Shown piece by piece: positions 1 to 64,000 of a stretch of 64,000 nucleotides of DNA (the stretch's first letter is position 1; each line of letters starts with the position of its first letter). The stretch spans positions 1 through 64,000 of the forward strand of contig NZ_QBDX01000003.1 of the NCBI RefSeq assembly GCF_003129605.1, given 5' to 3'. Under the pieces are notes generated by a model. That model was not told the DNA's origin. It saw only the letters and a program-made list of their open reading frames with translations, and did not search any database. This stretch comes from Hyphobacterium indicum (GTDB lineage: Bacteria > Pseudomonadota > Alphaproteobacteria > Caulobacterales > Maricaulaceae). The translations under genes and the position numbers were made by a program.

Positions 1-87
1 GCCATTCTGGTGAGCGTTGGAGGCGAAAGGCTCATGAGCCTTGATCAGCTCACGCGCAGCAGACGTGGATTTCAAACGCGGCTTCAT
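1..87 (-). CDS. N-terminus of a phage-type muramidase, possibly SpmX-like (partial)
   Basis: An ATG on the minus strand at 87 opens a frame that runs unbroken off the window edge, giving 29 residues that begin MKPRLKSTSAARELIKAHEP. A GGAA stretch lies a short way upstream. The pattern MKPR..S.AA.ELIK..E resembles the start of GH24 (T4-lysozyme-like) muramidase domains, including SpmX of Caulobacter relatives, where the domain acts as a polar localisation module. Only the first helix is visible; the catalytic Glu would lie just beyond it. That a gene starts here is fairly likely. The family name rests on pattern memory and is weak. Confidence 0.45.
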   Translation of the reverse strand, partial: MKPRLKSTSAARELIKAHEPFASNAHQNG

Positions 88-155
88 GATTGTTCCATTC
101 CGAGACGGCCCGCCAGTAATTCAGCGGACGCTCTGCAAGAGCAGCGCCGAACGGA

Positions 156-1157
156 TTAATCGTTTGCGGGCGTGAAGATGTCGGTCGCACCAATGGCTGT
201 GAAAGGCGCAAAGAATCCGCCACCGGCCCCGCCGCCAATCACCATCAGCTCACCATTGATCGCGACCATCGCCGCATCGGTACGTGGCGATTCCAGGGCT
301 GCCTCCTCGCGCCAGCCTCCGGATTCGGGGTCCAGAACCAGATGGCTCGAAAGCGTGGTGGAAAGGCTTTCGCTGCGGCCACCGGCAATATGGATCCGGC
401 CATCAAGCGCCGCCGCCGCATGGCCAGCGCGCGGTTCGGGCAAGGCCGGGCCAATGGTCCAGCTTCCGGTTTCCGGGTCAAAAATGTCGACGCGGCCGGT
501 CACAATGCCTTCATCCACGCCGCCAATGAAATAGATATGTCCATCCATGGCGACCGCTGCGGCACCCCGGCGGGTGATTTCCGAAGGGGCACCAATCACG
601 CTCCAGCTTCTCGAGGCGGGATCGAAAATGAAAACCCCGTCCGTCCCGTCCTCGCCGCCAATCGCATAGAGCAGGCCGCCAAGCGCAACGAGCTGGAAGG
701 ATGCCTTCGGGCCGGGCATTGCCGTTTCGCGCTGCCAGACGCCTTCCCGCGGGTCCAGCGACCACATCTCTGCGCTTGGGCGCAGCGGTTCAAATTCCGG
801 GCGGCGGTATCCCGCCAGATCATTGCCTGAAGCGCCGACCTGATCCGATGCTGCATATCCGCCCGCCGCATAAAGACGGCCGTCAACGGCTGCTAGACCG
901 AACCGCTCCAGCCCGCGGGGCAGGGATGAGTCATCGCGCCATTGGAGAGTCGAAGGATCATAAACCTCAACCGTGCTGTTCGGCACGGTCAGGCCCGACC
1001 CACCGGCCGCATAGACACGGCCATTCAATTCGACCGCCGCCAGTCCTGCCCGGGCATCGAGCAATTCCGGGGCGCGCCGCCAATAGCCATCCGCCAGAGC
1101 AGCACCAGCGGTTACAACACTCAGGGAAAGTACAGTCAGAAAACGCAAGACAGTCAT
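156..1157 (-). CDS. Secreted Kelch-repeat beta-propeller protein
   Basis: 333 residues. A signal peptide spans residues 1-22 (hydrophobic core, cleavage after ALA), so the protein should be exported to the periplasm or beyond. The mature part consists of about six Kelch blades, each with a hydrophobic strand, a GG pair (AAGG, AIGG, FIGG, IAGG, VIGG) and a closing D-P-x-x-x-x-W motif. This predicts a six-bladed propeller used for binding. No catalytic motif such as galactose oxidase residues was recognised, so the ligand is unknown. AAGGAG lies 9 nt before the ATG. It sits 42 bp downstream of mgtE on the same strand and may be co-transcribed. Confidence 0.8.
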   Translation of the reverse strand: MTVLRFLTVLSLSVVTAGAALADGYWRRAPELLDARAGLAAVELNGRVYAAGGSGLTVPNSTVEVYDPSTLQWRDDSSLPRGLERFGLAAVDGRLYAAGGYAASDQVGASGNDLAGYRRPEFEPLRPSAEMWSLDPREGVWQRETAMPGPKASFQLVALGGLLYAIGGEDGTDGVFIFDPASRSWSVIGAPSEITRRGAAAVAMDGHIYFIGGVDEGIVTGRVDIFDPETGSWTIGPALPEPRAGHAAAALDGRIHIAGGRSESLSTTLSSHLVLDPESGGWREEAALESPRTDAAMVAINGELMVIGGGAGGGFFAPFTAIGATDIFTPAND

Positions 1158-1199
1158 AACAAGTTTGCTCCTTCCCCCGCGTTACACATTGAACCCGAT

Positions 1200-2591
1200 C
1201 TACAACAGGATGATGGCAGCCAATCCGAGAAACGCAAAGAAGCCGATCACATCTGTAACAGTGGTCACAAAAACCGATGACGCAACCGCCGGGTCGGCGC
1301 CGAACCGGCGGAGCACAAGCGGCACGGCAATTCCGGCCAGCCCGGCGAACGCCAGATTGATCACCATCGCCAGCGCAATCACTCCGGCCAGCGGTACATT
1401 CTGGAACCAGACGGCCGCAACCAGCCCCATCACGACGGCAAAGATCAGGCCATTGACGATGCCGGTCGCCAGCTCGCGGATGATCACACGGCGGGCATTG
1501 GCCGAGGTCAGGTCACGCGACGCGATGGCCCGCACAGCCACCGCCAGCGACTGCGTGCCGGCATTGCCGCCCATCGACGCGACAATCGGCATCAGAACCG
1601 CCAGCGCCACAATCGCCGTAAGGGCATCCTCGAACAGGGCAATAACGCCGGACGCCAGAATGGCCGTTGCCAGATTGACCAGCAGCCATGGTGCGCGCGA
1701 CCGCACCGAGTCAAAGACGCTGTCTGACAGGCCCGCATCATTCACACCGGCTAGTGCCAGCATGTCTTCCTTGTTCTCTTCCTGAATGACATCGACCATA
1801 TCGTCGATCGTCAGCATACCGGTCAGCCGTCCGTCCTCGTCCACTACGGGTGCAGAAAACAAATGGTATTTCTCGAACAGATAGGCGGCTTCTTCCTGAT
1901 CCACCTCGGGAGCAATCCGGATGCGCACTTCATCCATCAGATCCGTAAGCTTCCGGCTCCGTGGGGACCGCATGATCTGGCTGACCGGTACCGCTCCCAT
2001 GGGATGGAAGGCGGCATCGACGATATAGATGTCGAAGAATATGTCCGGCAGGTCCTCGCCCGCCCGGCGCATATGATCGATGGCATCTCCGACGGTCCAG
2101 AATTCCGGCGCCGCAACGAAGTCGCGCTGCATAAGGCGGCCGGCCGTTTCCTCTTCATGCTCGAAATGCGATTCCAGCATGGTCCGGTCTTCATCAGAGA
2201 CTTCGGACAGGACCTGCTCACGGACATCATCATCAAGTTCTTCGAGGACATGGGCGGCATCATCGGAATCGAGATCCTTGATCGCATCGGCGATCTGGGC
2301 CGGCTCCAGAAGCCCGGTGACATCGTCCCGCAAATCCCATTGCAATTCGGCGAGCAATTCACCGGTGAAAGCATCCGGAGCCAGCTTGGCGGCCTGCCGG
2401 ACCTGATCGGCGGACAACTGCTCGAGCACATCAGCCGCATCGGCCGGGTGCAACTCCGCCAGAATGTCGCGGATCTGCCCGCCATCGCGGTCACCAATGG
2501 CGGTCGCCAGGCGGGCCACAACGGCAATATCGGTATCGGCCGTGCTCTGGGCTTCGTCGTCTGTTTCGATTTCTGGTGCTAGATCGCTCAT
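1200..2591 (-). CDS. mgtE: Magnesium transporter MgtE
   Basis: 463 residues, the usual MgtE length. Order of parts: an acidic N-terminal superhelical domain (about 20-150) with repeated leucine-rich units; a pair of CBS domains (about 155-275); and a C-terminal channel of five membrane helices (about 300-463). The conserved GGNAGTQSL loop of the SLC41/MgtE family is present. It is an inner-membrane Mg2+ channel gated by Mg2+ binding to the cytosolic domains. The start MSDLAPEIE is the only good ATG, though its ribosome site is weak. No Mg2+ riboswitch was recognised in the 61 bp between it and purT. Confidence 0.95.
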   Translation of the reverse strand: MSDLAPEIETDDEAQSTADTDIAVVARLATAIGDRDGGQIRDILAELHPADAADVLEQLSADQVRQAAKLAPDAFTGELLAELQWDLRDDVTGLLEPAQIADAIKDLDSDDAAHVLEELDDDVREQVLSEVSDEDRTMLESHFEHEEETAGRLMQRDFVAAPEFWTVGDAIDHMRRAGEDLPDIFFDIYIVDAAFHPMGAVPVSQIMRSPRSRKLTDLMDEVRIRIAPEVDQEEAAYLFEKYHLFSAPVVDEDGRLTGMLTIDDMVDVIQEENKEDMLALAGVNDAGLSDSVFDSVRSRAPWLLVNLATAILASGVIALFEDALTAIVALAVLMPIVASMGGNAGTQSLAVAVRAIASRDLTSANARRVIIRELATGIVNGLIFAVVMGLVAAVWFQNVPLAGVIALAMVINLAFAGLAGIAVPLVLRRFGADPAVASSVFVTTVTDVIGFFAFLGLAAIILL

Positions 2592-2652
2592 TTCGGCCCC
2601 GGCAGACTGGTCGCGCCCAGCATAGCCGGTGGCCAGGCGGGCGCCACCCGTA

Positions 2653-3843
2653 CTAGCCGGTAAATTCAGACACTTTTATGGCGGAGGCACAGCGGTTTGC
2701 GCGCATCCGCGACTCTTCGATGTCCGCGCCGTAAGCTACCGACACGCCCATCCGCCGCTTATCATAGGACACCGGCTTGCCAAACAGGCGCAGCTGGCTG
2801 CCCGGCACCTCCAGCGCTACATCAATACCGGAGAAAACGACCCCCTCCGCATTCACACCGCCATAGATCACGGCGCTCGCCCCCGGCCGCAGCAGGCTGG
2901 TGTCTACGGGCAGACCGAGAATGGCGCGGGCATGCAAGGCAAATTCACTCTGATCCTGGGTGGAAAGCGTCACCAGGCCGGTATCATGCGGACGCGGGCT
3001 GACTTCGGAAAACCACACCTCATCGCCCTTTACGAACAACTCAACACCGAACACACCGCGCCCGCCCAGTGCATCTGTGACTTTTCGCGCCATCTCCTGA
3101 GCGGCTTGCAGTGCAGCGGCGCTCATCGGCTGCGGCTGCCAGCTTTCGACATAATCACCGTTCTCCTGGCGATGACCGATCGGCGCGCAGAAATCCGTTC
3201 CGCCGGCATGGCGCACCGTCAGCAAGGTGATTTCATAGTCGAAATCGACAGCGCCCTCGACAATGACGCGGACCTGCCTGCCCCGCCCGGCCGACAGGGC
3301 ATGCTCCCAGGCTTTCTGGATGTCATCGGCTGATTTCACAAAGCTTTGCCCCTTGCCGGAAGAGGACATGACCGGTTTGACAAAGACCGGATATCCGATG
3401 TGCTCCGCTTCCCGTGCCAGCGTTTCGCCATCGCTGGCAAAGGCAAACGGGCTGGTCCGGAGGCCGAGTTCATCAGCCGCCAGACAGCGAATCCCTTCGC
3501 GATCCATGGTGAGTTGCGTCGCCCGCGCCGTCGGAATGACCGTGGCAAGACCATCAGCCTCGATCCGGCCCAGCTCTTCGGTCGCAATCGCTTCGATTTC
3601 AGGGACGATCAGATCGGGTCTTTCCAGCTCCACCAGCGCCCGGATGGCTCGAGCATCGGTCATGTCGATCACATGGCTGCGGTGCGCCACCTGCATGCCC
3701 GGCGCGTCCGCATAGCGGTCACAGGCGATCACCTCCACGCCAAGGCGCTGAAGTTCGATCACGACTTCCTTGCCGAGTTCACCGGCGCCCAGAAACATGA
3801 CTTTTGTCGCTGAAGGCGAAAGCGGAGTACCGAGTGTGGTCAT
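2653..3843 (-). CDS. purT: Formate-dependent phosphoribosylglycinamide formyltransferase (PurT)
   Basis: 396 residues (E. coli PurT is 392). It makes N-formyl-GAR from GAR, formate and ATP in de novo purine synthesis, a folate-free alternative to PurN. An N-terminal Rossmann-like part carries [10 protein letters not shown] near residue 18. The ATP-grasp domain shows [16 protein letters not shown] near 155-170 and the metal-site segment [11 protein letters not shown] near 285. The gene follows tRNA-Leu by 37 nt on the same strand, so processing of a shared transcript is possible. The C-terminal lid is complete and nothing is missing. Confidence 0.95.
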
Positions 3844-3880
3844 TGGATATGTCCCCTTTGACGATTGTCGCCATCAGGGA

Positions 3881-3967
3881 TGGTGCGGCCGAGAAGACTC
3901 GAACTTCCACGGGTTTTACCCCACAGCGACCTCAACGCTGCGCGTCTACCAGTTCCGCCACGGCCGC
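3881..3967 (-). tRNA. tRNA-Leu (GAG)
   Basis: An 87-nt class II tRNA with encoded CCA. The acceptor stem GCGGCCG pairs perfectly with CGGCCGC, and the discriminator is A. The anticodon arm is CAGCG-TTGAGGT-CGCTG, giving anticodon GAG (reads CUC and CUU). The long variable arm and the TTCGAGT T-loop fit leucine tRNA. It lies 37 nt upstream of purT on the same strand. Confidence 0.95.
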
Positions 3968-3984
3968 ATCCCCGGAAGGCGCGC

Positions 3985-4013
3985 GGGATAGCAGGCCCGG
4001 ATGCAATTGTGAA
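3985..4013 (-). promoter_or_regulatory. Possible promoter for tRNA-Leu (and purT)
   Basis: On the minus strand a TTCACA hexamer is followed after 17 nt by TATCCC, which would place the transcript start about 12 nt before the mature tRNA 5' end. The -10 lies in GCTATCCC, close to the Caulobacter sigma-73 -10 form. Prediction by eye only. Confidence 0.3.
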
Positions 4014-4032
4014 GCATCATTGTGCGCAAATA

Positions 4033-4284
4033 TCAGGCAGCGACAGCCTGGAAGTCGTTGGCGTCAGCAGGGCCAAGGATTTGCACGGTCACACGATCCC
4101 CCTGGATGATGATTTCACCACGCGCAATCGGGTGCCCGTTCGCCAGAATCCAGACCGGCTCGTCCTCATTGCAGGCGAGCGGAATCACGGCGCCGCGGCC
4201 CATGCGCAGAAATTGCGCAATCGGCATGGCGGATTGCCCCAGCACGACCGACAGTTCGACTTTCACCGACCCCAATTGACTCAA
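4033..4284 (-). CDS. Minimal FliN/FliM-type SpoA-domain protein (flagellar motor switch family)
   Basis: 83 residues, almost nothing but one SpoA (surface presentation of antigens) domain: [26 protein letters not shown], then [17 protein letters not shown] and VTVQIL. Family members form the C-ring of the flagellar switch or its type III secretion equivalent. FliN proteins are usually 100-140 residues with an extra N-terminal segment that is absent here. The start appears to be TTG at 4284, preceded by GGGAG at a suitable distance; a GTG six codons later is an alternative. No flagellar genes are nearby, so whether it serves the motor is inference. Confidence 0.75.
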
Positions 4285-4373
4285 CGCCCTGCTCCCATCC
4301 GCGCTTGAAACATGCTTTCGGTATCGCGATGTTGAGTCATGCGCCTTTCCGGCGGGTTAAGGAAACGGGATCA

Positions 4374-5054
4374 ATGGGTGAAATTCACACAGAATGGGCA
4401 GTTTCCACAGGCTATGTCCCCTATGCGGAGGCCGTGGCCTTTATGGAAGCCCGTGCAGCCGCTATTGCGGCGGGCGAAGCGCCGGAACTGGTCTGGATGC
4501 TGGAACACCCTCCGCTCTACACCGGGGGCACCAGCGCGAAGATTTCCGATCTGAAGGATCCGGATCGCTTTCCCGTATTCGAGACCGGCCGCGGCGGCGA
4601 ATATACCTATCACGGGCCAGGGCAGCGCGTCGGCTATGTCATGCTGGATCTGACCAGACGCGGACGCGATGCCCGCAAATTCGTGCAAGGACTTGAAGAC
4701 TGGATTATCGGCGCGCTCGCCGGATTCGGTGTGGAAGCGGACCGCCGCTGCGGCCGGGTCGGCGTCTGGGTCAACCGCCCCGACAAGGGGGAGGGTCACG
4801 AGGACAAGATCGCGGCGATTGGCGTGCGCCTGCGCCGCTGGGTGTCCTTTCACGGTATCGCGCTCAATGTCTCACCGGACCTGTCTCATTTCGACGGCAT
4901 TACGCCCTGCGGCATTGCTGATCCACGTTATGGCGTGACCAGTCTTGCCGATCTCGGCATTGAAAAAAGCCTCGCCGAAACCGACGAGGCTTTCCTCAAT
5001 TCTTTCGAAACCGTTTTCGGTCCGGTCAGAAAGACCGCGCCGCCCGAACTCTAG
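4374..5054 (+). CDS. lipB: Octanoyl-[acyl carrier protein]:protein octanoyltransferase LipB
   Basis: 226 residues from the ATG at 4374, which has AAGGAA about 9 nt upstream; the open frame extends 23 codons further up but without support. It moves octanoyl groups from ACP to apo-lipoyl domains of dehydrogenase complexes and GcvH, the first step of lipoate synthesis. Seen: the [12 protein letters not shown] substrate loop, the catalytic Lys region [17 protein letters not shown] and the catalytic Cys in GITPCGI. The 3' end overlaps the convergent DUF805 gene by 4 bp. Confidence 0.95.
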
Positions 5055-5599
5055 GGCTTGGGCGTGTCGTCCCCTCCCGTGGGCTGTGCCGGTGGTGATT
5101 CCGGCGCGGGAGCAGGCTGAACCGGTGCGGCTGCAGCAGACGCCGCAACGGGTGCCGGGCCAAATCGGTTCTCGCCGGGATCGCCCGCTGAAATGCCGAC
5201 CCAGATTGTATAGACGATCCAGATCAGGAACCCGAGCCCGCCAACAAGAAACAAGCTGCCCGATGCCCCGATGATCGCGGCCGCATTGACCTGATCGCTG
5301 CCGCCGGAATTTGCCAGAACGGCCATGATCGCGCCCCCGGCCAGCACAAACCCGATGATACCCAGGCCAATTTGAATCAGCCACACAAGGCCATGGATCC
5401 AGGCTGTTTTTCCGGCATCGTGCAAACGCTTCCCGTATATGCAAACCCCGACATAAATCAGGAACAGGCTGATCAGAATTCCGAGAAATGGAATGAAGCC
5501 GGCCACGATATTCGCTGCAATCAGGATCAAAATCCCGATCCAGTATTCCTGTTGCCCGATCCGGCCATTGGGGCTGAACAATACGTGTGACAGATTCAT
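5051..5599 (-). CDS. DUF805 inner-membrane protein
   Basis: 182 residues from the ATG at 5599 (AAGGAA in front; a TTG one codon earlier is less likely). The first 110 residues match the DUF805 layout: [12 protein letters not shown] near the start, membrane helices, then [12 protein letters not shown], followed by two more helices. The last 40 residues are an Ala/Pro-rich, probably cytoplasmic tail. The function of DUF805 proteins is not established. It is followed upstream on the same strand by a second DUF805 gene (22 bp gap) and another small membrane gene. Confidence 0.85.
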
Positions 5600-5621
5600 C
5601 AATTGGTTCCTTTCCGGTAGA

Positions 5622-6122
5622 TCAGCTTAACGGGTTGATCGAGCTGGCATCCGCGGGACGCGAGCCATAGGCATTATCACCATCATCTGCCTTGACCAGC
5701 TGGTTCACGATGAATGCAGCGCCAAAATAGGTTGCGCCGCTGATCAGAACACCGAGAACAAAGCTTTTCAGCCGCCAGCCCATGCCGGTCACAGCCTCGC
5801 CCCGCATCGCCGCAGCGAACATGTCGCCCACAAAAATCGGGGTCAGAATGGCGGACAGGATCATGCTGCCGACAAAGACACCGGCCAGCACGGCAAGCGT
5901 CCAGATGGCCGGCTTGCCACCATCATGGAAACGTTTGGCGTAAAGACAGAACAAGGGGTACAGAAGCGCAATTCCAAGAATGCTGATAAATGGAATGACG
6001 ATCGCCAAAAGGTTGATGACGATTGCGATCGCGAACACCGCGACGGTGCCCTGCATAAGGGAATTCGGCCCGATTCGGCCTTCGAATGTAATCAAAAGCG
6101 ACTGTAGCTTGGCGGTATCCAT
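5622..6122 (-). CDS. DUF805 inner-membrane protein, second copy
   Basis: 166 residues with the DUF805 signature: FEGRIGPNSLMQG near residue 13, a helix-loop-helix core and AKRFHDGGKPAIW near residue 62. Four membrane helices are visible. It is clearly diverged from the neighbour at 5051-5599, so this is an old paralogous pair rather than a recent duplication. A short polar tail ends the protein. Function unknown. Confidence 0.8.
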   Translation of the reverse strand: MDTAKLQSLLITFEGRIGPNSLMQGTVAVFAIAIVINLLAIVIPFISILGIALLYPLFCLYAKRFHDGGKPAIWTLAVLAGVFVGSMILSAILTPIFVGDMFAAAMRGEAVTGMGWRLKSFVLGVLISGATYFGAAFIVNQLVKADDGDNAYGSRPADASSINPLS

Positions 6123-6205
6123 AAGTTAGGCCTCCCCTGCCAGATAGATAATCACCTACCCTGCGAGGGGAAACCGCACCTTGTCAATCGTGTCATAGGC
6201 GACAA

Positions 6206-6739
6206 TCAGTTTTCGCGCTTCATCGACATGAACCAGAGGCCGAACAGGAAGCTGGTCACCCAGAAGCCGGCAAAACCGGCCCAGGCGGCAGGACCGACCA
6301 TTTGCAGGGCCAGTTCGGGCCGGTCTTCCATCCAGGCCTGAAACTCCGCCTGGAAGGCCGGATCCTGTGCCACGGTCATGACATCCCGGCCTTGCTCCTC
6401 GGCAAAAACGCCCATGACCTGAAACGAGCCGGCCGTTAACATCACCATCGAGGCGATGACACTGATCAACACCGCCAGAATGACCGGCAAGAGGAAGAGC
6501 ATGATGCCGTCTCCGGCATCACGGCGGCGATTGATGAAGAGGAAGGATACAAAGACCACCATGAGGCCAAACAGCCCCATGGAGAAAAAGCCGAATCCAT
6601 CGCCCCCGCCTTCGGTCGAAACAAGCGAGAGCCCGTACCAGGTCTTTGCCGCATCCAGCACGGCCAGCAAGACAAGGCCCGTGAGGAAAGCCATCGGCGT
6701 TGCGCGCGATACCGGCGTTACGATTGCGAGAGGATTCAT
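6206..6739 (-). CDS. Small inner-membrane protein of unknown function
   Basis: 177 residues with four strongly hydrophobic stretches (about 18-33, 50-68, 80-103 and 150-172) and a polar loop (FINRRRDAGDGIMLF) that recalls the K-R-x-H-D-x-G-K turn of the adjacent DUF805 proteins without the histidine. It may be a diverged third member of that group. An acidic stretch of about 35 residues (AEEQGRDVMTV..) between helices 3 and 4 probably faces the periplasm. Not recognised further. Confidence 0.65.
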   Translation of the reverse strand: MNPLAIVTPVSRATPMAFLTGLVLLAVLDAAKTWYGLSLVSTEGGGDGFGFFSMGLFGLMVVFVSFLFINRRRDAGDGIMLFLLPVILAVLISVIASMVMLTAGSFQVMGVFAEEQGRDVMTVAQDPAFQAEFQAWMEDRPELALQMVGPAAWAGFAGFWVTSFLFGLWFMSMKREN

Positions 6740-6832
6740 GATGCGTGTCCCTGTCCAGAATGAGTGATCCTGTCGGTCGATACCCGGCCCGCTCTTCCCG
6801 ATAAAGCGGGACAGTGTCCCGGATCGTCCCGC

Positions 6833-8857
6833 CTATTCAAATTCGATCAGCAATTCATCGGCGGAAACCGACTGCCCGGCAGTGACTTCGATGGACTTGA
6901 TCACCCCGTCCATTTCGGCGCGGATGACATTCTCCATTTTCATGGCCTCGACCACCAGCAGCGGCTCACCGGCCTTGACCTCCTGCCCGGATTCCGCCTC
7001 CAGCTTCACCACGAGTCCCGGCATCGGGCTGGTAATCTGCTTGGCAGAGGCGCTGACATCCCTCAACGGCAACAGCTCGTGCAGATCCGCCGACCGGTGG
7101 GAGGCCACAATCGCGGTTGTGGCATAGCCCCGATGACGCAGACGCAGGCCTTCCGTCAGATTCTTGAACTCGACGGCAAAATGATCGCCATCCATTGTCC
7201 CGTCAAAGACATGCTCACCCGGCAACCAGGCACTTTCGAACTCGATGGGCTGGCCGCCAAGCTCGGGCAGCCAGACTTTCGCTGGCGTACCGCCGCCAAT
7301 CGCCTCGTCCGGAAGCTCGATCTCGACAAGAATGCGGTCGCCATCGATCAGCACTTCCCATTCCTCGACATGAATACGCGGCGCCGGCGTCATCCGCCCG
7401 GTCGTGCGCGAGGCGCGGCGCATGTAGACGGTATGAATGAAAGCTGCGGTTCCGGCGATGATGCGCGTCTGCTCCTCGCTCGGTTCCGTACCCGAAAATC
7501 CGTCAGGGAACGTCTCGGCAATATAGCCGGTATGGATGTCGCCCTTGCGGAATTCCGCTTCTTCCAGACAGGCCGCCAGGAAAGGCGCATTCGATTGAAG
7601 GCCTTCCACATGATAACGGTCCAGCCCTTCCAGCAGGGTGTCGATGGCAATTTCGCGGGTTTTCCCGTGTGCCACGACTTTTGCAATCATCGGGTCATAG
7701 AAGAGCGAGATTTCGTCGCCCTCCCGCACGCCGGAATCAATGCGCAGCATCCCCTCGCCCAGCGCCCCTTCCGCGGGCTCTGAATACCGCTTCAGACGGC
7801 CAATGGACGGCAGGAATCCGCGATAGGGGTCCTCGGCATAGAGCCGCGCTTCAACGGCCCAGCCATTGATCTTGACGTCCTTCTGACGCAGCTGGAGCTT
7901 TTCGCCCGCCGCAATCCGGATCATCTGCTCGACGAGATCAATCCCGTGCGTCATCTCGGTGACGGGGTGCTCCACCTGCAAACGCGTATTCATCTCCAGG
8001 AAGTAGAAATTCCGGTCCTCATCGACGATGAACTCAACCGTTCCGGCGCTGTCATAATCAACCGCTTTGGAAAGCGCGATGGCCTGGGCCCCCATGGCTT
8101 CGCGCGTCGCCTTGTCGAGGAAGGGCGAGGGCGCTTCTTCCAGGACTTTCTGATTGCGGCGCTGCACCGAGCACTCGCGCTCGTCCAGATGGATCACATT
8201 GCCATGCCGGTCACCCAGCACCTGGATCTCGATATGCCGTGGCCGCTCGATGAATTTCTCGATGAAAATACGCTCATCCCCGAAAGAGGATTTCGCTTCA
8301 TTCCGGGCAGACTGGAATCCATCGCGCGCTTCGGCTTCGGAATAGGCTATTCGCATCCCCTTACCACCGCCGCCAGCCGACGCCTTGATCATCACCGGAA
8401 AGCCGATCTCCGCAGAAATCCGGACCGCTTCATCGGCATCGTCGATCAGTCCCATATGCCCCGGCACGGTGCTGACATCGGCTTGCGCCGCAAATTTCTT
8501 CGAGGTGATCTTGTCGCCCATCGCCTCGATGGCATGAACATTCGGGCCGATCCACTCAATGCCGGCTTCCCTGAGGGCAATCGGAAATTTCGGGTTTTCC
8601 GACAGGAAACCGAAACCGGGATGAACCGCTTGCGCCCCCGTCTGTTTGGCCACGGCGATGATCTTGTCGATCAGAAGATAGCTCTCTCCCGGTGGCGGCG
8701 GGCCGATATAGACAGCCTCATCCGCCATTTCGACGGCCTTGGAACGGGCATCCGCCTCGGAATAGACGGCCACCGTCCGGATCCCCATCCGCTGGCAGGT
8801 CTTGATAACGCGCACGGCAATCTCGCCGCGATTGGCGATCAGAATTTTCTCGAACAT
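6833..8857 (-). CDS. pccA: Biotin-dependent acyl-CoA (propionyl/acetyl-CoA) carboxylase alpha chain
   Basis: 674 residues. Residues 1-450 form the biotin carboxylase: FEKILIANRGEIAVRV at the start, KASAGGGGKGMRI for ATP binding, and EMNTRLQVEHPVTE in the active site. A linker/BT domain (about 460-600) docks the beta chain. The C-terminal biotinyl domain carries VVEAMKMENV, with Lys640 as the biotinylation site. It carboxylates biotin with bicarbonate and ATP. The probable partner is the beta chain at 12265-13797, on the same strand but not adjacent. Length and domain order fit propionyl-CoA carboxylase rather than AccC; exact acyl preference is inferred. Confidence 0.93.
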   Translation of the reverse strand: MFEKILIANRGEIAVRVIKTCQRMGIRTVAVYSEADARSKAVEMADEAVYIGPPPPGESYLLIDKIIAVAKQTGAQAVHPGFGFLSENPKFPIALREAGIEWIGPNVHAIEAMGDKITSKKFAAQADVSTVPGHMGLIDDADEAVRISAEIGFPVMIKASAGGGGKGMRIAYSEAEARDGFQSARNEAKSSFGDERIFIEKFIERPRHIEIQVLGDRHGNVIHLDERECSVQRRNQKVLEEAPSPFLDKATREAMGAQAIALSKAVDYDSAGTVEFIVDEDRNFYFLEMNTRLQVEHPVTEMTHGIDLVEQMIRIAAGEKLQLRQKDVKINGWAVEARLYAEDPYRGFLPSIGRLKRYSEPAEGALGEGMLRIDSGVREGDEISLFYDPMIAKVVAHGKTREIAIDTLLEGLDRYHVEGLQSNAPFLAACLEEAEFRKGDIHTGYIAETFPDGFSGTEPSEEQTRIIAGTAAFIHTVYMRRASRTTGRMTPAPRIHVEEWEVLIDGDRILVEIELPDEAIGGGTPAKVWLPELGGQPIEFESAWLPGEHVFDGTMDGDHFAVEFKNLTEGLRLRHRGYATTAIVASHRSADLHELLPLRDVSASAKQITSPMPGLVVKLEAESGQEVKAGEPLLVVEAMKMENVIRAEMDGVIKSIEVTAGQSVSADELLIEFE

Positions 8858-8936
8858 GAAAGCCCTTTTGTCTCGCCCCTCTGGAAGGGTTTCAACCGGT
8901 TTACCGTGCTTGCAGCACGCGGGGCAAGTAAGGAGG

Positions 8937-9392
8937 CTAGTCGGGGCTGTTCCGCAACCGGTCCAGCCAGTCCATTTCCATCGTCCGCATGCGCCCGATA
9001 ACGGAAACCATGAAGGCCGTCGACCATCCGATCAGCAGGAATCCGTTGAAGCTTTCCAGCGCTCCGAGGATGCGCCACGGCCCTTCGATGAAGACTTCAC
9101 CGAAACCCACCGTGGTAAATGCGGAAATGGAGAAATAGAGCGCCGCCTCCATGTCGGGAAAAACCCCGATCACTCGATACAGCAGGGCATAGAGCCACAT
9201 TTCGAAGGCGTGGATCACAACCAGCCCCATGACCGTCAACACGATGAAAATGCCTTGCCCGAGACGCGAATGAAATGGCCGCAGGCGGGGCGAACGCGCC
9301 TGCAAAAAGGCCATCAGCAACATCAGCCCCACCATGTGGATGACCACGGTCACTGAAATCATGGCGGCGGAAACAAGCAGGGACGGCATCAT
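8937..9392 (-). CDS. Two-helix potassium-channel-like protein
   Basis: 151 residues from MMPSLLVSAAM; an upstream in-frame extension to 9446 would run into the divergent promoter region and starts with a polar segment, so it was not used. Three hydrophobic segments (about 5-30, 45-72 and 103-128) surround a pore loop whose selectivity filter reads TTVGFGE (residues 93-99), matching the ion-trans-2 family. The usual filter is TVGYGD; Phe for Tyr and Glu for Asp are known variants in bacterial and eukaryotic channels. No cytoplasmic RCK/TrkA domain is attached. Confidence 0.8.
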   Translation of the reverse strand: MMPSLLVSAAMISVTVVIHMVGLMLLMAFLQARSPRLRPFHSRLGQGIFIVLTVMGLVVIHAFEMWLYALLYRVIGVFPDMEAALYFSISAFTTVGFGEVFIEGPWRILGALESFNGFLLIGWSTAFMVSVIGRMRTMEMDWLDRLRNSPD

Positions 9393-9462
9393 GGAATGCA
9401 GCTTACCCCGCTTCCCATTATGATCGATAGCGATAAGTTGGCGCACCAGTCAGGGAAGACAG

Positions 9463-10317
9463 ATGAGCCATCCGATTCACAAATACTCCGCCCTCGCCCG
9501 CCCCGTCGAGCCGAAATATCCGACCAATCTGGCGGTGATGATTCTCGTGCCCGTCATTGCGATCGGCCTTTTTGTCTGGAGCCTGATCGGCGAGACCGGC
9601 ATGGGCCCGGCGCTGCGCATCGGCCTGTTCGGCGCACTGGCGGCCTTCCTGACCTGGGCGCTGGGGCGGGAAATGGATCCCGATCACAACGCCACCGCCT
9701 TCATCGCCATGGCGCTGGCCGTGCTCGCCGCAGCGCTGGGCTATGGTTTTGATCTTCTGACATTGGCGGCGCTGCTGTTTGCCGTGCGTGTGGTCAACCG
9801 CACGGTCGGTCCGCAGGCAATGATCGGCGATGTGATCACGCTGGTCCTGTTGAATTTGGGCGCGGTCTTTATCGAGGGCGCCTGGTGGATGCCCTTCATA
9901 TCCGTCATGGCACTGGCGATAGATGAAGCCTTCGAGCGCAGCACTCTGCCCCAGCGTCTCGCCATCCCCGCGCTGCTTGTCATGGGCATTCTGGCGTTTT
10001 TCGTCGGCGGCGGTGTCGACCTGTCGGTCACTGAAACCCTCGTCCGGGGCTGGGTCGTGACCGTTGTGGTGATCACAATTCTCGTCGCCGGAACGATAGT
10101 GAATACCGAAGAGATTGCCTCACCGATGGATGCCTTGGCCCAGCCCTGCAGCTGCCGCCGTGTTCAGGCCGGCATGGCGCTCATCCTGCTGGCCGGGATC
10201 GCCAGCCTGCTTGGCGGTCAGCCGGGACTGGCCGCCAATCTGGCCATACTGTCGGTGCTTGCTGCCAGCCTTGTCGGACGCAATATCGCGCTCGGCAGGG
10301 ACAAGGACGAGGCCTAA
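9463..10317 (+). CDS. Polytopic membrane protein of unknown function
   Basis: 284 residues, starting at MSHPIHKYSALARP. About eight to nine membrane helices fill residues 22-275 with very short loops, one of which holds a Cys pair (QPCSCRR, about 226-232). No transporter signature was recognised. It is transcribed divergently from the potassium-channel gene across about 70 bp and ends overlapping the convergent beta-propeller gene by 4 bp. Confidence 0.75.
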   Translation: MSHPIHKYSALARPVEPKYPTNLAVMILVPVIAIGLFVWSLIGETGMGPALRIGLFGALAAFLTWALGREMDPDHNATAFIAMALAVLAAALGYGFDLLTLAALLFAVRVVNRTVGPQAMIGDVITLVLLNLGAVFIEGAWWMPFISVMALAIDEAFERSTLPQRLAIPALLVMGILAFFVGGGVDLSVTETLVRGWVVTVVVITILVAGTIVNTEEIASPMDALAQPCSCRRVQAGMALILLAGIASLLGGQPGLAANLAILSVLAASLVGRNIALGRDKDEA

Positions 10318-11273
10318 CGCACCGCCCAGGCCAGCCCGTCCGGCTCGTCTCCGGTCGCAATCTGGTCAATCACGGTCCGCGCCTGCCGGTCGATCACGGT
10401 GACAAAATCGTCCTGCGTATTGGCGATGAAAACGCGCTCACCCTCGGGCGATATCAGAATCCCGATCGGAATTGTACCGACATCAATCGTCGCCAGCAAT
10501 TCGCGGCTTTCCGCCTGAAAGACCGCGACCTGGTTAGACGTGCCGTTCGAAATCCAGACTTCCTCGCCATCCGGCGTGAATTTCGCCCGGATCGGAAGCG
10601 TACCGCCCGATGGAAACGTCTCCAGAACCGTGTCCGTCGCCACATCAATCACCGAAATGGTGTTCGCGGCGCGGTTGGTGACCCAGACTTCCGTACCGTC
10701 CGGCGAGACATCAATGCCTTCCGCGCCCGCACCGGTCGGCACGGTCGTGACCTCGTTCGTGGTGCGGTCAATGACCGTCACCGAGCCGGATCCGATATTG
10801 GCGATGTAGAGTTTTGAGCCGTCCGGCGTCGGCACCAGCTGATGCGAGACGCGCTGGCCGGTCTCCCAGACATTCGTCAGCTCGCCCGTCGCAGACGACA
10901 GTTCGATCACCGTGCCGCTGGTTTCCGTCGTCGCCCAGACATAAGCGCCATCCGGCGAGACCCAGATGCCGTGCGGGCCGCGATTGCCGCCCAGCTCCCA
11001 GATATCCGTGCGCACCGCGCTGTCCAGATCGACAACGGAAATCGTCGTGCCCTGCGCGCCGCCATAATCCGACACATAGGCGGTACGGCCATCCGGAGAG
11101 ACATAGACTTCATGCGGATTGGCCCCGACCGTGACCTGGCCTTCGCTCTCATAGCTGGCCGCATCAAGAATGGAGATCGTGTCATCGCCCTTGTTGACGA
11201 TGACGATCTGATCATCCGCCATCGCGCCCGTGGCGGAAAGAATGGCCGCAAGGCCGGCATAGGTCAGTTTCAT
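10314..11273 (-). CDS. Exported YVTN/YncE-family beta-propeller protein
   Basis: 319 residues. Signal peptide 1-19 (MKLTYAGLAAILSATGAMA). The rest is seven repeats of about 42 residues, each with a V.V.....V....V core and a turn such as VSPDGRTAYVSDYGG or ISPEGERVFIANTQDD, the hallmark of the YVTN seven-bladed propeller. Such proteins are periplasmic or surface scaffolds; some bind metals or quinones, but no cofactor site was recognised. It stands alone, divergent from the desaturase. Confidence 0.85.
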   Translation of the reverse strand: MKLTYAGLAAILSATGAMADDQIVIVNKGDDTISILDAASYESEGQVTVGANPHEVYVSPDGRTAYVSDYGGAQGTTISVVDLDSAVRTDIWELGGNRGPHGIWVSPDGAYVWATTETSGTVIELSSATGELTNVWETGQRVSHQLVPTPDGSKLYIANIGSGSVTVIDRTTNEVTTVPTGAGAEGIDVSPDGTEVWVTNRAANTISVIDVATDTVLETFPSGGTLPIRAKFTPDGEEVWISNGTSNQVAVFQAESRELLATIDVGTIPIGILISPEGERVFIANTQDDFVTVIDRQARTVIDQIATGDEPDGLAWAVR

Positions 11274-11386
11274 AACATCACTCCCCGTGGATCATCTTCA
11301 GCCGAGATGTTGATCGGCCAACCGGTTTGCAAGAGGCCGAACGATCACGGCTTTGCGATCCGGCCGCAGCGGTGTAATTTGGCAAC

Positions 11387-12264
11387 ATGAACACCATGCC
11401 CCTCTCCGATGCCCTGACGCGTGAGGAATTGCGCGATCTCTCCCGCGCCTCCGACTGGCGCGGTTTTCTGATGCTGGGCGGGGATTTCGCACTGGTGATC
11501 GCGGCCTTCGCGCTGGCCATCTGGTCGCCCTGGCTGGCACCGGTCTCGATCCTGATTCTCGCGGGCCGCCAGCTCGCTTTCGCCATTGTCATGCATGATT
11601 GCGCGCACCGGTCGCTGTTCCGGACCAAATGGCTGAACGAATTTGCCGGAAAGTGGATTGGGGGCGCGGCGATTGACGCGCCCTTCCTCGCCTATCGCGA
11701 CTATCACATGAAACACCACAAATATGCCGGGACGCCGGACGATCCCGATCATGTGCTGGTCGAGGGCTATCCCGTCACCAAGGACAGTCTGCGCCGCAAA
11801 TTCATCCGCGATTTCACCGGCCAGACCTTTGTGAAGGAGCTCGCCTTTTCATGGAAGGACGCAACGCTCTCCGGCAAATTGCCCTTCCTCGCCTTCCAGG
11901 CCGTGATGATCGGCGCGCTCGCTCTGGCCGGAGCCGTCTGGGCCATTGCGCTGTGGTGGGCGGCGCGGATTTTCGTCTTCCCGGCCATCCTGCGCCTGCG
12001 CAATATCGGCGAGCATGGCGTCGCCATGGACCGCTATGATCCGGAACCCCGCCGCAATACCCACACGACGAAGGCGAACTGGCTGGAACGGGTCCTCGTG
12101 GCCCCGAACCACGTCCATTATCACCTTGAACACCACATGTTCGCCGCCGTCCCGCCCTATCACCTGCCGCGCCTGCACCGCAGACTGGCCAGCCGCGGCT
12201 ATTTCGAGGGCTTTGATTGCGTGAGTCCGGGCTATGGCACGGTGATCAAGAAGGCGGTGCGAGC

Positions 12265-12268
<4 letters not shown>
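11387..12268 (+). CDS. Membrane fatty acid desaturase family protein
   Basis: 293 residues with the three His boxes of the di-iron membrane desaturase/hydroxylase fold: HDCAH (70-74), HMKHH (107-111) and HYHLEHH (244-250). Hydrophobic pairs lie between box 1 and the N-terminus and around residues 165-205. It would introduce a double bond or hydroxyl into an acyl chain or a related lipid such as a carotenoid; the substrate cannot be read from sequence. It ends overlapping the acyl-CoA carboxylase beta gene by 4 bp. Confidence 0.88.
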
Positions 12269-13797
<1,529 letters not shown>

Positions 13798-13920
13798 GGA
13801 TGCCCCTCTTGGCGAATTCGGTTTGACCGTCAGTTAGCACTGTCCGTACGGAGGAGGCAATTTATTGGGGCGGTGTCGCCTCAATTTTCGATATCTGGCG
13901 GCGGTATCGATTTTGGTTTT

Positions 13921-14030
13921 CCCCTCCCCCTCTGTGGGGAGGGGTAGGGGTGGGGGAGAACATTGAGCCACTGCGTTGATCACCCCACCCGGCCTTGCAG
14001 GCCACCCTCCCCATCAAGGGGAGGGGAACT
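13921..14030. repeat. Palindromic intergenic repeat (G/C-run hairpin element)
   Basis: Three nested inverted repeats fill the gap between pccB and the ATP12 gene: CCCCTCCCC/GGGGAGGGG at 13921-13944, GGCCT-TGC-AGGCC at 13991-14003, and CCCTCCCC/GGGGAGGG at 14005-14027, with GGGGTGGGG and CCCCACCC pairing across the middle. The outer arms are related to each other, so the whole forms a large cruciform-like unit. Elements of this look are scattered between genes in many Caulobacter-like genomes and may act as transcript ends. Other copies were not seen in this window. Confidence 0.7.
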
Positions 14031-14035
14031 GCCAC

Positions 14036-14782
14036 TCAGCTCTTTAGCGCCCCAAGCATCTCACCAATGGCCAGGCATTCCGCCTTCAGATGCCCGGCGC
14101 GCTTCTTCGCTTCGAAATCCTCACCCCAGTGCGCGATCTGATAGTCCTCATCCACGCGGCTGGCCTCGAAAATATCCTCGGCAGTGGCCACCCCTTCCAC
14201 CAGCGCAAAGCCCAGAACCGCCGATGTCGTCAGCGCCGTGGCCTGCATCAATGCCGTCAGCTGCCAGTTGTCATACCCGGCCGCCCGGCTCCTGAGCGCG
14301 TCCAGCGCTTGCGGCGATGTCTCCGCCGGCATGATGCCGGTCACCGCCGGAAGCCGCGCGCCCAGCACATTCTCCGCCCAGCGCAGATGATTATCCCACG
14401 CCTCGGCTTGACGCTCTGCCAGCGCCGATTCTGCTGCGCGATGCCGCAACAGGTCCGTCCCGGCATATTTGACGACTTCCGCCAGCACCGCCTCACGATT
14501 GGCGGAGGCCGCATCAATCGCCCCATGCGCCAGACGTGTCAGCGGCATGGTCGCCGGATCGATGCGTTCGCCCTGTGCTGCCCACTCCTGCGCGATCAGG
14601 CGCGCCAGGGCCTCGGTCGGCACAGCCAGCGCCGACTTCATCGGCGTGCGGATACCGCGCCCGTCCAGCTGCACCGCCCAGCCCGCGTCTGTCTTCGTGA
14701 CATCAGCGGCCTTGTAGAAGCGCTTCGGCAGGCTGTCTTCACGGCTGGGAAGACGCACGCCGTCTTTCATCTCGCCCTTCAT
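14036..14782 (-). CDS. ATP12-family F1-ATPase assembly chaperone
   Basis: 248 residues. Matches the ATP12 family: KRFYKAADV near residue 20, WAVQLDGRGIRTPMK, ALARLIAQEWAAQ, and the C-terminal EDFEAKKRAGHLKAE. In mitochondria ATP12 binds the alpha subunit of F1 until it meets beta; alphaproteobacteria carry the bacterial version. It is the last gene of an operon whose members overlap by 4 bp each (crcB, pseudouridine synthase, HAD hydrolase, ATP12), implying translational coupling. ATP synthase genes are not in this window. Confidence 0.88.
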   Translation of the reverse strand: MKGEMKDGVRLPSREDSLPKRFYKAADVTKTDAGWAVQLDGRGIRTPMKSALAVPTEALARLIAQEWAAQGERIDPATMPLTRLAHGAIDAASANREAVLAEVVKYAGTDLLRHRAAESALAERQAEAWDNHLRWAENVLGARLPAVTGIMPAETSPQALDALRSRAAGYDNWQLTALMQATALTTSAVLGFALVEGVATAEDIFEASRVDEDYQIAHWGEDFEAKKRAGHLKAECLAIGEMLGALKS

Positions 14783-15465
14783 GCCGCGCTCCGCTGCGTC
14801 CCGAACGCCGTCAGGCCGCGTTGCAGACAGGCAAAATCCTCGTGCACGGAATGCGCGCCCGCACCGGTCAGCTCATCTGCGGTGTGAAAGCCCCAGGCGA
14901 CGCCTGCCGCCCTCACCCTGGCGTTCAGCGCCATCAATATATCATGCGAGGAATCGCCGATCATGATGGTACGGTCTGGCTCTACACCGGTTTCATTCAT
15001 CGCCTCGATCACCATGCGCGGATTGGGCTTGCCCGGACCGGTACAGGACGTGTTCAGCGTCACGAAAGCGCCGGTCAGATCATGGGTTTTCAGGATATGG
15101 TCCAGCCCGCGGCGCGGCTTGCCGGTGGCAACGCCCAGCAGCCAGCCTTCCGCATCGAGCGCTTCCAAAATCTCCCGCGCCCCGGGATAAAGACTCTCGG
15201 TATGCGTGCCGTCCGACCGGTTGCGCACGAAAATCTCGCGGAAATCATTGCCGATCTTCACCGCGCCCTCGGCGGGATAATCCGCGGGCAGCAGCATCGG
15301 GATGGCTTCGAACAATTCAATGCCGACAATCTGGCGCACCTGATCATAGGAACAGCCCGGCAGACCGTTTTTGCGGAAAGCCTCGTCCATGGATTCCGCG
15401 ATCAGCAGGCGGGAATCCACCAGCGTGCCGTCCAGATCAAACAGGGCGAGCTTCATATCCGTCAT
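14779..15465 (-). CDS. HAD-superfamily hydrolase (phosphoglycolate phosphatase-like)
   Basis: 228 residues. HAD motif I is LFDLDGTLVD with nucleophile Asp10; a helical cap follows (about 16-80); motif II/III are represented by GVATGKPRRG and GKPNPRMV; motif IV is MIGDSSHDILMA. This is the HAD-IA, PGP/Gph type acting on small phosphorylated metabolites. ATGA overlaps join it to the genes on both sides. Substrate not determinable; repair of 2-phosphoglycolate is the usual guess. Confidence 0.85.
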   Translation of the reverse strand: MTDMKLALFDLDGTLVDSRLLIAESMDEAFRKNGLPGCSYDQVRQIVGIELFEAIPMLLPADYPAEGAVKIGNDFREIFVRNRSDGTHTESLYPGAREILEALDAEGWLLGVATGKPRRGLDHILKTHDLTGAFVTLNTSCTGPGKPNPRMVIEAMNETGVEPDRTIMIGDSSHDILMALNARVRAAGVAWGFHTADELTGAGAHSVHEDFACLQRGLTAFGTQRSAA

Positions 15466-16451
15466 GCCAGCAACTCCGCCAGCGCCGCTTCATCGACATG
15501 GGAAAGCTCGAAACCCAGCGCCCTGAAGGTCTGCGCCATGTGCGGCGGCAGGCCGGCTTCCAGCACCAGCGGCTTGGCGCCGATATGCAACACCAGCCGC
15601 CGGGCATGCAAGTGCAGCCCCTTGCCGATATTCTCCGGATCCTCGCGGTGGGATTTGTATTTGTGATCACCGATAATGGCGTGGCCCATCATCGAGGCAT
15701 GCACACGCAGCTGATGGGTCCGCCCCGTAATTGGCCGCATCACCAGCCAGCTGGCCTTCTGCCCGGCCTCGGCGGCGACGGTGTAGCGGGTCAGCGAGTG
15801 CTGCGCCCCCTCCTCGCCATGATCGGCGGACATCATCATCTCGCGGCCATGGGCGCCGCCCGTATCCTTTTTCAGAAACCCCTTGATCTCGCCGGTCTTG
15901 GGCTTGGGGACGCCCGGGACCACCGCCCAATAGGTTTTTTCCGATTCCCGCGCCTGGAACGCCTTGGCCAGCCTGGCCGCAGCGCCCACCGTCTTGGCGG
16001 TCACCAGAACGCCGGACGTATCGCGGTCCAGCCGGTGCACGAGGCGCGGCTTCTGATCGCCCTTGCCGAATGCATTCAAGAGGCCATCCAGATGGCGCGT
16101 CGTCTTCGATCCGCCCTGTACGGCCAGCCCGGCCGGCTTGTTGAAGACGAGCACGTCCTTGTCTTCATAGATCACCAGCGAGCGGATATAGGCGGCATCC
16201 TCGCGGCTGATGGAGGGCTCCGGTGCCTGATACATCGGATCGGTGTCAGGCAGCGGCGGAATGCGGATGGATTGTCCGGCCTCGACACGCGTATCGGCCT
16301 TGGCCCGGCCGCCATCGACCCGGATCTCGCCCTTGCGTAGCGCTTTTTGCAGCCGGCCCTGCGGGATATGCGGAAAGCGCCGGCGGAACCAGCGGTCCAG
16401 CCGCGCACCCGCTTCGGCCTGCTCCACAATAATCGTCTGAACGCCGCTCAT
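15462..16451 (-). CDS. RluC/RluD-family 23S rRNA pseudouridine synthase
   Basis: 329 residues. An S4 RNA-binding domain (about 16-65, RLDRWFRRRFPHIPQGRLQ) precedes the catalytic domain with the invariant HRLDRDTSG motif, catalytic Asp142, and later RPITGRTHQLRVH near 245. The layout is that of RluC, which modifies 23S rRNA positions 955, 2504 and 2580 in E. coli; RluD-type specificity cannot be excluded. Second gene of the crcB-to-ATP12 overlapping set. Confidence 0.9.
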   Translation of the reverse strand: MSGVQTIIVEQAEAGARLDRWFRRRFPHIPQGRLQKALRKGEIRVDGGRAKADTRVEAGQSIRIPPLPDTDPMYQAPEPSISREDAAYIRSLVIYEDKDVLVFNKPAGLAVQGGSKTTRHLDGLLNAFGKGDQKPRLVHRLDRDTSGVLVTAKTVGAAARLAKAFQARESEKTYWAVVPGVPKPKTGEIKGFLKKDTGGAHGREMMMSADHGEEGAQHSLTRYTVAAEAGQKASWLVMRPITGRTHQLRVHASMMGHAIIGDHKYKSHREDPENIGKGLHLHARRLVLHIGAKPLVLEAGLPPHMAQTFRALGFELSHVDEAALAELLA

Positions 16452-16831
16452 GCGAATATCCGCCGTGCAATCATCAGCCCCACAAACAGGGCCAGAATGG
16501 AAAGAATGACTGATGCCGCGACATAGCCGATGGCATCACCATAGGCCCGGCGCTCGATCATCACCACCACATCCAGCGAAAACGCCGAGAAGGTGGTAAA
16601 TCCACCCAACAGGCCGACCGCAAAAAAGGCGCGCAGCTCATTGGCATCGGCCCGCCCGGCCTGTGCCAGCCAGCCGATGAAACCGCCCATAATCAGCCCG
16701 CCAAGTACATTCACCGCAAACGTGCCATAGGGCCAGTCCGGTCCGATCGTGCGCAGGAAAAACTGTCCGGCAAGGTGCCGGCTGACAGCGCCCAGCGCTC
16801 CGCCCGCGCCAATGAGGAGGATATTGGTCAT
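16448..16831 (-). CDS. crcB: Fluoride ion channel CrcB/Fluc
   Basis: 127 residues from MTNILLIGAGGALGAVSR at 16831; the frame is open for 51 more codons upstream but that part is not membrane-like and has no family match. Four helices with the Fluc signatures GTFAVNVLGG and GLLGGFTTFSAFS, whose Asn, Phe and Thr residues line the fluoride pore. It works as an antiparallel dimer exporting F-. No sequence resembling a fluoride riboswitch was recognised upstream. First gene of the operon ending with ATP12. Confidence 0.92.
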   Translation of the reverse strand: MTNILLIGAGGALGAVSRHLAGQFFLRTIGPDWPYGTFAVNVLGGLIMGGFIGWLAQAGRADANELRAFFAVGLLGGFTTFSAFSLDVVVMIERRAYGDAIGYVAASVILSILALFVGLMIARRIFA

Positions 16832-16998
16832 GGAGCCGGGAGATATGGGAGTTGGGCCCGGCGTGCAAGCGGCACCCATCCATGCATTTTTGCATAGCGG
16901 ACATGGCACAACAGCAATTGTGCATCCAAATGAGAAGCTTAAGTCATCTCCTGTCTGCCGGATGAACTGGCAAACCAAAAACAAAAAGGATGACCATC

Positions 16999-17100
16999 AT
17001 GGATCGATTGAGCGCAACCCTCGCAGCTGTCCTGCAAATCGGCTTCACACTTGCCGTTTTCGGCGGTGTCATTATCGCCGTTGCACCGACGCTGGCATGA
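16999..17100 (+). CDS. Small single-pass membrane protein (33 residues)
   Basis: A short frame starting MDRLSATLAAVLQIG and ending APTLA, followed 10 bp later by a perfect terminator hairpin. AAGGA sits about 9 nt before this ATG; another ATG three codons earlier lies too close to that ribosome site. Residues 13-31 form one hydrophobic helix (FTLAVFGGVIIAVA). It is divergent from crcB over about 170 bp. The ribosome site, codon pattern and terminator argue for a real gene; function unknown. Confidence 0.6.
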   Translation: MDRLSATLAAVLQIGFTLAVFGGVIIAVAPTLA

Positions 17101-17110
17101 TCGACATATG

Positions 17111-17137
17111 AAACGGGGAGCCATGGCTCCCCGTTTT
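17111..17137. terminator. Bidirectional intrinsic terminator
   Basis: A perfect palindrome, AACGGGGAGCC/GGCTCCCCGTT, is flanked by A's on the left and T's on the right, so it can end transcripts from the small membrane gene (plus) and from the convergent gene ending at 17147 (minus). Confidence 0.9.
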
Positions 17138-17146
17138 GATTCCAGC

Positions 17147-17527
17147 CTAAGCCGCATCCGGCCGGGCGCGGATGGCCATGAACAGCATCAGCACCGTCGC
17201 CAGAATGACCAGCATGGCGCTGATCCCCAGCATCGGCCCGAGCGTTTCCCCATTGCCGCCGCCATACAATTTGTAGAGGCCGACGATCATGATCGCGGCG
17301 CCGGCATGATGCAAAACCAGCTGCGCCCAGGCCAGCACGCCTGATCCCATTCTCCAGACCCGGATCAGGATCGCCCACAGCACGGGCAGGACACCGCCGA
17401 CCATCATGATGTGCGCATGAGTGGGCATTTGCCCGTGATCCTGCGTGCGCCCCATATGCTCACCCAGCGCCATGCCGGCGATCAGCCACAGCAAGCCCAA
17501 TACCAGATGTATCCGGTCAACTTTCAT
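17147..17527 (-). CDS. Small four-helix membrane protein, unknown function
   Basis: 126 residues with four membrane helices (about 5-22, 42-58, 66-86 and 96-118). Helix-border histidines (EHMGR, MPTHAHIMM, VLHHAGAAI) recall haem- or metal-binding membrane proteins of the oxidase-associated type, but no established family was recognised. A purine-rich stretch (GGGGAGG) lies before the ATG. It converges on the 17111-17137 terminator. Confidence 0.7.
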   Translation of the reverse strand: MKVDRIHLVLGLLWLIAGMALGEHMGRTQDHGQMPTHAHIMMVGGVLPVLWAILIRVWRMGSGVLAWAQLVLHHAGAAIMIVGLYKLYGGGNGETLGPMLGISAMLVILATVLMLFMAIRARPDAA

Positions 17528-17591
17528 GGAAACCTCCCCTTTTTTCCGCCGCGGAAACTAGGACAGGACAACAACGTGGTAAATTGGAAAA

Positions 17592-18416
17592 CTAGGGTTC
17601 GATAATCCGCACCGCGTAATATTCCTGCGTCCATAGCTGGTAGAGCAGCCAGGCCGGCACACCCGTCGTCTCCCGCAGATAGTCAGCCTGCGAAGCATGA
17701 ATGCGCCAGGCGCGGGTTTTCAGCGCGGCATCCACATTCAGCGCAAAGTCCGGATCCGGCTGCAGATCGGCAACGCGCGCATAGCGCTCAGCGCCAAACC
17801 GCCGCGTACCGGGCCGCGACACCAGCGTATAGGCCAGAGTCACCGCCTCGCCGCGCTGGCGGGCATATTGCTGGGTGGCCGCCAGAGCCGCCCGCCCCAT
17901 CGCCATATGATCTTCATGCAGGGAGACCCCGCTGGGCGGATGGAAGGTCACGACCGCATCCGGCTGGAGGCGCACCAGCTCTTCGAGCACACGCGCGGTC
18001 AGTTGCGCCTCGCTCATCGCCTCCGGCACACCGCCATCGGGCAGGCCCAGCACCACCTGCTCGTCCAGCCCCAGCGCAAAGCCGTGGCGGCGTAATTCGC
18101 CCTCACGCACCACGCCCAGATGCTCCTGCGCCACGATGGGCGGGAACTGCGTGCCCGCTTCGCCGCGCGTGGCGGTAACCGTCGCCACGAAGGCCCCCTC
18201 CTCCACCGCCCGGCTGATCAGCTCGGTCGCAGTGATTTCATCATCGGGATGGGCAAAGACCAGCACAATGCGCTCGGCATTCAGCGCCCCGGTGACGCTG
18301 TCGGCTACCTCGACATCCGGTTCGGCAAAGATGGACCGTCCATACCAGAGCGCGGCTTGTGAGAGCACGAATACCGTGGCGGCGATCACCACCAGACCCA
18401 GCAAAAATCTCCGCAT
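17592..18416 (-). CDS. PIG-L (LmbE) family zinc deacetylase, membrane-anchored
   Basis: 274 residues from the ATG at 18416, which overlaps the rarA stop by one base and has a strong AAAGGAGG site inside the end of rarA. An N-terminal helix (4-25) anchors or exports the protein. The zinc motif FAHPDDE (54-60) and the second metal segment HEDHMAMGRAAL mark the PIG-L/LmbE fold, which removes acetyl groups from N-acetylglucosamine-like amino sugars. Substrate unknown. Translational coupling to rarA is evident, but a functional link is not. Confidence 0.88.
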   Translation of the reverse strand: MRRFLLGLVVIAATVFVLSQAALWYGRSIFAEPDVEVADSVTGALNAERIVLVFAHPDDEITATELISRAVEEGAFVATVTATRGEAGTQFPPIVAQEHLGVVREGELRRHGFALGLDEQVVLGLPDGGVPEAMSEAQLTARVLEELVRLQPDAVVTFHPPSGVSLHEDHMAMGRAALAATQQYARQRGEAVTLAYTLVSRPGTRRFGAERYARVADLQPDPDFALNVDAALKTRAWRIHASQADYLRETTGVPAWLLYQLWTQEYYAVRIIEP

Positions 18417-19729
18417 TATGCCCCTCCTTTTTTGATCGCCCTGATCTCCCGCCACTTCGCCAGCCGCTCGCCAATGGCCGCCTCGCGGCCCCGATCCGTC
18501 GGCTCGTAGAAGACCGGCCGGTCTTTCATTGTGTCCGGGAAATAATCCTGCCCGGAAAATCCACCTTCGGCATTATGGTCGTAGGCATAGCCCTCGCCAT
18601 AGCCCTCGGACTTCATAAGCTTCGTGGGTGCGTTGAGGATGTGTTTGGGCGGTGGCAGGGACCCGGTCTCGCTCGCGGCCTTTCTGGCGGTCTTGTAGGC
18701 GTTATAAACCGCATTCGACTTCGGCGCGCAGGCGAGATGGACCACGGCCTGCGCCAGCGCCAGCTCGCCTTCCGGTGACCCGAGGAAATCATAGGTCTCC
18801 TTGGCCGCCAGCGCCGCGTGAATGGCGGTGGGATCGGCCAGGCCGATATCCTCATTCGCCATCCGCACCAGACGCCGGGCCAGAAACAGCGGGTCTTCAC
18901 CCCCCTCCAGCATCCGCGCCAGCCAGTACAGCGCCGCGTCAGGGTCTGATCCACGCACTGACTTGTGCAGGGCGGAAATCAGATTGTAGTGCTCGTCCCG
19001 GTCGCGGTCATAGACCGGCGCGCGGCGTTGCAGATAGGTCGAGAGGTCTTCCGGCCCGAGCGGCTCGGTCCGGTCGAGCGAGAATAATTCCTCGACCAGG
19101 TTCAAAAGATACCGGCCATCACCGTTCGCCAGCTCCAGAACCGTGCGCCGTGCCTCTGGCGTCACCGGCAGCGGACGGCCGATATCGTCCTCGGCGCGTT
19201 TCACCAACAGCTCCAAGCTATCGGCTTCCAGCCGTTTCAGCACCAGCACCTGGGCGCGCGACAGCAGCGCCGCATTCAGCTCGAAGCTGGGATTCTCGGT
19301 CGTCGCCCCGACCAGCGTGATGATGCCCTCTTCCACCACCGGCAAGAAGCCATCCTGCTGGGCCCGGTTGAAGCGGTGGATTTCGTCAACAAAGAGCAGC
19401 GTGCCGCGGCCCGCCTGCCGCCGGGCACGGGCGCGGTCAAAAGCCTTCTTGAGGTCGGCGACGCCGGAAAACACCGCCGACAAGGGCTCGAATTCCAGAC
19501 CGGATTCCTCCGCCAGCAGCCGCGCTATCGTGGTTTTGCCGACCCCTGGCGGGCCCCACAGAATGATGGAGGCAAAGCGCTTCTGCGCCCGCATCCGCGC
19601 AATCGGCCCCTCGCCTTTCAGGAGGTGATCCTGCCCCACAACCTCATCCAGCGTTTTCGGACGCAGCCGGTCGGCCAGCGGACGCGGCGCATCATCTTCC
19701 AGACCGGCGGCTTCAAACAGTGAGCTCAT
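18416..19729 (-). CDS. rarA: Replication-associated recombination protein A (RarA/MgsA)
   Basis: 437 residues. AAA+ clamp-loader-like ATPase acting at stalled replication forks with SSB. Walker A GPPGVGKTT (59-67), Walker B LLFVDEIHRFN, sensor 1 VGATTENPSFE, then the C-terminal tetramerisation region with ALYWLARMLEGGEDPLFLARRLVR. All motifs are intact and the length is typical. Its end carries the ribosome site of the PIG-L deacetylase gene. Confidence 0.95.
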   Translation of the reverse strand: MSSLFEAAGLEDDAPRPLADRLRPKTLDEVVGQDHLLKGEGPIARMRAQKRFASIILWGPPGVGKTTIARLLAEESGLEFEPLSAVFSGVADLKKAFDRARARRQAGRGTLLFVDEIHRFNRAQQDGFLPVVEEGIITLVGATTENPSFELNAALLSRAQVLVLKRLEADSLELLVKRAEDDIGRPLPVTPEARRTVLELANGDGRYLLNLVEELFSLDRTEPLGPEDLSTYLQRRAPVYDRDRDEHYNLISALHKSVRGSDPDAALYWLARMLEGGEDPLFLARRLVRMANEDIGLADPTAIHAALAAKETYDFLGSPEGELALAQAVVHLACAPKSNAVYNAYKTARKAASETGSLPPPKHILNAPTKLMKSEGYGEGYAYDHNAEGGFSGQDYFPDTMKDRPVFYEPTDRGREAAIGERLAKWREIRAIKKGGA

Positions 19730-19765
19730 CGGGTTAGTCTAGCCTGCAACGCAAAGGGACGCACC

Positions 19766-20173
19766 ATGAAGAAATCGGTCGCACCATATCTGAGTGTGCG
19801 TGACGGCGATGCCGCCATCGCCTTCTATAAAACGGCTTTCGGAGCCGAGGAACTCGAACGCTTCGATTATGAGGGCAAGCTGGGCCATGCCACCTTGCGC
19901 ATCAATGATCATGTGCTGATGCTCGCCGATGAATTACCCGAAATGGAAGACATGACGGGCAATGTCGCCCCGCCCACGCTTGGCGGGCGCACAACTTTCA
20001 CCATTAATCTCACCGTCGATGATGCCGACAAATGGTTCGACCGCGCCATCAAGGCCGGAGCCACCGCCATTCGCCCGGTCACTGATGAATTCTTCGGCCG
20101 CCACGGCAAGCTGCGCGATCCTTTCGGTCATGTCTGGAGCGTGGTGACGCTGAACCGGGAGCGGCAGTCCTAG
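19766..20173 (+). CDS. VOC-superfamily protein (PhnB-like glyoxalase fold)
   Basis: 135 residues: two beta-alpha-beta-beta-beta modules, with YLSVRDGDAAIAFYKTAFGAE at the start and LRDPFGHVWSVVT at the end, the classic 3-demethylubiquinone/PhnB-type VOC pattern. Many such proteins are of unknown activity. It lies divergent from rarA and overlaps the 3' end of the convergent Deg protease gene by 4 bp. Confidence 0.85.
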   Translation: MKKSVAPYLSVRDGDAAIAFYKTAFGAEELERFDYEGKLGHATLRINDHVLMLADELPEMEDMTGNVAPPTLGGRTTFTINLTVDDADKWFDRAIKAGATAIRPVTDEFFGRHGKLRDPFGHVWSVVTLNRERQS

Positions 20174-21639
20174 AGCTGCAGATTGGCTTCCTGACGGAGG
20201 CCCCGGCGTTCAATCGCGATGGGCCAGGATTTGAGATCATCCTGCCCGTCCAGCAAGCGCTCGATATCCTCAATCTCGTCAATACGGGCGTCCAGAAGCT
20301 CCAGCACACGGTCACCGGGGCGGAAGCCGAAATAGTCTGCCGCCGAGCCGCGCTGCACGGACAGCACCACGACCCCGCGCGCAAAGGGATCGAAACCGAC
20401 TTCCTGATTGAAGGCGGGCGAGAGCTCGACTAGCTCCATTCCAGCCAGCGGATTGCGTCCCTCGATCACGCGGCGGGCCGGTTCGGCCTCACCCGGAGCG
20501 ACCTCGACCGGCACGTTCACCTCGATGCGATCCCCGTTCCGCAGGATCGCAAACCGGGAGGCTTCGCCAATGGCCCGTGTCGCATAACGGAAGCGCGCGC
20601 CCGGCTCGTCATTCACATCGACATCATCAATGGCGAGCACGATATCCCCCTGCCGCAATCCGGCCGCGTCCGCGGCGGCACCGGGATAGATATCCGAGAC
20701 CAGCGCCCCGCGCGGCCGGTCCAGGCCAAGCGAATTGGCAATTTCCCCGGTCACGGTTTGCAGGCGCGCGCCCAGCCAGGGCTGGATCAGCTCGCCCTCG
20801 GTCAGGGCGGCATCAACAACCCGGCGGACCATTTCAACAGGAATGGCAAATCCGATCCCGTTCGATCCGCCCGACCGTGAATAGATCGCCGAATTCACGC
20901 CAATCAGCGACCCGTCCATATTGATCAACGCGCCACCGGAATTGCCCGGATTGATGGCCGCATCGGTCTGGATGAAGAAGGCAAAGTCCGAGACCCCGAC
21001 TTCGGTCCGCGCCAATGCGGAGACGATGCCCGATGTCACGGTCTGACCCACACCGAATGGATTGCCGATCGCCAGCACCAGATCACCAATCTCGGCGGTG
21101 CCGGGCCGCGCCAGAGGCATGGCCGGAAGCGGCTCATCCGTGACGATGCGCAAAACCGCCAGATCGGTCTGTTCATCGGCAATCAGGATTTCAGCGTCAA
21201 ATTCCCGCCGGTCATTCAGCACAATGCGCAATTCATCCGCGCCCTGCACGACATGATTGTTGGTGACAACGACACCGGTGGAATCCACGATCACGCCCGA
21301 GCCGAGCGATCCCTGCTGACGCGGGCCCTGCTGGCCGAAAAAGCGGTTGAAGAAGGGATCCATCTGCCGCTGTACGGTACGCGTCGAATAGACATTGACG
21401 ACCGCTGGCGCCGCCTGCCGCACGACCGGCGCGAAGGAGAGCTGCATCTGCGCCTGGCTGTCCGGCACTTCGCGGAAACTGTCATCGGCCAGTGTTTCAC
21501 TCATGGCCGGCGTTTCGGCCGCCACCTCGCCCGCCGTGGACGCATCCGTCTGAACCGGATCTACCGGGTCATCCTGCGCCTGGCAGGCGGACGTGAACAG
21601 GGCTGCAGCTGTCAGGACTGAAAGCGCAAAACGTGTCAT
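20170..21639 (-). CDS. Deg/HtrA-type periplasmic serine protease
   Basis: 489 residues from MTRFALSVL at 21639 (GGAGA in front); a longer in-frame start at 21804 would run into the rplQ terminator. The signal sequence ends TSAC, so Cys19 may be lipidated, though Thr at -3 is atypical. The trypsin-like domain has catalytic His129 (TNNHVVQG), Asp159 (TDLAVLR) and Ser234 (GNSGGAL). Two PDZ domains follow (about 285-375 and 400-480), as in DegP/DegQ. It would degrade or hold misfolded envelope proteins. It converges on the VOC gene. Confidence 0.93.
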   Translation of the reverse strand: MTRFALSVLTAAALFTSACQAQDDPVDPVQTDASTAGEVAAETPAMSETLADDSFREVPDSQAQMQLSFAPVVRQAAPAVVNVYSTRTVQRQMDPFFNRFFGQQGPRQQGSLGSGVIVDSTGVVVTNNHVVQGADELRIVLNDRREFDAEILIADEQTDLAVLRIVTDEPLPAMPLARPGTAEIGDLVLAIGNPFGVGQTVTSGIVSALARTEVGVSDFAFFIQTDAAINPGNSGGALINMDGSLIGVNSAIYSRSGGSNGIGFAIPVEMVRRVVDAALTEGELIQPWLGARLQTVTGEIANSLGLDRPRGALVSDIYPGAAADAAGLRQGDIVLAIDDVDVNDEPGARFRYATRAIGEASRFAILRNGDRIEVNVPVEVAPGEAEPARRVIEGRNPLAGMELVELSPAFNQEVGFDPFARGVVVLSVQRGSAADYFGFRPGDRVLELLDARIDEIEDIERLLDGQDDLKSWPIAIERRGLRQEANLQL

Positions 21640-21674
21640 CGCGTCTCTCCGGTTTTCGTTTTGATCACTAGATA

Positions 21675-21707
21675 GGAAAAAGGCGGCTTCCGTAAAGAAG
21701 CCGCCTT
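21675..21707 (-). terminator. Intrinsic terminator of the rpsM-rpsK-rpoA-rplQ unit
   Basis: On the minus strand AAGGCGGCTT, an 8-nt loop, AAGCCGCCTT, then TTTCC, beginning about 27 nt after the rplQ stop codon. The stem is perfect. Confidence 0.9.
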
Positions 21708-21733
21708 GCAATGAATTCGCCATGAATTGAAGA

Positions 21734-22156
21734 TTACTCTTCAGCAAACTCTTCCATTTCAGCCATGCGGGCACGATCACCGGCACCGCGGGCGGCCGGA
21801 TCACGGTCCACCAGCTCGATCACAGCCATCGGCGCGTTGTCGCCATGACGGAAACCGGCTTTCAGAACGCGTGTGTAGCCGCCATTGCGCTCGGCATAGC
21901 GCGGCCCCAGCGTTTCAAACAGCTTGCCGACCTGCTCGACATTGCGGACCTTGGAGATGGCCTGACGGCGGGCATGCAGATCACCACGCTTTGCGAGCGT
22001 GATCAGCTTGTCCATGAAAGGCTTCATTTCCTTGGCTTTGGGAAGTGTGGTGACGATCTGCTCATGTTCAATGAGCGAGGCCGCCATGTTGGCAAACATG
22101 GCCTTGCGGTGCGAAGTGGTGCGACCGAGTTTGCGATGAGCGATGCCGTGACGCAT
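21734..22156 (-). CDS. rplQ: 50S ribosomal protein L17
   Basis: 140 residues (E. coli 127), beginning [20 protein letters not shown], the invariant L17 start. It sits near the peptide exit tunnel. The C-terminal 15 residues are acidic and extend past the E. coli protein, common in alphaproteobacteria. Last gene before the terminator at 21675-21707. Confidence 0.98.
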
Positions 22157-22206
22157 GGCGGTTTCTCCAAAAGTGTCAGATCAGGGGGATTTCACAATCG
22201 CCGTGA

Positions 22207-23226
22207 CTAGACGTTTTCCTCATATTTCTTGGCAAGATCCTCGATGTTCTCCGGCGGCCAGTTCGGCGCTTCCATACCCAGATGCAGACCCATCTGGGCG
22301 AGAACTTCCTTGATCTCGTTGAGCGATTTGCGGCCGAAATTCGGGGTCCGCAGCATTTCTGCCTCGGATTTCTGAATCAGGTCGCCGATATAGACGATAT
22401 TGTCGTTCTTCAGGCAGTTCGCCGAACGGACCGACAATTCCAGCTCGTCCACTTTCTTGAGAAGCGCCGGGTTGAAGTCGAGCTCGGGACGATCATCCTC
22501 TGCCGGACGGGCCTCGACGGCTTCCTCGAAGTTGATGAAGATCTGGAACTGGTCCTGGAGAATGCGCGCGGCAAAGGCCACCGCATCTTCCGGCGTGACC
22601 GTGCCATCGGTCTCGATGTCCAGCACCAGCTTGTCATAGTCCAGGACCTGACCTTCGCGGGTGTTTTCCACGCGATAGGCCACCCGCTTGACCGGGCTGT
22701 AGAGCGAGTCGATGGCGATCAGGCCGATCGGCGCATCTTCCGGACGGTTGCGCTCGGCCGGGACATAGCCCTTGCCACTGTCGACGGTCAGCGTGAAACG
22801 GATTTCAGCGCCCTCGTCCAGCGTGCAGATGACGTGGTCCTTGTTGACGATCTCGACGTCTGCGGTTTCCTCGATGTCGGCCGCGGTGACTTCGCCCGGA
22901 CCGGACTTGCGGAGCACAACGCGCTTCTCACCCTCATTGTGAACGCGAAGGGCAACACCCTTCAGGTTCAGAACGATATCGGTGACGTCTTCACGCACGC
23001 CCGGAATGGAAGAAAACTCGTGCACAACGCCATCGATCTGCAGCGAGGTGATCGCCGCACCCTGAAGCGAGGACAGCAGTACACGGCGCAACGCATTGCC
23101 CAGAGTCATGCCAAAGCCGCGCTCCAGCGGTTCGGCGATGATGGTGGCACTGCGTTCCGGATCGTGCCCCGGCTTCACCTCGGGCTTCATCGGACGAATG
23201 AGTTCTTGCCAGTTCTTCTCGATCAC
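22207..23226 (-). CDS. rpoA: RNA polymerase alpha subunit
   Basis: 339 residues. N-terminal assembly domain (1-235) with [20 protein letters not shown] near 45; flexible linker; C-terminal domain (about 255-325) with [19 protein letters not shown] and the [13 protein letters not shown] helix-hairpin that contacts UP elements and activators. Dimerises to nucleate assembly with the beta and beta' subunits encoded at 44703-48782 and 40418-44641. Lies between rpsK (81 bp) and rplQ (50 bp). Confidence 0.98.
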
Positions 23227-23307
23227 GGGTTAAACCCCTTCTTTCGCGCGCCAGGCCGGACCTCCGGTGGCGCGAATTCTCAATTTTCTGACGCCCCCGG
23301 CGGGAGA

Positions 23308-23697
23308 TCAGACCCGGCGGCGTTTCGGCGGCCGGCAACCATTGTGCGGGATCGACGTCACATCACGGATGGATGTGATGGTCAGACCGGCGGCCTGCAG
23401 GGCGCGGAGCGCCGATTCGCGGCCCGAACCCGGACCGGAAACGTTGACTTCCAGCGTCTTCATGCCGTGATCCATCGCCTTCTTGGCGGCTTCTTCCGCC
23501 GCGATCTGCGCAGCATAAGGCGTCGACTTGCGCGACCCCTTGAAGCCATTGGCCCCGGCCGTCGACCAGGAAATGGTGTTGCCCTGCGCGTCGGTGATGG
23601 TCACCTTCGTATTGTTGAAGCTCGCGCTGACGTGAGCCACGCCTGACGTGATATTCTTCCGCTCGCGGCGTTTGATGCGTTCTGGTGCTTTTGCCAT
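23308..23697 (-). CDS. rpsK: 30S ribosomal protein S11
   Basis: 129 residues, platform protein near the E site. Matches S11 throughout, with [31 protein letters not shown] and the basic C-terminus [12 protein letters not shown]. Follows rpsM by 12 bp and precedes rpoA. Confidence 0.98.
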
Positions 23698-23709
23698 GAC
23701 TTGGCCGCC

Positions 23710-24078
23710 CTATTTCTTCTTGCCGGCAATCGGCTTGGCCGGGCCCTTGCGGGTCCGGGCATTGGTGTGCGTGCGCTGGCCGCGAACGGGCAGGCCACGG
23801 CGATGCCGCAGGCCCCGATAGTTACCAAGGTCCATGAGACGCTTGATATTCACAGCCACTTCGCGGCGGAGATCTCCCTCCACCGTAAAGTCACGGTCAA
23901 TGGTTTCGCGGATCTGGATGACTTCCGCGTCCGAGAGTTCGTTGACACGCCGTTCAGAGGCAATGCCGACTTTCTCGCAAATTTCTTTCGCCTTCGCGGG
24001 ACCGATCCCGTGAATGTAGCGAAGCGCGATTTCAACGCGCTTGTTCGTCGGAATGTTGACGCCGGCGATACGGGCCAC
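23710..24078 (-). CDS. rpsM: 30S ribosomal protein S13
   Basis: 122 residues, head protein making inter-subunit bridge B1. Start [21 protein letters not shown]2TH motif with [13 protein letters not shown], and the C-terminal [19 protein letters not shown] extension that reaches tRNA. First gene after the promoter at 24179-24206. No rpmJ (L36) gene lies between it and secY-adk, unlike many bacteria. Confidence 0.98.
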
Positions 24079-24178
24079 AATGCTCTCCTTAACTCAAATC
24101 GCGCCATTCACAGACGGTGAAACCACCCCGGCAGATCGCCGGACGAGGCAACGCCGCCCTTTTTCGCGAAGGGCGCTA

Positions 24179-24206
24179 TCTATATTGTCCGCACACCCCC
24201 CGTCAA
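24179..24206 (-). promoter_or_regulatory. Predicted promoter for rpsM-rpsK-rpoA-rplQ
   Basis: Minus-strand TTGACG and TATAGA separated by 16 nt, in the 150-bp gap between adk and rpsM. A hairpin CGCCCTT-N7-AAGGGCG (about 24154-24174) begins at or just after the expected start site and could shape the leader. AAGGAG precedes the rpsM start. The match to the sigma-70 family consensus is good. Confidence 0.6.
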
Positions 24207-24228
24207 CCGGGGAGATTGCGGGATTTCA

Positions 24229-24792
24229 TCAATCGTCGAGAGCTGTTGCAATCGCAGCGGAAACCGCTTCGATTGACCCCATGCCATCAACGTCCACAAC
24301 CTTGCCCGATGCCGCATAGTACGGAATCAACGGCGCAGTTTGCGTTTCATAGGCCTCAAGGCGCACCTTGAAGGCCTCCACCGTGTCGTCAGCGCGGCCT
24401 TCTTCCTCGGCGCGCTTCGCCATACGGCGGACCAATTCATCCTTGTCGACTACCAGGCGGATCACCCGGTCGACCTGCGTACCGCGAGCGGCGAGCGCCT
24501 TGTCCAGCGCTTCAGCCTGCGCAACGGTGCGCGGAAATCCGTCAAAGATCGCCCCGCCGGCCTTTTCGGCTTCCGGCAGGCGCTCCTCGATCAACTCGAT
24601 CACGATCTCGTCCGAGACGAGATTTCCGCCATCCATGACGGCCGCAACCCGGTTGCCCAGCTCGGTTCCGGCCGATCGTGCCGCGCGCAGCATGTCGCCG
24701 GTCGACAGCTGAACCCAGCCGCGCTGGTCAACCAGACGCTTGGCCTGGGTTCCCTTGCCGCATCCGGGAGGTCCGAACAGAACCAGATTCAT
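24229..24792 (-). CDS. adk: Adenylate kinase, short (LID-less) form
   Basis: 187 residues. P-loop GPPGCGKGTQAKR (7-19), AMP-site segments STGDMLRAA and DGFPRTVAQAEAL, and RMAKRAEEEGRADDT where the LID would be: the 27-residue zinc/LID insert of E. coli Adk is absent, as usual in alphaproteobacteria. It keeps AMP + ATP = 2 ADP in balance. Overlaps secY by 4 bp (ATGA). Confidence 0.97.
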   Translation of the reverse strand: MNLVLFGPPGCGKGTQAKRLVDQRGWVQLSTGDMLRAARSAGTELGNRVAAVMDGGNLVSDEIVIELIEERLPEAEKAGGAIFDGFPRTVAQAEALDKALAARGTQVDRVIRLVVDKDELVRRMAKRAEEEGRADDTVEAFKVRLEAYETQTAPLIPYYAASGKVVDVDGMGSIEAVSAAIATALDD

Positions 24793-26141
24793 CGGTTACG
24801 GCCCCGGAGCTTCTGCTTCTTGATCAGGCCTTCATACTGGTGCGCCAGCAGGTGGGACTGGATCTGTGTCACCGTGTCCATCGCCACCGAGACGATAATC
24901 AGGATGGACGTGCCCCCCAGAGCGAAGGTCACGGCCCCTGCCGCACCGGCGGTCAAAAGCTCGGGGATCAGAACAACCACCGCGAGATAGAGCGCGCCGA
25001 TCATGGTGAGGCGCGTCAGCACATAGTCGAGATACTCTGCCGTGCGCTTGCCCGGACGGATGCCCGGAAGGAAGCCGCCATATTTGCGGAGATTCTCGGC
25101 CACTTCCTCGGGATTGAAGACAATCGAGGTGTAGAAGAAGGCAAAGAAAATCACCATCGCACCATAGAGCGCGATGAACAGCGGCTGTCCGCGGCCGAGT
25201 TGCGCAGCAATCAGCTGCAACCAGTCCGGACCGGTGGTCGCCCACATGTTCGCAACGGTCGTCGGCAGCAGCAGCAGCGAAGTGGCGAAGATCGCCGGAA
25301 TCACGCCCGCCGTGTTCAGCTTCAGCGGCAGGAAAGAGGTGTCACCGCCGACCATGCGCTGGCCCTGCTGACGTTTCGGATACTGAACCAGAAGCCGGCG
25401 CTGCGACCGCTCGATAAAGACCACGAAGGCAAAGGTCGCCAACATCAGGGCGATGATGCCCAGAAGCGCGCCACCCGAAATCTGACCCTGGCGGGCCTGT
25501 TCGAACAGGCTGTAGATCAGCCCGGGCACAACGGCGACAATGCCGGTAAAGATGATCAGGGAGATGCCGTTTCCGACCCCACGGGACGTGATCTGCTCGC
25601 CCATCCACATCAACAGCATGGTGCCGCCGACAAATGTCAGCGTCGTGGACACGAGGAAGAACAGCCCCGGATTCAGGGCTACAGTCTGCCCGTTCACGCC
25701 CGGCTGCATCATCGACATGGCAATCGCGCCGCCCTGCACCGCGGCCAGAAGCACGGTCAGATAACGGGAATACTGGTTGATCTGCTTGCGGCCCTGCTCG
25801 CCACCTTCCTTCTTCAGCTTCTCCAGCGATGGCACGGTCGCCGCCATCAGCTGCATGATGATTGAAGCGGAAATGTAAGGCATCACATTCAGGGCAAAAA
25901 TCGCCATCCGCTCGACGGCACCGCCGGAGAAGATATTGAAAACGCCCACAACGCCGCCAGCCTGGCTGTCAAACACGGCCTGGTACTGGACCGGGTCGAT
26001 CCCGGGAACAGGAATATAGGTACCGAGACGATAGGCCACGAGAACGGCCAGGGTGAAGAATATCCGTTGCTGCAGCTCTTTGGCCTTCGCGAAGGACGCG
26101 AAGTTGATGTTTGATGCAAGCTGTTCAGCAGCAGAAGCCAT
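24789..26141 (-). CDS. secY: Preprotein translocase subunit SecY
   Basis: 450 residues with ten membrane helices. Plug/pore region with YISASIIMQLM near 90, the conserved cytosolic loop around IRPGKRTAEYLDYVLTRLT near 360, and RGVGNGISLIIFTGIVA near 190. Central channel of the Sec translocon, working with SecE at 52032-52289. Ends the spc-type ribosomal run and is coupled to adk. Confidence 0.98.
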   Translation of the reverse strand: MASAAEQLASNINFASFAKAKELQQRIFFTLAVLVAYRLGTYIPVPGIDPVQYQAVFDSQAGGVVGVFNIFSGGAVERMAIFALNVMPYISASIIMQLMAATVPSLEKLKKEGGEQGRKQINQYSRYLTVLLAAVQGGAIAMSMMQPGVNGQTVALNPGLFFLVSTTLTFVGGTMLLMWMGEQITSRGVGNGISLIIFTGIVAVVPGLIYSLFEQARQGQISGGALLGIIALMLATFAFVVFIERSQRRLLVQYPKRQQGQRMVGGDTSFLPLKLNTAGVIPAIFATSLLLLPTTVANMWATTGPDWLQLIAAQLGRGQPLFIALYGAMVIFFAFFYTSIVFNPEEVAENLRKYGGFLPGIRPGKRTAEYLDYVLTRLTMIGALYLAVVVLIPELLTAGAAGAVTFALGGTSILIIVSVAMDTVTQIQSHLLAHQYEGLIKKQKLRGRNR

Positions 26142-26164
26142 GGCCTATCCTCGTGATCCGCTGA

Positions 26165-26656
26165 TTACTCAGCAGCCTTGTCAGAGTTCTTGGCCTTTGG
26201 CGCCACGACGGTGATCTTGCCACCGGCTTTCTCGACAGCCTCGATGGCGGTCTTGGTCGCGCCTGCGACCGTGATCTCTACTTTGGACTTCAGCTCGCCT
26301 TTCGCAAGGAGGCGGACGCCATCCTTTGCACGGCGAACCAGGCCGGCCGCGATCAGCACATCGGCATCGATCGGCTTCTTGGCATCGATCTTATTGTCGG
26401 CAATCGCCTTTTCCAGACGGCCGATATTCACCTCTGCAAATGCCAGGCGGTTCGGCTTGTTGAAGCCCCGCTTCGGCAGACGCATGTGAAGCGGCATCTG
26501 ACCGCCTTCAAAGCCCTTGATCGCCACGCCCGAGCGCGCTTTCTGACCCTTGACGCCGCGGCCGCCGGTCTTGCCCTTGCCGGAGCCGATACCGCGGCCC
26601 ACACGGGTGCGGGTCTTGGTCGAGCCGGCATTATCGCGCAATTCATTGAGACGCAT
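26165..26656 (-). CDS. rplO: 50S ribosomal protein L15
   Basis: 163 residues (E. coli 144). Glycine/arginine-rich N-terminus ([20 protein letters not shown]) that threads into 23S rRNA, then the globular part. A Lys/Ala-rich C-terminal extension accounts for the extra length. Lies between rpmD and secY. Confidence 0.97.
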
Positions 26657-26688
26657 AACTCATTCTCCTTCAAGGAGTGGCCTGAGGC

Positions 26689-26877
26689 CTACTCCCCGAC
26701 GATTTCCACCATGTGCGAGACCTTGCGGATCATTCCGCGGACTGCAGGTGTATCTTCCAGTTCGCGCACGCGGCCGATCTTGTTCAGACCGAGGCCAACG
26801 AGCGTTTTTTGCTGATCCTGCGGGCGCCGGATGGCGCTACCGGTTTGCCGGACCTTGAGGGTTTTCTTGGCAGCCAT
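26689..26877 (-). CDS. rpmD: 50S ribosomal protein L30
   Basis: 62 residues, near the usual 58-60. Compact ferredoxin-like fold: [20 protein letters not shown], then [20 protein letters not shown]. Sits between rpsE and rplO with short gaps. Confidence 0.95.
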
Positions 26878-26886
26878 CTGACGCCC

Positions 26887-27474
26887 CTATCCTTCCAGAG
26901 ATTCCGGAGCCGAAGCGCCATCATTCCGGCGATTGACCAGGTCAGCCACCTTCATGCCACGCTTGGCCGCAATCGAACGCGGGCTCTTCTGATGCTTGAG
27001 GGCATCAAACGTCGCGCGGATCATGTTGTACGGGTTCGAGGACCCGGTCGACTTCGCGACCACATCCTGAACGCCCAGGGTTTCCAGAACAGCCCGCATC
27101 GGACCGCCGGCAATCACGCCGGTGCCCGGAGGGGCGGCGCGCAGCACGACCTTGCCGGCGCCATGACGTCCGGGCGCGTCGTGATGAAGCGTCCGGCCTT
27201 CACGCAGCGGAATGCGGACCATCGACTTCTTGGCCTCTTCCGTTGCCTTGCGGATCGCTTCCGGCACTTCGCGGGCCTTGCCCTGACCGAAACCGACGCG
27301 GCCCTTCTGGTCACCGACCACGACGAGTGCGGCAAACTGGAAATTCCGGCCACCCTTCACCGTCTTGGCGACGCGATTGATGTGCACCAGCTTGTCGACG
27401 ATTTCGTCCTGCTGGTCCTCATCCCGGTCGCGGCGGCGGCCGCGGCCGCGATTTTCTTCATTACGAGCCATCAA
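26887..27474 (-). CDS. rpsE: 30S ribosomal protein S5
   Basis: 195 residues (E. coli 167). Extra N-terminal stretch is Arg/Asp-rich ([14 protein letters not shown]) before the canonical [16 protein letters not shown]. The [20 protein letters not shown] region near decoding-site helix 34 is intact. Important for decoding accuracy and mRNA entry. Confidence 0.97.
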
Positions 27475-27482
27475 CCGCTCCC

Positions 27483-27839
27483 TTAAAAGTTCAATCCACC
27501 TTCACGAGCCGCTTCGGCCAAAGCCTTGATGCGTCCGTGAAAGATGAAACCGCCGCGATCAAAGACGACGTCCTTGATACCGGCTTTTGTGGCGCGCTCT
27601 GCCAGGCGTTTGCCGACGCTTGCAGCCGCTTCAACATTCGCACCGGATTCTTTCGAATCCTTCTCGGCGGTCGAGGCCGCAGCGAGTGTGACGCCCTGCT
27701 GATCGTCGATCAGTTGCGCATAGATGTGCTTCGACGAGCGGAAAACCGTAAGACGCGGCCGGCCGTTCGAGACTTTCTTGCGCAGCTTGCTGCGGTTTCG
27801 CAGCGCGCGGCGCTTCATTTTTTCGCGTGAGCTCAACAT
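27483..27839 (-). CDS. rplR: 50S ribosomal protein L18
   Basis: 118 residues. Binds 5S rRNA in the central protuberance with L5. [20 protein letters not shown] near 30 and the closing [20 protein letters not shown] are invariant in the family. Start [11 protein letters not shown]; an internal Met at residue 8 is the alternative. Confidence 0.97.
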
Positions 27840-27850
27840 CGTATTTGCGC

Positions 27851-28384
27851 CTACTTCTTCTTGCCTTCTTTGCGGCGGACATATTCACCCTGATAGTGAA
27901 CGCCCTTGCCCTTGTAGGGCTCCGGCGGACGGTATCCGCGAATTTCCGCTGCAACCTGGCCGACCATCTGCTTGTCAGCCCCGCTAACAATAACTTCCGT
28001 CGGCTTCGGGGCCTGGATCTGAATGCCCTGGGGCGGCTCATAGACCACATCGTGGCTGAAACCGAGTGCCAGCTTCAGGCTGGACCCCTGCATCTGTGCC
28101 CGGTACCCGACGCCTTGCAGCTCCAACGTCTTGTTGAAGCCTTCGGTGACGCCCGTCATCATGTTGGCGATCAGCGCACGGGTCATGCCCCACATGGCAC
28201 GAGCGCGTTTGCTCTCGTCCACGGGCTTGACTTCAATGCCCTCATCGCCTTGCGACAGGGTGACGTCTTCCACTGCAGTCAGGCTCAACTCGCCCTTCGG
28301 ACCCTTCAGCGTCAGCGCACGGCCATTGAGGCGGACCTCAACACCGGAACCAACGGCAATCGGGAGCTTTCCGATACGTGACAT
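27851..28384 (-). CDS. rplF: 50S ribosomal protein L6
   Basis: 177 residues, two similar alpha/beta domains. Begins [17 protein letters not shown]; the second domain carries [18 protein letters not shown], the rRNA contact near the sarcin-ricin loop and factor site. Ends in a Lys run (EGKKK). Confidence 0.98.
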
Positions 28385-28395
28385 GATCGTTCTCC

Positions 28396-28794
28396 CTAGC
28401 TGACCCTGCAGAGGATTTCGCCGCCGACATTCTGTTCACGAGCAGCAGCATCGGACATCACACCCATGGGGGTGGAGACAATCGCGATACCAAGACCGTT
28501 CGAGACCAGCGGGAGATCCTTCACTTTGGAATACACACGGCGGCCCGGCGTCGAGATCCGGCGGATCTCGGCGATAACAGGCTCGCCCTCGAAATACTTC
28601 AGTTCGATTTCGAACTCGCGCTTGCCATCGGCATGCTCGATTTCGGAATAGCCCCGGATGAAGCCTTCCGTCTGGAGCACATCCAGCACGCGCTTGCGAA
28701 GATTTGAAGCCGGTGTTGCGACAGTCGTCCGGTTACGCATCAGCGCGTTCCGGATACGTGTCAGCATATCACCGAGGGGATCGTTCATAGACAT
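28396..28794 (-). CDS. rpsH: 30S ribosomal protein S8
   Basis: 132 residues. Early 16S rRNA binder, and in E. coli the repressor of the spc operon by binding near rplE. Start [15 protein letters not shown] (second Met codon is equally possible). C-terminal [26 protein letters not shown] holds the RNA-binding residues. Confidence 0.97.
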
Positions 28795-28811
28795 GGTTCA
28801 ATCTCTCCCGA

Positions 28812-29117
28812 TCACCAGCTCGACTTGACCATGCCGGGGATGAACCCGCTCGAGGCCAGGTCGCGCAACGCGATCCGCGACATTTTCAGCTTGCGGTAGA
28901 ACCCACGCGGGCGGCCCGAGATTTCGCAACGGTTGCGATACCGGGTCGGCGCGGAATTCCGTGGCAATGCGGCCAGCTTCAGCTGAGCAGCAAAACGCTC
29001 CTCAACCGGCTTGGACGTATCACGGGCCATAGCCTTGAGCTCGGCCCGCTTGGCCGCATACCGCTCGGCAAGCTTCTTGCGTTTGCGGTTCCGCTCGACA
29101 GCACTTGTCTTCGCCAT
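28812..29117 (-). CDS. rpsN: 30S ribosomal protein S14, zinc-independent form
   Basis: 101 residues, the long C-minus type: one cysteine ([20 protein letters not shown]) and no CxxC pair, so no zinc finger. Lies in the 3' domain of 16S rRNA. Complete, with an ordinary place between rplE and rpsH. Confidence 0.97.
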
Positions 29118-29166
29118 TTACTTCCTCCTGCGTGCGGAACCCTGACGGTCCCGCTCTCCTGTTGCG

Positions 29167-29727
29167 TCAGTTCGAAAACGGGAAATCGAACTCGGCCAAC
29201 AGGGCTTTCGCTTCTTCATTGGTTTGCGCGGTCGTACAGACCACAATGTCCATCCCCCGGATCTTCTCGACCTTGTCGTAGTCGATCTCGGGAAACACGA
29301 TGTGCTCTTTCAGGCCCATGGCGTAGTTGCCACGGCCATCGAAGCTCTTTCCGTTCAGGCCGCGGAAGTCGCGAACGCGCGGCAGCGCAATCGTGACCAG
29401 GCGGTCCAGAAATTCATACATACGGTCCTGGCGCAGCGTGACCTTCACACCGACATCCTGGCCTTCGCGCAGCTTGAAGCCGGCGATCGACAGGCGCGAC
29501 TTGGTCTTGACCGGCTTTTGCCCGGCAATGCGCTGCAAATCCTCATAAGCACCGTTGATCTTCTTGGAATCCTGAGCAGCTTCGCCCACGCCCATATTGA
29601 TCACGACCTTCTCGATCCGCGGGATCTGCATCGGATTCGTGTAGCCGAATTTCTCTTTCAGCCGGTCACGGATCTCTTCGCGGTATTTCGCGCGCAGACG
29701 CGGTTGGTATTCTTTCACATCAGCCAT
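29167..29727 (-). CDS. rplE: 50S ribosomal protein L5
   Basis: 186 residues from [20 protein letters not shown] at 29727. The frame stays open for 35 further codons upstream, but those overlap rplX and encode no L5 sequence. Binds 5S rRNA and the P-site tRNA (bridge B1b). The start lies inside the last codons of rplX (8-bp overlap), so translation is probably coupled. Confidence 0.97.
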
Positions 29728-30034
29728 CGATGACCTCACCGGATTTCTTGGCCACGCGGACCTTGCGGTCGCCTTCCATCTTGAAACCGACGCGGGTGGC
29801 TTCACCCGACTTCGGATCCGCCAGAGCCACATTGGAGACGTGGATCGGCGCTTCCTTGGTCTCGATACCGCCAGCTGACGTCTGCGTGGGGCGCTGGTGG
29901 CGCTTCACGATATTGACGCCGCGGACGATGACGCGGTTTTCGGCCGGCATCACACGGACGATTTCGCCCGTCTTGCCCTTGTCGCGGCCCGCGAGGACAA
30001 CGACCTTGTCGCCCTTTTTGATCTTCGCAGCCAT
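29720..30034 (-). CDS. rplX: 50S ribosomal protein L24
   Basis: 104 residues. KOW motif [20 protein letters not shown] near the start; assembly initiator at the 5' end of 23S rRNA near the tunnel exit. The stop codon lies within the start of rplE, and it follows rplN by 2 bp. Confidence 0.97.
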
Positions 30035-30036
30035 GG

Positions 30037-30405
30037 CTACAGCACCTCCGGAGCCAGCGACACGATCTTCATGTGGTTCTTGGCGCGGAGTTCGCGCGGA
30101 ACCGGTCCGAAAATACGGGTGCCGATCGGCTCTTCATTATTGTTCACGAGGACAGCCGCATTGGAGTCGAAGCGGATAACCGATCCGTCCTTGCGTTTGA
30201 TGTCCTTGGCCACACGCACCACGACGGCGCGGCGGACTTCACCTTTTTTGACGCGGCCGCGCGGGATCGCTTCCTTGACCGACACCACAATGATGTCGCC
30301 CACATGAGCGTAACGCCGCTTGGCACCGCCGAGTACCTTGATGCACTGCACACGGCGGGCACCGGAATTATCGGCAACGTCCAGATTAGTTTGCATCTGG
30401 ATCAT
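30037..30405 (-). CDS. rplN: 50S ribosomal protein L14
   Basis: 122 residues, the invariant family length. [20 protein letters not shown] at the start and the C-terminal [19 protein letters not shown] are unmistakable. Forms bridges B5/B8 to the 30S subunit and contacts RsfS. Confidence 0.98.
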
Positions 30406-30439
30406 AACGATCCTCCTTCAGGGTCATCCCCCGGAGCGC

Positions 30440-30676
30440 TTATGCGTCCGCGGATACGACCTCCCACCGTTTCAGTTTCGACTTGGGTGCGCATTCCTGA
30501 ATAAAGGTCTGATCACCCACTTTGAGGCCATTGGCCTCATCATGTGCGTGGTAACGCTTGGAGCGGCGAACCGTCTTGCGGAGCAGTGGATGCAGAAAGG
30601 TCCGCTCCACTTTCACGACGACAGTCTTGTCACCCTTGTCGCTCACCACGACGCCTTGCAATACGCGCTTGGGCAT
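30440..30676 (-). CDS. rpsQ: 30S ribosomal protein S17
   Basis: 78 residues. OB-fold protein at the 5' domain of 16S r[23 protein letters not shown] at the start and [23 protein letters not shown] inside fit the family. Three bases separate it from rpmC. Confidence 0.97.
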
Positions 30677-30679
30677 CGC

Positions 30680-30886
30680 CTAGCTCCCTTGTCCGGCCTG
30701 AGCGACCCGCTGGGCCTGGATCGTCTGGATGCGCGCAATGTTGCGGCGAACCTGACGAACGCGGGCCGTGTTTTGCAACTGACCCGAGGCCTGCTGGAAG
30801 CGCAGGTTGAATTGTTCTTTTTTCAGCTTCAGGAGCTCGTCCTTCAGCTGATCGTCGCTCAGTGCGCGAACATCAACAGCGTCCAT
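30680..30886 (-). CDS. rpmC: 50S ribosomal protein L29
   Basis: 68 residues from [19 protein letters not shown] at 30886. A GTG three codons earlier directly abuts the AGGA site, whereas this ATG is 8 nt from it. Two long helices next to the exit tunnel; contact point for trigger factor and SRP with L23. Confidence 0.95.
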
Positions 30887-30897
30887 GACACTCACTC

Positions 30898-31311
30898 CTA
30901 TTCACCAATCCGGGCGACGATTTTCGTCTTCACCGGCAGTTTGGCGGCGCCAAGAGACAGCGCTTCACGCGCAACATTCTCGGGCACACCGTCAATCTCG
31001 AACATGATCCGGCCGGGCTTGACACGGGCGGCCCAGAATTCCGGCGACCCCTTACCCTTACCCATCCGGACTTCCGTCGGTTTCTTCGACACAGGCACAT
31101 CCGGGAAAATCCGGATCCAGACCCGGCCGGCCCGCTTCATGTGGCGGGTAATCGCCCGGCGGGTGGCTTCGATCTGGCGTGCTGTGACGCGCTCTGGCTC
31201 CATGGCCTTGAGGCCATAGGATCCGAAATTCAGCGTAAAGCCGCCCTTGGCCGCGCCTTTGATGCGGCCTTTGTGCGCCTTGCGGAACTTGGTGCGTTTT
31301 GGTTGAAGCAT
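30898..31311 (-). CDS. rplP: 50S ribosomal protein L16
   Basis: 137 residues. [19 protein letters not shown] start, [20 protein letters not shown] in the RNA-binding part, and [20 protein letters not shown] with the conserved arginine near the peptidyl-transferase centre. Intact. Confidence 0.98.
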
Positions 31312-31336
31312 GTTTTCGCTCCGTCGTCCCTATTGC

Positions 31337-32047
31337 TTAAGCCGCCCGGTTGCCGCTGCCCTGACGGGCACGCTGCTCACCGGATTCCTGAAGACGGCGC
31401 TCGGAGGCCATCGGGTCATGCTCCAGGATCTCGCCTTTGTAGATCCAGACCTTGATCCCGATAATGCCCATGGCGGTCGAGGCTTCTGCGGTTCCATAAT
31501 CGATATCGGCGCGCAGAGTGTGCAGCGGCACCGAACCTTCCTGATACTGCTCGACGCGCGCAATCTCGGCACCGCCAAGACGGCCGCCACAGATCACCTT
31601 GCAGCCCTTGGCGCCCATGCGCATCGCGGTCTGCAGCGAGCGTTTCATGGCACGGCGGAAAGCCACACGGCGTTCCAGCTGCTGGGCAATCGATTCCGCA
31701 ACCAGCGTGGCGTCGATCTCCGGCTTGCGCACCTCGACCAGGTTGAGGAAGACCTCACCCTTGACGATTTGCTGCAGGGCCCGGCGGATCACTTCGATAT
31801 CCGCGCCCTTCTTGCCGATCACAACACCCGGACGCGCCGTATAGACGGTCACGGTGCACTTCTTGTGCGGGCGCTCGATAACGATCTTTGACACGCTGGC
31901 ATTCTTCAGGCGCTTGCGCAGCATGTCACGGATCTTGATATCCTCATGGAGGAGATCGGCATATTCACCGGTATTCGCGTACCAGCGCGATTCCCATGTG
32001 CGATTGATGCCGAGCCGCAGCCCGATCGGATTGACCTTCTGACCCAT
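31337..32047 (-). CDS. rpsC: 30S ribosomal protein S3
   Basis: 236 residues. KH domain (about 40-105) with [20 protein letters not shown], then the C-terminal domain; part of the mRNA entry channel helicase. Start [20 protein letters not shown]. Its ATG shares bases with the rplV stop codon. Confidence 0.98.
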
Positions 32048-32451
32048 CAGGCGGCCTCCTCAACTTCACGAACAATGATTGTCAGCTCGGAAAACGGCTT
32101 CAGCACCTTCGCAGCACGGCCACGGGCCCGTGCGCGGAAGCGCTTCATCACCAGATTCTTGCCGACATAGGCTTCCGAAACGATCAGGCTGTCGATATCG
32201 AGGCCATGATTGTTTTCGGCATTGGCAATTGCACTGTCGAGGATCTTCAGAACATCCTTGGCAATACGCTTGCGGGAAAACTCGAGGATCGCCCGTGCAT
32301 TCTCGACCTTCTTGCCCCGGATCGACTGGGCAACCAGGTTCAGCTTCTGGCCACTGATACGGATCATCGTCTGCTTCGCGCGCGCTTCATTGTCAGCGAC
32401 GCGGCGCAGATTCTTGCCGTTCTCGTCTCTTTGGCGTGCCTGGGTCATCAT
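32047..32451 (-). CDS. rplV: 50S ribosomal protein L22
   Basis: 134 residues. [20 protein letters not shown] near 35 and the tunnel-lining beta-hairpin with [19 protein letters not shown]. About 20 residues longer at the N-terminus than E. coli L22. The hairpin constricts the nascent-chain tunnel and is a macrolide-resistance site; no deletion is seen. Confidence 0.97.
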
Positions 32452-32729
32452 CAGCCCCTTCTCGCCTTCTTGTCCGCCGCGTGACCGTGATAGGTCCGTG
32501 ACGGAGAGAATTCACCGAGCTTGTGACCAACCATGTCCTCGGTCACGAGCACCGGGATGAACTTGCTGCCATTGTGGACCTGAAAGGTCAGGCCCACGAA
32601 TTGCGGCATGATCGTCGAACGGCGCGACCAGGTCTTGATCGGCTTCTTGCGGCCTTCAGCGTGGGACGCTTCGGCCTTCTTGAGGAGGTATCCGTCTACA
32701 AACGGACCTTTCCAGACTGAACGCGGCAT
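32451..32729 (-). CDS. rpsS: 30S ribosomal protein S19
   Basis: 92 residues, exact family length. [20 protein letters not shown] start and [20 protein letters not shown] end. Head protein near the A-site finger. Its stop overlaps the rplV start. Confidence 0.98.
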
Positions 32730-32744
32730 ATCTAACGCGCTCCC

Positions 32745-33581
32745 TTAGCGTGACTTGCGCTGATGGCGCGAGCGGAGGATGAACTTGTCGGTAGCCTTGT
32801 TTTTGCGGGTCTTGCGGCCCTTTGTGGGCTTGCCCCAAGGTGTTACCGGGTGACGGCCGCCTGACGTCCGGCCTTCGCCGCCGCCATGCGGGTGATCGAT
32901 CGGGTTCATGGCAACACCACGAACCGCCGGACGCTTGCCCATATAGCGCTTGCGGCCGGCCTTACCGAGATTCTGGTTCATGTGGTCCGGGTTGGAGACA
33001 GCTCCGACCGTTGCGACACACATTTCCGGGATGGCACGAAGCTCACCCGAATTGAGCCGAACCTGAGCGTAACCGCCATCGCGGCCGACCAGCTGGGCAT
33101 AGCCCCCGGCGGAACGCGCGATCTGACCGCCCTTGCCCGGCTTCATCTCCACATTGTGAACGATGGTACCGACCGGCATGGACTTCAGCGGCATGCAATT
33201 GCCCGGCTTCACATCAACGCGGTTGCCGGAAACGACAACGTCGCCTTCTGACAGTCGCTGCGGCGCCAGGATATAGGACTTCTCGCCATCGGCATATTCG
33301 ATCAGCGCGATGAAAGCGGTCCGGTTCGGGTCATATTCCAGACGCACAACCGTTGCTTCGACATCATGCTTGTTCCGCTTGAAGTCGACTTTGCGATAGA
33401 GCGTCTTGGCACCCCCGCCCTGACGGCGGGCAGTGATCCGGCCCGTATTGTTGCGGCCACCCTTCTTGGTCTTGCCCTCAACGAGGCTTTTTTCCGGACG
33501 GCCCTTGTGGAGACCTTCCCGATCGACCAGCACCAGGGCACGGCGGCCCGGTGAGGTGGGATTGTATGTTTTAAGCGCCAT
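32745..33581 (-). CDS. rplB: 50S ribosomal protein L2
   Basis: 278 residues. [20 protein letters not shown] start; the C-terminal [20 protein letters not shown] loop holds the conserved His that reaches towards the peptidyl-transferase centre. Binds domain IV of 23S rRNA and is needed for subunit joining. Confidence 0.98.
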
Positions 33582-33585
33582 GGTC

Positions 33586-33891
33586 CTAGAGCCCCGTGGT
33601 CACGTCAATCGAGTCGCCTTCAGCGAGCGTCACGATTGCTTTTTTCATGTCCGAGCGCCGGCCAACCTGGCCACGGAAACGCTTGGTCTTGCCTTTCAGG
33701 CGCAGCGTATTCACCGCCGTCACCTTCACTTTGAACAGAGCTTCCACCGCTTCAGCGATTTCCGTCTTGGTCGCGGTCAGCGGAACGCGGAACACCACCT
33801 TGCCGTCTTCCGACAACAGCGTGGCCTTTTCCGTGATCACCGGACCCAGGATCGCGTCATAGTGGCGGGCTTCAACTGCAACCTTGGCCAT
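33586..33891 (-). CDS. rplW: 50S ribosomal protein L23
   Basis: 101 residues. [19 protein letters not shown] at the start and [19 protein letters not shown] in the tunnel-side loop. Exit-tunnel docking site for trigger factor and SRP. Start overlaps the rplD stop by one base. Confidence 0.97.
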
Positions 33892-34529
33892 TATGCTGTC
33901 TCCTTGGCGGCAAAGCGCTCATGGATTTTCTCGACAGCCGCCTTGGTCAGAACCAGCTGGTCATGACGCAGGACGTCATAAACATTCAGGCCCTGCGCCG
34001 GCAGAACGTCGATGTGCGGGATGTTGCCAGCGGCCTTCGCGAAATTCGCGTCCACCGTGTCACCATCAATGATCAGTGCATTGCTGAGATTCAGCTTTGC
34101 GAAGGCGTCACGCACCTTCTTGGTCTTGGCGTCCTTCATCACCGCCTCATCAACGATGATCAGCGATTCAGAACCGGCCTTCGACGACAGGGCGTGCTTC
34201 AGAGCCAGGGCGCGGACCTTTTTCGGAAGATCATGCGCATGGCTGCGGACGCGCGGCCCGTGAGCCTTGCCACCACCGACAAAAATCGGTGCACGGCGGT
34301 TACCGTGACGGGCACCACCGCCACCCTTCTGGCGGCCGAATTTCTTGCCGGTGCGCGACACTTCGTTGCGCTCCTGAGCCTTGTGCGTACCAGCCTGGCG
34401 GCGTGCCAGCTGCCACTTCACGACACGCTGCAAGAGATCGGCGCGGACCTCGTCAATGCCGAAAACGGCATCGTCGAGCTCGACAGCACCCGCATCCTTT
34501 GCGGCGAGGGTCTTTACATCGACCTTCAT
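33891..34529 (-). CDS. rplD: 50S ribosomal protein L4
   Basis: 212 residues. Tunnel-lining loop present: [20 protein letters not shown] and [13 protein letters not shown]. In E. coli L4 represses the S10 operon by binding its leader and causing attenuation; whether that holds here is not shown. Start overlaps the rplC stop by 4 bp. Confidence 0.97.
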
Positions 34530-35311
34530 GATTGGGACTCCTCATCGCCTGCAGCACCCTCAGCCGGAGCACCTTCAGCGGTCATTTCTGCTTCCGGGGA
34601 AGCGGGCTCTTCATTGGCCGGAGCCGCATCTTCCATCGCCTTGCGGATCGCGCCCGGCAGCGGCAGCTCGAAATCGCCTGCGCCCTTGACGGCATCGCGG
34701 ATCTCGACCCACGAACCGGCGGAACCCGGAACCGCACCGCGTACCAGAAGATAACCATCCTCGGCATCGACACGGACAACTTCGAGATTCTGGACCGTGA
34801 TGCGCGCATCACCGAGATGGCCCGCCATCTTCTTGCCCTTGAACACCTTGCCCGGATCCTGACACTGGCCGGTCGAACCGTGCGAGCGGTGTGAGATCGA
34901 CACGCCGTGCGTTGCCCGCAGACCGCCGAAATTCCAGCGCTTCATGGCACCGGCAAAACCCTTACCAATGCTCTTGCCGGCGACATCGACCTTCTGGCCC
35001 GGCACAAAGTGCTCGGCCGTCAGTTCCGAGCCCGGCTCGATCAGATTGTCTTCGGAAACGCGGAATTCGATCACGCGCTTCTTCGGCTCGACTTCCGCCT
35101 TGGCGAAATGGCCGCGCATGGCCTTGGATGTGCGCTTGGCTTTTGCCTTGCCCGCACCAAGTTGCAGCGCCACATAGCCGTCGCGGTCAGCGGTCCGCTG
35201 AGCCACAACCTGGCAATTGTCGAGTTGCAGAACGGTCACCGGAATGTGTGCGCCATCCTCGGCGAACACCCGGGTCATTCCGACCTTTTTTGCAATCAGC
35301 CCCGTGCGCAT
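34526..35311 (-). CDS. rplC: 50S ribosomal protein L3 with acidic tail
   Basis: 261 residues (E. coli 209). Start [20 protein letters not shown]; the core loop with [20 protein letters not shown] near residue 145 reaches the peptidyl-transferase centre. From about residue 228 a tail of some 33 residues is almost all Ala, Glu, Pro and Gly (for example [20 protein letters not shown]) and lies outside the ribosomal fold. One of two proteins that start 23S rRNA folding. Confidence 0.97.
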
Positions 35312-35314
35312 CAC

Positions 35315-35629
35315 CTAGGCTCCCAGTTTGATCTCGACGTCCACACCGGCGGAGAGGTCGAGCTTCATCAGCGCGTCAACCGTCTGCGGGGTGGGATCGA
35401 CAATGTCGAGGAGGCGTTTGTGAGTCCGGATTTCGAACTGTTCACGCGATTTCTTGTCGATGTGCGGGCCACGCAGCACCGTGAAACGCTCCATGCGCGT
35501 CGGCAGCGGGATCGGTCCGCGCACGTTGGCGCCGGTACGTTTCGCCGTCGATACGATCTCGCGCGCGGACGTGTCCAGGACGCGGTGATCGAATGCCTTG
35601 AGGCGAATGCGGATATTCTGCTGTGCCAT
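35315..35629 (-). CDS. rpsJ: 30S ribosomal protein S10 (NusE)
   Basis: 104 residues from [19 protein letters not shown] at 35629; the open frame reaches six codons higher but without family sequence. Besides its ribosomal role S10 acts with NusB and binds NusG. First gene of the S10 run, about 130 nt downstream of the predicted transcription start. Confidence 0.98.
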
Positions 35630-35767
35630 CGTAGTTCGTCCACACAATTAAAGGCGCACAGATAAGTGACTCAACCCGGTCACCCGTCGGCGCGCTAAAA
35701 ACCAATTTGTTCGCTTCATGGGACTGCGTCTGCTGCAAAGCACCGCCAGTCCATTCACGAGGGGCGG
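35630..35767 (-). promoter_or_regulatory. 5' leader of the S10 operon
   Basis: About 130 nt of untranslated leader between the predicted promoter and rpsJ. It contains a small hairpin GTGAC-N8-GTCAC near 35672-35690 but no clear U-tract attenuator like that of the E. coli S10 leader. Autoregulation by L4 therefore cannot be claimed. Confidence 0.4.
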
Positions 35768-35796
35768 GGTCTACCGGTCTGAGTCGCTTCCGTCAA
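35768..35796 (-). promoter_or_regulatory. Predicted promoter of the S10 operon (sigma-73-like)
   Basis: Minus-strand TTGACGG, 14 nt, then GGTAGACC. This closely follows the Caulobacter housekeeping form TTGACGS-N10-14-GCTANAWC, and read the classical way gives TTGACG-N17-TAGACC. The spacer includes GACTC, a GANTC site for CcrM methylation. It lies just downstream of the tuf terminator, so rpsJ onwards need not depend on the str promoter. Confidence 0.65.
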
Positions 35797-35880
35797 CACC
35801 CATAAGCGCTTTTCAGACACGAAAAACCGCTTTTGATGACAGTTTCTTGCAACCGCTCCCGACAAACCCCTTCCGGCACG

Positions 35881-35912
35881 AAAAAGGGGCGCTGCCGGTG
35901 TGGCAACGCCCC
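35881..35912 (-). terminator. Intrinsic terminator of tuf copy 1
   Basis: Minus strand: GGGGCGTTGCC, loop ACAC, GGCAGCGCCCC, then TTTTT. Eleven-pair stem with one G-T wobble, 26 bp past the tuf stop. An identical hairpin follows tuf copy 2 (55749-55780). Confidence 0.93.
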
Positions 35913-35938
35913 TGATCGGTCACGTATGGGACGTGGCT

Positions 35939-37114
35939 TTAGTCGGTGATCTTGGAGACCACGCCGGCGCCGACCGTGCGGCCGCCTTCGCGGATCGCGA
36001 AGCGCAGGCCCTGATCCATCGCGATCGGCGTGATCAGTTCAACGCTCAGCTCGGCATTATCGCCCGGCATCACCATCTCGGTGCCCTCTTTCAGGGTCAC
36101 AACACCCGTCACATCCGTCGTCCGGAAGTAGAATTGCGGGCGGTAATTGGTGAAGAACGGCGTGTGACGCCCACCCTCTTCCTTGGTCAGGATATAGGCT
36201 TCCGCCTCGAACTTCGCGTGCGGCGTGATCGAACCCGGCTTGGCCAGAACCTGGCCGCGCTCCACACCCTCACGGTCAATACCGCGCAAGAGCACGCCGA
36301 CATTGTCGCCCGCCTGGCCCTGGTCCAAGAGCTTGCGGAACATCTCGACACCCGTGCAGGTCGTCTTCACCGTGTCACGCACACCGACAATCTCGATCTC
36401 TTCGCCCACTTTCACAATGCCGCGCTCGATCCGGCCGGTCACAACCGTCCCCCGGCCCGAAATCGAGAACACATCCTCGATCGGCATCAGGAAAGGCAGG
36501 TCCACCGGACGCTCCGGGGTCGGGATATACTCATCCACAGCCGCCATCAGTTCGCGGATCTTGTCTTCGCCAATGGCATTGTCACGGCCTTCCAGAGCCG
36601 CCAGCGCCGAACCGGCAATGATCGGAATATCATCCCCCGGGAACTCATAGGAGGACAGAAGCTCGCGCACTTCCATCTCGACGAGCTCCAGAAGCTCCTC
36701 GTCATCCACCTGGTCAACCTTGTTCAGGAACACCACCAGAGCCGGAACACCCACCTGGCGGGCCAGAAGGATGTGCTCGCGCGTCTGCGGCATCGGGCCG
36801 TCCGCTGCGTTCACAACCAGAATCGCACCGTCCATCTGGGCCGCACCCGTGATCATGTTCTTCACATAGTCAGCATGGCCCGGGCAGTCGACGTGTGCAT
36901 AGTGACGATTCTCCGTCTCATACTCCACGTGCGCTGTCGAAATCGTGATCCCGCGGGCCTTCTCTTCCGGCGCAGCGTCAATCTGGTCATACGCCTTGAA
37001 ATCACCGAAATACTTCGTGATCGCCGCCGTCAGCGTCGTCTTGCCATGGTCAACGTGACCAATCGTGCCAATGTTCGCGTGCGGCTTCGTCCGCTCAAAC
37101 TTCTCCTTGGCCAT
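35939..37114 (-). CDS. tuf: Elongation factor Tu, copy 1 (str operon)
   Basis: 391 residues. GTP-binding motifs GHVDHGKT (19-26), DCPGHADYV and NKVD in domain 1; domains 2 and 3 complete. Delivers aminoacyl-tRNA to the ribosome. Compared with copy 2 it differs at five positions only: Thr9, Glu68, Asn179, Ala180 and Asp184 (Asn, Asp, Pro, Glu and Asn there). Follows fusA by about 40 bp and ends at a strong terminator. Confidence 0.98.
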
Positions 37115-37155
37115 GTCTGTGCTCCAAGTCTTGAGTTAATTCCAAACGAGGACCG

Positions 37156-39231
<2,076 letters not shown>

Positions 39232-39267
39232 TGTGGTCGTCCTTGGGGAGGTCGGCGGTTAGGGGTA

Positions 39268-39738
<471 letters not shown>

Positions 39739-39750
39739 TTAAAGTCTCTC

Positions 39751-40122
39751 CTACTTCGGCCGCTTCGCGCCGTATTTCGAACGGCGTTGACGACGATCCT
39801 TCACGCCCTGGGTATCCAGAACACCGCGCAGGATGTGATAGCGGACACCGGGAAGGTCTTTCACGCGGCCGCCGCGAATCAGGACCACGGAGTGCTCCTG
39901 AAGGTTATGGCCCTCACCCGGGATGTAGCTCACAACCTCATGCCCGTTGGTCAGACGCACCTTCGCCACCTTCCGCAGAGCCGAGTTCGGCTTCTTCGGC
40001 GTGGTGGTATAGACGCGCGTGCAAACGCCACGGCGTTGCGGGCAGGCCTGCAGGGCCGGCACCTTGTTGCGTTTCGGTTTGTCTTTCCGCGGCTTGCGGA
40101 TAAGCTGGTTAATCGTCGGCAT
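39751..40122 (-). CDS. rpsL: 30S ribosomal protein S12
   Basis: 123 residues from [20 protein letters not shown] at 40122; 17 upstream in-frame codons have no family match. The streptomycin-relevant lysines are wild type in [16 protein letters not shown] and [14 protein letters not shown], so a sensitive-type decoding site is expected. First gene of the str unit rpsL-rpsG-fusA-tuf. Confidence 0.98.
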
Positions 40123-40361
40123 ACGCCTCTGTCCGTTATCTGCGCGTTCGTCCAAAAGCCGGTCGGAACGCATAAAAGCCGACGTGCCAAGCGCTAGCGC
40201 TTCGCCCGTCGATCCGTTGAACTAATTCCGTATTTCCGGACGACGTATAGGCCGGTAAGTGCCTACGGCTCGCCCCCGAAAATCAGGCGCGGAACCTATG
40301 CGCGGGATTTGCAAAGGTCAAGCGCCTGTTACGGATTTTTCCGGGAGGGATTTCTCCCGGC
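40123..40361 (-). promoter_or_regulatory. str operon leader and upstream region (no gene)
   Basis: About 240 bp without a coding region between the rpoC terminator and rpsL. It holds the predicted str promoter (40293-40321), a leader of about 160 nt with no evident attenuator, and an inverted repeat CCGGGAG-N6-CTCCCGG at 40341-40360. No small gene was found. Confidence 0.5.
40293..40321 (-). promoter_or_regulatory. Predicted str operon promoter
   Basis: Minus-strand TTGACC and TAGGTT separated by exactly 17 nt, about 170 bp before rpsL and just past the rpoC terminator. This would start a separate transcript for rpsL-rpsG-fusA-tuf. Confidence 0.55.
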
Positions 40362-40394
40362 AAAAAGGGCTGCCGCACTGTGCGGCAGCCCCCG
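40362..40394 (-). terminator. Intrinsic terminator of the rpoBC unit
   Basis: Minus strand GGGCTGCCGCAC/GTGCGGCAGCCC followed by TTTTTG, 24 bp after the rpoC stop. The stem is perfect with a very short loop. Confidence 0.93.
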
Positions 40395-40417
40395 GTAATC
40401 AGGTCCGGAAACCGGCC

Positions 40418-43400
40418 CTATTCTTCGCTGGTTTCAGCCTCTGCTTCCGCTTTTTCCGCTTCCGCAGCTTCAGCGATTTCAGTGGGCAGCGCTTCGGCCG
40501 CAGCGGCAGCTGCTTTCTTGCGCTCTTCCAGCATATCGGCATCCAGATCGTCGGCCAGAACCTGATAGCGGCGCATGCCGCCACCGGTGCCGGCAGGGAT
40601 CAGCCGGCCGACAATGACGTTCTCTTTCAGACCTTCCAGCATATCGACCTTGCCCTGGACAGCAGCTTCGGTCAGCACGCGGGTCGTTTCCTGGAACGAT
40701 GCCGCCGAGATGAAGGAGCGGGTCTGCAGCGAGGCCTTGGTGATGCCCAGCAGGACCGGCTTGCCTTCGGCAGGCTTTTTCTTCTTGCGGATCAGCTCGT
40801 CATTGACTTCGAGGAATTCGATCTTGTCGACCTGCTCCCCGGCCAGCCATGAGGTATCACCCGGATCGGAAATCTCCATCTTCTGCAGCATTTGCCGGAC
40901 AATCACCTCGATGTGCTTGTCGTTGATCGGCACGCCCTGCAGGCGATAGACTTCCTGGATCTCCGTGACCAGATAGCCGGCCAGCGCCTCGGTTCCCAGC
41001 GTCGCCAGGATATCGTGCGGCGCTGGATGGCCATCCAGCAGATACTCGCCCTTCTGGATGATATCGCCTTCCTGGACCGTCAGGTGCTTGCCCTTCGGCA
41101 CCAGGTAATCGACCTTCACCTCGGCATCATCCTCCGAGACGATCGAGATGCGGCGCTTGTTCTTGTAGTCGCGGCCGAACTCGACCCGTCCGGTAATGTC
41201 CGCGATCACGGCGTGATCCTTTGGCCGGCGGGCTTCGAACAATTCCGCCACCCGGGGCAGACCACCGGTGATGTCGCGGGTCTTGGCCCCTTCGGTCGGG
41301 ATACGTGCAATCACATCGCCCGGCTTAACGGTATCGCCGTCCTGTACGGAGAGAATGGCCCCCACAGCGAGCATGTAGCTTGCGGTAGATCCGTTCTCGA
41401 ACTTGACCGGATCGCCATTCTTGTCCTGCACGACCACCATGGGCTGGAGGCCGGCACCTTTCGGGGCCGAACGCCAGTCGATGATCACGCGGGAAGAGAT
41501 ACCCGTGGCCTCGTCGGCCTCATCCTTGACCGACACACCATCAATAATGTCGATCAGCTTGGCCGTGCCGCCCGTCTCGGTGACGATCGGCGTGGTATAG
41601 GGATCCCATTCGGCCAGGCGCTCGCCGCGCTTGACGGCCTTGCCTTCGTCAAAGTGCAGCTTGGCACCATAGGTCAGCTTGTGCGACTCGAGCACCTTGC
41701 CGTCCTTGTTGACGATCTTCAGCAGCATGTTGCGGGACATGACAATGAAGGAGCCTTCGGCCGTCTTCACCGAAGCCCTGTTCTCGAAGGCAATCTTGCC
41801 TTCATGCGTGGCTTCAATGAAGGACTGTTCCGACACCTGCGCCGTGCCGCCGATGTGGAAGGTCCGCATGGTCAGCTGGGTCCCCGGCTCACCAATGGAC
41901 TGGGCCGCGATCACGCCGACAGCCTCGCCCATATTCACTGGTGTGCCGCGCGCCAGGTCACGGCCATAACAGGTCGCACAGATGCCCGCCCGGGTCTCGC
42001 AGGTCAGCGGTGACCGCACGCGGATCGACTGCACGCCGGCCGCTTCCAGTTCCAGCACCTTCTCCTCGTCGAAGAATTCGCCGGCCTTGATCGCGACCTT
42101 GCCGTCCTCGCCCTTGGCATCTTCCGCCGCATAGCGTCCGAGAACACGGTCGCCGAGCGAAACCACAATATCACCGCCGTCGACGACGGCTTCCATATTG
42201 ATGCCTTCGCTGGTGCCGCAATCCTGTTCGGACACGATGCAATCCTGCGCCACGTCAACAAGACGGCGGGTCAGATAACCCGAGTTTGCCGTCTTCAGCG
42301 CGGTATCGGCCAGACCTTTCCGGGCACCGTGGGTCGAGTTGAAATATTCAAGGACGGTCAGGCCTTCCTTGAAGTTCGACACGATCGGCGTCTCGATGAT
42401 CTCGCCCGACGGCTTGGCCATGAGGCCGCGCATACCCGCCAGCTGCTTCATCTGGTTCTTCGAACCCCGGGCGCCGGAGTGCGCCATCATGTAGACGGAG
42501 TTCACTTCCTTGCCGCCTTCGAAATCATAGGGCTGGGCAATCTCGTCCATCATGGCGTCGGCGACCCGGTCGGTACATTTCGCCCAGGCATCAACGACCT
42601 TGTTGTACTTCTCACCACGGGTGATGAGGCCATCGACATATTGCTGCTCGTATTCGCCCACCAGCGTGCGGGTTTCATTGACCAGCGTCGCCTTGGCTTC
42701 CGGGATCAGCATGTCGTCCTTGCCGAAGGAGATACCGGCCTTGCAGGCTTCACGGAAACCGAGGCCCATGATCTGGTCGGCGAAGATGACCGTCGCCTTC
42801 TGGCCACAGTGACGATAGACCTCGTCGATCATCGTGCCGATGGCTTTCTTGGTCATCAGCTCGTCGGCAATCTTCCACGACACGCGCGGGTGTTTCGGCA
42901 GACGGTCAATGATCATCATCCGGCCCGGTGTGGTTTCCACACGCAGGCGGACTTTCTCGTTATTCTCGTCGACCGTGTCATAACGCATCGAGATTTTCGA
43001 ATGCAGCGTGATCACACCGGCTTCCAGGGCGGCTTCCATCTCGGCCATGGTTGCGAAAGCCGAGCCACTGCCCTTTTCGCCATCCTTGTCGACCGACAGG
43101 TAATACAGCCCCAGAACGATATCCTGGGACGGCACGATGATCGGCTTGCCATTGGCCGGCGACAGGATGTTGTTTGTCGACATCATCAGGACACGTGCTT
43201 CCAGCTGGGCTTCCAGCGAGAGCGGCACGTGCACCGCCATCTGGTCTCCGTCAAAGTCGGCATTGAAAGCGGCGCAGACCAGCGGGTGCAGCTGGATGGC
43301 CTTGCCTTCGATCAGCTTCGGCTCAAAGGCCTGGATGCCGAGACGGTGAAGCGTCGGTGCCCGGTTAAGCAGTACCGGGTGCTCGCGGATCACCTCGTCG

Positions 43401-44641
43401 AGCACGTCCCAGACTTCCGGCCGTTCTTTCTCGACCAGCTTCTTCGATTGCTTGACGGTGCCGGAAAGACCCTTGGCGTCCAGCCGCGCATAGATGAACG
43501 GCTTGAACAGTTCCAGCGCCATTTTCTTCGGCAGGCCGCACTCGTGCAGCTTCAGTTCCGGACCCACCACGATGACCGAGCGGCCCGAATAGTCGACGCG
43601 CTTGCCGAGCAGGTTCTGACGGAAACGGCCCTGCTTGCCCTTCAGCATGTCAGACAGGGATTTCAGCGGGCGCTTGTTGGTGCCCGTGATCACCCGGCCG
43701 CGGCGGCCATTGTCGAACAGCGCGTCGACGGATTCCTGCAGCATCCGCTTTTCATTGCGGATGATGATGTCCGGCGCGCGCAGCTCGATGAGGCGCTTGA
43801 GGCGGTTATTGCGGTTGATGACCCGGCGATAGAGATCGTTCAGGTCCGAGGTCGCGAAGCGGCCGCCATCCAGCGGCACCAGCGGACGCAATTCCGGCGG
43901 AATGACCGGAACAACGGTCAGGATCATCCATTCCGGGCGGTTGCCCGAGGCAATGAAGTTCTCCAGGAGCTTCAGCCGCTTGGCATATTTCTTCAGCTTC
44001 AGCTCGGAACCGGTCTCCTTGATGTCCTCGCGAACCTGTTGGGCGACCGCCTCCATGTCCATATTCATCAGGACATCGCGGATCGCCTCGGCACCGATGC
44101 CGGCGGTAAAGGCGTCTTCGCCATATTCGTCCTGCGCATCCATGTATTCTTCTTCGGTGAGAAGCTGGAAGGGCTGGAGCGGCGTCAGACCCGGCTCTGT
44201 GACGAGGAATTGCTCGAAATAAAGCACCCGCTCGACATCCTTCAACGCCATGTCGAGGATCATGGCGATCCGCGACGGAAGCGATTTCAGGAACCAGATG
44301 TGTGCAACAGGCGCGGCCAGCTCGATATGGCCCATGCGCTCGCGGCGCACGCGCGCCAGCGTCACTTCAACGCCGCACTTCTCGCAGGTAATCCCCTTGA
44401 ACTTGATGCGCTTGTATTTGCCGCAAAGGCATTCGTAATCCTTGGTCGGACCAAAGATACGGGCACAGAACAAACCATCACGTTCGGGCTTGAAAGTCCG
44501 GTAATTGATGGTCTCGGGCTTCTTCACCTCGCCATAGGACCAGGACCGGATCTTTTCCGGGCTGGCGAGCGAGATCCGGATACGGTCGAAGGACGGGCCT
44601 TCGGCAGCCGGGTTGAAGATGTTCATGACCTCATGGTTCAT
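40418..44641 (-). CDS. rpoC: RNA polymerase beta' subunit
   Basis: 1407 residues, same as E. coli. Zn1 cysteines in [20 protein letters not shown] near residue 70; catalytic Mg site [12 protein letters not shown] near 460; trigger-loop region near 920 with [20 protein letters not shown]. The last 25 residues are an acidic Ala/Glu tail. Follows rpoB after 61 bp that contain a hairpin. Confidence 0.99.
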
Positions 44642-44666
44642 GTTGCCGTCTCCTAAAAGGGAGTGA

Positions 44667-44691
44667 CGGCGGAGCCAGGCAAGCTCCGCCG
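44667..44691 (-). other. Hairpin between rpoB and rpoC
   Basis: Perfect 9-bp stem CGGCGGAGC/GCTCCGCCG with a 7-nt loop just after the rpoB stop and before the rpoC ribosome site. No U-tract follows, so it is more likely an RNA stability or processing element than a terminator. Confidence 0.5.
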
Positions 44692-44702
44692 GAATTTAAA
44701 AA

Positions 44703-48782
<4,080 letters not shown>

Positions 48783-48945
48783 GTCGGCTCCCTTTGCAGC
48801 GTCAGCTGCACCTTTGTGTTCCAGTCCCGCATCGGAATGATGCGGCTGCCTGCTCCGCCGGCCACCCGGTCAAGGGGCGGAAAGCGTCGGGCCAGTCACA
48901 GCGCAGGCGGCCTGTGACCGGCGAATTCTGTTTCAGAGACGGGTC

Positions 48946-48976
48946 GACGGACGCATGGAAACCCCATGCGTCCGTC
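48946..48976 (-). other. Long hairpin between rplL and rpoB
   Basis: Inverted repeat with 13-bp perfect arms (GACGGACGCATGG and its complement) and a 5-nt loop, about 30 bp after the rplL stop. No T-run follows. Its place corresponds to the E. coli rplL-rpoB attenuator and RNase III site, which sets the ribosomal-protein to polymerase ratio. Confidence 0.65.
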
Positions 48977-49005
48977 AATATCCCTGAAGGTCCTGCAAGC
49001 AGAAC

Positions 49006-49383
49006 CTATTTCAGCTCGACAGTCGCACCTGCGTCTTCGAGCTTCTTCTTGATCTCTTCGGCTTCAGCCTTCGGAGCGGCTTCCTTGACGGCCTTGCCGC
49101 CAGCTTCAACCAGATCCTTGGCTTCCTTGAGGCCGAGACCCGTGATCGCGCGCACTTCCTTGATCACGTTGATTTTCTTGTCACCTGCAGCGACGAGAAT
49201 GACGTCGAAATCGTCCTTCTCTTCAGCTGCGGCACCAGCGTCACCGCCAGCAGCCGGACCGGCAACAGCGACCGCAGCAGCGGCCGGCTTGATGCCTTTT
49301 TCTTCCAGGATGTCGTTCAGTTCCTTGGCTTCCAGAATGGTCAGGCCCAGGAGTTCTTCTGCGAGTTTAGCTACATCAGCCAT
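49006..49383 (-). CDS. rplL: 50S ribosomal protein L7/L12
   Basis: 125 residues. N-terminal dimer domain, Ala/Gly-rich hinge (about 33-52), then the factor-binding domain with [20 protein letters not shown]. Forms the multi-copy stalk that recruits EF-Tu and EF-G. Follows rplJ by 54 bp. Confidence 0.98.
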
Positions 49384-49437
49384 TTGATTTCAGTCCTTGA
49401 TAAATGGTGTCAGTTCGAGAGCGGAGAATGACGTGCC

Positions 49438-49950
49438 TCAGGATTCGGCTTTTTCGCCGATCACCTGGATCTGGCCCGCCAGCGTCTGTGCCGGAGAGTT
49501 GATCCGCGAGACGATTTCGCCTGCCTGGCCCAGAAGACGGGCCGCCACGGTGCCGATAAGTTCCTCACGCGACGGCATCTTGGAGAGCGCTTCAACGCCT
49601 TTGGCGTCGAACACTTCCTCTTCCATGAAGCCACCGAGGATCTGGAACTTGTCATTACCCTTGGCATAGTCGACAGCCGCTTTCGGAGCCGCCGTGAAGT
49701 CTTCGGAATAAGCGATCCCGACGGGACCGTTGAAATATTCCGAAGCGCTTTCCGACGCCTTGCCCGAAAGAGCAATCTTGGCGAGACGGTTACGCACCAC
49801 CTTGAATGTGCCGCCGGTTGCCCGGAGCTTGGTGCGCAGGTCTGTCATTTCCGCAACGGTCATGCCCGTATAGTGAGCAATGACCACGGAACCGCTCGAG
49901 AAGATGCCTTTCAGCTCTTCGACGGAGGCTTCCTTGGTCATACGATCCAT
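49438..49950 (-). CDS. rplJ: 50S ribosomal protein L10
   Basis: 170 residues from MDRMTKEASVEELKGIFSSG at 49950, preceded by GGGAGA; the frame is open 44 codons further up, but that stretch is leader. Stalk base protein, whose C-terminal helix binds L7/L12 dimers. With L12 it represses its own operon in E. coli. Confidence 0.97.
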   Translation of the reverse strand: MDRMTKEASVEELKGIFSSGSVVIAHYTGMTVAEMTDLRTKLRATGGTFKVVRNRLAKIALSGKASESASEYFNGPVGIAYSEDFTAAPKAAVDYAKGNDKFQILGGFMEEEVFDAKGVEALSKMPSREELIGTVAARLLGQAGEIVSRINSPAQTLAGQIQVIGEKAES

Positions 49951-50254
49951 TTGCGGTCTCCCTGTTAGGACACTTCCCCATGAAGCGCCCGGTGAAGGCG
50001 CTGCGGTCTGTGCCTGCCCCGCGAACGGATCAGAACACGCAGCCGTAGCGCATTCCTGTCCCAGGGCCCGAACCGGCACCACCGCCAGGGCGGGGCGACG
50101 AATTCTTGCTCTGTCTCACTCAGGGCCCTTGCGGAATTAAGACCGACCCGATGGTCAGCCCCCTGCGATCTCGGACAGGTTGGACGGAATTGGCACAATG
50201 CCGCTTCCGCCCGGACCGGCGGTGTTAACCACCAGAACTCCTTCTTGACAAGCC
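49951..50254 (-). promoter_or_regulatory. rplJ leader, candidate L10 autoregulatory region
   Basis: A 304-bp stretch without a gene between rplA and rplJ. In E. coli the same gap holds the L10-L12 binding leader. The minus-strand segment CCTGTCCGAGATCGCAGG (about 50160-50177) resembles the conserved pairing of such leaders, and several short G/C hairpins surround it. No convincing promoter or terminator was found, so the assignment rests on position and partial resemblance. Confidence 0.4.
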
Positions 50255-50965
50255 CTAGGCGGACGGCGCTGCAGCCGCGGCTTCGGAAATGTCGATCTTG
50301 ACGCCCGGCCCCATGGTGGAGCTGAGCGCGATTTTCTTCAGATAGGTGCCCTTGGCACCGGACGGCTTGGCCTTGACGATCGCATCAAGGAAAGCCTTCA
50401 CATTCTCGTTCAGCGCCTTTTCCGTGAAGCTGGCCTTGCCGACACCGGCATGAACAATCCCGGCCTTCTCGGCCCGGAATTCAACCGCACCGCCCTTGGA
50501 CGCTTCAATCGCCTTGGTGACATCCATGGTGACCGTGCCGACCTTCGGGTTCGGCATGAGGCCGCGCGGACCCAGAACCTTGCCCAGACGGCCGACCAGC
50601 GGCATCATGTCCGGCGTCGCGATGACCTTGTCGAAATCGGACCGTCCGCCCTGGATTTCTTCCATCAGGTCTTCGGCACCGACAATCTCGGCACCCGCCT
50701 TCGTGGCTTCCTCGGCTTTCGCGCCCTTGGCGAAAACCGCCACCCGGACCGAACGGCCCGTGCCATTGGGCAGGCTGCAGACGCCGCGGACCATCTGGTC
50801 AGCATGACGCGGATCGACATTCAGATTGATCGCGACCTCGATGGTCTCGTCAAACTTGGCGGTGGCATTGGCTTTCACGAACGCCACGGCGTCTTCAACC
50901 GTGTGCAGCTTGTCGCGATCCAGCCCGGCGCGCGCAGCGCCAATTCTCTTTGCTACTTTTGCCAT
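50255..50965 (-). CDS. rplA: 50S ribosomal protein L1
   Basis: 236 residues. [20 protein letters not shown] near 50 and [19 protein letters not shown] near 160, the RNA-binding domain. Mobile stalk protein that moves E-site tRNA, and translational repressor of the rplK-rplA operon in E. coli. Follows rplK by 5 bp. Confidence 0.98.
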
Positions 50966-50970
50966 CGGAC

Positions 50971-51402
50971 TTACTCCACCACATCCAGGCCCATCGAACG
51001 GGCAGAACCCGCGATGATTTTCGTGGCCTGATCAAGATCATTTGCGTTCAGATCGGGCATTTTCGCTTCGGCGATCTCGCGGCATTGCGCCATCGTCACC
51101 TTGGCGATCGGCGCAGCAGAACCCGCCGTGCCGGAACCCTTTTGAACCTTGGCCGCCTTCTTCAGATAGAAGCTGGCAGGCGGTGTCTTGGTCTCGAACG
51201 TGAAGGACTTGTCCTGAAAGACGGTGATGACGGTCGGGATCGGCATCCCTTTTTCCATCTCTTGCGTCTTGGCGTTGAACGCCTTGCAGAACTCCATGAT
51301 ATTGACCCCGCGCTGACCCAGCGCCGGACCGATTGGCGGGGACGGATTGGCCGCCCCGGCCGGAACTTGCAGCTTGATATAGCCGCTGATTTTCTTCGCC
51401 AT
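50971..51402 (-). CDS. rplK: 50S ribosomal protein L11
   Basis: 143 residues. [20 protein letters not shown] at the N-terminus (RelA/thiostrepton region) and a C-terminal RNA-binding domain ending [10 protein letters not shown]. Binds the GTPase centre of 23S rRNA with L10. The 80-bp gap to nusG could hold an L1 site, but none was recognised. Confidence 0.98.
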
Positions 51403-51482
51403 TTCCCTCGTCTCCAGTCAGGGAGGGCGCGGTACGGCCACGGCATGGTCTTGCCCGCAGCCTCCCGCACCCGGATGTATGA

Positions 51483-52016
51483 TCAGGCCGCTTTTTCGAC
51501 CTGACCGTAGTCGAGCTCAACCGGCGTGGCCCGGCCGAATATATTGATTGCCACTTTCAGGCGGGCATTCTCCTCGTCCACTTCCTCCACGATGCCGTTG
51601 AAGCTCTGGAAGTGGCCGTCAGTGACACGAACCGTCTCACCGATATCGTAATGGACCGTCGGCATCGGACGCTCGGCATCCTCTTCCATCTGGCCCAGAA
51701 TGCGTTTCACCTCGGTCTCGGATACGGGCATCGGCTTGTTGCCGGACCCCAGAAAACCCGTGACTTTCGGCGTATTCTTCACGAGGTGGTAGGCAGCATC
51801 CGTCAAATCCATCTTCACCAGCACATAACCCGGGAAGTATTTGCGTTCGGACTGGACCTTGCGCCCCTTGCGCACCTCCATGACCTCTTCGGTCGGAACG
51901 AGAATTTCTTCAAAGCAGCTTTCCAGCCCTTGCTGGGCCGCTTCGATCTTGATCGCCTCTGCCACCTTCTTCTCGAAGTTGGAATAGGCCTGAACGATAT
52001 ACCATCTGGAAGCCAT
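51483..52016 (-). CDS. nusG: Transcription factor NusG
   Basis: 177 residues. RWYIVQAYSNFEKKVAEAI start, N-terminal domain binding RNA polymerase clamp with FPGYVLVKMDL, and C-terminal KOW domain with VTDGHFQSFNGIVEEVDEEN. Suppresses pausing, and its KOW domain links to Rho or S10. After secE by 15 bp. Confidence 0.98.
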   Translation of the reverse strand: MASRWYIVQAYSNFEKKVAEAIKIEAAQQGLESCFEEILVPTEEVMEVRKGRKVQSERKYFPGYVLVKMDLTDAAYHLVKNTPKVTGFLGSGNKPMPVSETEVKRILGQMEEDAERPMPTVHYDIGETVRVTDGHFQSFNGIVEEVDEENARLKVAINIFGRATPVELDYGQVEKAA

Positions 52017-52031
52017 GAGTTCCGGACTCCC

Positions 52032-52289
52032 CTAAGCGCCAAGACGCAAAATCCAGGTAATCCCGAAGGAAATACCCGAATCAACGACAAAGAAAAACAG
52101 GGCCGCAAGCACGGCCATGATCAGGACCATGATCGTGGAGACAATCGTTTCCTGACGCGTCGTCCAGGTGACCTTGCGGCCTTCCTGGCGGACCTGCTGG
52201 AAGAATTGAAACGGATTCGTCCGTTTCTTCTTCGGCGCGGGCGCGTCGTCCTTTTTGACAGGTGGGGTTTTTCCGATCGTCTTGGCCAT
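52032..52289 (-). CDS. secE: Preprotein translocase subunit SecE
   Basis: 85 residues. A Lys/Pro-rich cytosolic head (KKDDAPAPKKKRTNPF) is followed by the amphipathic helix FFQQVRQEGRKVTWTTRQET and one membrane helix, the minimal single-span SecE. It clamps SecY. tRNA-Trp lies 47 bp upstream on the same strand. Confidence 0.96.
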   Translation of the reverse strand: MAKTIGKTPPVKKDDAPAPKKKRTNPFQFFQQVRQEGRKVTWTTRQETIVSTIMVLIMAVLAALFFFVVDSGISFGITWILRLGA

Positions 52290-52336
52290 TATACCTATTT
52301 AATCCGTCACCAGCGTTTTGCCAGTCCTCGTTCGAA

Positions 52337-52412
52337 TGGCAGGGGCGGAGGGACTCGAACCCCCGGCCCTCGGTTTTGGAGACCGATGCTCTACCAGCTG
52401 AGCTACACCCCT
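52337..52412 (-). tRNA. tRNA-Trp (CCA)
   Basis: 76 nt with encoded CCA. Acceptor AGGGGTG pairs with CGCCCCT (one G-T), D-loop AGCTGGTAG, anticodon arm CGGTCTCCAAAACCG giving anticodon CCA, and T-loop TTCGAGT. It precedes secE, the conserved trpT-secE-nusG order. Confidence 0.97.
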
Positions 52413-52469
52413 ACAACAGAACGCAAAAAACACTCCGTTCAGCTTCGTCAGCTGCGCGTCGAGCGTCGG

Positions 52470-52497
52470 CTTCTACACCCTGCCCGGTTATTTGCAA
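52470..52497 (-). promoter_or_regulatory. Possible promoter for tRNA-Trp-secE-nusG-rplKA
   Basis: Minus-strand TTGCAA and TAGAAG separated by 16 nt, about 60 bp before tRNA-Trp and just past the TonB-receptor terminator. The -10 lies in TGTAGAAG, partly like the sigma-73 form. A promoter is expected here; this pair is the best seen. Confidence 0.4.
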
Positions 52498-52507
52498 ACA
52501 GCCTTCT

Positions 52508-52541
52508 GCAAAAAAATGCGGCGGGCCGAAGCCCGCCGCAC
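52508..52541 (-). terminator. Intrinsic terminator of the TonB-receptor gene
   Basis: Minus strand GCGGCGGGC-TTCG-GCCCGCCGC followed by ATTTTTTT. A nine-pair stem on a stable TTCG tetraloop, 25 bp after the receptor stop; it isolates the receptor from tRNA-Trp-secE. Confidence 0.96.
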
Positions 52542-52564
52542 ATCCTGGTCTATGACCGATCTGC

Positions 52565-55417
52565 CTAGCGGCGGATCGTGACCCGGCCGTAGAAGTAACG
52601 GCCAGCCGTGTCATAGGTCTGGTTCAGTGTGTTCATGTCGTCATTGTTGGAGACATAAGGCGGCGTCTCGTTGGCGAGATTGCGCACACCGAAGGTCAGG
52701 CCAACACCGCTGTCGACAAAGTCGTAAGCAGCCTGGACGTCATGATAGAAGACACGCTCTGCCGTGTTCGACACATTGTTCGGGTTCGACGAGAAGTCGG
52801 TGACTTCGTCGATATACCGGCCAACATAGTTGAACTGCCAGTTATCCGAGACCACACCCAGACGCAGCAGGGCGGTGATTTCCGGGAAGGCCGCCGGCGT
52901 ACCCGTGAACGGGTCTTGGGCAAAACGGCCTGCGTATTCAGACACCGCACCACCCGGAAGCACCTGATAGGCGAAGCTTTCCAGATAGGTGATGTCCAGA
53001 CCGGCCACGAATTGCGCCGTCGATTCAAAGATGTCGAAGGTCGGACCGGAATAATCAATTCCGATATCGACACCCGACGTCTCATAGGTCGACAGGTTGG
53101 CATTCGTCACCAGAACACCGGCCAGAACACCGACCGCTGAACGGCGGGCCCCACCCGGTCCCGGAAGGGGAGCGGCCAGAGGCGAACCGGTCACGCCCGA
53201 ATAACCCGGGCCTGCGATCAGGGCGCAGAGCGGATCCGAGAAGTTCGGTGAGTTGTAGCACGAATTGGCAATCGTGTTGACGTCAGCCGAACCCACAGCC
53301 CCCGTGATCTCGAAGGAGAAATAGTCCGCCGAGAAGGTGAAGTCCTCGAGGATCGGGGTCCCCGACGGCGTGAACACCACACCGAAGGTGTAACCTTCCG
53401 ATTCTTCCGGTTGCAGGTTCGGGTTACCACCGGCAACACCCGCGGCCTGCGTCGAGGTCAGGGTGAAATTGCCCGGCAGGCCATCAGCCTGACAGTTGGC
53501 AATCAGCGTGGCACTGGCCGAGTTGTTGGTCCCGTAATTCGTACACGGATCCGTGTACTGCAGAGCGGTCTGGGCCTGCGGTGCGAAGAGCTCGCCGATC
53601 GACGGAGCCCGGAAGCCGGTCGAGAACGACCCGCGGACACGGACCTGATCATTCGGCGCCCACTCGGCCTTGATGGCATAGGTGTTGGCATCAAAGGACG
53701 AGTTCACATTCGTGCCGGTCACGTCATAGTTTGACGAACGGGCCGAAAGCTCGACCGCCAGAATCTCCGCAAATTCAACACCGGACAGGATGGGAAGGCG
53801 GACCTCACCATAAAATTCCTGCGACGTGGTTTCACCTTGCGTCGAGTTGCCCGAGACGAAGTAGATCTGACCGATCTGTGCCGCACCATCGGGGATGAAC
53901 TCACCGGTATCCCGGCGGCGCTCATAACCCACAGCCCAGCCGATTTCACCGCCCGGAAGCTGCAGGCCACCCAGATCACCCGACAGGTTCGCCTGGAAGG
54001 ACAAACGGGTCTGACGGGACACCGGTGAGTGACGCACCAGCATGTAGTTGGCGATGGTATCGGTCAGCGTATCAACGCGGAACGGGTCCCAGATCAGATT
54101 GGCCGGGGTCTGACACGAACCGGCAGCAAGCGATGCTGGGTCATTACAGAGCACCTGAGCCGCCCGGATCGGGTTGGCCTGACCGTCAACGACCTGAGCA
54201 TCAACATAGCGGCCATAGGACAGGGACGTATCCCAGAAAATGCCGGCCGGCAGCATGCCTTCAAGACCGAAGATCGACCGCCAAGCCGTGGCGTCCTGGG
54301 TGAAGAAACGGCCGCTATCCAGCTCTGCCAGACGGCGGGCAATGAAAACATCCTCACCGGTCGGGTTGTTCGGGTGGAAAGCCGGAACCAGCGGGAACCA
54401 GAAAGTGCCCACAGGTGCCATCTGCTGCTGCGAGGAGCGCTGGGCGAACATGAATTCACCATAGGCCGTCGCCTGACCGAAGCGGTCAGAGTTCAGAACG
54501 TCATACTCGGCATCAAAGAAACCGGAGAAGACTTCCTGCGGCGTCACCATGTAGGAGGCCGTCGCAAAGTTGAAGCCATCGGCCGGCGTGAAAGCCCGCA
54601 GCGTATTGGTGGTCGGATCAAGGATGACGCCGCCGCCATTATTGATGGCCGCCACAGCGCCCGGACCGGAGGCAAAAATCTGCCCCGGATAGGATGTGCC
54701 GGAGCCGCCACAGATCAGCTGGCCACCGACTTCAGCCCACGGACAGGCCGAGAACGGACGGTCACCCTGCCTGATGCTGCCGCGATCGAAATATTCGAGA
54801 TTGGCGGTAAAGCGGCCACCATCGAAGGAGCGGCCGAAAGTCAGGCCGTAACGATAGATCTGGCCATCGCCTTCACCCGTCACATCATACTGACCGAAAG
54901 CTTCAAAGCCTTCGACATCATCACGGGTGATGATGTTGACCACGCCGGCAATCGCGTCCGAACCGTAAACCGTCGAGGCACCGTCACGCAGCACTTCAAC
55001 ACGGCCGATCAGCGAGACCGGAATCAGGTTGAGGTCAGCCGTACCACCGGTATTGTTCGGTGTCGTACGGCGGCCATTGACGAGGACCAGTGTCCGCTGC
55101 GGGCCGAGGCCGCGAAGCGAGATGGTCGCCTGTCCGCCCGAACCGTTATTCATGCGCGAGTTGGTTTCCCCACCCGGCGCGAATGTGATCTGGTCGGCAA
55201 AGTCTTCCAGCGTCCGGACAGCCTGAACATTCAGGTCATCCTGGCTGACGACTGTGATCGGGCTGACCGAGGTCAGCTCGCTGCGGCCGATCCGTGAACC
55301 GGTCACGATGATGCGGTCTTCCGACGCACCGTCTTGCGCAAGGGCGGGAGCCGCGAGGCCCAGTCCGCCGATGAGCGTGCTTGCCATCAGGCAAGCCTTG
55401 AGAGTTCTCTGTTTCAC
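52565..55417 (-). CDS. TonB-dependent outer-membrane receptor
   Basis: 950 residues from a GTG start at 55417: GGAGG lies 9 nt before it, while the nearest upstream ATG sits in front of that site. Signal peptide ends LAAPALAQ near residue 28. Then EDRIIVTGSRI, the typical start of the plug, with plug residues to about 200 (LVNGRRT near 118, VEVLRDGASTVYGSDAIAGV near 148) and a large barrel. The barrel ends with YFYGRVTIRR, but its last residue is Arg rather than the usual Phe. Plug and long loops are of the type seen for large or unknown substrates in Sphingomonas/Caulobacter relatives. No transport partner genes are adjacent. Confidence 0.92.
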   Translation of the reverse strand: MKQRTLKACLMASTLIGGLGLAAPALAQDGASEDRIIVTGSRIGRSELTSVSPITVVSQDDLNVQAVRTLEDFADQITFAPGGETNSRMNNGSGGQATISLRGLGPQRTLVLVNGRRTTPNNTGGTADLNLIPVSLIGRVEVLRDGASTVYGSDAIAGVVNIITRDDVEGFEAFGQYDVTGEGDGQIYRYGLTFGRSFDGGRFTANLEYFDRGSIRQGDRPFSACPWAEVGGQLICGGSGTSYPGQIFASGPGAVAAINNGGGVILDPTTNTLRAFTPADGFNFATASYMVTPQEVFSGFFDAEYDVLNSDRFGQATAYGEFMFAQRSSQQQMAPVGTFWFPLVPAFHPNNPTGEDVFIARRLAELDSGRFFTQDATAWRSIFGLEGMLPAGIFWDTSLSYGRYVDAQVVDGQANPIRAAQVLCNDPASLAAGSCQTPANLIWDPFRVDTLTDTIANYMLVRHSPVSRQTRLSFQANLSGDLGGLQLPGGEIGWAVGYERRRDTGEFIPDGAAQIGQIYFVSGNSTQGETTSQEFYGEVRLPILSGVEFAEILAVELSARSSNYDVTGTNVNSSFDANTYAIKAEWAPNDQVRVRGSFSTGFRAPSIGELFAPQAQTALQYTDPCTNYGTNNSASATLIANCQADGLPGNFTLTSTQAAGVAGGNPNLQPEESEGYTFGVVFTPSGTPILEDFTFSADYFSFEITGAVGSADVNTIANSCYNSPNFSDPLCALIAGPGYSGVTGSPLAAPLPGPGGARRSAVGVLAGVLVTNANLSTYETSGVDIGIDYSGPTFDIFESTAQFVAGLDITYLESFAYQVLPGGAVSEYAGRFAQDPFTGTPAAFPEITALLRLGVVSDNWQFNYVGRYIDEVTDFSSNPNNVSNTAERVFYHDVQAAYDFVDSGVGLTFGVRNLANETPPYVSNNDDMNTLNQTYDTAGRYFYGRVTIRR

Positions 55418-55527
55418 TCTGAATTCCCTCCGAGTCATTAACAGTATCAACAAAGCCGGTTGACCCGGCCGCTTTGGTTTTTCGGGTTGCCCCCTGTTAT
55501 CACCGAGTCGCAATTACGACACAGCAC

Positions 55528-55552
55528 CGTCACAAATGGTGACGCATGCGTC
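55528..55552. promoter_or_regulatory. Overlapping palindromes upstream of the TonB receptor
   Basis: CGTCAC-N5-GTGACG (55528-55544) runs directly into the perfect 12-bp palindrome GACGCATGCGTC (55541-55552). They lie about 110-135 bp before the receptor start, a suitable place for a dimeric regulator. No known consensus was matched. Confidence 0.4.
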
Positions 55553-55748
55553 TCTGGGGGTCAATGATTGCAATGTAATTACCGCGGCCGGGCGGTGAGA
55601 TGCCCACACAGGTGTTGCGGAATCGTCGCATATTCGCTTGAGACAGGATTTGCAGACCGGCTCAATATCCCGCCCGAGGGGATTACTGTCACCTTAACTT
55701 CCGTTCATGCTTGGCGATTCGGAAAATCCGCAAACCCCTTCCGGCACG

Positions 55749-55780
55749 AAAAAGGGGCGCTGCCGGTGTGGCAACGCCCC
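55749..55780 (-). terminator. Intrinsic terminator of tuf copy 2
   Basis: The same GGGGCGTTGCC/GGCAGCGCCCC hairpin and T-run as after tuf copy 1. The flanking 76 bp (55731-55806 against 35863-35938) differ by one base between copies. Confidence 0.93.
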
Positions 55781-55806
55781 TGATCGGTCTCGTATGGGAC
55801 GTGGCT

Positions 55807-56982
55807 TTAGTCGGTGATCTTGGAGACCACGCCGGCGCCGACCGTGCGGCCGCCTTCGCGGATCGCGAAGCGCAGGCCCTGATCCATCGCGATCGGCGTG
55901 ATCAGTTCAACGCTCAGCTCGGCATTATCGCCCGGCATCACCATCTCCGTGCCCTCTTTCAGGGTCACAACACCCGTCACATCCGTCGTCCGGAAGTAGA
56001 ATTGCGGGCGGTAATTGGTAAAGAACGGCGTGTGACGGCCACCCTCTTCCTTGGTCAGGATATAGGCTTCCGCCTCGAACTTCGCGTGCGGCGTGATCGA
56101 ACCCGGCTTGGCCAGAACCTGGCCGCGCTCCACACCCTCACGGTCAATACCGCGCAGGAGCACGCCGACATTGTCGCCCGCCTGGCCCTGATCCAGCAGC
56201 TTGCGGAACATCTCGACGCCCGTGCAGGTCGTCTTCACCGTGTCACGCACACCGACAATCTCGATCTCTTCGCCCACTTTCACAATGCCGCGCTCGATCC
56301 GGCCGGTCACAACCGTCCCCCGGCCCGAAATCGAGAACACATCCTCGATCGGCATCAGGAAAGGCAGGTCCACCGGACGCTCCGGGGTCGGGATATACTC
56401 ATCCACAGCCGCCATCAGCTCGCGGATCTTGTTCTCGCCAATCTCCGGATCACGGCCTTCCAGCGCCGCCAGCGCCGAACCGGCAATGATCGGAATATCG
56501 TCGCCCGGGAACTCATAGGAGGACAGAAGCTCGCGCACTTCCATCTCGACGAGCTCCAGAAGCTCCTCGTCATCCACCTGGTCAACCTTGTTCAGGAACA
56601 CCACCAGAGCCGGAACACCCACCTGACGCGCCAGAAGGATGTGCTCGCGCGTCTGCGGCATCGGGCCGTCCGCTGCGTTCACAACCAGAATCGCACCGTC
56701 CATCTGGGCCGCACCCGTGATCATGTTCTTCACATAGTCAGCGTGGCCCGGGCAGTCGACGTGCGCATAGTGACGATTGTCCGTCTCATATTCCACATGT
56801 GCCGTCGAAATCGTGATCCCGCGGGCCTTCTCTTCCGGCGCAGCGTCAATCTGGTCATACGCCTTGAAATCACCGAAATACTTCGTGATCGCTGCCGTCA
56901 GCGTCGTCTTGCCATGGTCAACGTGACCAATCGTGCCAATGTTCGCGTGCGGCTTGTTCCGCTCAAACTTCTCCTTGGCCAT
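55807..56982 (-). CDS. tuf: Elongation factor Tu, copy 2
   Basis: 391 residues from [16 protein letters not shown] at 56982 with AAGGAAG in front; an in-frame start 12 codons upstream is not part of EF-Tu. All motifs as in copy 1, with changes T9N, E68D, N179P, A180E and D184N. It keeps the classical tRNA-Tyr, tRNA-Gly, tuf, tRNA-Trp, secE order, interrupted by repeats on one side and the TonB receptor on the other. Confidence 0.98.
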
Positions 56983-57050
56983 GTCTCTTCTTCCTTGTGA
57001 TCTGACCGAATACGGCACCGGGATCGGCGCGCATTAAAACTGAGCGCGGG

Positions 57051-57078
57051 GGATAACGTCCGCTTGTCATAAACGCAA
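57051..57078 (-). promoter_or_regulatory. Possible promoter of tuf copy 2
   Basis: Minus-strand TTGCGT and TTATCC separated by 16 nt, about 70 bp before the start codon. A dedicated promoter is likely because nearly 900 bp of repeats separate tuf from tRNA-Gly; these hexamers are a modest match. Confidence 0.3.
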
Positions 57079-57180
57079 GAGGCTTGCGGCAATCCATCTG
57101 CATAGACAGGCCGGGTGTGACACAGACAGCCTTCGTGCCGTATATATGGTCTGGCTTGCCGGACTCATCAGACCCGCCAA

Positions 57181-57540
57181 CGCCCCGGCCCTGCCTGCCC
57201 CCGCGACGGCGGGGAAGCGCGTTTCATGCAAGCCCGTAGCATCAGAGGGGGCAACAAGCGCCCGGACCGCGCGCAGCGGAAACAAAAAGACAGCCCCCGA
57301 ACCCGCGAGGGTTCGGCAAGCGCGACCGCGCGCCCGCAGCAAAGTCCGTTTTGCTAATAATTTCAAACCCGTCAGCGCCCCAGCCCTGCCTGCCCCCGCG
57401 ACGGCGGGGGAGCGCGTTTCATGTGAGCACGGCCCGTAGCATCAGCGGTGGCAACAAGCGCCCGGGCCGCGCGCAGCGGAAACAATAAGTCAGCCCCCGA
57501 ACCCGCAAGGGTTAGGCAAGCGCGACCGCGCGCCCGCAGC
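57181..57540. repeat. Two diverged direct repeats of about 160 bp (type A)
   Basis: Copy 1 at 57181-57340 and copy 2 at 57376-57540, period 195 bp. Each runs from CGCCCC.GCCCTGCCTGCCC, through GGCAACAAGCGCCCGG and CAGCCCCCGAACCCGC, to GCGACCGCGCGCCCGCAGC. Small indels and substitutions separate the two. The CCGCGACGGCGGGG and AACCCGC.AGGGTT segments can fold. No coding potential of its own. Confidence 0.85.
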
Positions 57541-57587
57541 TTTAGCGAGGACCGACCGAGCGGAGGCGAGGGAGGATCAACATGAAT

Positions 57588-57858
57588 GGCTTGCCCAGCC
57601 GAAGCTCGCGCAGCGAGCGAAAATCAGGTTTTCCTGGCTGAAATGTGGTGGTCCGCCTTCGCCAAGGCTACGGCGTGACAGCCTCCGCTCGAATTCTATG
57701 GGCTGGCTTGCCCAGCCGAAGCTCGCGCAGCGAGCGAAAATCAGGTTTTCCTGGCTGAAATGTGGTGGTCCGCCTTCGCCAAGGCTACGGCGTGACAGCC
57801 TCCGCTCGAATTCTATGGGCTGGCTTGCCCAGCCGAAGCTCGCGCAGCGAGCGAAGGC
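57588..57858. repeat. 117-bp tandem repeat (type B), 2.3 copies
   Basis: Copies at 57588-57704 and 57705-57821 are identical, and a third at 57822-57858 is cut off where tRNA-Gly's 3' end begins. Each starts GGCTTGCCCAGCCGAAGCTC and contains the palindromic core GCTCGCGCAGCGAGC. A further 19-bp piece of the start recurs at 57965-57983, between tRNA-Gly and tRNA-Tyr. Perfect identity points to recent amplification. Confidence 0.95.
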
Positions 57859-57932
57859 TGGAGCGGGTAGCGGGAATCGAACCCGCATATTCAGCTTGGA
57901 AGGCTGCTGCTCTACCATTGAGCTATACCCGC
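57859..57932 (-). tRNA. tRNA-Gly (TCC)
   Basis: 74 nt with encoded CCA. Acceptor GCGGGTA pairs with TACCCGC, anticodon arm CAGCCTTCCAAGCTG gives TCC, T-loop TTCGATT. Its 3' end abuts the 117-bp repeat array. tRNA-Tyr lies 124 bp upstream on the same strand. Confidence 0.97.
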
Positions 57933-58056
57933 ATCGCGTCCGTCCGCCGTGATCCTGGCGTCCGGGCTTGCCCAGCCGAAGCTGACGGCGACACGTGCCC
58001 GCTTTCGCCCTTCGGGCTCCAGCGTGGCAGCCTCCTCTGACTTCGTCAGCGAAGGC

Positions 58057-58142
58057 TGGTGGAGGGGGTTGGATTCGAACCAACGTACGCTCTCGCGGCC
58101 AGATTTACAGTCTGGTGCCTTTAACCACTCGACCACCCCTCC
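58057..58142 (-). tRNA. tRNA-Tyr (GTA)
   Basis: 86 nt class II tRNA with encoded CCA. Acceptor GGAGGGG pairs with CCCCTCC, anticodon arm CAGACTGTAAATCTG gives GTA, long variable arm, T-loop TTCGAAT. With tRNA-Gly it forms the tRNA pair usually found ahead of tuf in proteobacteria. Confidence 0.97.
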
Positions 58143-58168
58143 ATACGCATTCGATGCGCGACAAACGT

Positions 58169-58196
58169 CTTATCGCCAGATAAAACGCCGATGCAA
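58169..58196 (-). promoter_or_regulatory. Possible promoter for tRNA-Tyr-tRNA-Gly
   Basis: Minus-strand TTGCAT and GATAAG separated by 16 nt, about 27 bp before tRNA-Tyr. The -10 is one arm of a TTATC-GCCA-GATAA inverted repeat. Moderate match by eye. Confidence 0.3.
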
Positions 58197-58282
58197 CACA
58201 TCGTCTCCGTCAATCCGGTCCGGATTGCAGTCGCACGGCGGCGTTACAGGAGGCCCCGATCAACGGAGCGCGGACTATAGTG

Positions 58283-59059
58283 ATGAAGAACCAAGGGCGC
58301 AACCGCCCCAATTCAGCATATAAAACAAGGTCTTCACGCGATTTTGAAAGCGATAATATCGGCTGGGTGTGGGGCCGCCATGCCGTCCTGGCCGCGCTGG
58401 CAAATCCGCGCCGTGAAGTGAAACGCCTGCTGCTGACCCTGAACGCCCAGCGCGAAGTGCCGGAGGGCACGCCATTCGAGGATATGAAGCCGGACGCGAT
58501 TTCCGCCCATCTGCCCGATGGCGCCGTGCATCAGGGCTTTGCCATGCGCGCTACCGCGCCCGAGCCGGAATCGGTGAAAGCGGTCGCAGATCCGACCCAT
58601 GGCATTCTAGTCGTGCTCGATTCGGTTACCGATCCGCACAATGTCGGCGCGGTCTTCCGGTCCGCGGCCGCATTCGGTGCCCGCGCCGTCATCCTGCAGG
58701 ACCGCAAGGCCCCGCCCCTCTTCGGCGCACTCGCCAAGGCCTCTGTCGGCGCAAGCGAGACCGTGCGTCATGTCCGCGTCACCAATATCGCCGACACGCT
58801 GATCGAGCTGAAAGAGGCCGGGCGTTTCGTCATCGGCCTTGACGGCGGCGCCTCCACCACCCTGCCCGAGGCCATCGCCCAGCATGGCGGCCCCGGACTG
58901 GTGTTGGTCATGGGCGCAGAAGACAAGGGCCTGCGCCCGCGCATCGCCGCCAATTGCGATCTTCTCGTCTCGATCCCGACCACGGGCAATATCGAGAGCC
59001 TGAACATATCGACGGCCGCGGCCATTGCGCTGTATGCCGCCTATGCCGCACGGGACTGA
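58283..59059 (+). CDS. rlmB: 23S rRNA 2'-O-methyltransferase of the RlmB/TrmH (SPOUT) family
   Basis: 258 residues from the ATG at 58283 (a GTG directly before it is less likely). A small substrate-binding domain starts with WVWGRHAVLAALANPRREV; the SPOUT domain has the three SpoU motifs DPHNVGAVFRSAAAFGA, VMGAEDKGLR and IESLNISTAAAIALYAA. RlmB methylates G2251 in the P loop of 23S rRNA. The long N-terminal part favours RlmB over TrmH. Divergent from tRNA-Tyr, five bases before the symporter gene. Confidence 0.92.
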   Translation: MKNQGRNRPNSAYKTRSSRDFESDNIGWVWGRHAVLAALANPRREVKRLLLTLNAQREVPEGTPFEDMKPDAISAHLPDGAVHQGFAMRATAPEPESVKAVADPTHGILVVLDSVTDPHNVGAVFRSAAAFGARAVILQDRKAPPLFGALAKASVGASETVRHVRVTNIADTLIELKEAGRFVIGLDGGASTTLPEAIAQHGGPGLVLVMGAEDKGLRPRIAANCDLLVSIPTTGNIESLNISTAAAIALYAAYAARD

Positions 59060-59064
59060 CAGCA

Positions 59065-60423
59065 ATGATGGCTGCGGCCGTTTTCGGCTATGTCATCCTG
59101 CAACTGGCCATAGCGGCCTGGGCGTCGCGGCGCACCGCCTCCGATACCGACTATCTCATTGCGGGCCGCCGCCTCGGCGTCATCGCGGTCGGTCTCTCGG
59201 TCTTTGCCACCTGGTTTGGCGGCGAAACGGTGCTGGGATCGACCGCGACCATTGCCCGGGAAGGGCTGGCGGGCGCACGCGCCGAACCCTTTGGCTATGC
59301 CATCACCCTTCTCCTGATGGCACTGCTGATTGCCGGCCAGTTCCGCAAGCGCGGCTATGTCACCCTGGCCGATTTTTTCCGCGACCGCTTCGGACCCCGT
59401 GCGGAGACGCTGGCCGTGCTGGTCGCCATTCCCACCTCGGTGATCTGGGCGGCCGCGCAATTGCTGGCCATGGCAACCCTGATGGCCGTTGTCACCGGCA
59501 TGGGTGTCGTCCCGATGTTGCTCGCGGCAACGGGGCTGGTCATCGTCTACACGTCGCTCGGCGGTCTGCTGGGTGATGTGATCACCGACATGATGCAAGG
59601 CGCGATTCTGCTTGTCGGCCTGGTCTTGCTGCTGGCCCTGATGCTCGCCGCGGCCGGCGGCCCCGGCGCGGCACTGGCGGCGATTGATCCGGAACGCCTG
59701 CGTCTGGTTGGCCCCGGCGAGAGCTGGGTGGAGCGGCTGGATGTCTGGATGATCCCGATCCTCGGCAGTCTCGTCGCGCAGGAACCGATCGCCCGCTTTC
59801 TCGGCGCGCGTTCCGCTGCGGTCGCGCGGACCGGCGGACTGATCGCTGCCGGGCTCTATCTCCTGGTAGGGCTGATCCCGCTGGCATTCGGGCTTATCGC
59901 CCCGGGCCTCGGGATCGAAACCGGCGAAGGGGACCTCTTCCTGCCGGTTCTGGCGCGCGAGCTGATGCCGTCCTTTCTGTTCGTCATCTTTGCCGGGGCC
60001 CTGTTTTCCGCCGTGCTCTCGACTGTTGATTCGGCACTGCTGGCGATTGCGGCGCTGGCGACTGAAAATATCTATGCCCGCATCCGGCCGGCGTCAGACC
60101 AGCGCGAGCGGCTGAAAATTGCCCGCATTCTGACGGTCACCGCCGGTATCGCCGCCTTGCTCATCGCGCTCTCGGGGGAAACCATTTACGGGCTCGTCGA
60201 ACTGGCCTCGTCGCTCGGAAGCGCCGGACTGCTGATCTGCGTGCTGGCGGGTCTGCACAACCGCGCCGGCGGTGAAATCTCGGCCATCGCTGCCATTCTG
60301 TGCGGGCTGGCGGCGATTTTGCTGGCCGAATGGGTCTTTGCCCTGCCGGGCGCCTTCATGCTGTCGATTGCAGCCGCAGCGTTAGCCTATTTCTCCACTG
60401 CGCTGGCGTTCCGGAATCGATAA
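59065..60423 (+). CDS. Sodium:solute symporter family (SSS) transporter
   Basis: 452 residues from MMAAAVFGYVILQ at 59065, starting five bases after rlmB; the frame is open 37 codons back into rlmB but without family sequence. About 12-13 membrane helices. SSS signatures: DTDYLIAGRRLGVIAVGLS near 28, VFATWFGGETVLGSTA near 48 and SAVLSTVDSALLAIAALATE near 315. Substrate unclear: the family carries proline, pantothenate, sugars and acetate. Confidence 0.88.
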   Translation: MMAAAVFGYVILQLAIAAWASRRTASDTDYLIAGRRLGVIAVGLSVFATWFGGETVLGSTATIAREGLAGARAEPFGYAITLLLMALLIAGQFRKRGYVTLADFFRDRFGPRAETLAVLVAIPTSVIWAAAQLLAMATLMAVVTGMGVVPMLLAATGLVIVYTSLGGLLGDVITDMMQGAILLVGLVLLLALMLAAAGGPGAALAAIDPERLRLVGPGESWVERLDVWMIPILGSLVAQEPIARFLGARSAAVARTGGLIAAGLYLLVGLIPLAFGLIAPGLGIETGEGDLFLPVLARELMPSFLFVIFAGALFSAVLSTVDSALLAIAALATENIYARIRPASDQRERLKIARILTVTAGIAALLIALSGETIYGLVELASSLGSAGLLICVLAGLHNRAGGEISAIAAILCGLAAILLAEWVFALPGAFMLSIAAAALAYFSTALAFRNR

Positions 60424-60797
60424 ACCCGGCGGATCGGCCGCATCCGGGTAGCGGATTTCGGGCTTTCCAGGGGGCAGGGCAAGCCGGGCTCGGCCGCTTT
60501 CCACCCCCTGGCCACCTATTACGAGGTCAAGCCCGTCACCAATGGCGAGCACACTGTCGCCATTGCCTTGATCGAAGGCCTGATCAAGGACGCCGGGAAG
60601 CGCAATGCGCTCTAAGAGCTCGGCGAGCGGATCGCCGAAGAAGGCTTTAACGTTGCCGGGGAAACTCGGTCGCGCATGGAATTCCCGCGCAATCGTCTGT
60701 GCCCCATGTGGGGTGGCGAATAGACAAGACGATGTCGCGCCAAGGGGGGCGGCGTAAAAGACGACGCCCTGCCCTTTCCCGGTTCAGCGAAGCAGAT
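60424..60797 (+). pseudogene. Non-coding stretch with a probable gene relic
   Basis: 374 bp without an intact gene. In the symporter's frame a protein-like run from about 60445 to 60723 is broken by TAA at 60613: before it HPLATYYEVKPVTNGEH and IALIEGLIKDAG, after it ELGERIAEEGFN. The residue composition looks coding but no start was found. The parent family was not recognised. The remainder shows nothing further. Confidence 0.4.
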
Positions 60798-61232
60798 CTA
60801 TTCGGTCGCTTCCTGACAGGTGCAGCCATAGTCATTGCAGCCGATCGTGCCCTCGACACAGATCGGTGCCATGGCCACACAGTCCGATGCCCCCGCACAC
60901 GCGCAATTGCCACTGTTGCAGGTATAGTCGGCGGTCTCTGGCGGCGGCGTGTTGGCAGCCAGGCTGGTGGCGGCCGACGACGAAGCGGATGGCGTCATGG
61001 CGCGATGCTGACGATGACCTGTCGCGCGCCCGGAGCTGACCAGAGCCGCCGCTTGCACATAATCACCGCTTTCCATTGCGGACTGGAATGCGTCACTGAA
61101 GCTTGTGTCGGTCTGAGTCTGAGCCTGCGTCTGGCGCAAGACGGCGCGTTGCTGGGCATCGACCAATGACAACTCGCCGATGGCAACGAAACCGACTGCC
61201 AGAGCCGAGATGATGAGAATGAGTCGAAGCAT
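60798..61232 (-). CDS. Small exported Cys-rich protein, unknown function
   Basis: 144 residues. Signal peptide or anchor 1-20 (MLRLILIISALAVGFVAIGE). A Gln/Thr/Ser/Ala-rich, probably unstructured middle leads to a compact tail of about 38 residues with eight cysteines (CNSGNCACAG, DCVAMAPIC, GCNDYGCTC), enough for four disulfides or a metal site. No family recognised. It follows the DUF819 gene on the same strand after about 70 bp. Confidence 0.7.
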   Translation of the reverse strand: MLRLILIISALAVGFVAIGELSLVDAQQRAVLRQTQAQTQTDTSFSDAFQSAMESGDYVQAAALVSSGRATGHRQHRAMTPSASSSAATSLAANTPPPETADYTCNSGNCACAGASDCVAMAPICVEGTIGCNDYGCTCQEATE

Positions 61233-61303
61233 AGGATACCTCCCCTGAAATCCCCTCGCGGGAGAGAGTTTACTCCAAATTTCCCCTAGCGACGAGTCTG
61301 TGG

Positions 61304-62473
61304 CTAGCCGGGCCAGAACTGATAGACGGCGGTGGCAATGAGCGTACCCAGCGCATAGCCGAACACCCCGACCAGCACGCCCGGCGTCACCAGATCCTTC
61401 CAGCCCTTGGCCGCCGCCAGGGCCGGCGCCGTCGTCGCGCCCAGAATGGCGGCATTGGAAGCGGTGATGAGTTCGGGCACGGACAGGCGCAAGAGCGACC
61501 CCAGGCCGAACAGCACGATCAGATGCACCCCCAGAAGGATCGCGACCAGCGCCATCAAAAGCGGGGCCTGCTGAATCAGGGACGGGATATCCGCCCCGGC
61601 GGCAATGGCGGCAAAGAAAACAAAGGCCAGCCCGATCCCCAGCTCATACCCGCCATGAAGCCGGGCCATGGTCTTCGGCATGAGAGTCGCGGGGATAAGC
61701 GTCAGAACGGTGATCATGGCATAGCGCCAGTTTCCGGCCTGCCGCGCGGCATCTTCCACACCCATTCCTGAGAGCAGGCCGGCCAGCGCCCCTGTCAGGA
61801 GGTCGCCCAGCGCCACAATGGTCAGCGCGAAGGCAATGGTGATGGTCAGCGTGGCCGCCGTGGCCTTGCCATTCTCCCCGGCCCCGATCTCGCCTTTCGT
61901 GTGGTCACGGGCAGGAAATCTTGTGGCCAGCCAGCGCCACCCCGGCAGGATGGCGAGCAGCGCCAGGAACAGGCCTGACGCCAGATTATCCACCGCCGTC
62001 GCCGCCGAGACAAAAGCCGCATCGGCGCGCAGTCCGGTTATGTCCAGCAATGCGGCGTAATTCACAGAGCCGCCGATATAGGTGGCCGTGAACACGCCGG
62101 CGATCCCCGCCTCGTCCGCGCCGAAATCCAGCAGCGAGACAGCCGCAATCGCGCCCAGCACCGTGCCCAGGGCTGCCACGCCGAATGCCAGCGTCATGCG
62201 GCCGGTCTCGAAAAAGATTTTCTTCAGGTCCGCCTTCATCAGGAAGAGCGGGATCAGCACCGGCACGAAATAGGTGAAGACGAAGGAATAGGCCGGGGCA
62301 CTTTGTGGAATGATCCGCAGATTGGCGGCAAATATCGCCAGGAAAATTGCTACCACCGCGCCAGTCAGAATAGCCCCGATGCGGGATTTTTCGGCCAGAA
62401 AACCGATAGCGGCGATCACGAACAGCCCCGCCATGACGGCGAAATGATTGTCGGCGGGAATCAGCGTTTCCAT
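61304..62473 (-). CDS. DUF819 family integral membrane protein
   Basis: 389 residues from METLIPADNHFAVMAGLF at 62473 (GAGGGG in front); 15 codons further upstream have no membrane character. Ten to twelve helices. The segments FVPVLIPLFLMKADLKKI near 75 and GVFTATYIGGSVNYAALLDI near 130 are characteristic of the DUF819/YjcL family, thought to be carriers of unknown substrate. The second half repeats the layout of the first, as in many secondary transporters. Confidence 0.85.
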   Translation of the reverse strand: METLIPADNHFAVMAGLFVIAAIGFLAEKSRIGAILTGAVVAIFLAIFAANLRIIPQSAPAYSFVFTYFVPVLIPLFLMKADLKKIFFETGRMTLAFGVAALGTVLGAIAAVSLLDFGADEAGIAGVFTATYIGGSVNYAALLDITGLRADAAFVSAATAVDNLASGLFLALLAILPGWRWLATRFPARDHTKGEIGAGENGKATAATLTITIAFALTIVALGDLLTGALAGLLSGMGVEDAARQAGNWRYAMITVLTLIPATLMPKTMARLHGGYELGIGLAFVFFAAIAAGADIPSLIQQAPLLMALVAILLGVHLIVLFGLGSLLRLSVPELITASNAAILGATTAPALAAAKGWKDLVTPGVLVGVFGYALGTLIATAVYQFWPG

Positions 62474-62532
62474 GAAGTCAGCCCCTCTGTTTCGCGCCGC
62501 AGTTAAGCAGGCTGACACGCCCGCGCAACGCG

Positions 62533-62967
62533 TTAATGCTCACAATGGCGTCGGTCGCGGCGCACAAACCGGCTCTCCCCGGCATACCGGCCCGGCCCGC
62601 TGTCCCCGCTCTCGGTGTCCGGCGCCACCCAGCGCACCAGCGACCATTCGGTGGCGATGACATCGCCCTCGATCACGCCGGTCCAGCTGGTGATGGTGTG
62701 GCAGGTTTCCGCCTCCGCGCGCCAGACCACATTGAAGGTGATCAATGGTTCGAAGACCCGGCCTTCAACGTCATATTCGATGCCCTGGCAGGCATAGCCC
62801 GCCGCCCCGTTGACATAACGCCCGGTCAGGCGGCCCCCATCATCCATCGTATCGAGAAAAAGCACCGATCCGCTCTGGTTTTCCCAGACCGACGGCACGG
62901 CCAGATCATCCGCGAACGCTGTGGCAGGCCAGACCGCCCACAGAATCAAAAGCAGGAAACGCATCAT
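62533..62967 (-). CDS. Secreted avidin-family (rhizavidin-like) biotin-binding protein
   Basis: 144 residues; signal peptide 1-19, cleavage after AFA. The mature 125 residues follow the avidin barrel: WENQSGS (28-34), LTGRYVN (47-53), ITFNVVW (76-82), CHTITSWTG (89-97), TEWSLV (106-111). Streptavidin pocket residues N23, S27, Y43, W79, T90, W92 and W108 map to N30, S34, Y51, W82, T93, W95 and W108. Cys60 and Cys89 match the loop disulfide of dimeric rhizavidin. S88 is Thr91, and the W120 and D128 positions appear to be Tyr128 and Ser132, so affinity may be lower or the ligand different. ATG overlaps the RidA-like stop (ATGA). Confidence 0.85.
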   Translation of the reverse strand: MMRFLLLILWAVWPATAFADDLAVPSVWENQSGSVLFLDTMDDGGRLTGRYVNGAAGYACQGIEYDVEGRVFEPLITFNVVWRAEAETCHTITSWTGVIEGDVIATEWSLVRWVAPDTESGDSGPGRYAGESRFVRRDRRHCEH

Positions 62968-63362
62968 GCGTCTTCCGCCAGATAGGCGTCGGCCTCGATT
63001 TCGACCAGAAAGTCCGGCCCTGCCAGCGCGGAAATGCCATAGAGCGCCGAGGCAGGCGGGAAATCTCCGAACACAGCCGAATGCGCCCGCGCGAAGGCGG
63101 CCTGCGCATCCGCGCTCATATCGGTGACGAAAACGCGGGTGCGGCGGACATTCTTCATCGACGCGCCGAGCTTCACCAGCGCCGCCTCGATGATTTCAAG
63201 ACAGCGCCGCGTCTGGGCTTCCATGTCGCCGGGGGCATAGGGCCGGCCGTCCTCGCCGACCGCCACCGTGCCGGAGACCCAGATATGCGGGCCCTCCTTC
63301 ACAGCACGGCGATAGCCGACGCGGTCCTCCCAGACCGCGCCGGACGAGACACGTTCCACCAT
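62964..63362 (-). CDS. RidA/YjgF-family protein lacking the catalytic arginine
   Basis: 132 residues with the chorismate-mutase-like RidA fold: HIWVSGTVAVGEDG, ALVKLGASMKNVRRTRVFVT and the end LVEIEADAYL. Canonical RidA imine deaminases carry P-A-R near residue 105; here the segment reads FPPASALYGI, so the Arg is replaced, as in Rid subfamilies without deaminase activity. Overlaps the avidin-like gene by 4 bp and follows the M20 hydrolase by 2 bp. Confidence 0.88.
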   Translation of the reverse strand: MVERVSSGAVWEDRVGYRRAVKEGPHIWVSGTVAVGEDGRPYAPGDMEAQTRRCLEIIEAALVKLGASMKNVRRTRVFVTDMSADAQAAFARAHSAVFGDFPPASALYGISALAGPDFLVEIEADAYLAEDA

Positions 63363-63364
63363 GT

Positions 63365-64000
63365 CTATTGCGCGCCGGTCGGCGCCAGGAAGTCCAGCGC
63401 AATCGCGGTCAGGCCTTCGGTCGCCATGGTAATCGAGCTTTCCGCATCCGGGGCAAACAGGGCGGAGTGGTTGCCCGGTGCGGACAGCCCCTGTGACTGA
63501 TACTCGATCAGCGTGTCCTGCGGAGTGCCGCCGACCCAGAACATGAAAATCGGGATATCCTCCTCGGTGCGGCCATAGCGCGAGAAGTCCTCACCACCCA
63601 TGACGGGATCGAGCTGGCGCACGGCGAGGCTGCCAAAGCGGTCCTGCAGCACCGCGACGCCCGATTCCGTCAGGTCCGGGTCATTATAGGTGGCCGGCGT
63701 ATAGGGCTCTTCCACCTCGACAATCGGCAGACGGTCTTCCGGAATACCGGCGGAGATCGCCTGCCCGCGGGCAATGCGCTCAATGCCCGACAGCAACAAT
63801 TCGCGATTGGCATCGGAATAGGAGCGCACCGTGATCTGCAGATGCACCTCGTCCGGGATGATATTGTGCTTGGTGCCGCCATTGATCGCGCCCACCGTTA
63901 CCACGCCGGATTCCAGCGGGTTCATCTCGCGGCTGACCAGCGTCTGCAAGGCAGTGATGATCTGGGCCGACAACAGGACCGGGTCACGGCCGACATGCGG
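63365..64000 (-). CDS. M20-family amidohydrolase, C-terminal part
   Basis: The 212 residues present begin PHVGRDPVLLSAQIITALQ and continue off the window, so the N-terminal metal-binding half is missing. Seen: the dimerisation domain with GAINGGTKHNIIPDEVHLQI, and the late catalytic-domain motifs DPVMGGEDFSRYG and APGNHSALFAPD with metal-ligand Glu/His. The pattern fits M20D aminoacylase/hippurate hydrolase enzymes that cleave N-acyl amino acids. First gene of the set leading to the RidA-like and avidin-like proteins. Confidence 0.9.
   Translation of the reverse strand, partial: PHVGRDPVLLSAQIITALQTLVSREMNPLESGVVTVGAINGGTKHNIIPDEVHLQITVRSYSDANRELLLSGIERIARGQAISAGIPEDRLPIVEVEEPYTPATYNDPDLTESGVAVLQDRFGSLAVRQLDPVMGGEDFSRYGRTEEDIPIFMFWVGGTPQDTLIEYQSQGLSAPGNHSALFAPDAESSITMATEGLTAIALDFLAPTGAQ

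Follow-up and report, generated by a model that had tools for sequence, protein, structure and literature searches.

The window, which here means the whole stretch of 64,000 nucleotides from Hyphobacterium indicum that was analysed, carries towards its end a gene for an avidin. This gene lies on the minus strand, with the genes for a RidA/L-PSP family protein and an M20 amidohydrolase on its upstream side and the gene for a DUF819 membrane protein on its downstream side. The features and what each of them rests on are as follows.

61304..62518, minus strand: DUF819 membrane protein, downstream of the avidin (Pfam DUF819, 2e-63)
62533..62967, minus strand: avidin gene, 144 aa (open frame, Pfam Avidin match and homologues in the genus)
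62572..62574, minus strand: Ser132, at the place of streptavidin Asp128 (alignments)
62632..62634, minus strand: Arg112, at the place of streptavidin Ser112 (column 112; invariant in the five aligned genus proteins)
62701..62703, minus strand: Cys89, the L5,6 loop cysteine and expected partner of Cys60 (Cys in 19 of 19 disulfide-type rows, column 86)
62788..62790, minus strand: Cys60, the L3,4 loop cysteine of disulfide avidins (invariant in the five aligned genus proteins)
62794..62796, minus strand: Tyr58, at the place of shwanavidin Phe43 (alignments; Tyr in all six genus copies)
62908..62967, minus strand: probable signal peptide, residues 1-20 (sequence read by eye)
62964..63362, minus strand: RidA/L-PSP gene, directly upstream of the avidin (Pfam Ribonuc_L-PSP, 3.7e-20)
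63365..64000, minus strand: C-terminal part of an M20 amidohydrolase gene that runs past the window end (M20_dimer, 9e-10, above its cut-off; Peptidase_M20 just below, for a cut fragment)

Judged by its sequence, the product of 62533-62967 is a genuine avidin and a conserved member of the disulfide-type avidins. The Pfam Avidin family (PF01382) matches residues 26-115 with an E-value of 3.4e-10 and 40.8 bits against a cut-off of 24, which bears out the first-pass annotation of this DNA in its choice of family, and in a Pfam search of the whole genome this protein is the sole avidin. The same family is matched at E <= 0.001 in all five aligned members of the genus. The score against the NCBIfam streptavidin equivalog NF047623 is 19.4 bits, far under the required 300. 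Among PDB sequences, phmmer found wilavidin (7.9e-23), shwanavidin (1e-20) and rhizavidin (1.5e-16), and a profile of the five genus members found wilavidin at 6.7e-29. The N-terminus, MMRFLLLILWAVWPATAFA followed by DD (the junction reads AFA/DD), is hydrophobic and by eye resembles the signal peptide that had been proposed for it, and the avidin is likely to be exported; a pattern search found no lipobox in this N-terminus. Promoter-like sites (2 versus 0.5 in shuffles) and terminator-like sites (7 versus 2.5) were also found, every one of them inside genes.

An antisense frame at 62536-62985, in register with the avidin frame, was considered as a real gene and rejected: the Pfam and PDB matches belong to the avidin frame, and in genome G302 the antisense frame is interrupted by two stops. 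The near-identical pair formed by the window's own genome (G000) and G303 cannot choose between the frames, since its antisense dN and dS (0.033 and 0.07) equal those of the sense frame (0.034 and 0.069).

The AlphaFold2 model (single chain, five-row alignment) has eight strands, a mean pLDDT of 78.8 and a pTM of 0.72, and by this prediction the protein is an eight-stranded antiparallel avidin barrel, as had been expected of it. The 50 Foldseek matches listed comprise 47 disulfide-type avidins, under the names wilavidin, shwanavidin, rhizavidin, bradavidin II, afifavidin and agroavidin, and 3 of an engineered streptavidin/rhizavidin hybrid; biotin complexes are present among them, the best E-value is 1.0e-9 and the TM-scores by target length are 0.72-0.90. 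Cysteines 60 and 89, in which the first-pass annotation had recognised the pair of dimeric-type avidins, are both invariant across the five aligned genus proteins. In a tree of 47 rows (the 48 of the alignment less L046, with the Asp128 column left out), the 19 disulfide-type rows stand on one side of a branch supported at 99/97. Cys60 takes the place of shwanavidin Cys45 and rhizavidin Cys50 in the numbering of PMC5398887, where a Cys in L3,4 and another in L5,6 are described as a feature of the disulfide (dimeric) avidins. We infer from this likeness a Cys60-Cys89 disulfide and a dimer. The cysteines alone are no proof of a dimer, because according to PMC5398887 a disulfide of this kind is also present in bradavidin, which is a tetramer and has the first Cys one residue earlier, and bradavidin II can change its oligomeric state. 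In the model, residues 81-90, which contain Cys89, average a pLDDT of 59.

In a protein search of 99 related genomes, 19 had a match, including six of the eight genomes of the genus, namely the window's own, G303 (92%), G302 (67%), G301 (53%), G299 (55%) and G143, where the avidin is in two pieces. The same search gave no avidin match in G300 and G304, and the genus profile gives the same six of eight. In a class-wide search this profile had matches in 4 of 385 genomes, one of them the window's own; a scan of a genome collection gave one record, a 92% copy in the MAG RI_462, which is probably the same as the G303 copy; and a scan of viral contigs, made with two peptide patterns only, gave 36 pattern stretches and no relative. 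Of 299 genomes of the order, 26 have an avidin by Pfam search.

The two genus genomes without a match, together with the frame shifts in the G143 avidin and a G303 frame that ends six codons before that of the window, could be read as signs of a decaying avidin heading for loss, whose change at Asp128 (see below) would be without adaptive meaning. However, other genes of that G143 stretch, M20 and DUF819 among them, are broken too, which makes an assembly error likelier than decay, and G303 loses only the tail that follows the barrel. Furthermore, in nine of the ten genus pairs dN stays well below dS (0.17-0.51 against 0.80-1.91, ratios 0.21-0.47), which points to moderate purifying selection on the avidin in the genus, and its pocket residues are invariant apart from one place mentioned below. 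Decay is thus a highly improbable explanation. The G143 stretch (L052) comes from a single-contig genome, and its genes are split over several frames, as would result from long reads left uncorrected.

The biotin pocket was compared in a MAFFT alignment of 48 rows, of which 19 are of the disulfide type (five from the genus and 14 others). Asn30, Ser34, Tyr51, Trp82, Thr93, Trp95, Trp108 and Leu110 match streptavidin N23, S27, Y43, W79, T90, W92, W108 and L110, respectively, so that most of the pocket is indeed kept, as the sequence had first been read. By eye Asn53 stands at streptavidin S45, in keeping with what PMC5398887 says about bradavidin Asn33; the longer loop of the disulfide-type rows puts their printed column 45 out of place. 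The pocket residues are invariant in the five aligned genus proteins except at the place of Ser88, which is either Ser or Thr. The Thr seen there at first reading is present (Thr91) and is not distinctive, because Thr also occurs in G303, G302 and two Bradyrhizobium plasmid avidins (L060 and L061), and Ser in G301 and G299. These pocket residues favour biotin as the ligand.

The place of Trp120 had been read as Tyr, and this is not supported: the window protein has Gly in column 120 and Tyr128 in column 124. Trp is absent from column 120 in all 19 disulfide-type rows, although the alignment at this column is soft because the strand 7-8 stretch is gappy. As far as the alignment goes, a missing Trp120 is normal in disulfide-type avidins. 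Tyr58 is a likelier stand-in for Trp120 than the supposed Tyr equivalent in column 120. The loop that carries it reads AAGYAC (Tyr58, Cys60) in the window protein and AAGFAC in shwanavidin (Phe43 and Cys45, counted from the printed chain, the latter in agreement with the numbering of PMC5398887). The PDB title of 3t2x names shwanavidin F43A as a low-affinity mutant, and its printed sequence differs from the wild type at the place of Phe43. Moreover, PMC5398887 describes how, in rhizavidin and hoefavidin, the equivalent L3,4 residue closes in on biotin, notes a similar effect for shwanavidin and bradavidin II, and cites mutagenesis in which the disulfide was important in shwanavidin and rhizavidin. 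Tyr58 may thus close the pocket and is a candidate stand-in for Trp120.

The place of Asp128 is Ser in all six genus copies (five of five aligned rows and the G143 piece), as had been noticed for the window protein. Of the other 14 disulfide-type rows, 13 have Asp there, two of these (L056 and bradavidin II) being near-copies, and agroavidin has Asn. By these alignments the change from Asp128 to Ser is genus-wide. Glu131 was considered as a shifted substitute for Asp128 and rejected, since G302 and the G143 piece have Val at this position. The protein had also been called a natural pocket variant, which applies to the place of Asp128 and not to that of Trp120, where the loss is the rule of the group.

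Its description as rhizavidin-like stands as to the disulfide type, and its nearest relatives are others. On the tree the genus is joined at 98/94, and the genus together with bradavidin II-like rows at 93/88, which makes bradavidin II (Bradyrhizobium; PDB 4ggr/4ggt/4ggz) the nearest characterised protein; it shares the disulfide pair, lacks Trp120 and has Phe at the place of Tyr58, whereas it has Asp at 128, Phe at the place of Tyr43, Tyr at 112 and a gap at the place of Trp79. Wilavidin (7ouq) and shwanavidin (3szh), the best matches in sequence and fold, have the disulfide pair and Tyr or Phe at the place of Tyr58, but they keep Asp128 (wilavidin reads GED where the window protein reads GES) and have Ile or Val at 112. 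Rhizavidin (Rhizobium etli; 3ew1/3ew2) also has the disulfide pair, no Trp120 and Asn at the place of Ser45, but it has Thr at the place of Tyr58, keeps Asp128 and is 36% identical over 74% of the query. Agroavidin (8amh) is another natural disulfide-type avidin with a changed Asp128 place, although its residue is Asn and not Ser, and it has Phe instead of Tyr43. A survey of 2021 (PMC8033661) places the bacterial avidins in 11 clades, one of them dimeric. In the literature on dimeric or disulfide avidins and on streptavidin D128A, that survey included, the text covered does not describe the window protein, and no papers were found under the names wilavidin, afifavidin and agroavidin.

The place of Asp128 is altered in a second lineage as well. 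Twenty-two non-disulfide rows, taken from the order-wide Pfam search and the 99-genome protein search and all from the window's bacterial family (L004, L007-L009, L012-L024, L036, L038, L039, L042 and L046), have Ser or Ala at 128 and, in 22 of 22, Trp at the place of Trp120. These avidins, for example L012 and L021, resemble the window protein in Ser or Ala at 128 and in Arg or Lys at 112, but they have no Cys at the place of Cys89 and a gap at the place of Trp79, and they stand on the separate side of the tree. Asp versus not-Asp at 128 needs three state changes on the tree, which may be read as one each in the genus, in agroavidin and in the Ser/Ala avidins of the same bacterial family. A first tree, made with another model and with the Asp128 column kept, gave the same placement, although rerooting may have displaced the support labels printed on it; the tree program flagged L005, L058, streptavidin and agroavidin as long branches.

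The neighbourhood of the avidin is also kept in the genus. The M20 and RidA genes are next upstream in all six avidin-bearing genomes, the end of RidA overlaps the start of the avidin by 4 bases in the window and in G303, and the order M20-RidA-avidin-DUF819 is found in G000, G303, G299, G301 (where some 500 bases separate the RidA and avidin matches) and, in pieces, G143. In G302 the order on a 7.2 kb contig is M20-RidA-amino-acid permease-avidin (the permease by Pfam), and no DUF819 match was found on this contig at 1e-4, with a short remnant visible by eye. The full M20 copy of G303 matches Peptidase_M20 at 2.6e-27, and the N-terminus of the window's M20, which lies beyond the window end, is signal-like (MRLLLASAAAIALSAGAFAQ). 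The avidin is likely in an operon with M20 and RidA, and the three would be co-transcribed. M20 and RidA families act on amino-acid compounds. Two genomes have parts of the array without avidin: G304 has M20, RidA, a protein that by eye closely resembles the G302 permease, and a DUF819 match of 18 residues, and G300 has M20, with RidA, avidin and DUF819 unmatched in an 11 kb stretch. Together with G302 they make the avidin look like a guest in an amino-acid-conjugate array. Downstream of DUF819, at 60798-61232 on the minus strand, lies the gene for a small Cys-rich protein with a signal-like N-terminus, which has no significant Pfam or NCBIfam match; a similar one (by eye) lies downstream of the G302 avidin.

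With signal-like N-termini on both proteins and the close linkage just described, the exported M20 amidohydrolase might act on biotinyl-lysine or biotinyl peptides to set biotin free, which the avidin might hold outside the cell. This kind of salvage is nevertheless very unlikely. The biotin synthesis gene bioB is above cut-off in seven of the eight genus genomes (the eighth, G301, is 69% complete), so the host probably makes its own biotin, and BioY was found in none of the eight. The array of G304 indicates that the enzymes are independent of the avidin, and the distance between RidA and avidin in G301 also speaks against such a partnership. In addition, 38 stretches around other avidins, which mostly cover about 1.5 kb per side (L026 and L053 are the same gene), contain no M20, RidA or DUF819 match, and no paper was found linking biocytin with an M20 amidohydrolase. 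Biotin auxotrophy as the reason for the avidin was likewise rejected, with bioB in seven and birA in all eight of the genus genomes.

We consider it quite probable that the gene encodes an exported disulfide-type avidin which binds biotin with lowered and more reversible affinity and which is likely in an operon with M20 and RidA. The barrel would fold in the periplasm or outside the cell, with the L3,4 loop held over the pocket by Cys60-Cys89 and the ligand covered by Tyr58 of this loop in place of the Trp120 of a neighbouring subunit. Biotin would be held by Asn30, Ser34, Tyr51, Asn53, Trp82, Thr91, Thr93, Trp95 and Trp108, and the role of the protein may be the holding back of biotin or biotinyl compounds. 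With Ser132 where the ureido-bonding Asp128 stood, biotin should be bound less strongly than by rhizavidin or streptavidin, and released faster. Asp128 is among the most studied contacts of streptavidin and has been probed mainly by engineered mutants. If a native disulfide-type avidin has fixed Ser at this place, it shows how the family copes without Asp128, and the window avidin could be a ready-made reversible biotin binder.

The losses measured by ITC in streptavidin are 4.3 kcal/mol for S45A, 4.4 for D128A and 10.1 for both together (PMC4888747), and D128 helps to control the movement of water around its area (PMC2761383). From a femtomolar start a loss of 4.4 kcal/mol would still leave tight binding, and because the residue is Ser and not Ala, D128A is only a proxy for Ser132. 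The change is shared in kind, as far as the compared sequences go, by agroavidin (Asn), by chicken avidin (Asn118 at this place, PMC5398887) and by the second lineage of the family (Ser or Ala).

Arg112, invariant in the five aligned genus proteins, stands at the place of Ser112, which we take to be the mouth of the pocket. Arg or Lys occupies 112 in all 27 Ser/Ala-128 rows (five from the genus and 22 others); of the 20 Asp rows 5 have one of the two, and the single Asn row has neither. Since this link rests on about two independent losses it carries no statistical weight and is suggestive only. The loss of Asp128 and a basic residue near the mouth could mean that the pocket has been retuned to another ligand, for example an amino-acid conjugate, acylated or with a carboxylate, on which the neighbouring M20 enzyme acts, a possibility to which the substrates of the M20 and RidA families lend something. 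This is decidedly unlikely, for the remaining pocket residues are kept and chicken avidin, with Asn at the place of Asp128, binds biotin at about 1e-15 M (PMC6382169). A wider proposal, that two avidin lineages of one family gave up Asp128 for Ser or Ala with a basic residue at 112 and were retuned either for easy release of biotin or for another, acidic ligand, the one in the window working with the exported M20 amidohydrolase, also appears rather unlikely. According to PMC8033661 the biological role of bacterial avidins is still open and their function cannot be judged without experiments, competition and defence being discussed as roles; the neighbourhood kept within the genus is one small handle on it.

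Three further observations concern other avidins of the set. The avidin-like open frames on the Bradyrhizobium plasmids (L060 and L061) have no listed gene beneath them; the gene table is incomplete and the original records may annotate them. L027 (G128) has from about position 1501 a frame of 262 aa with an avidin domain at residues 2-104 (Pfam, 4.3e-07) and by eye a second avidin-like repeat, the second half alone being unrecognised by Pfam. A literature search joining bacterial avidins with lipoprotein gave no paper, and a lipobox (strict pattern, start codons guessed) is present in 11 of the 27 non-disulfide avidins with a readable N-terminus, all 11 from the window's family (L008, L009, L013, L014, L020-L024, L036 and L042), so that some of these may be membrane-anchored lipoproteins.
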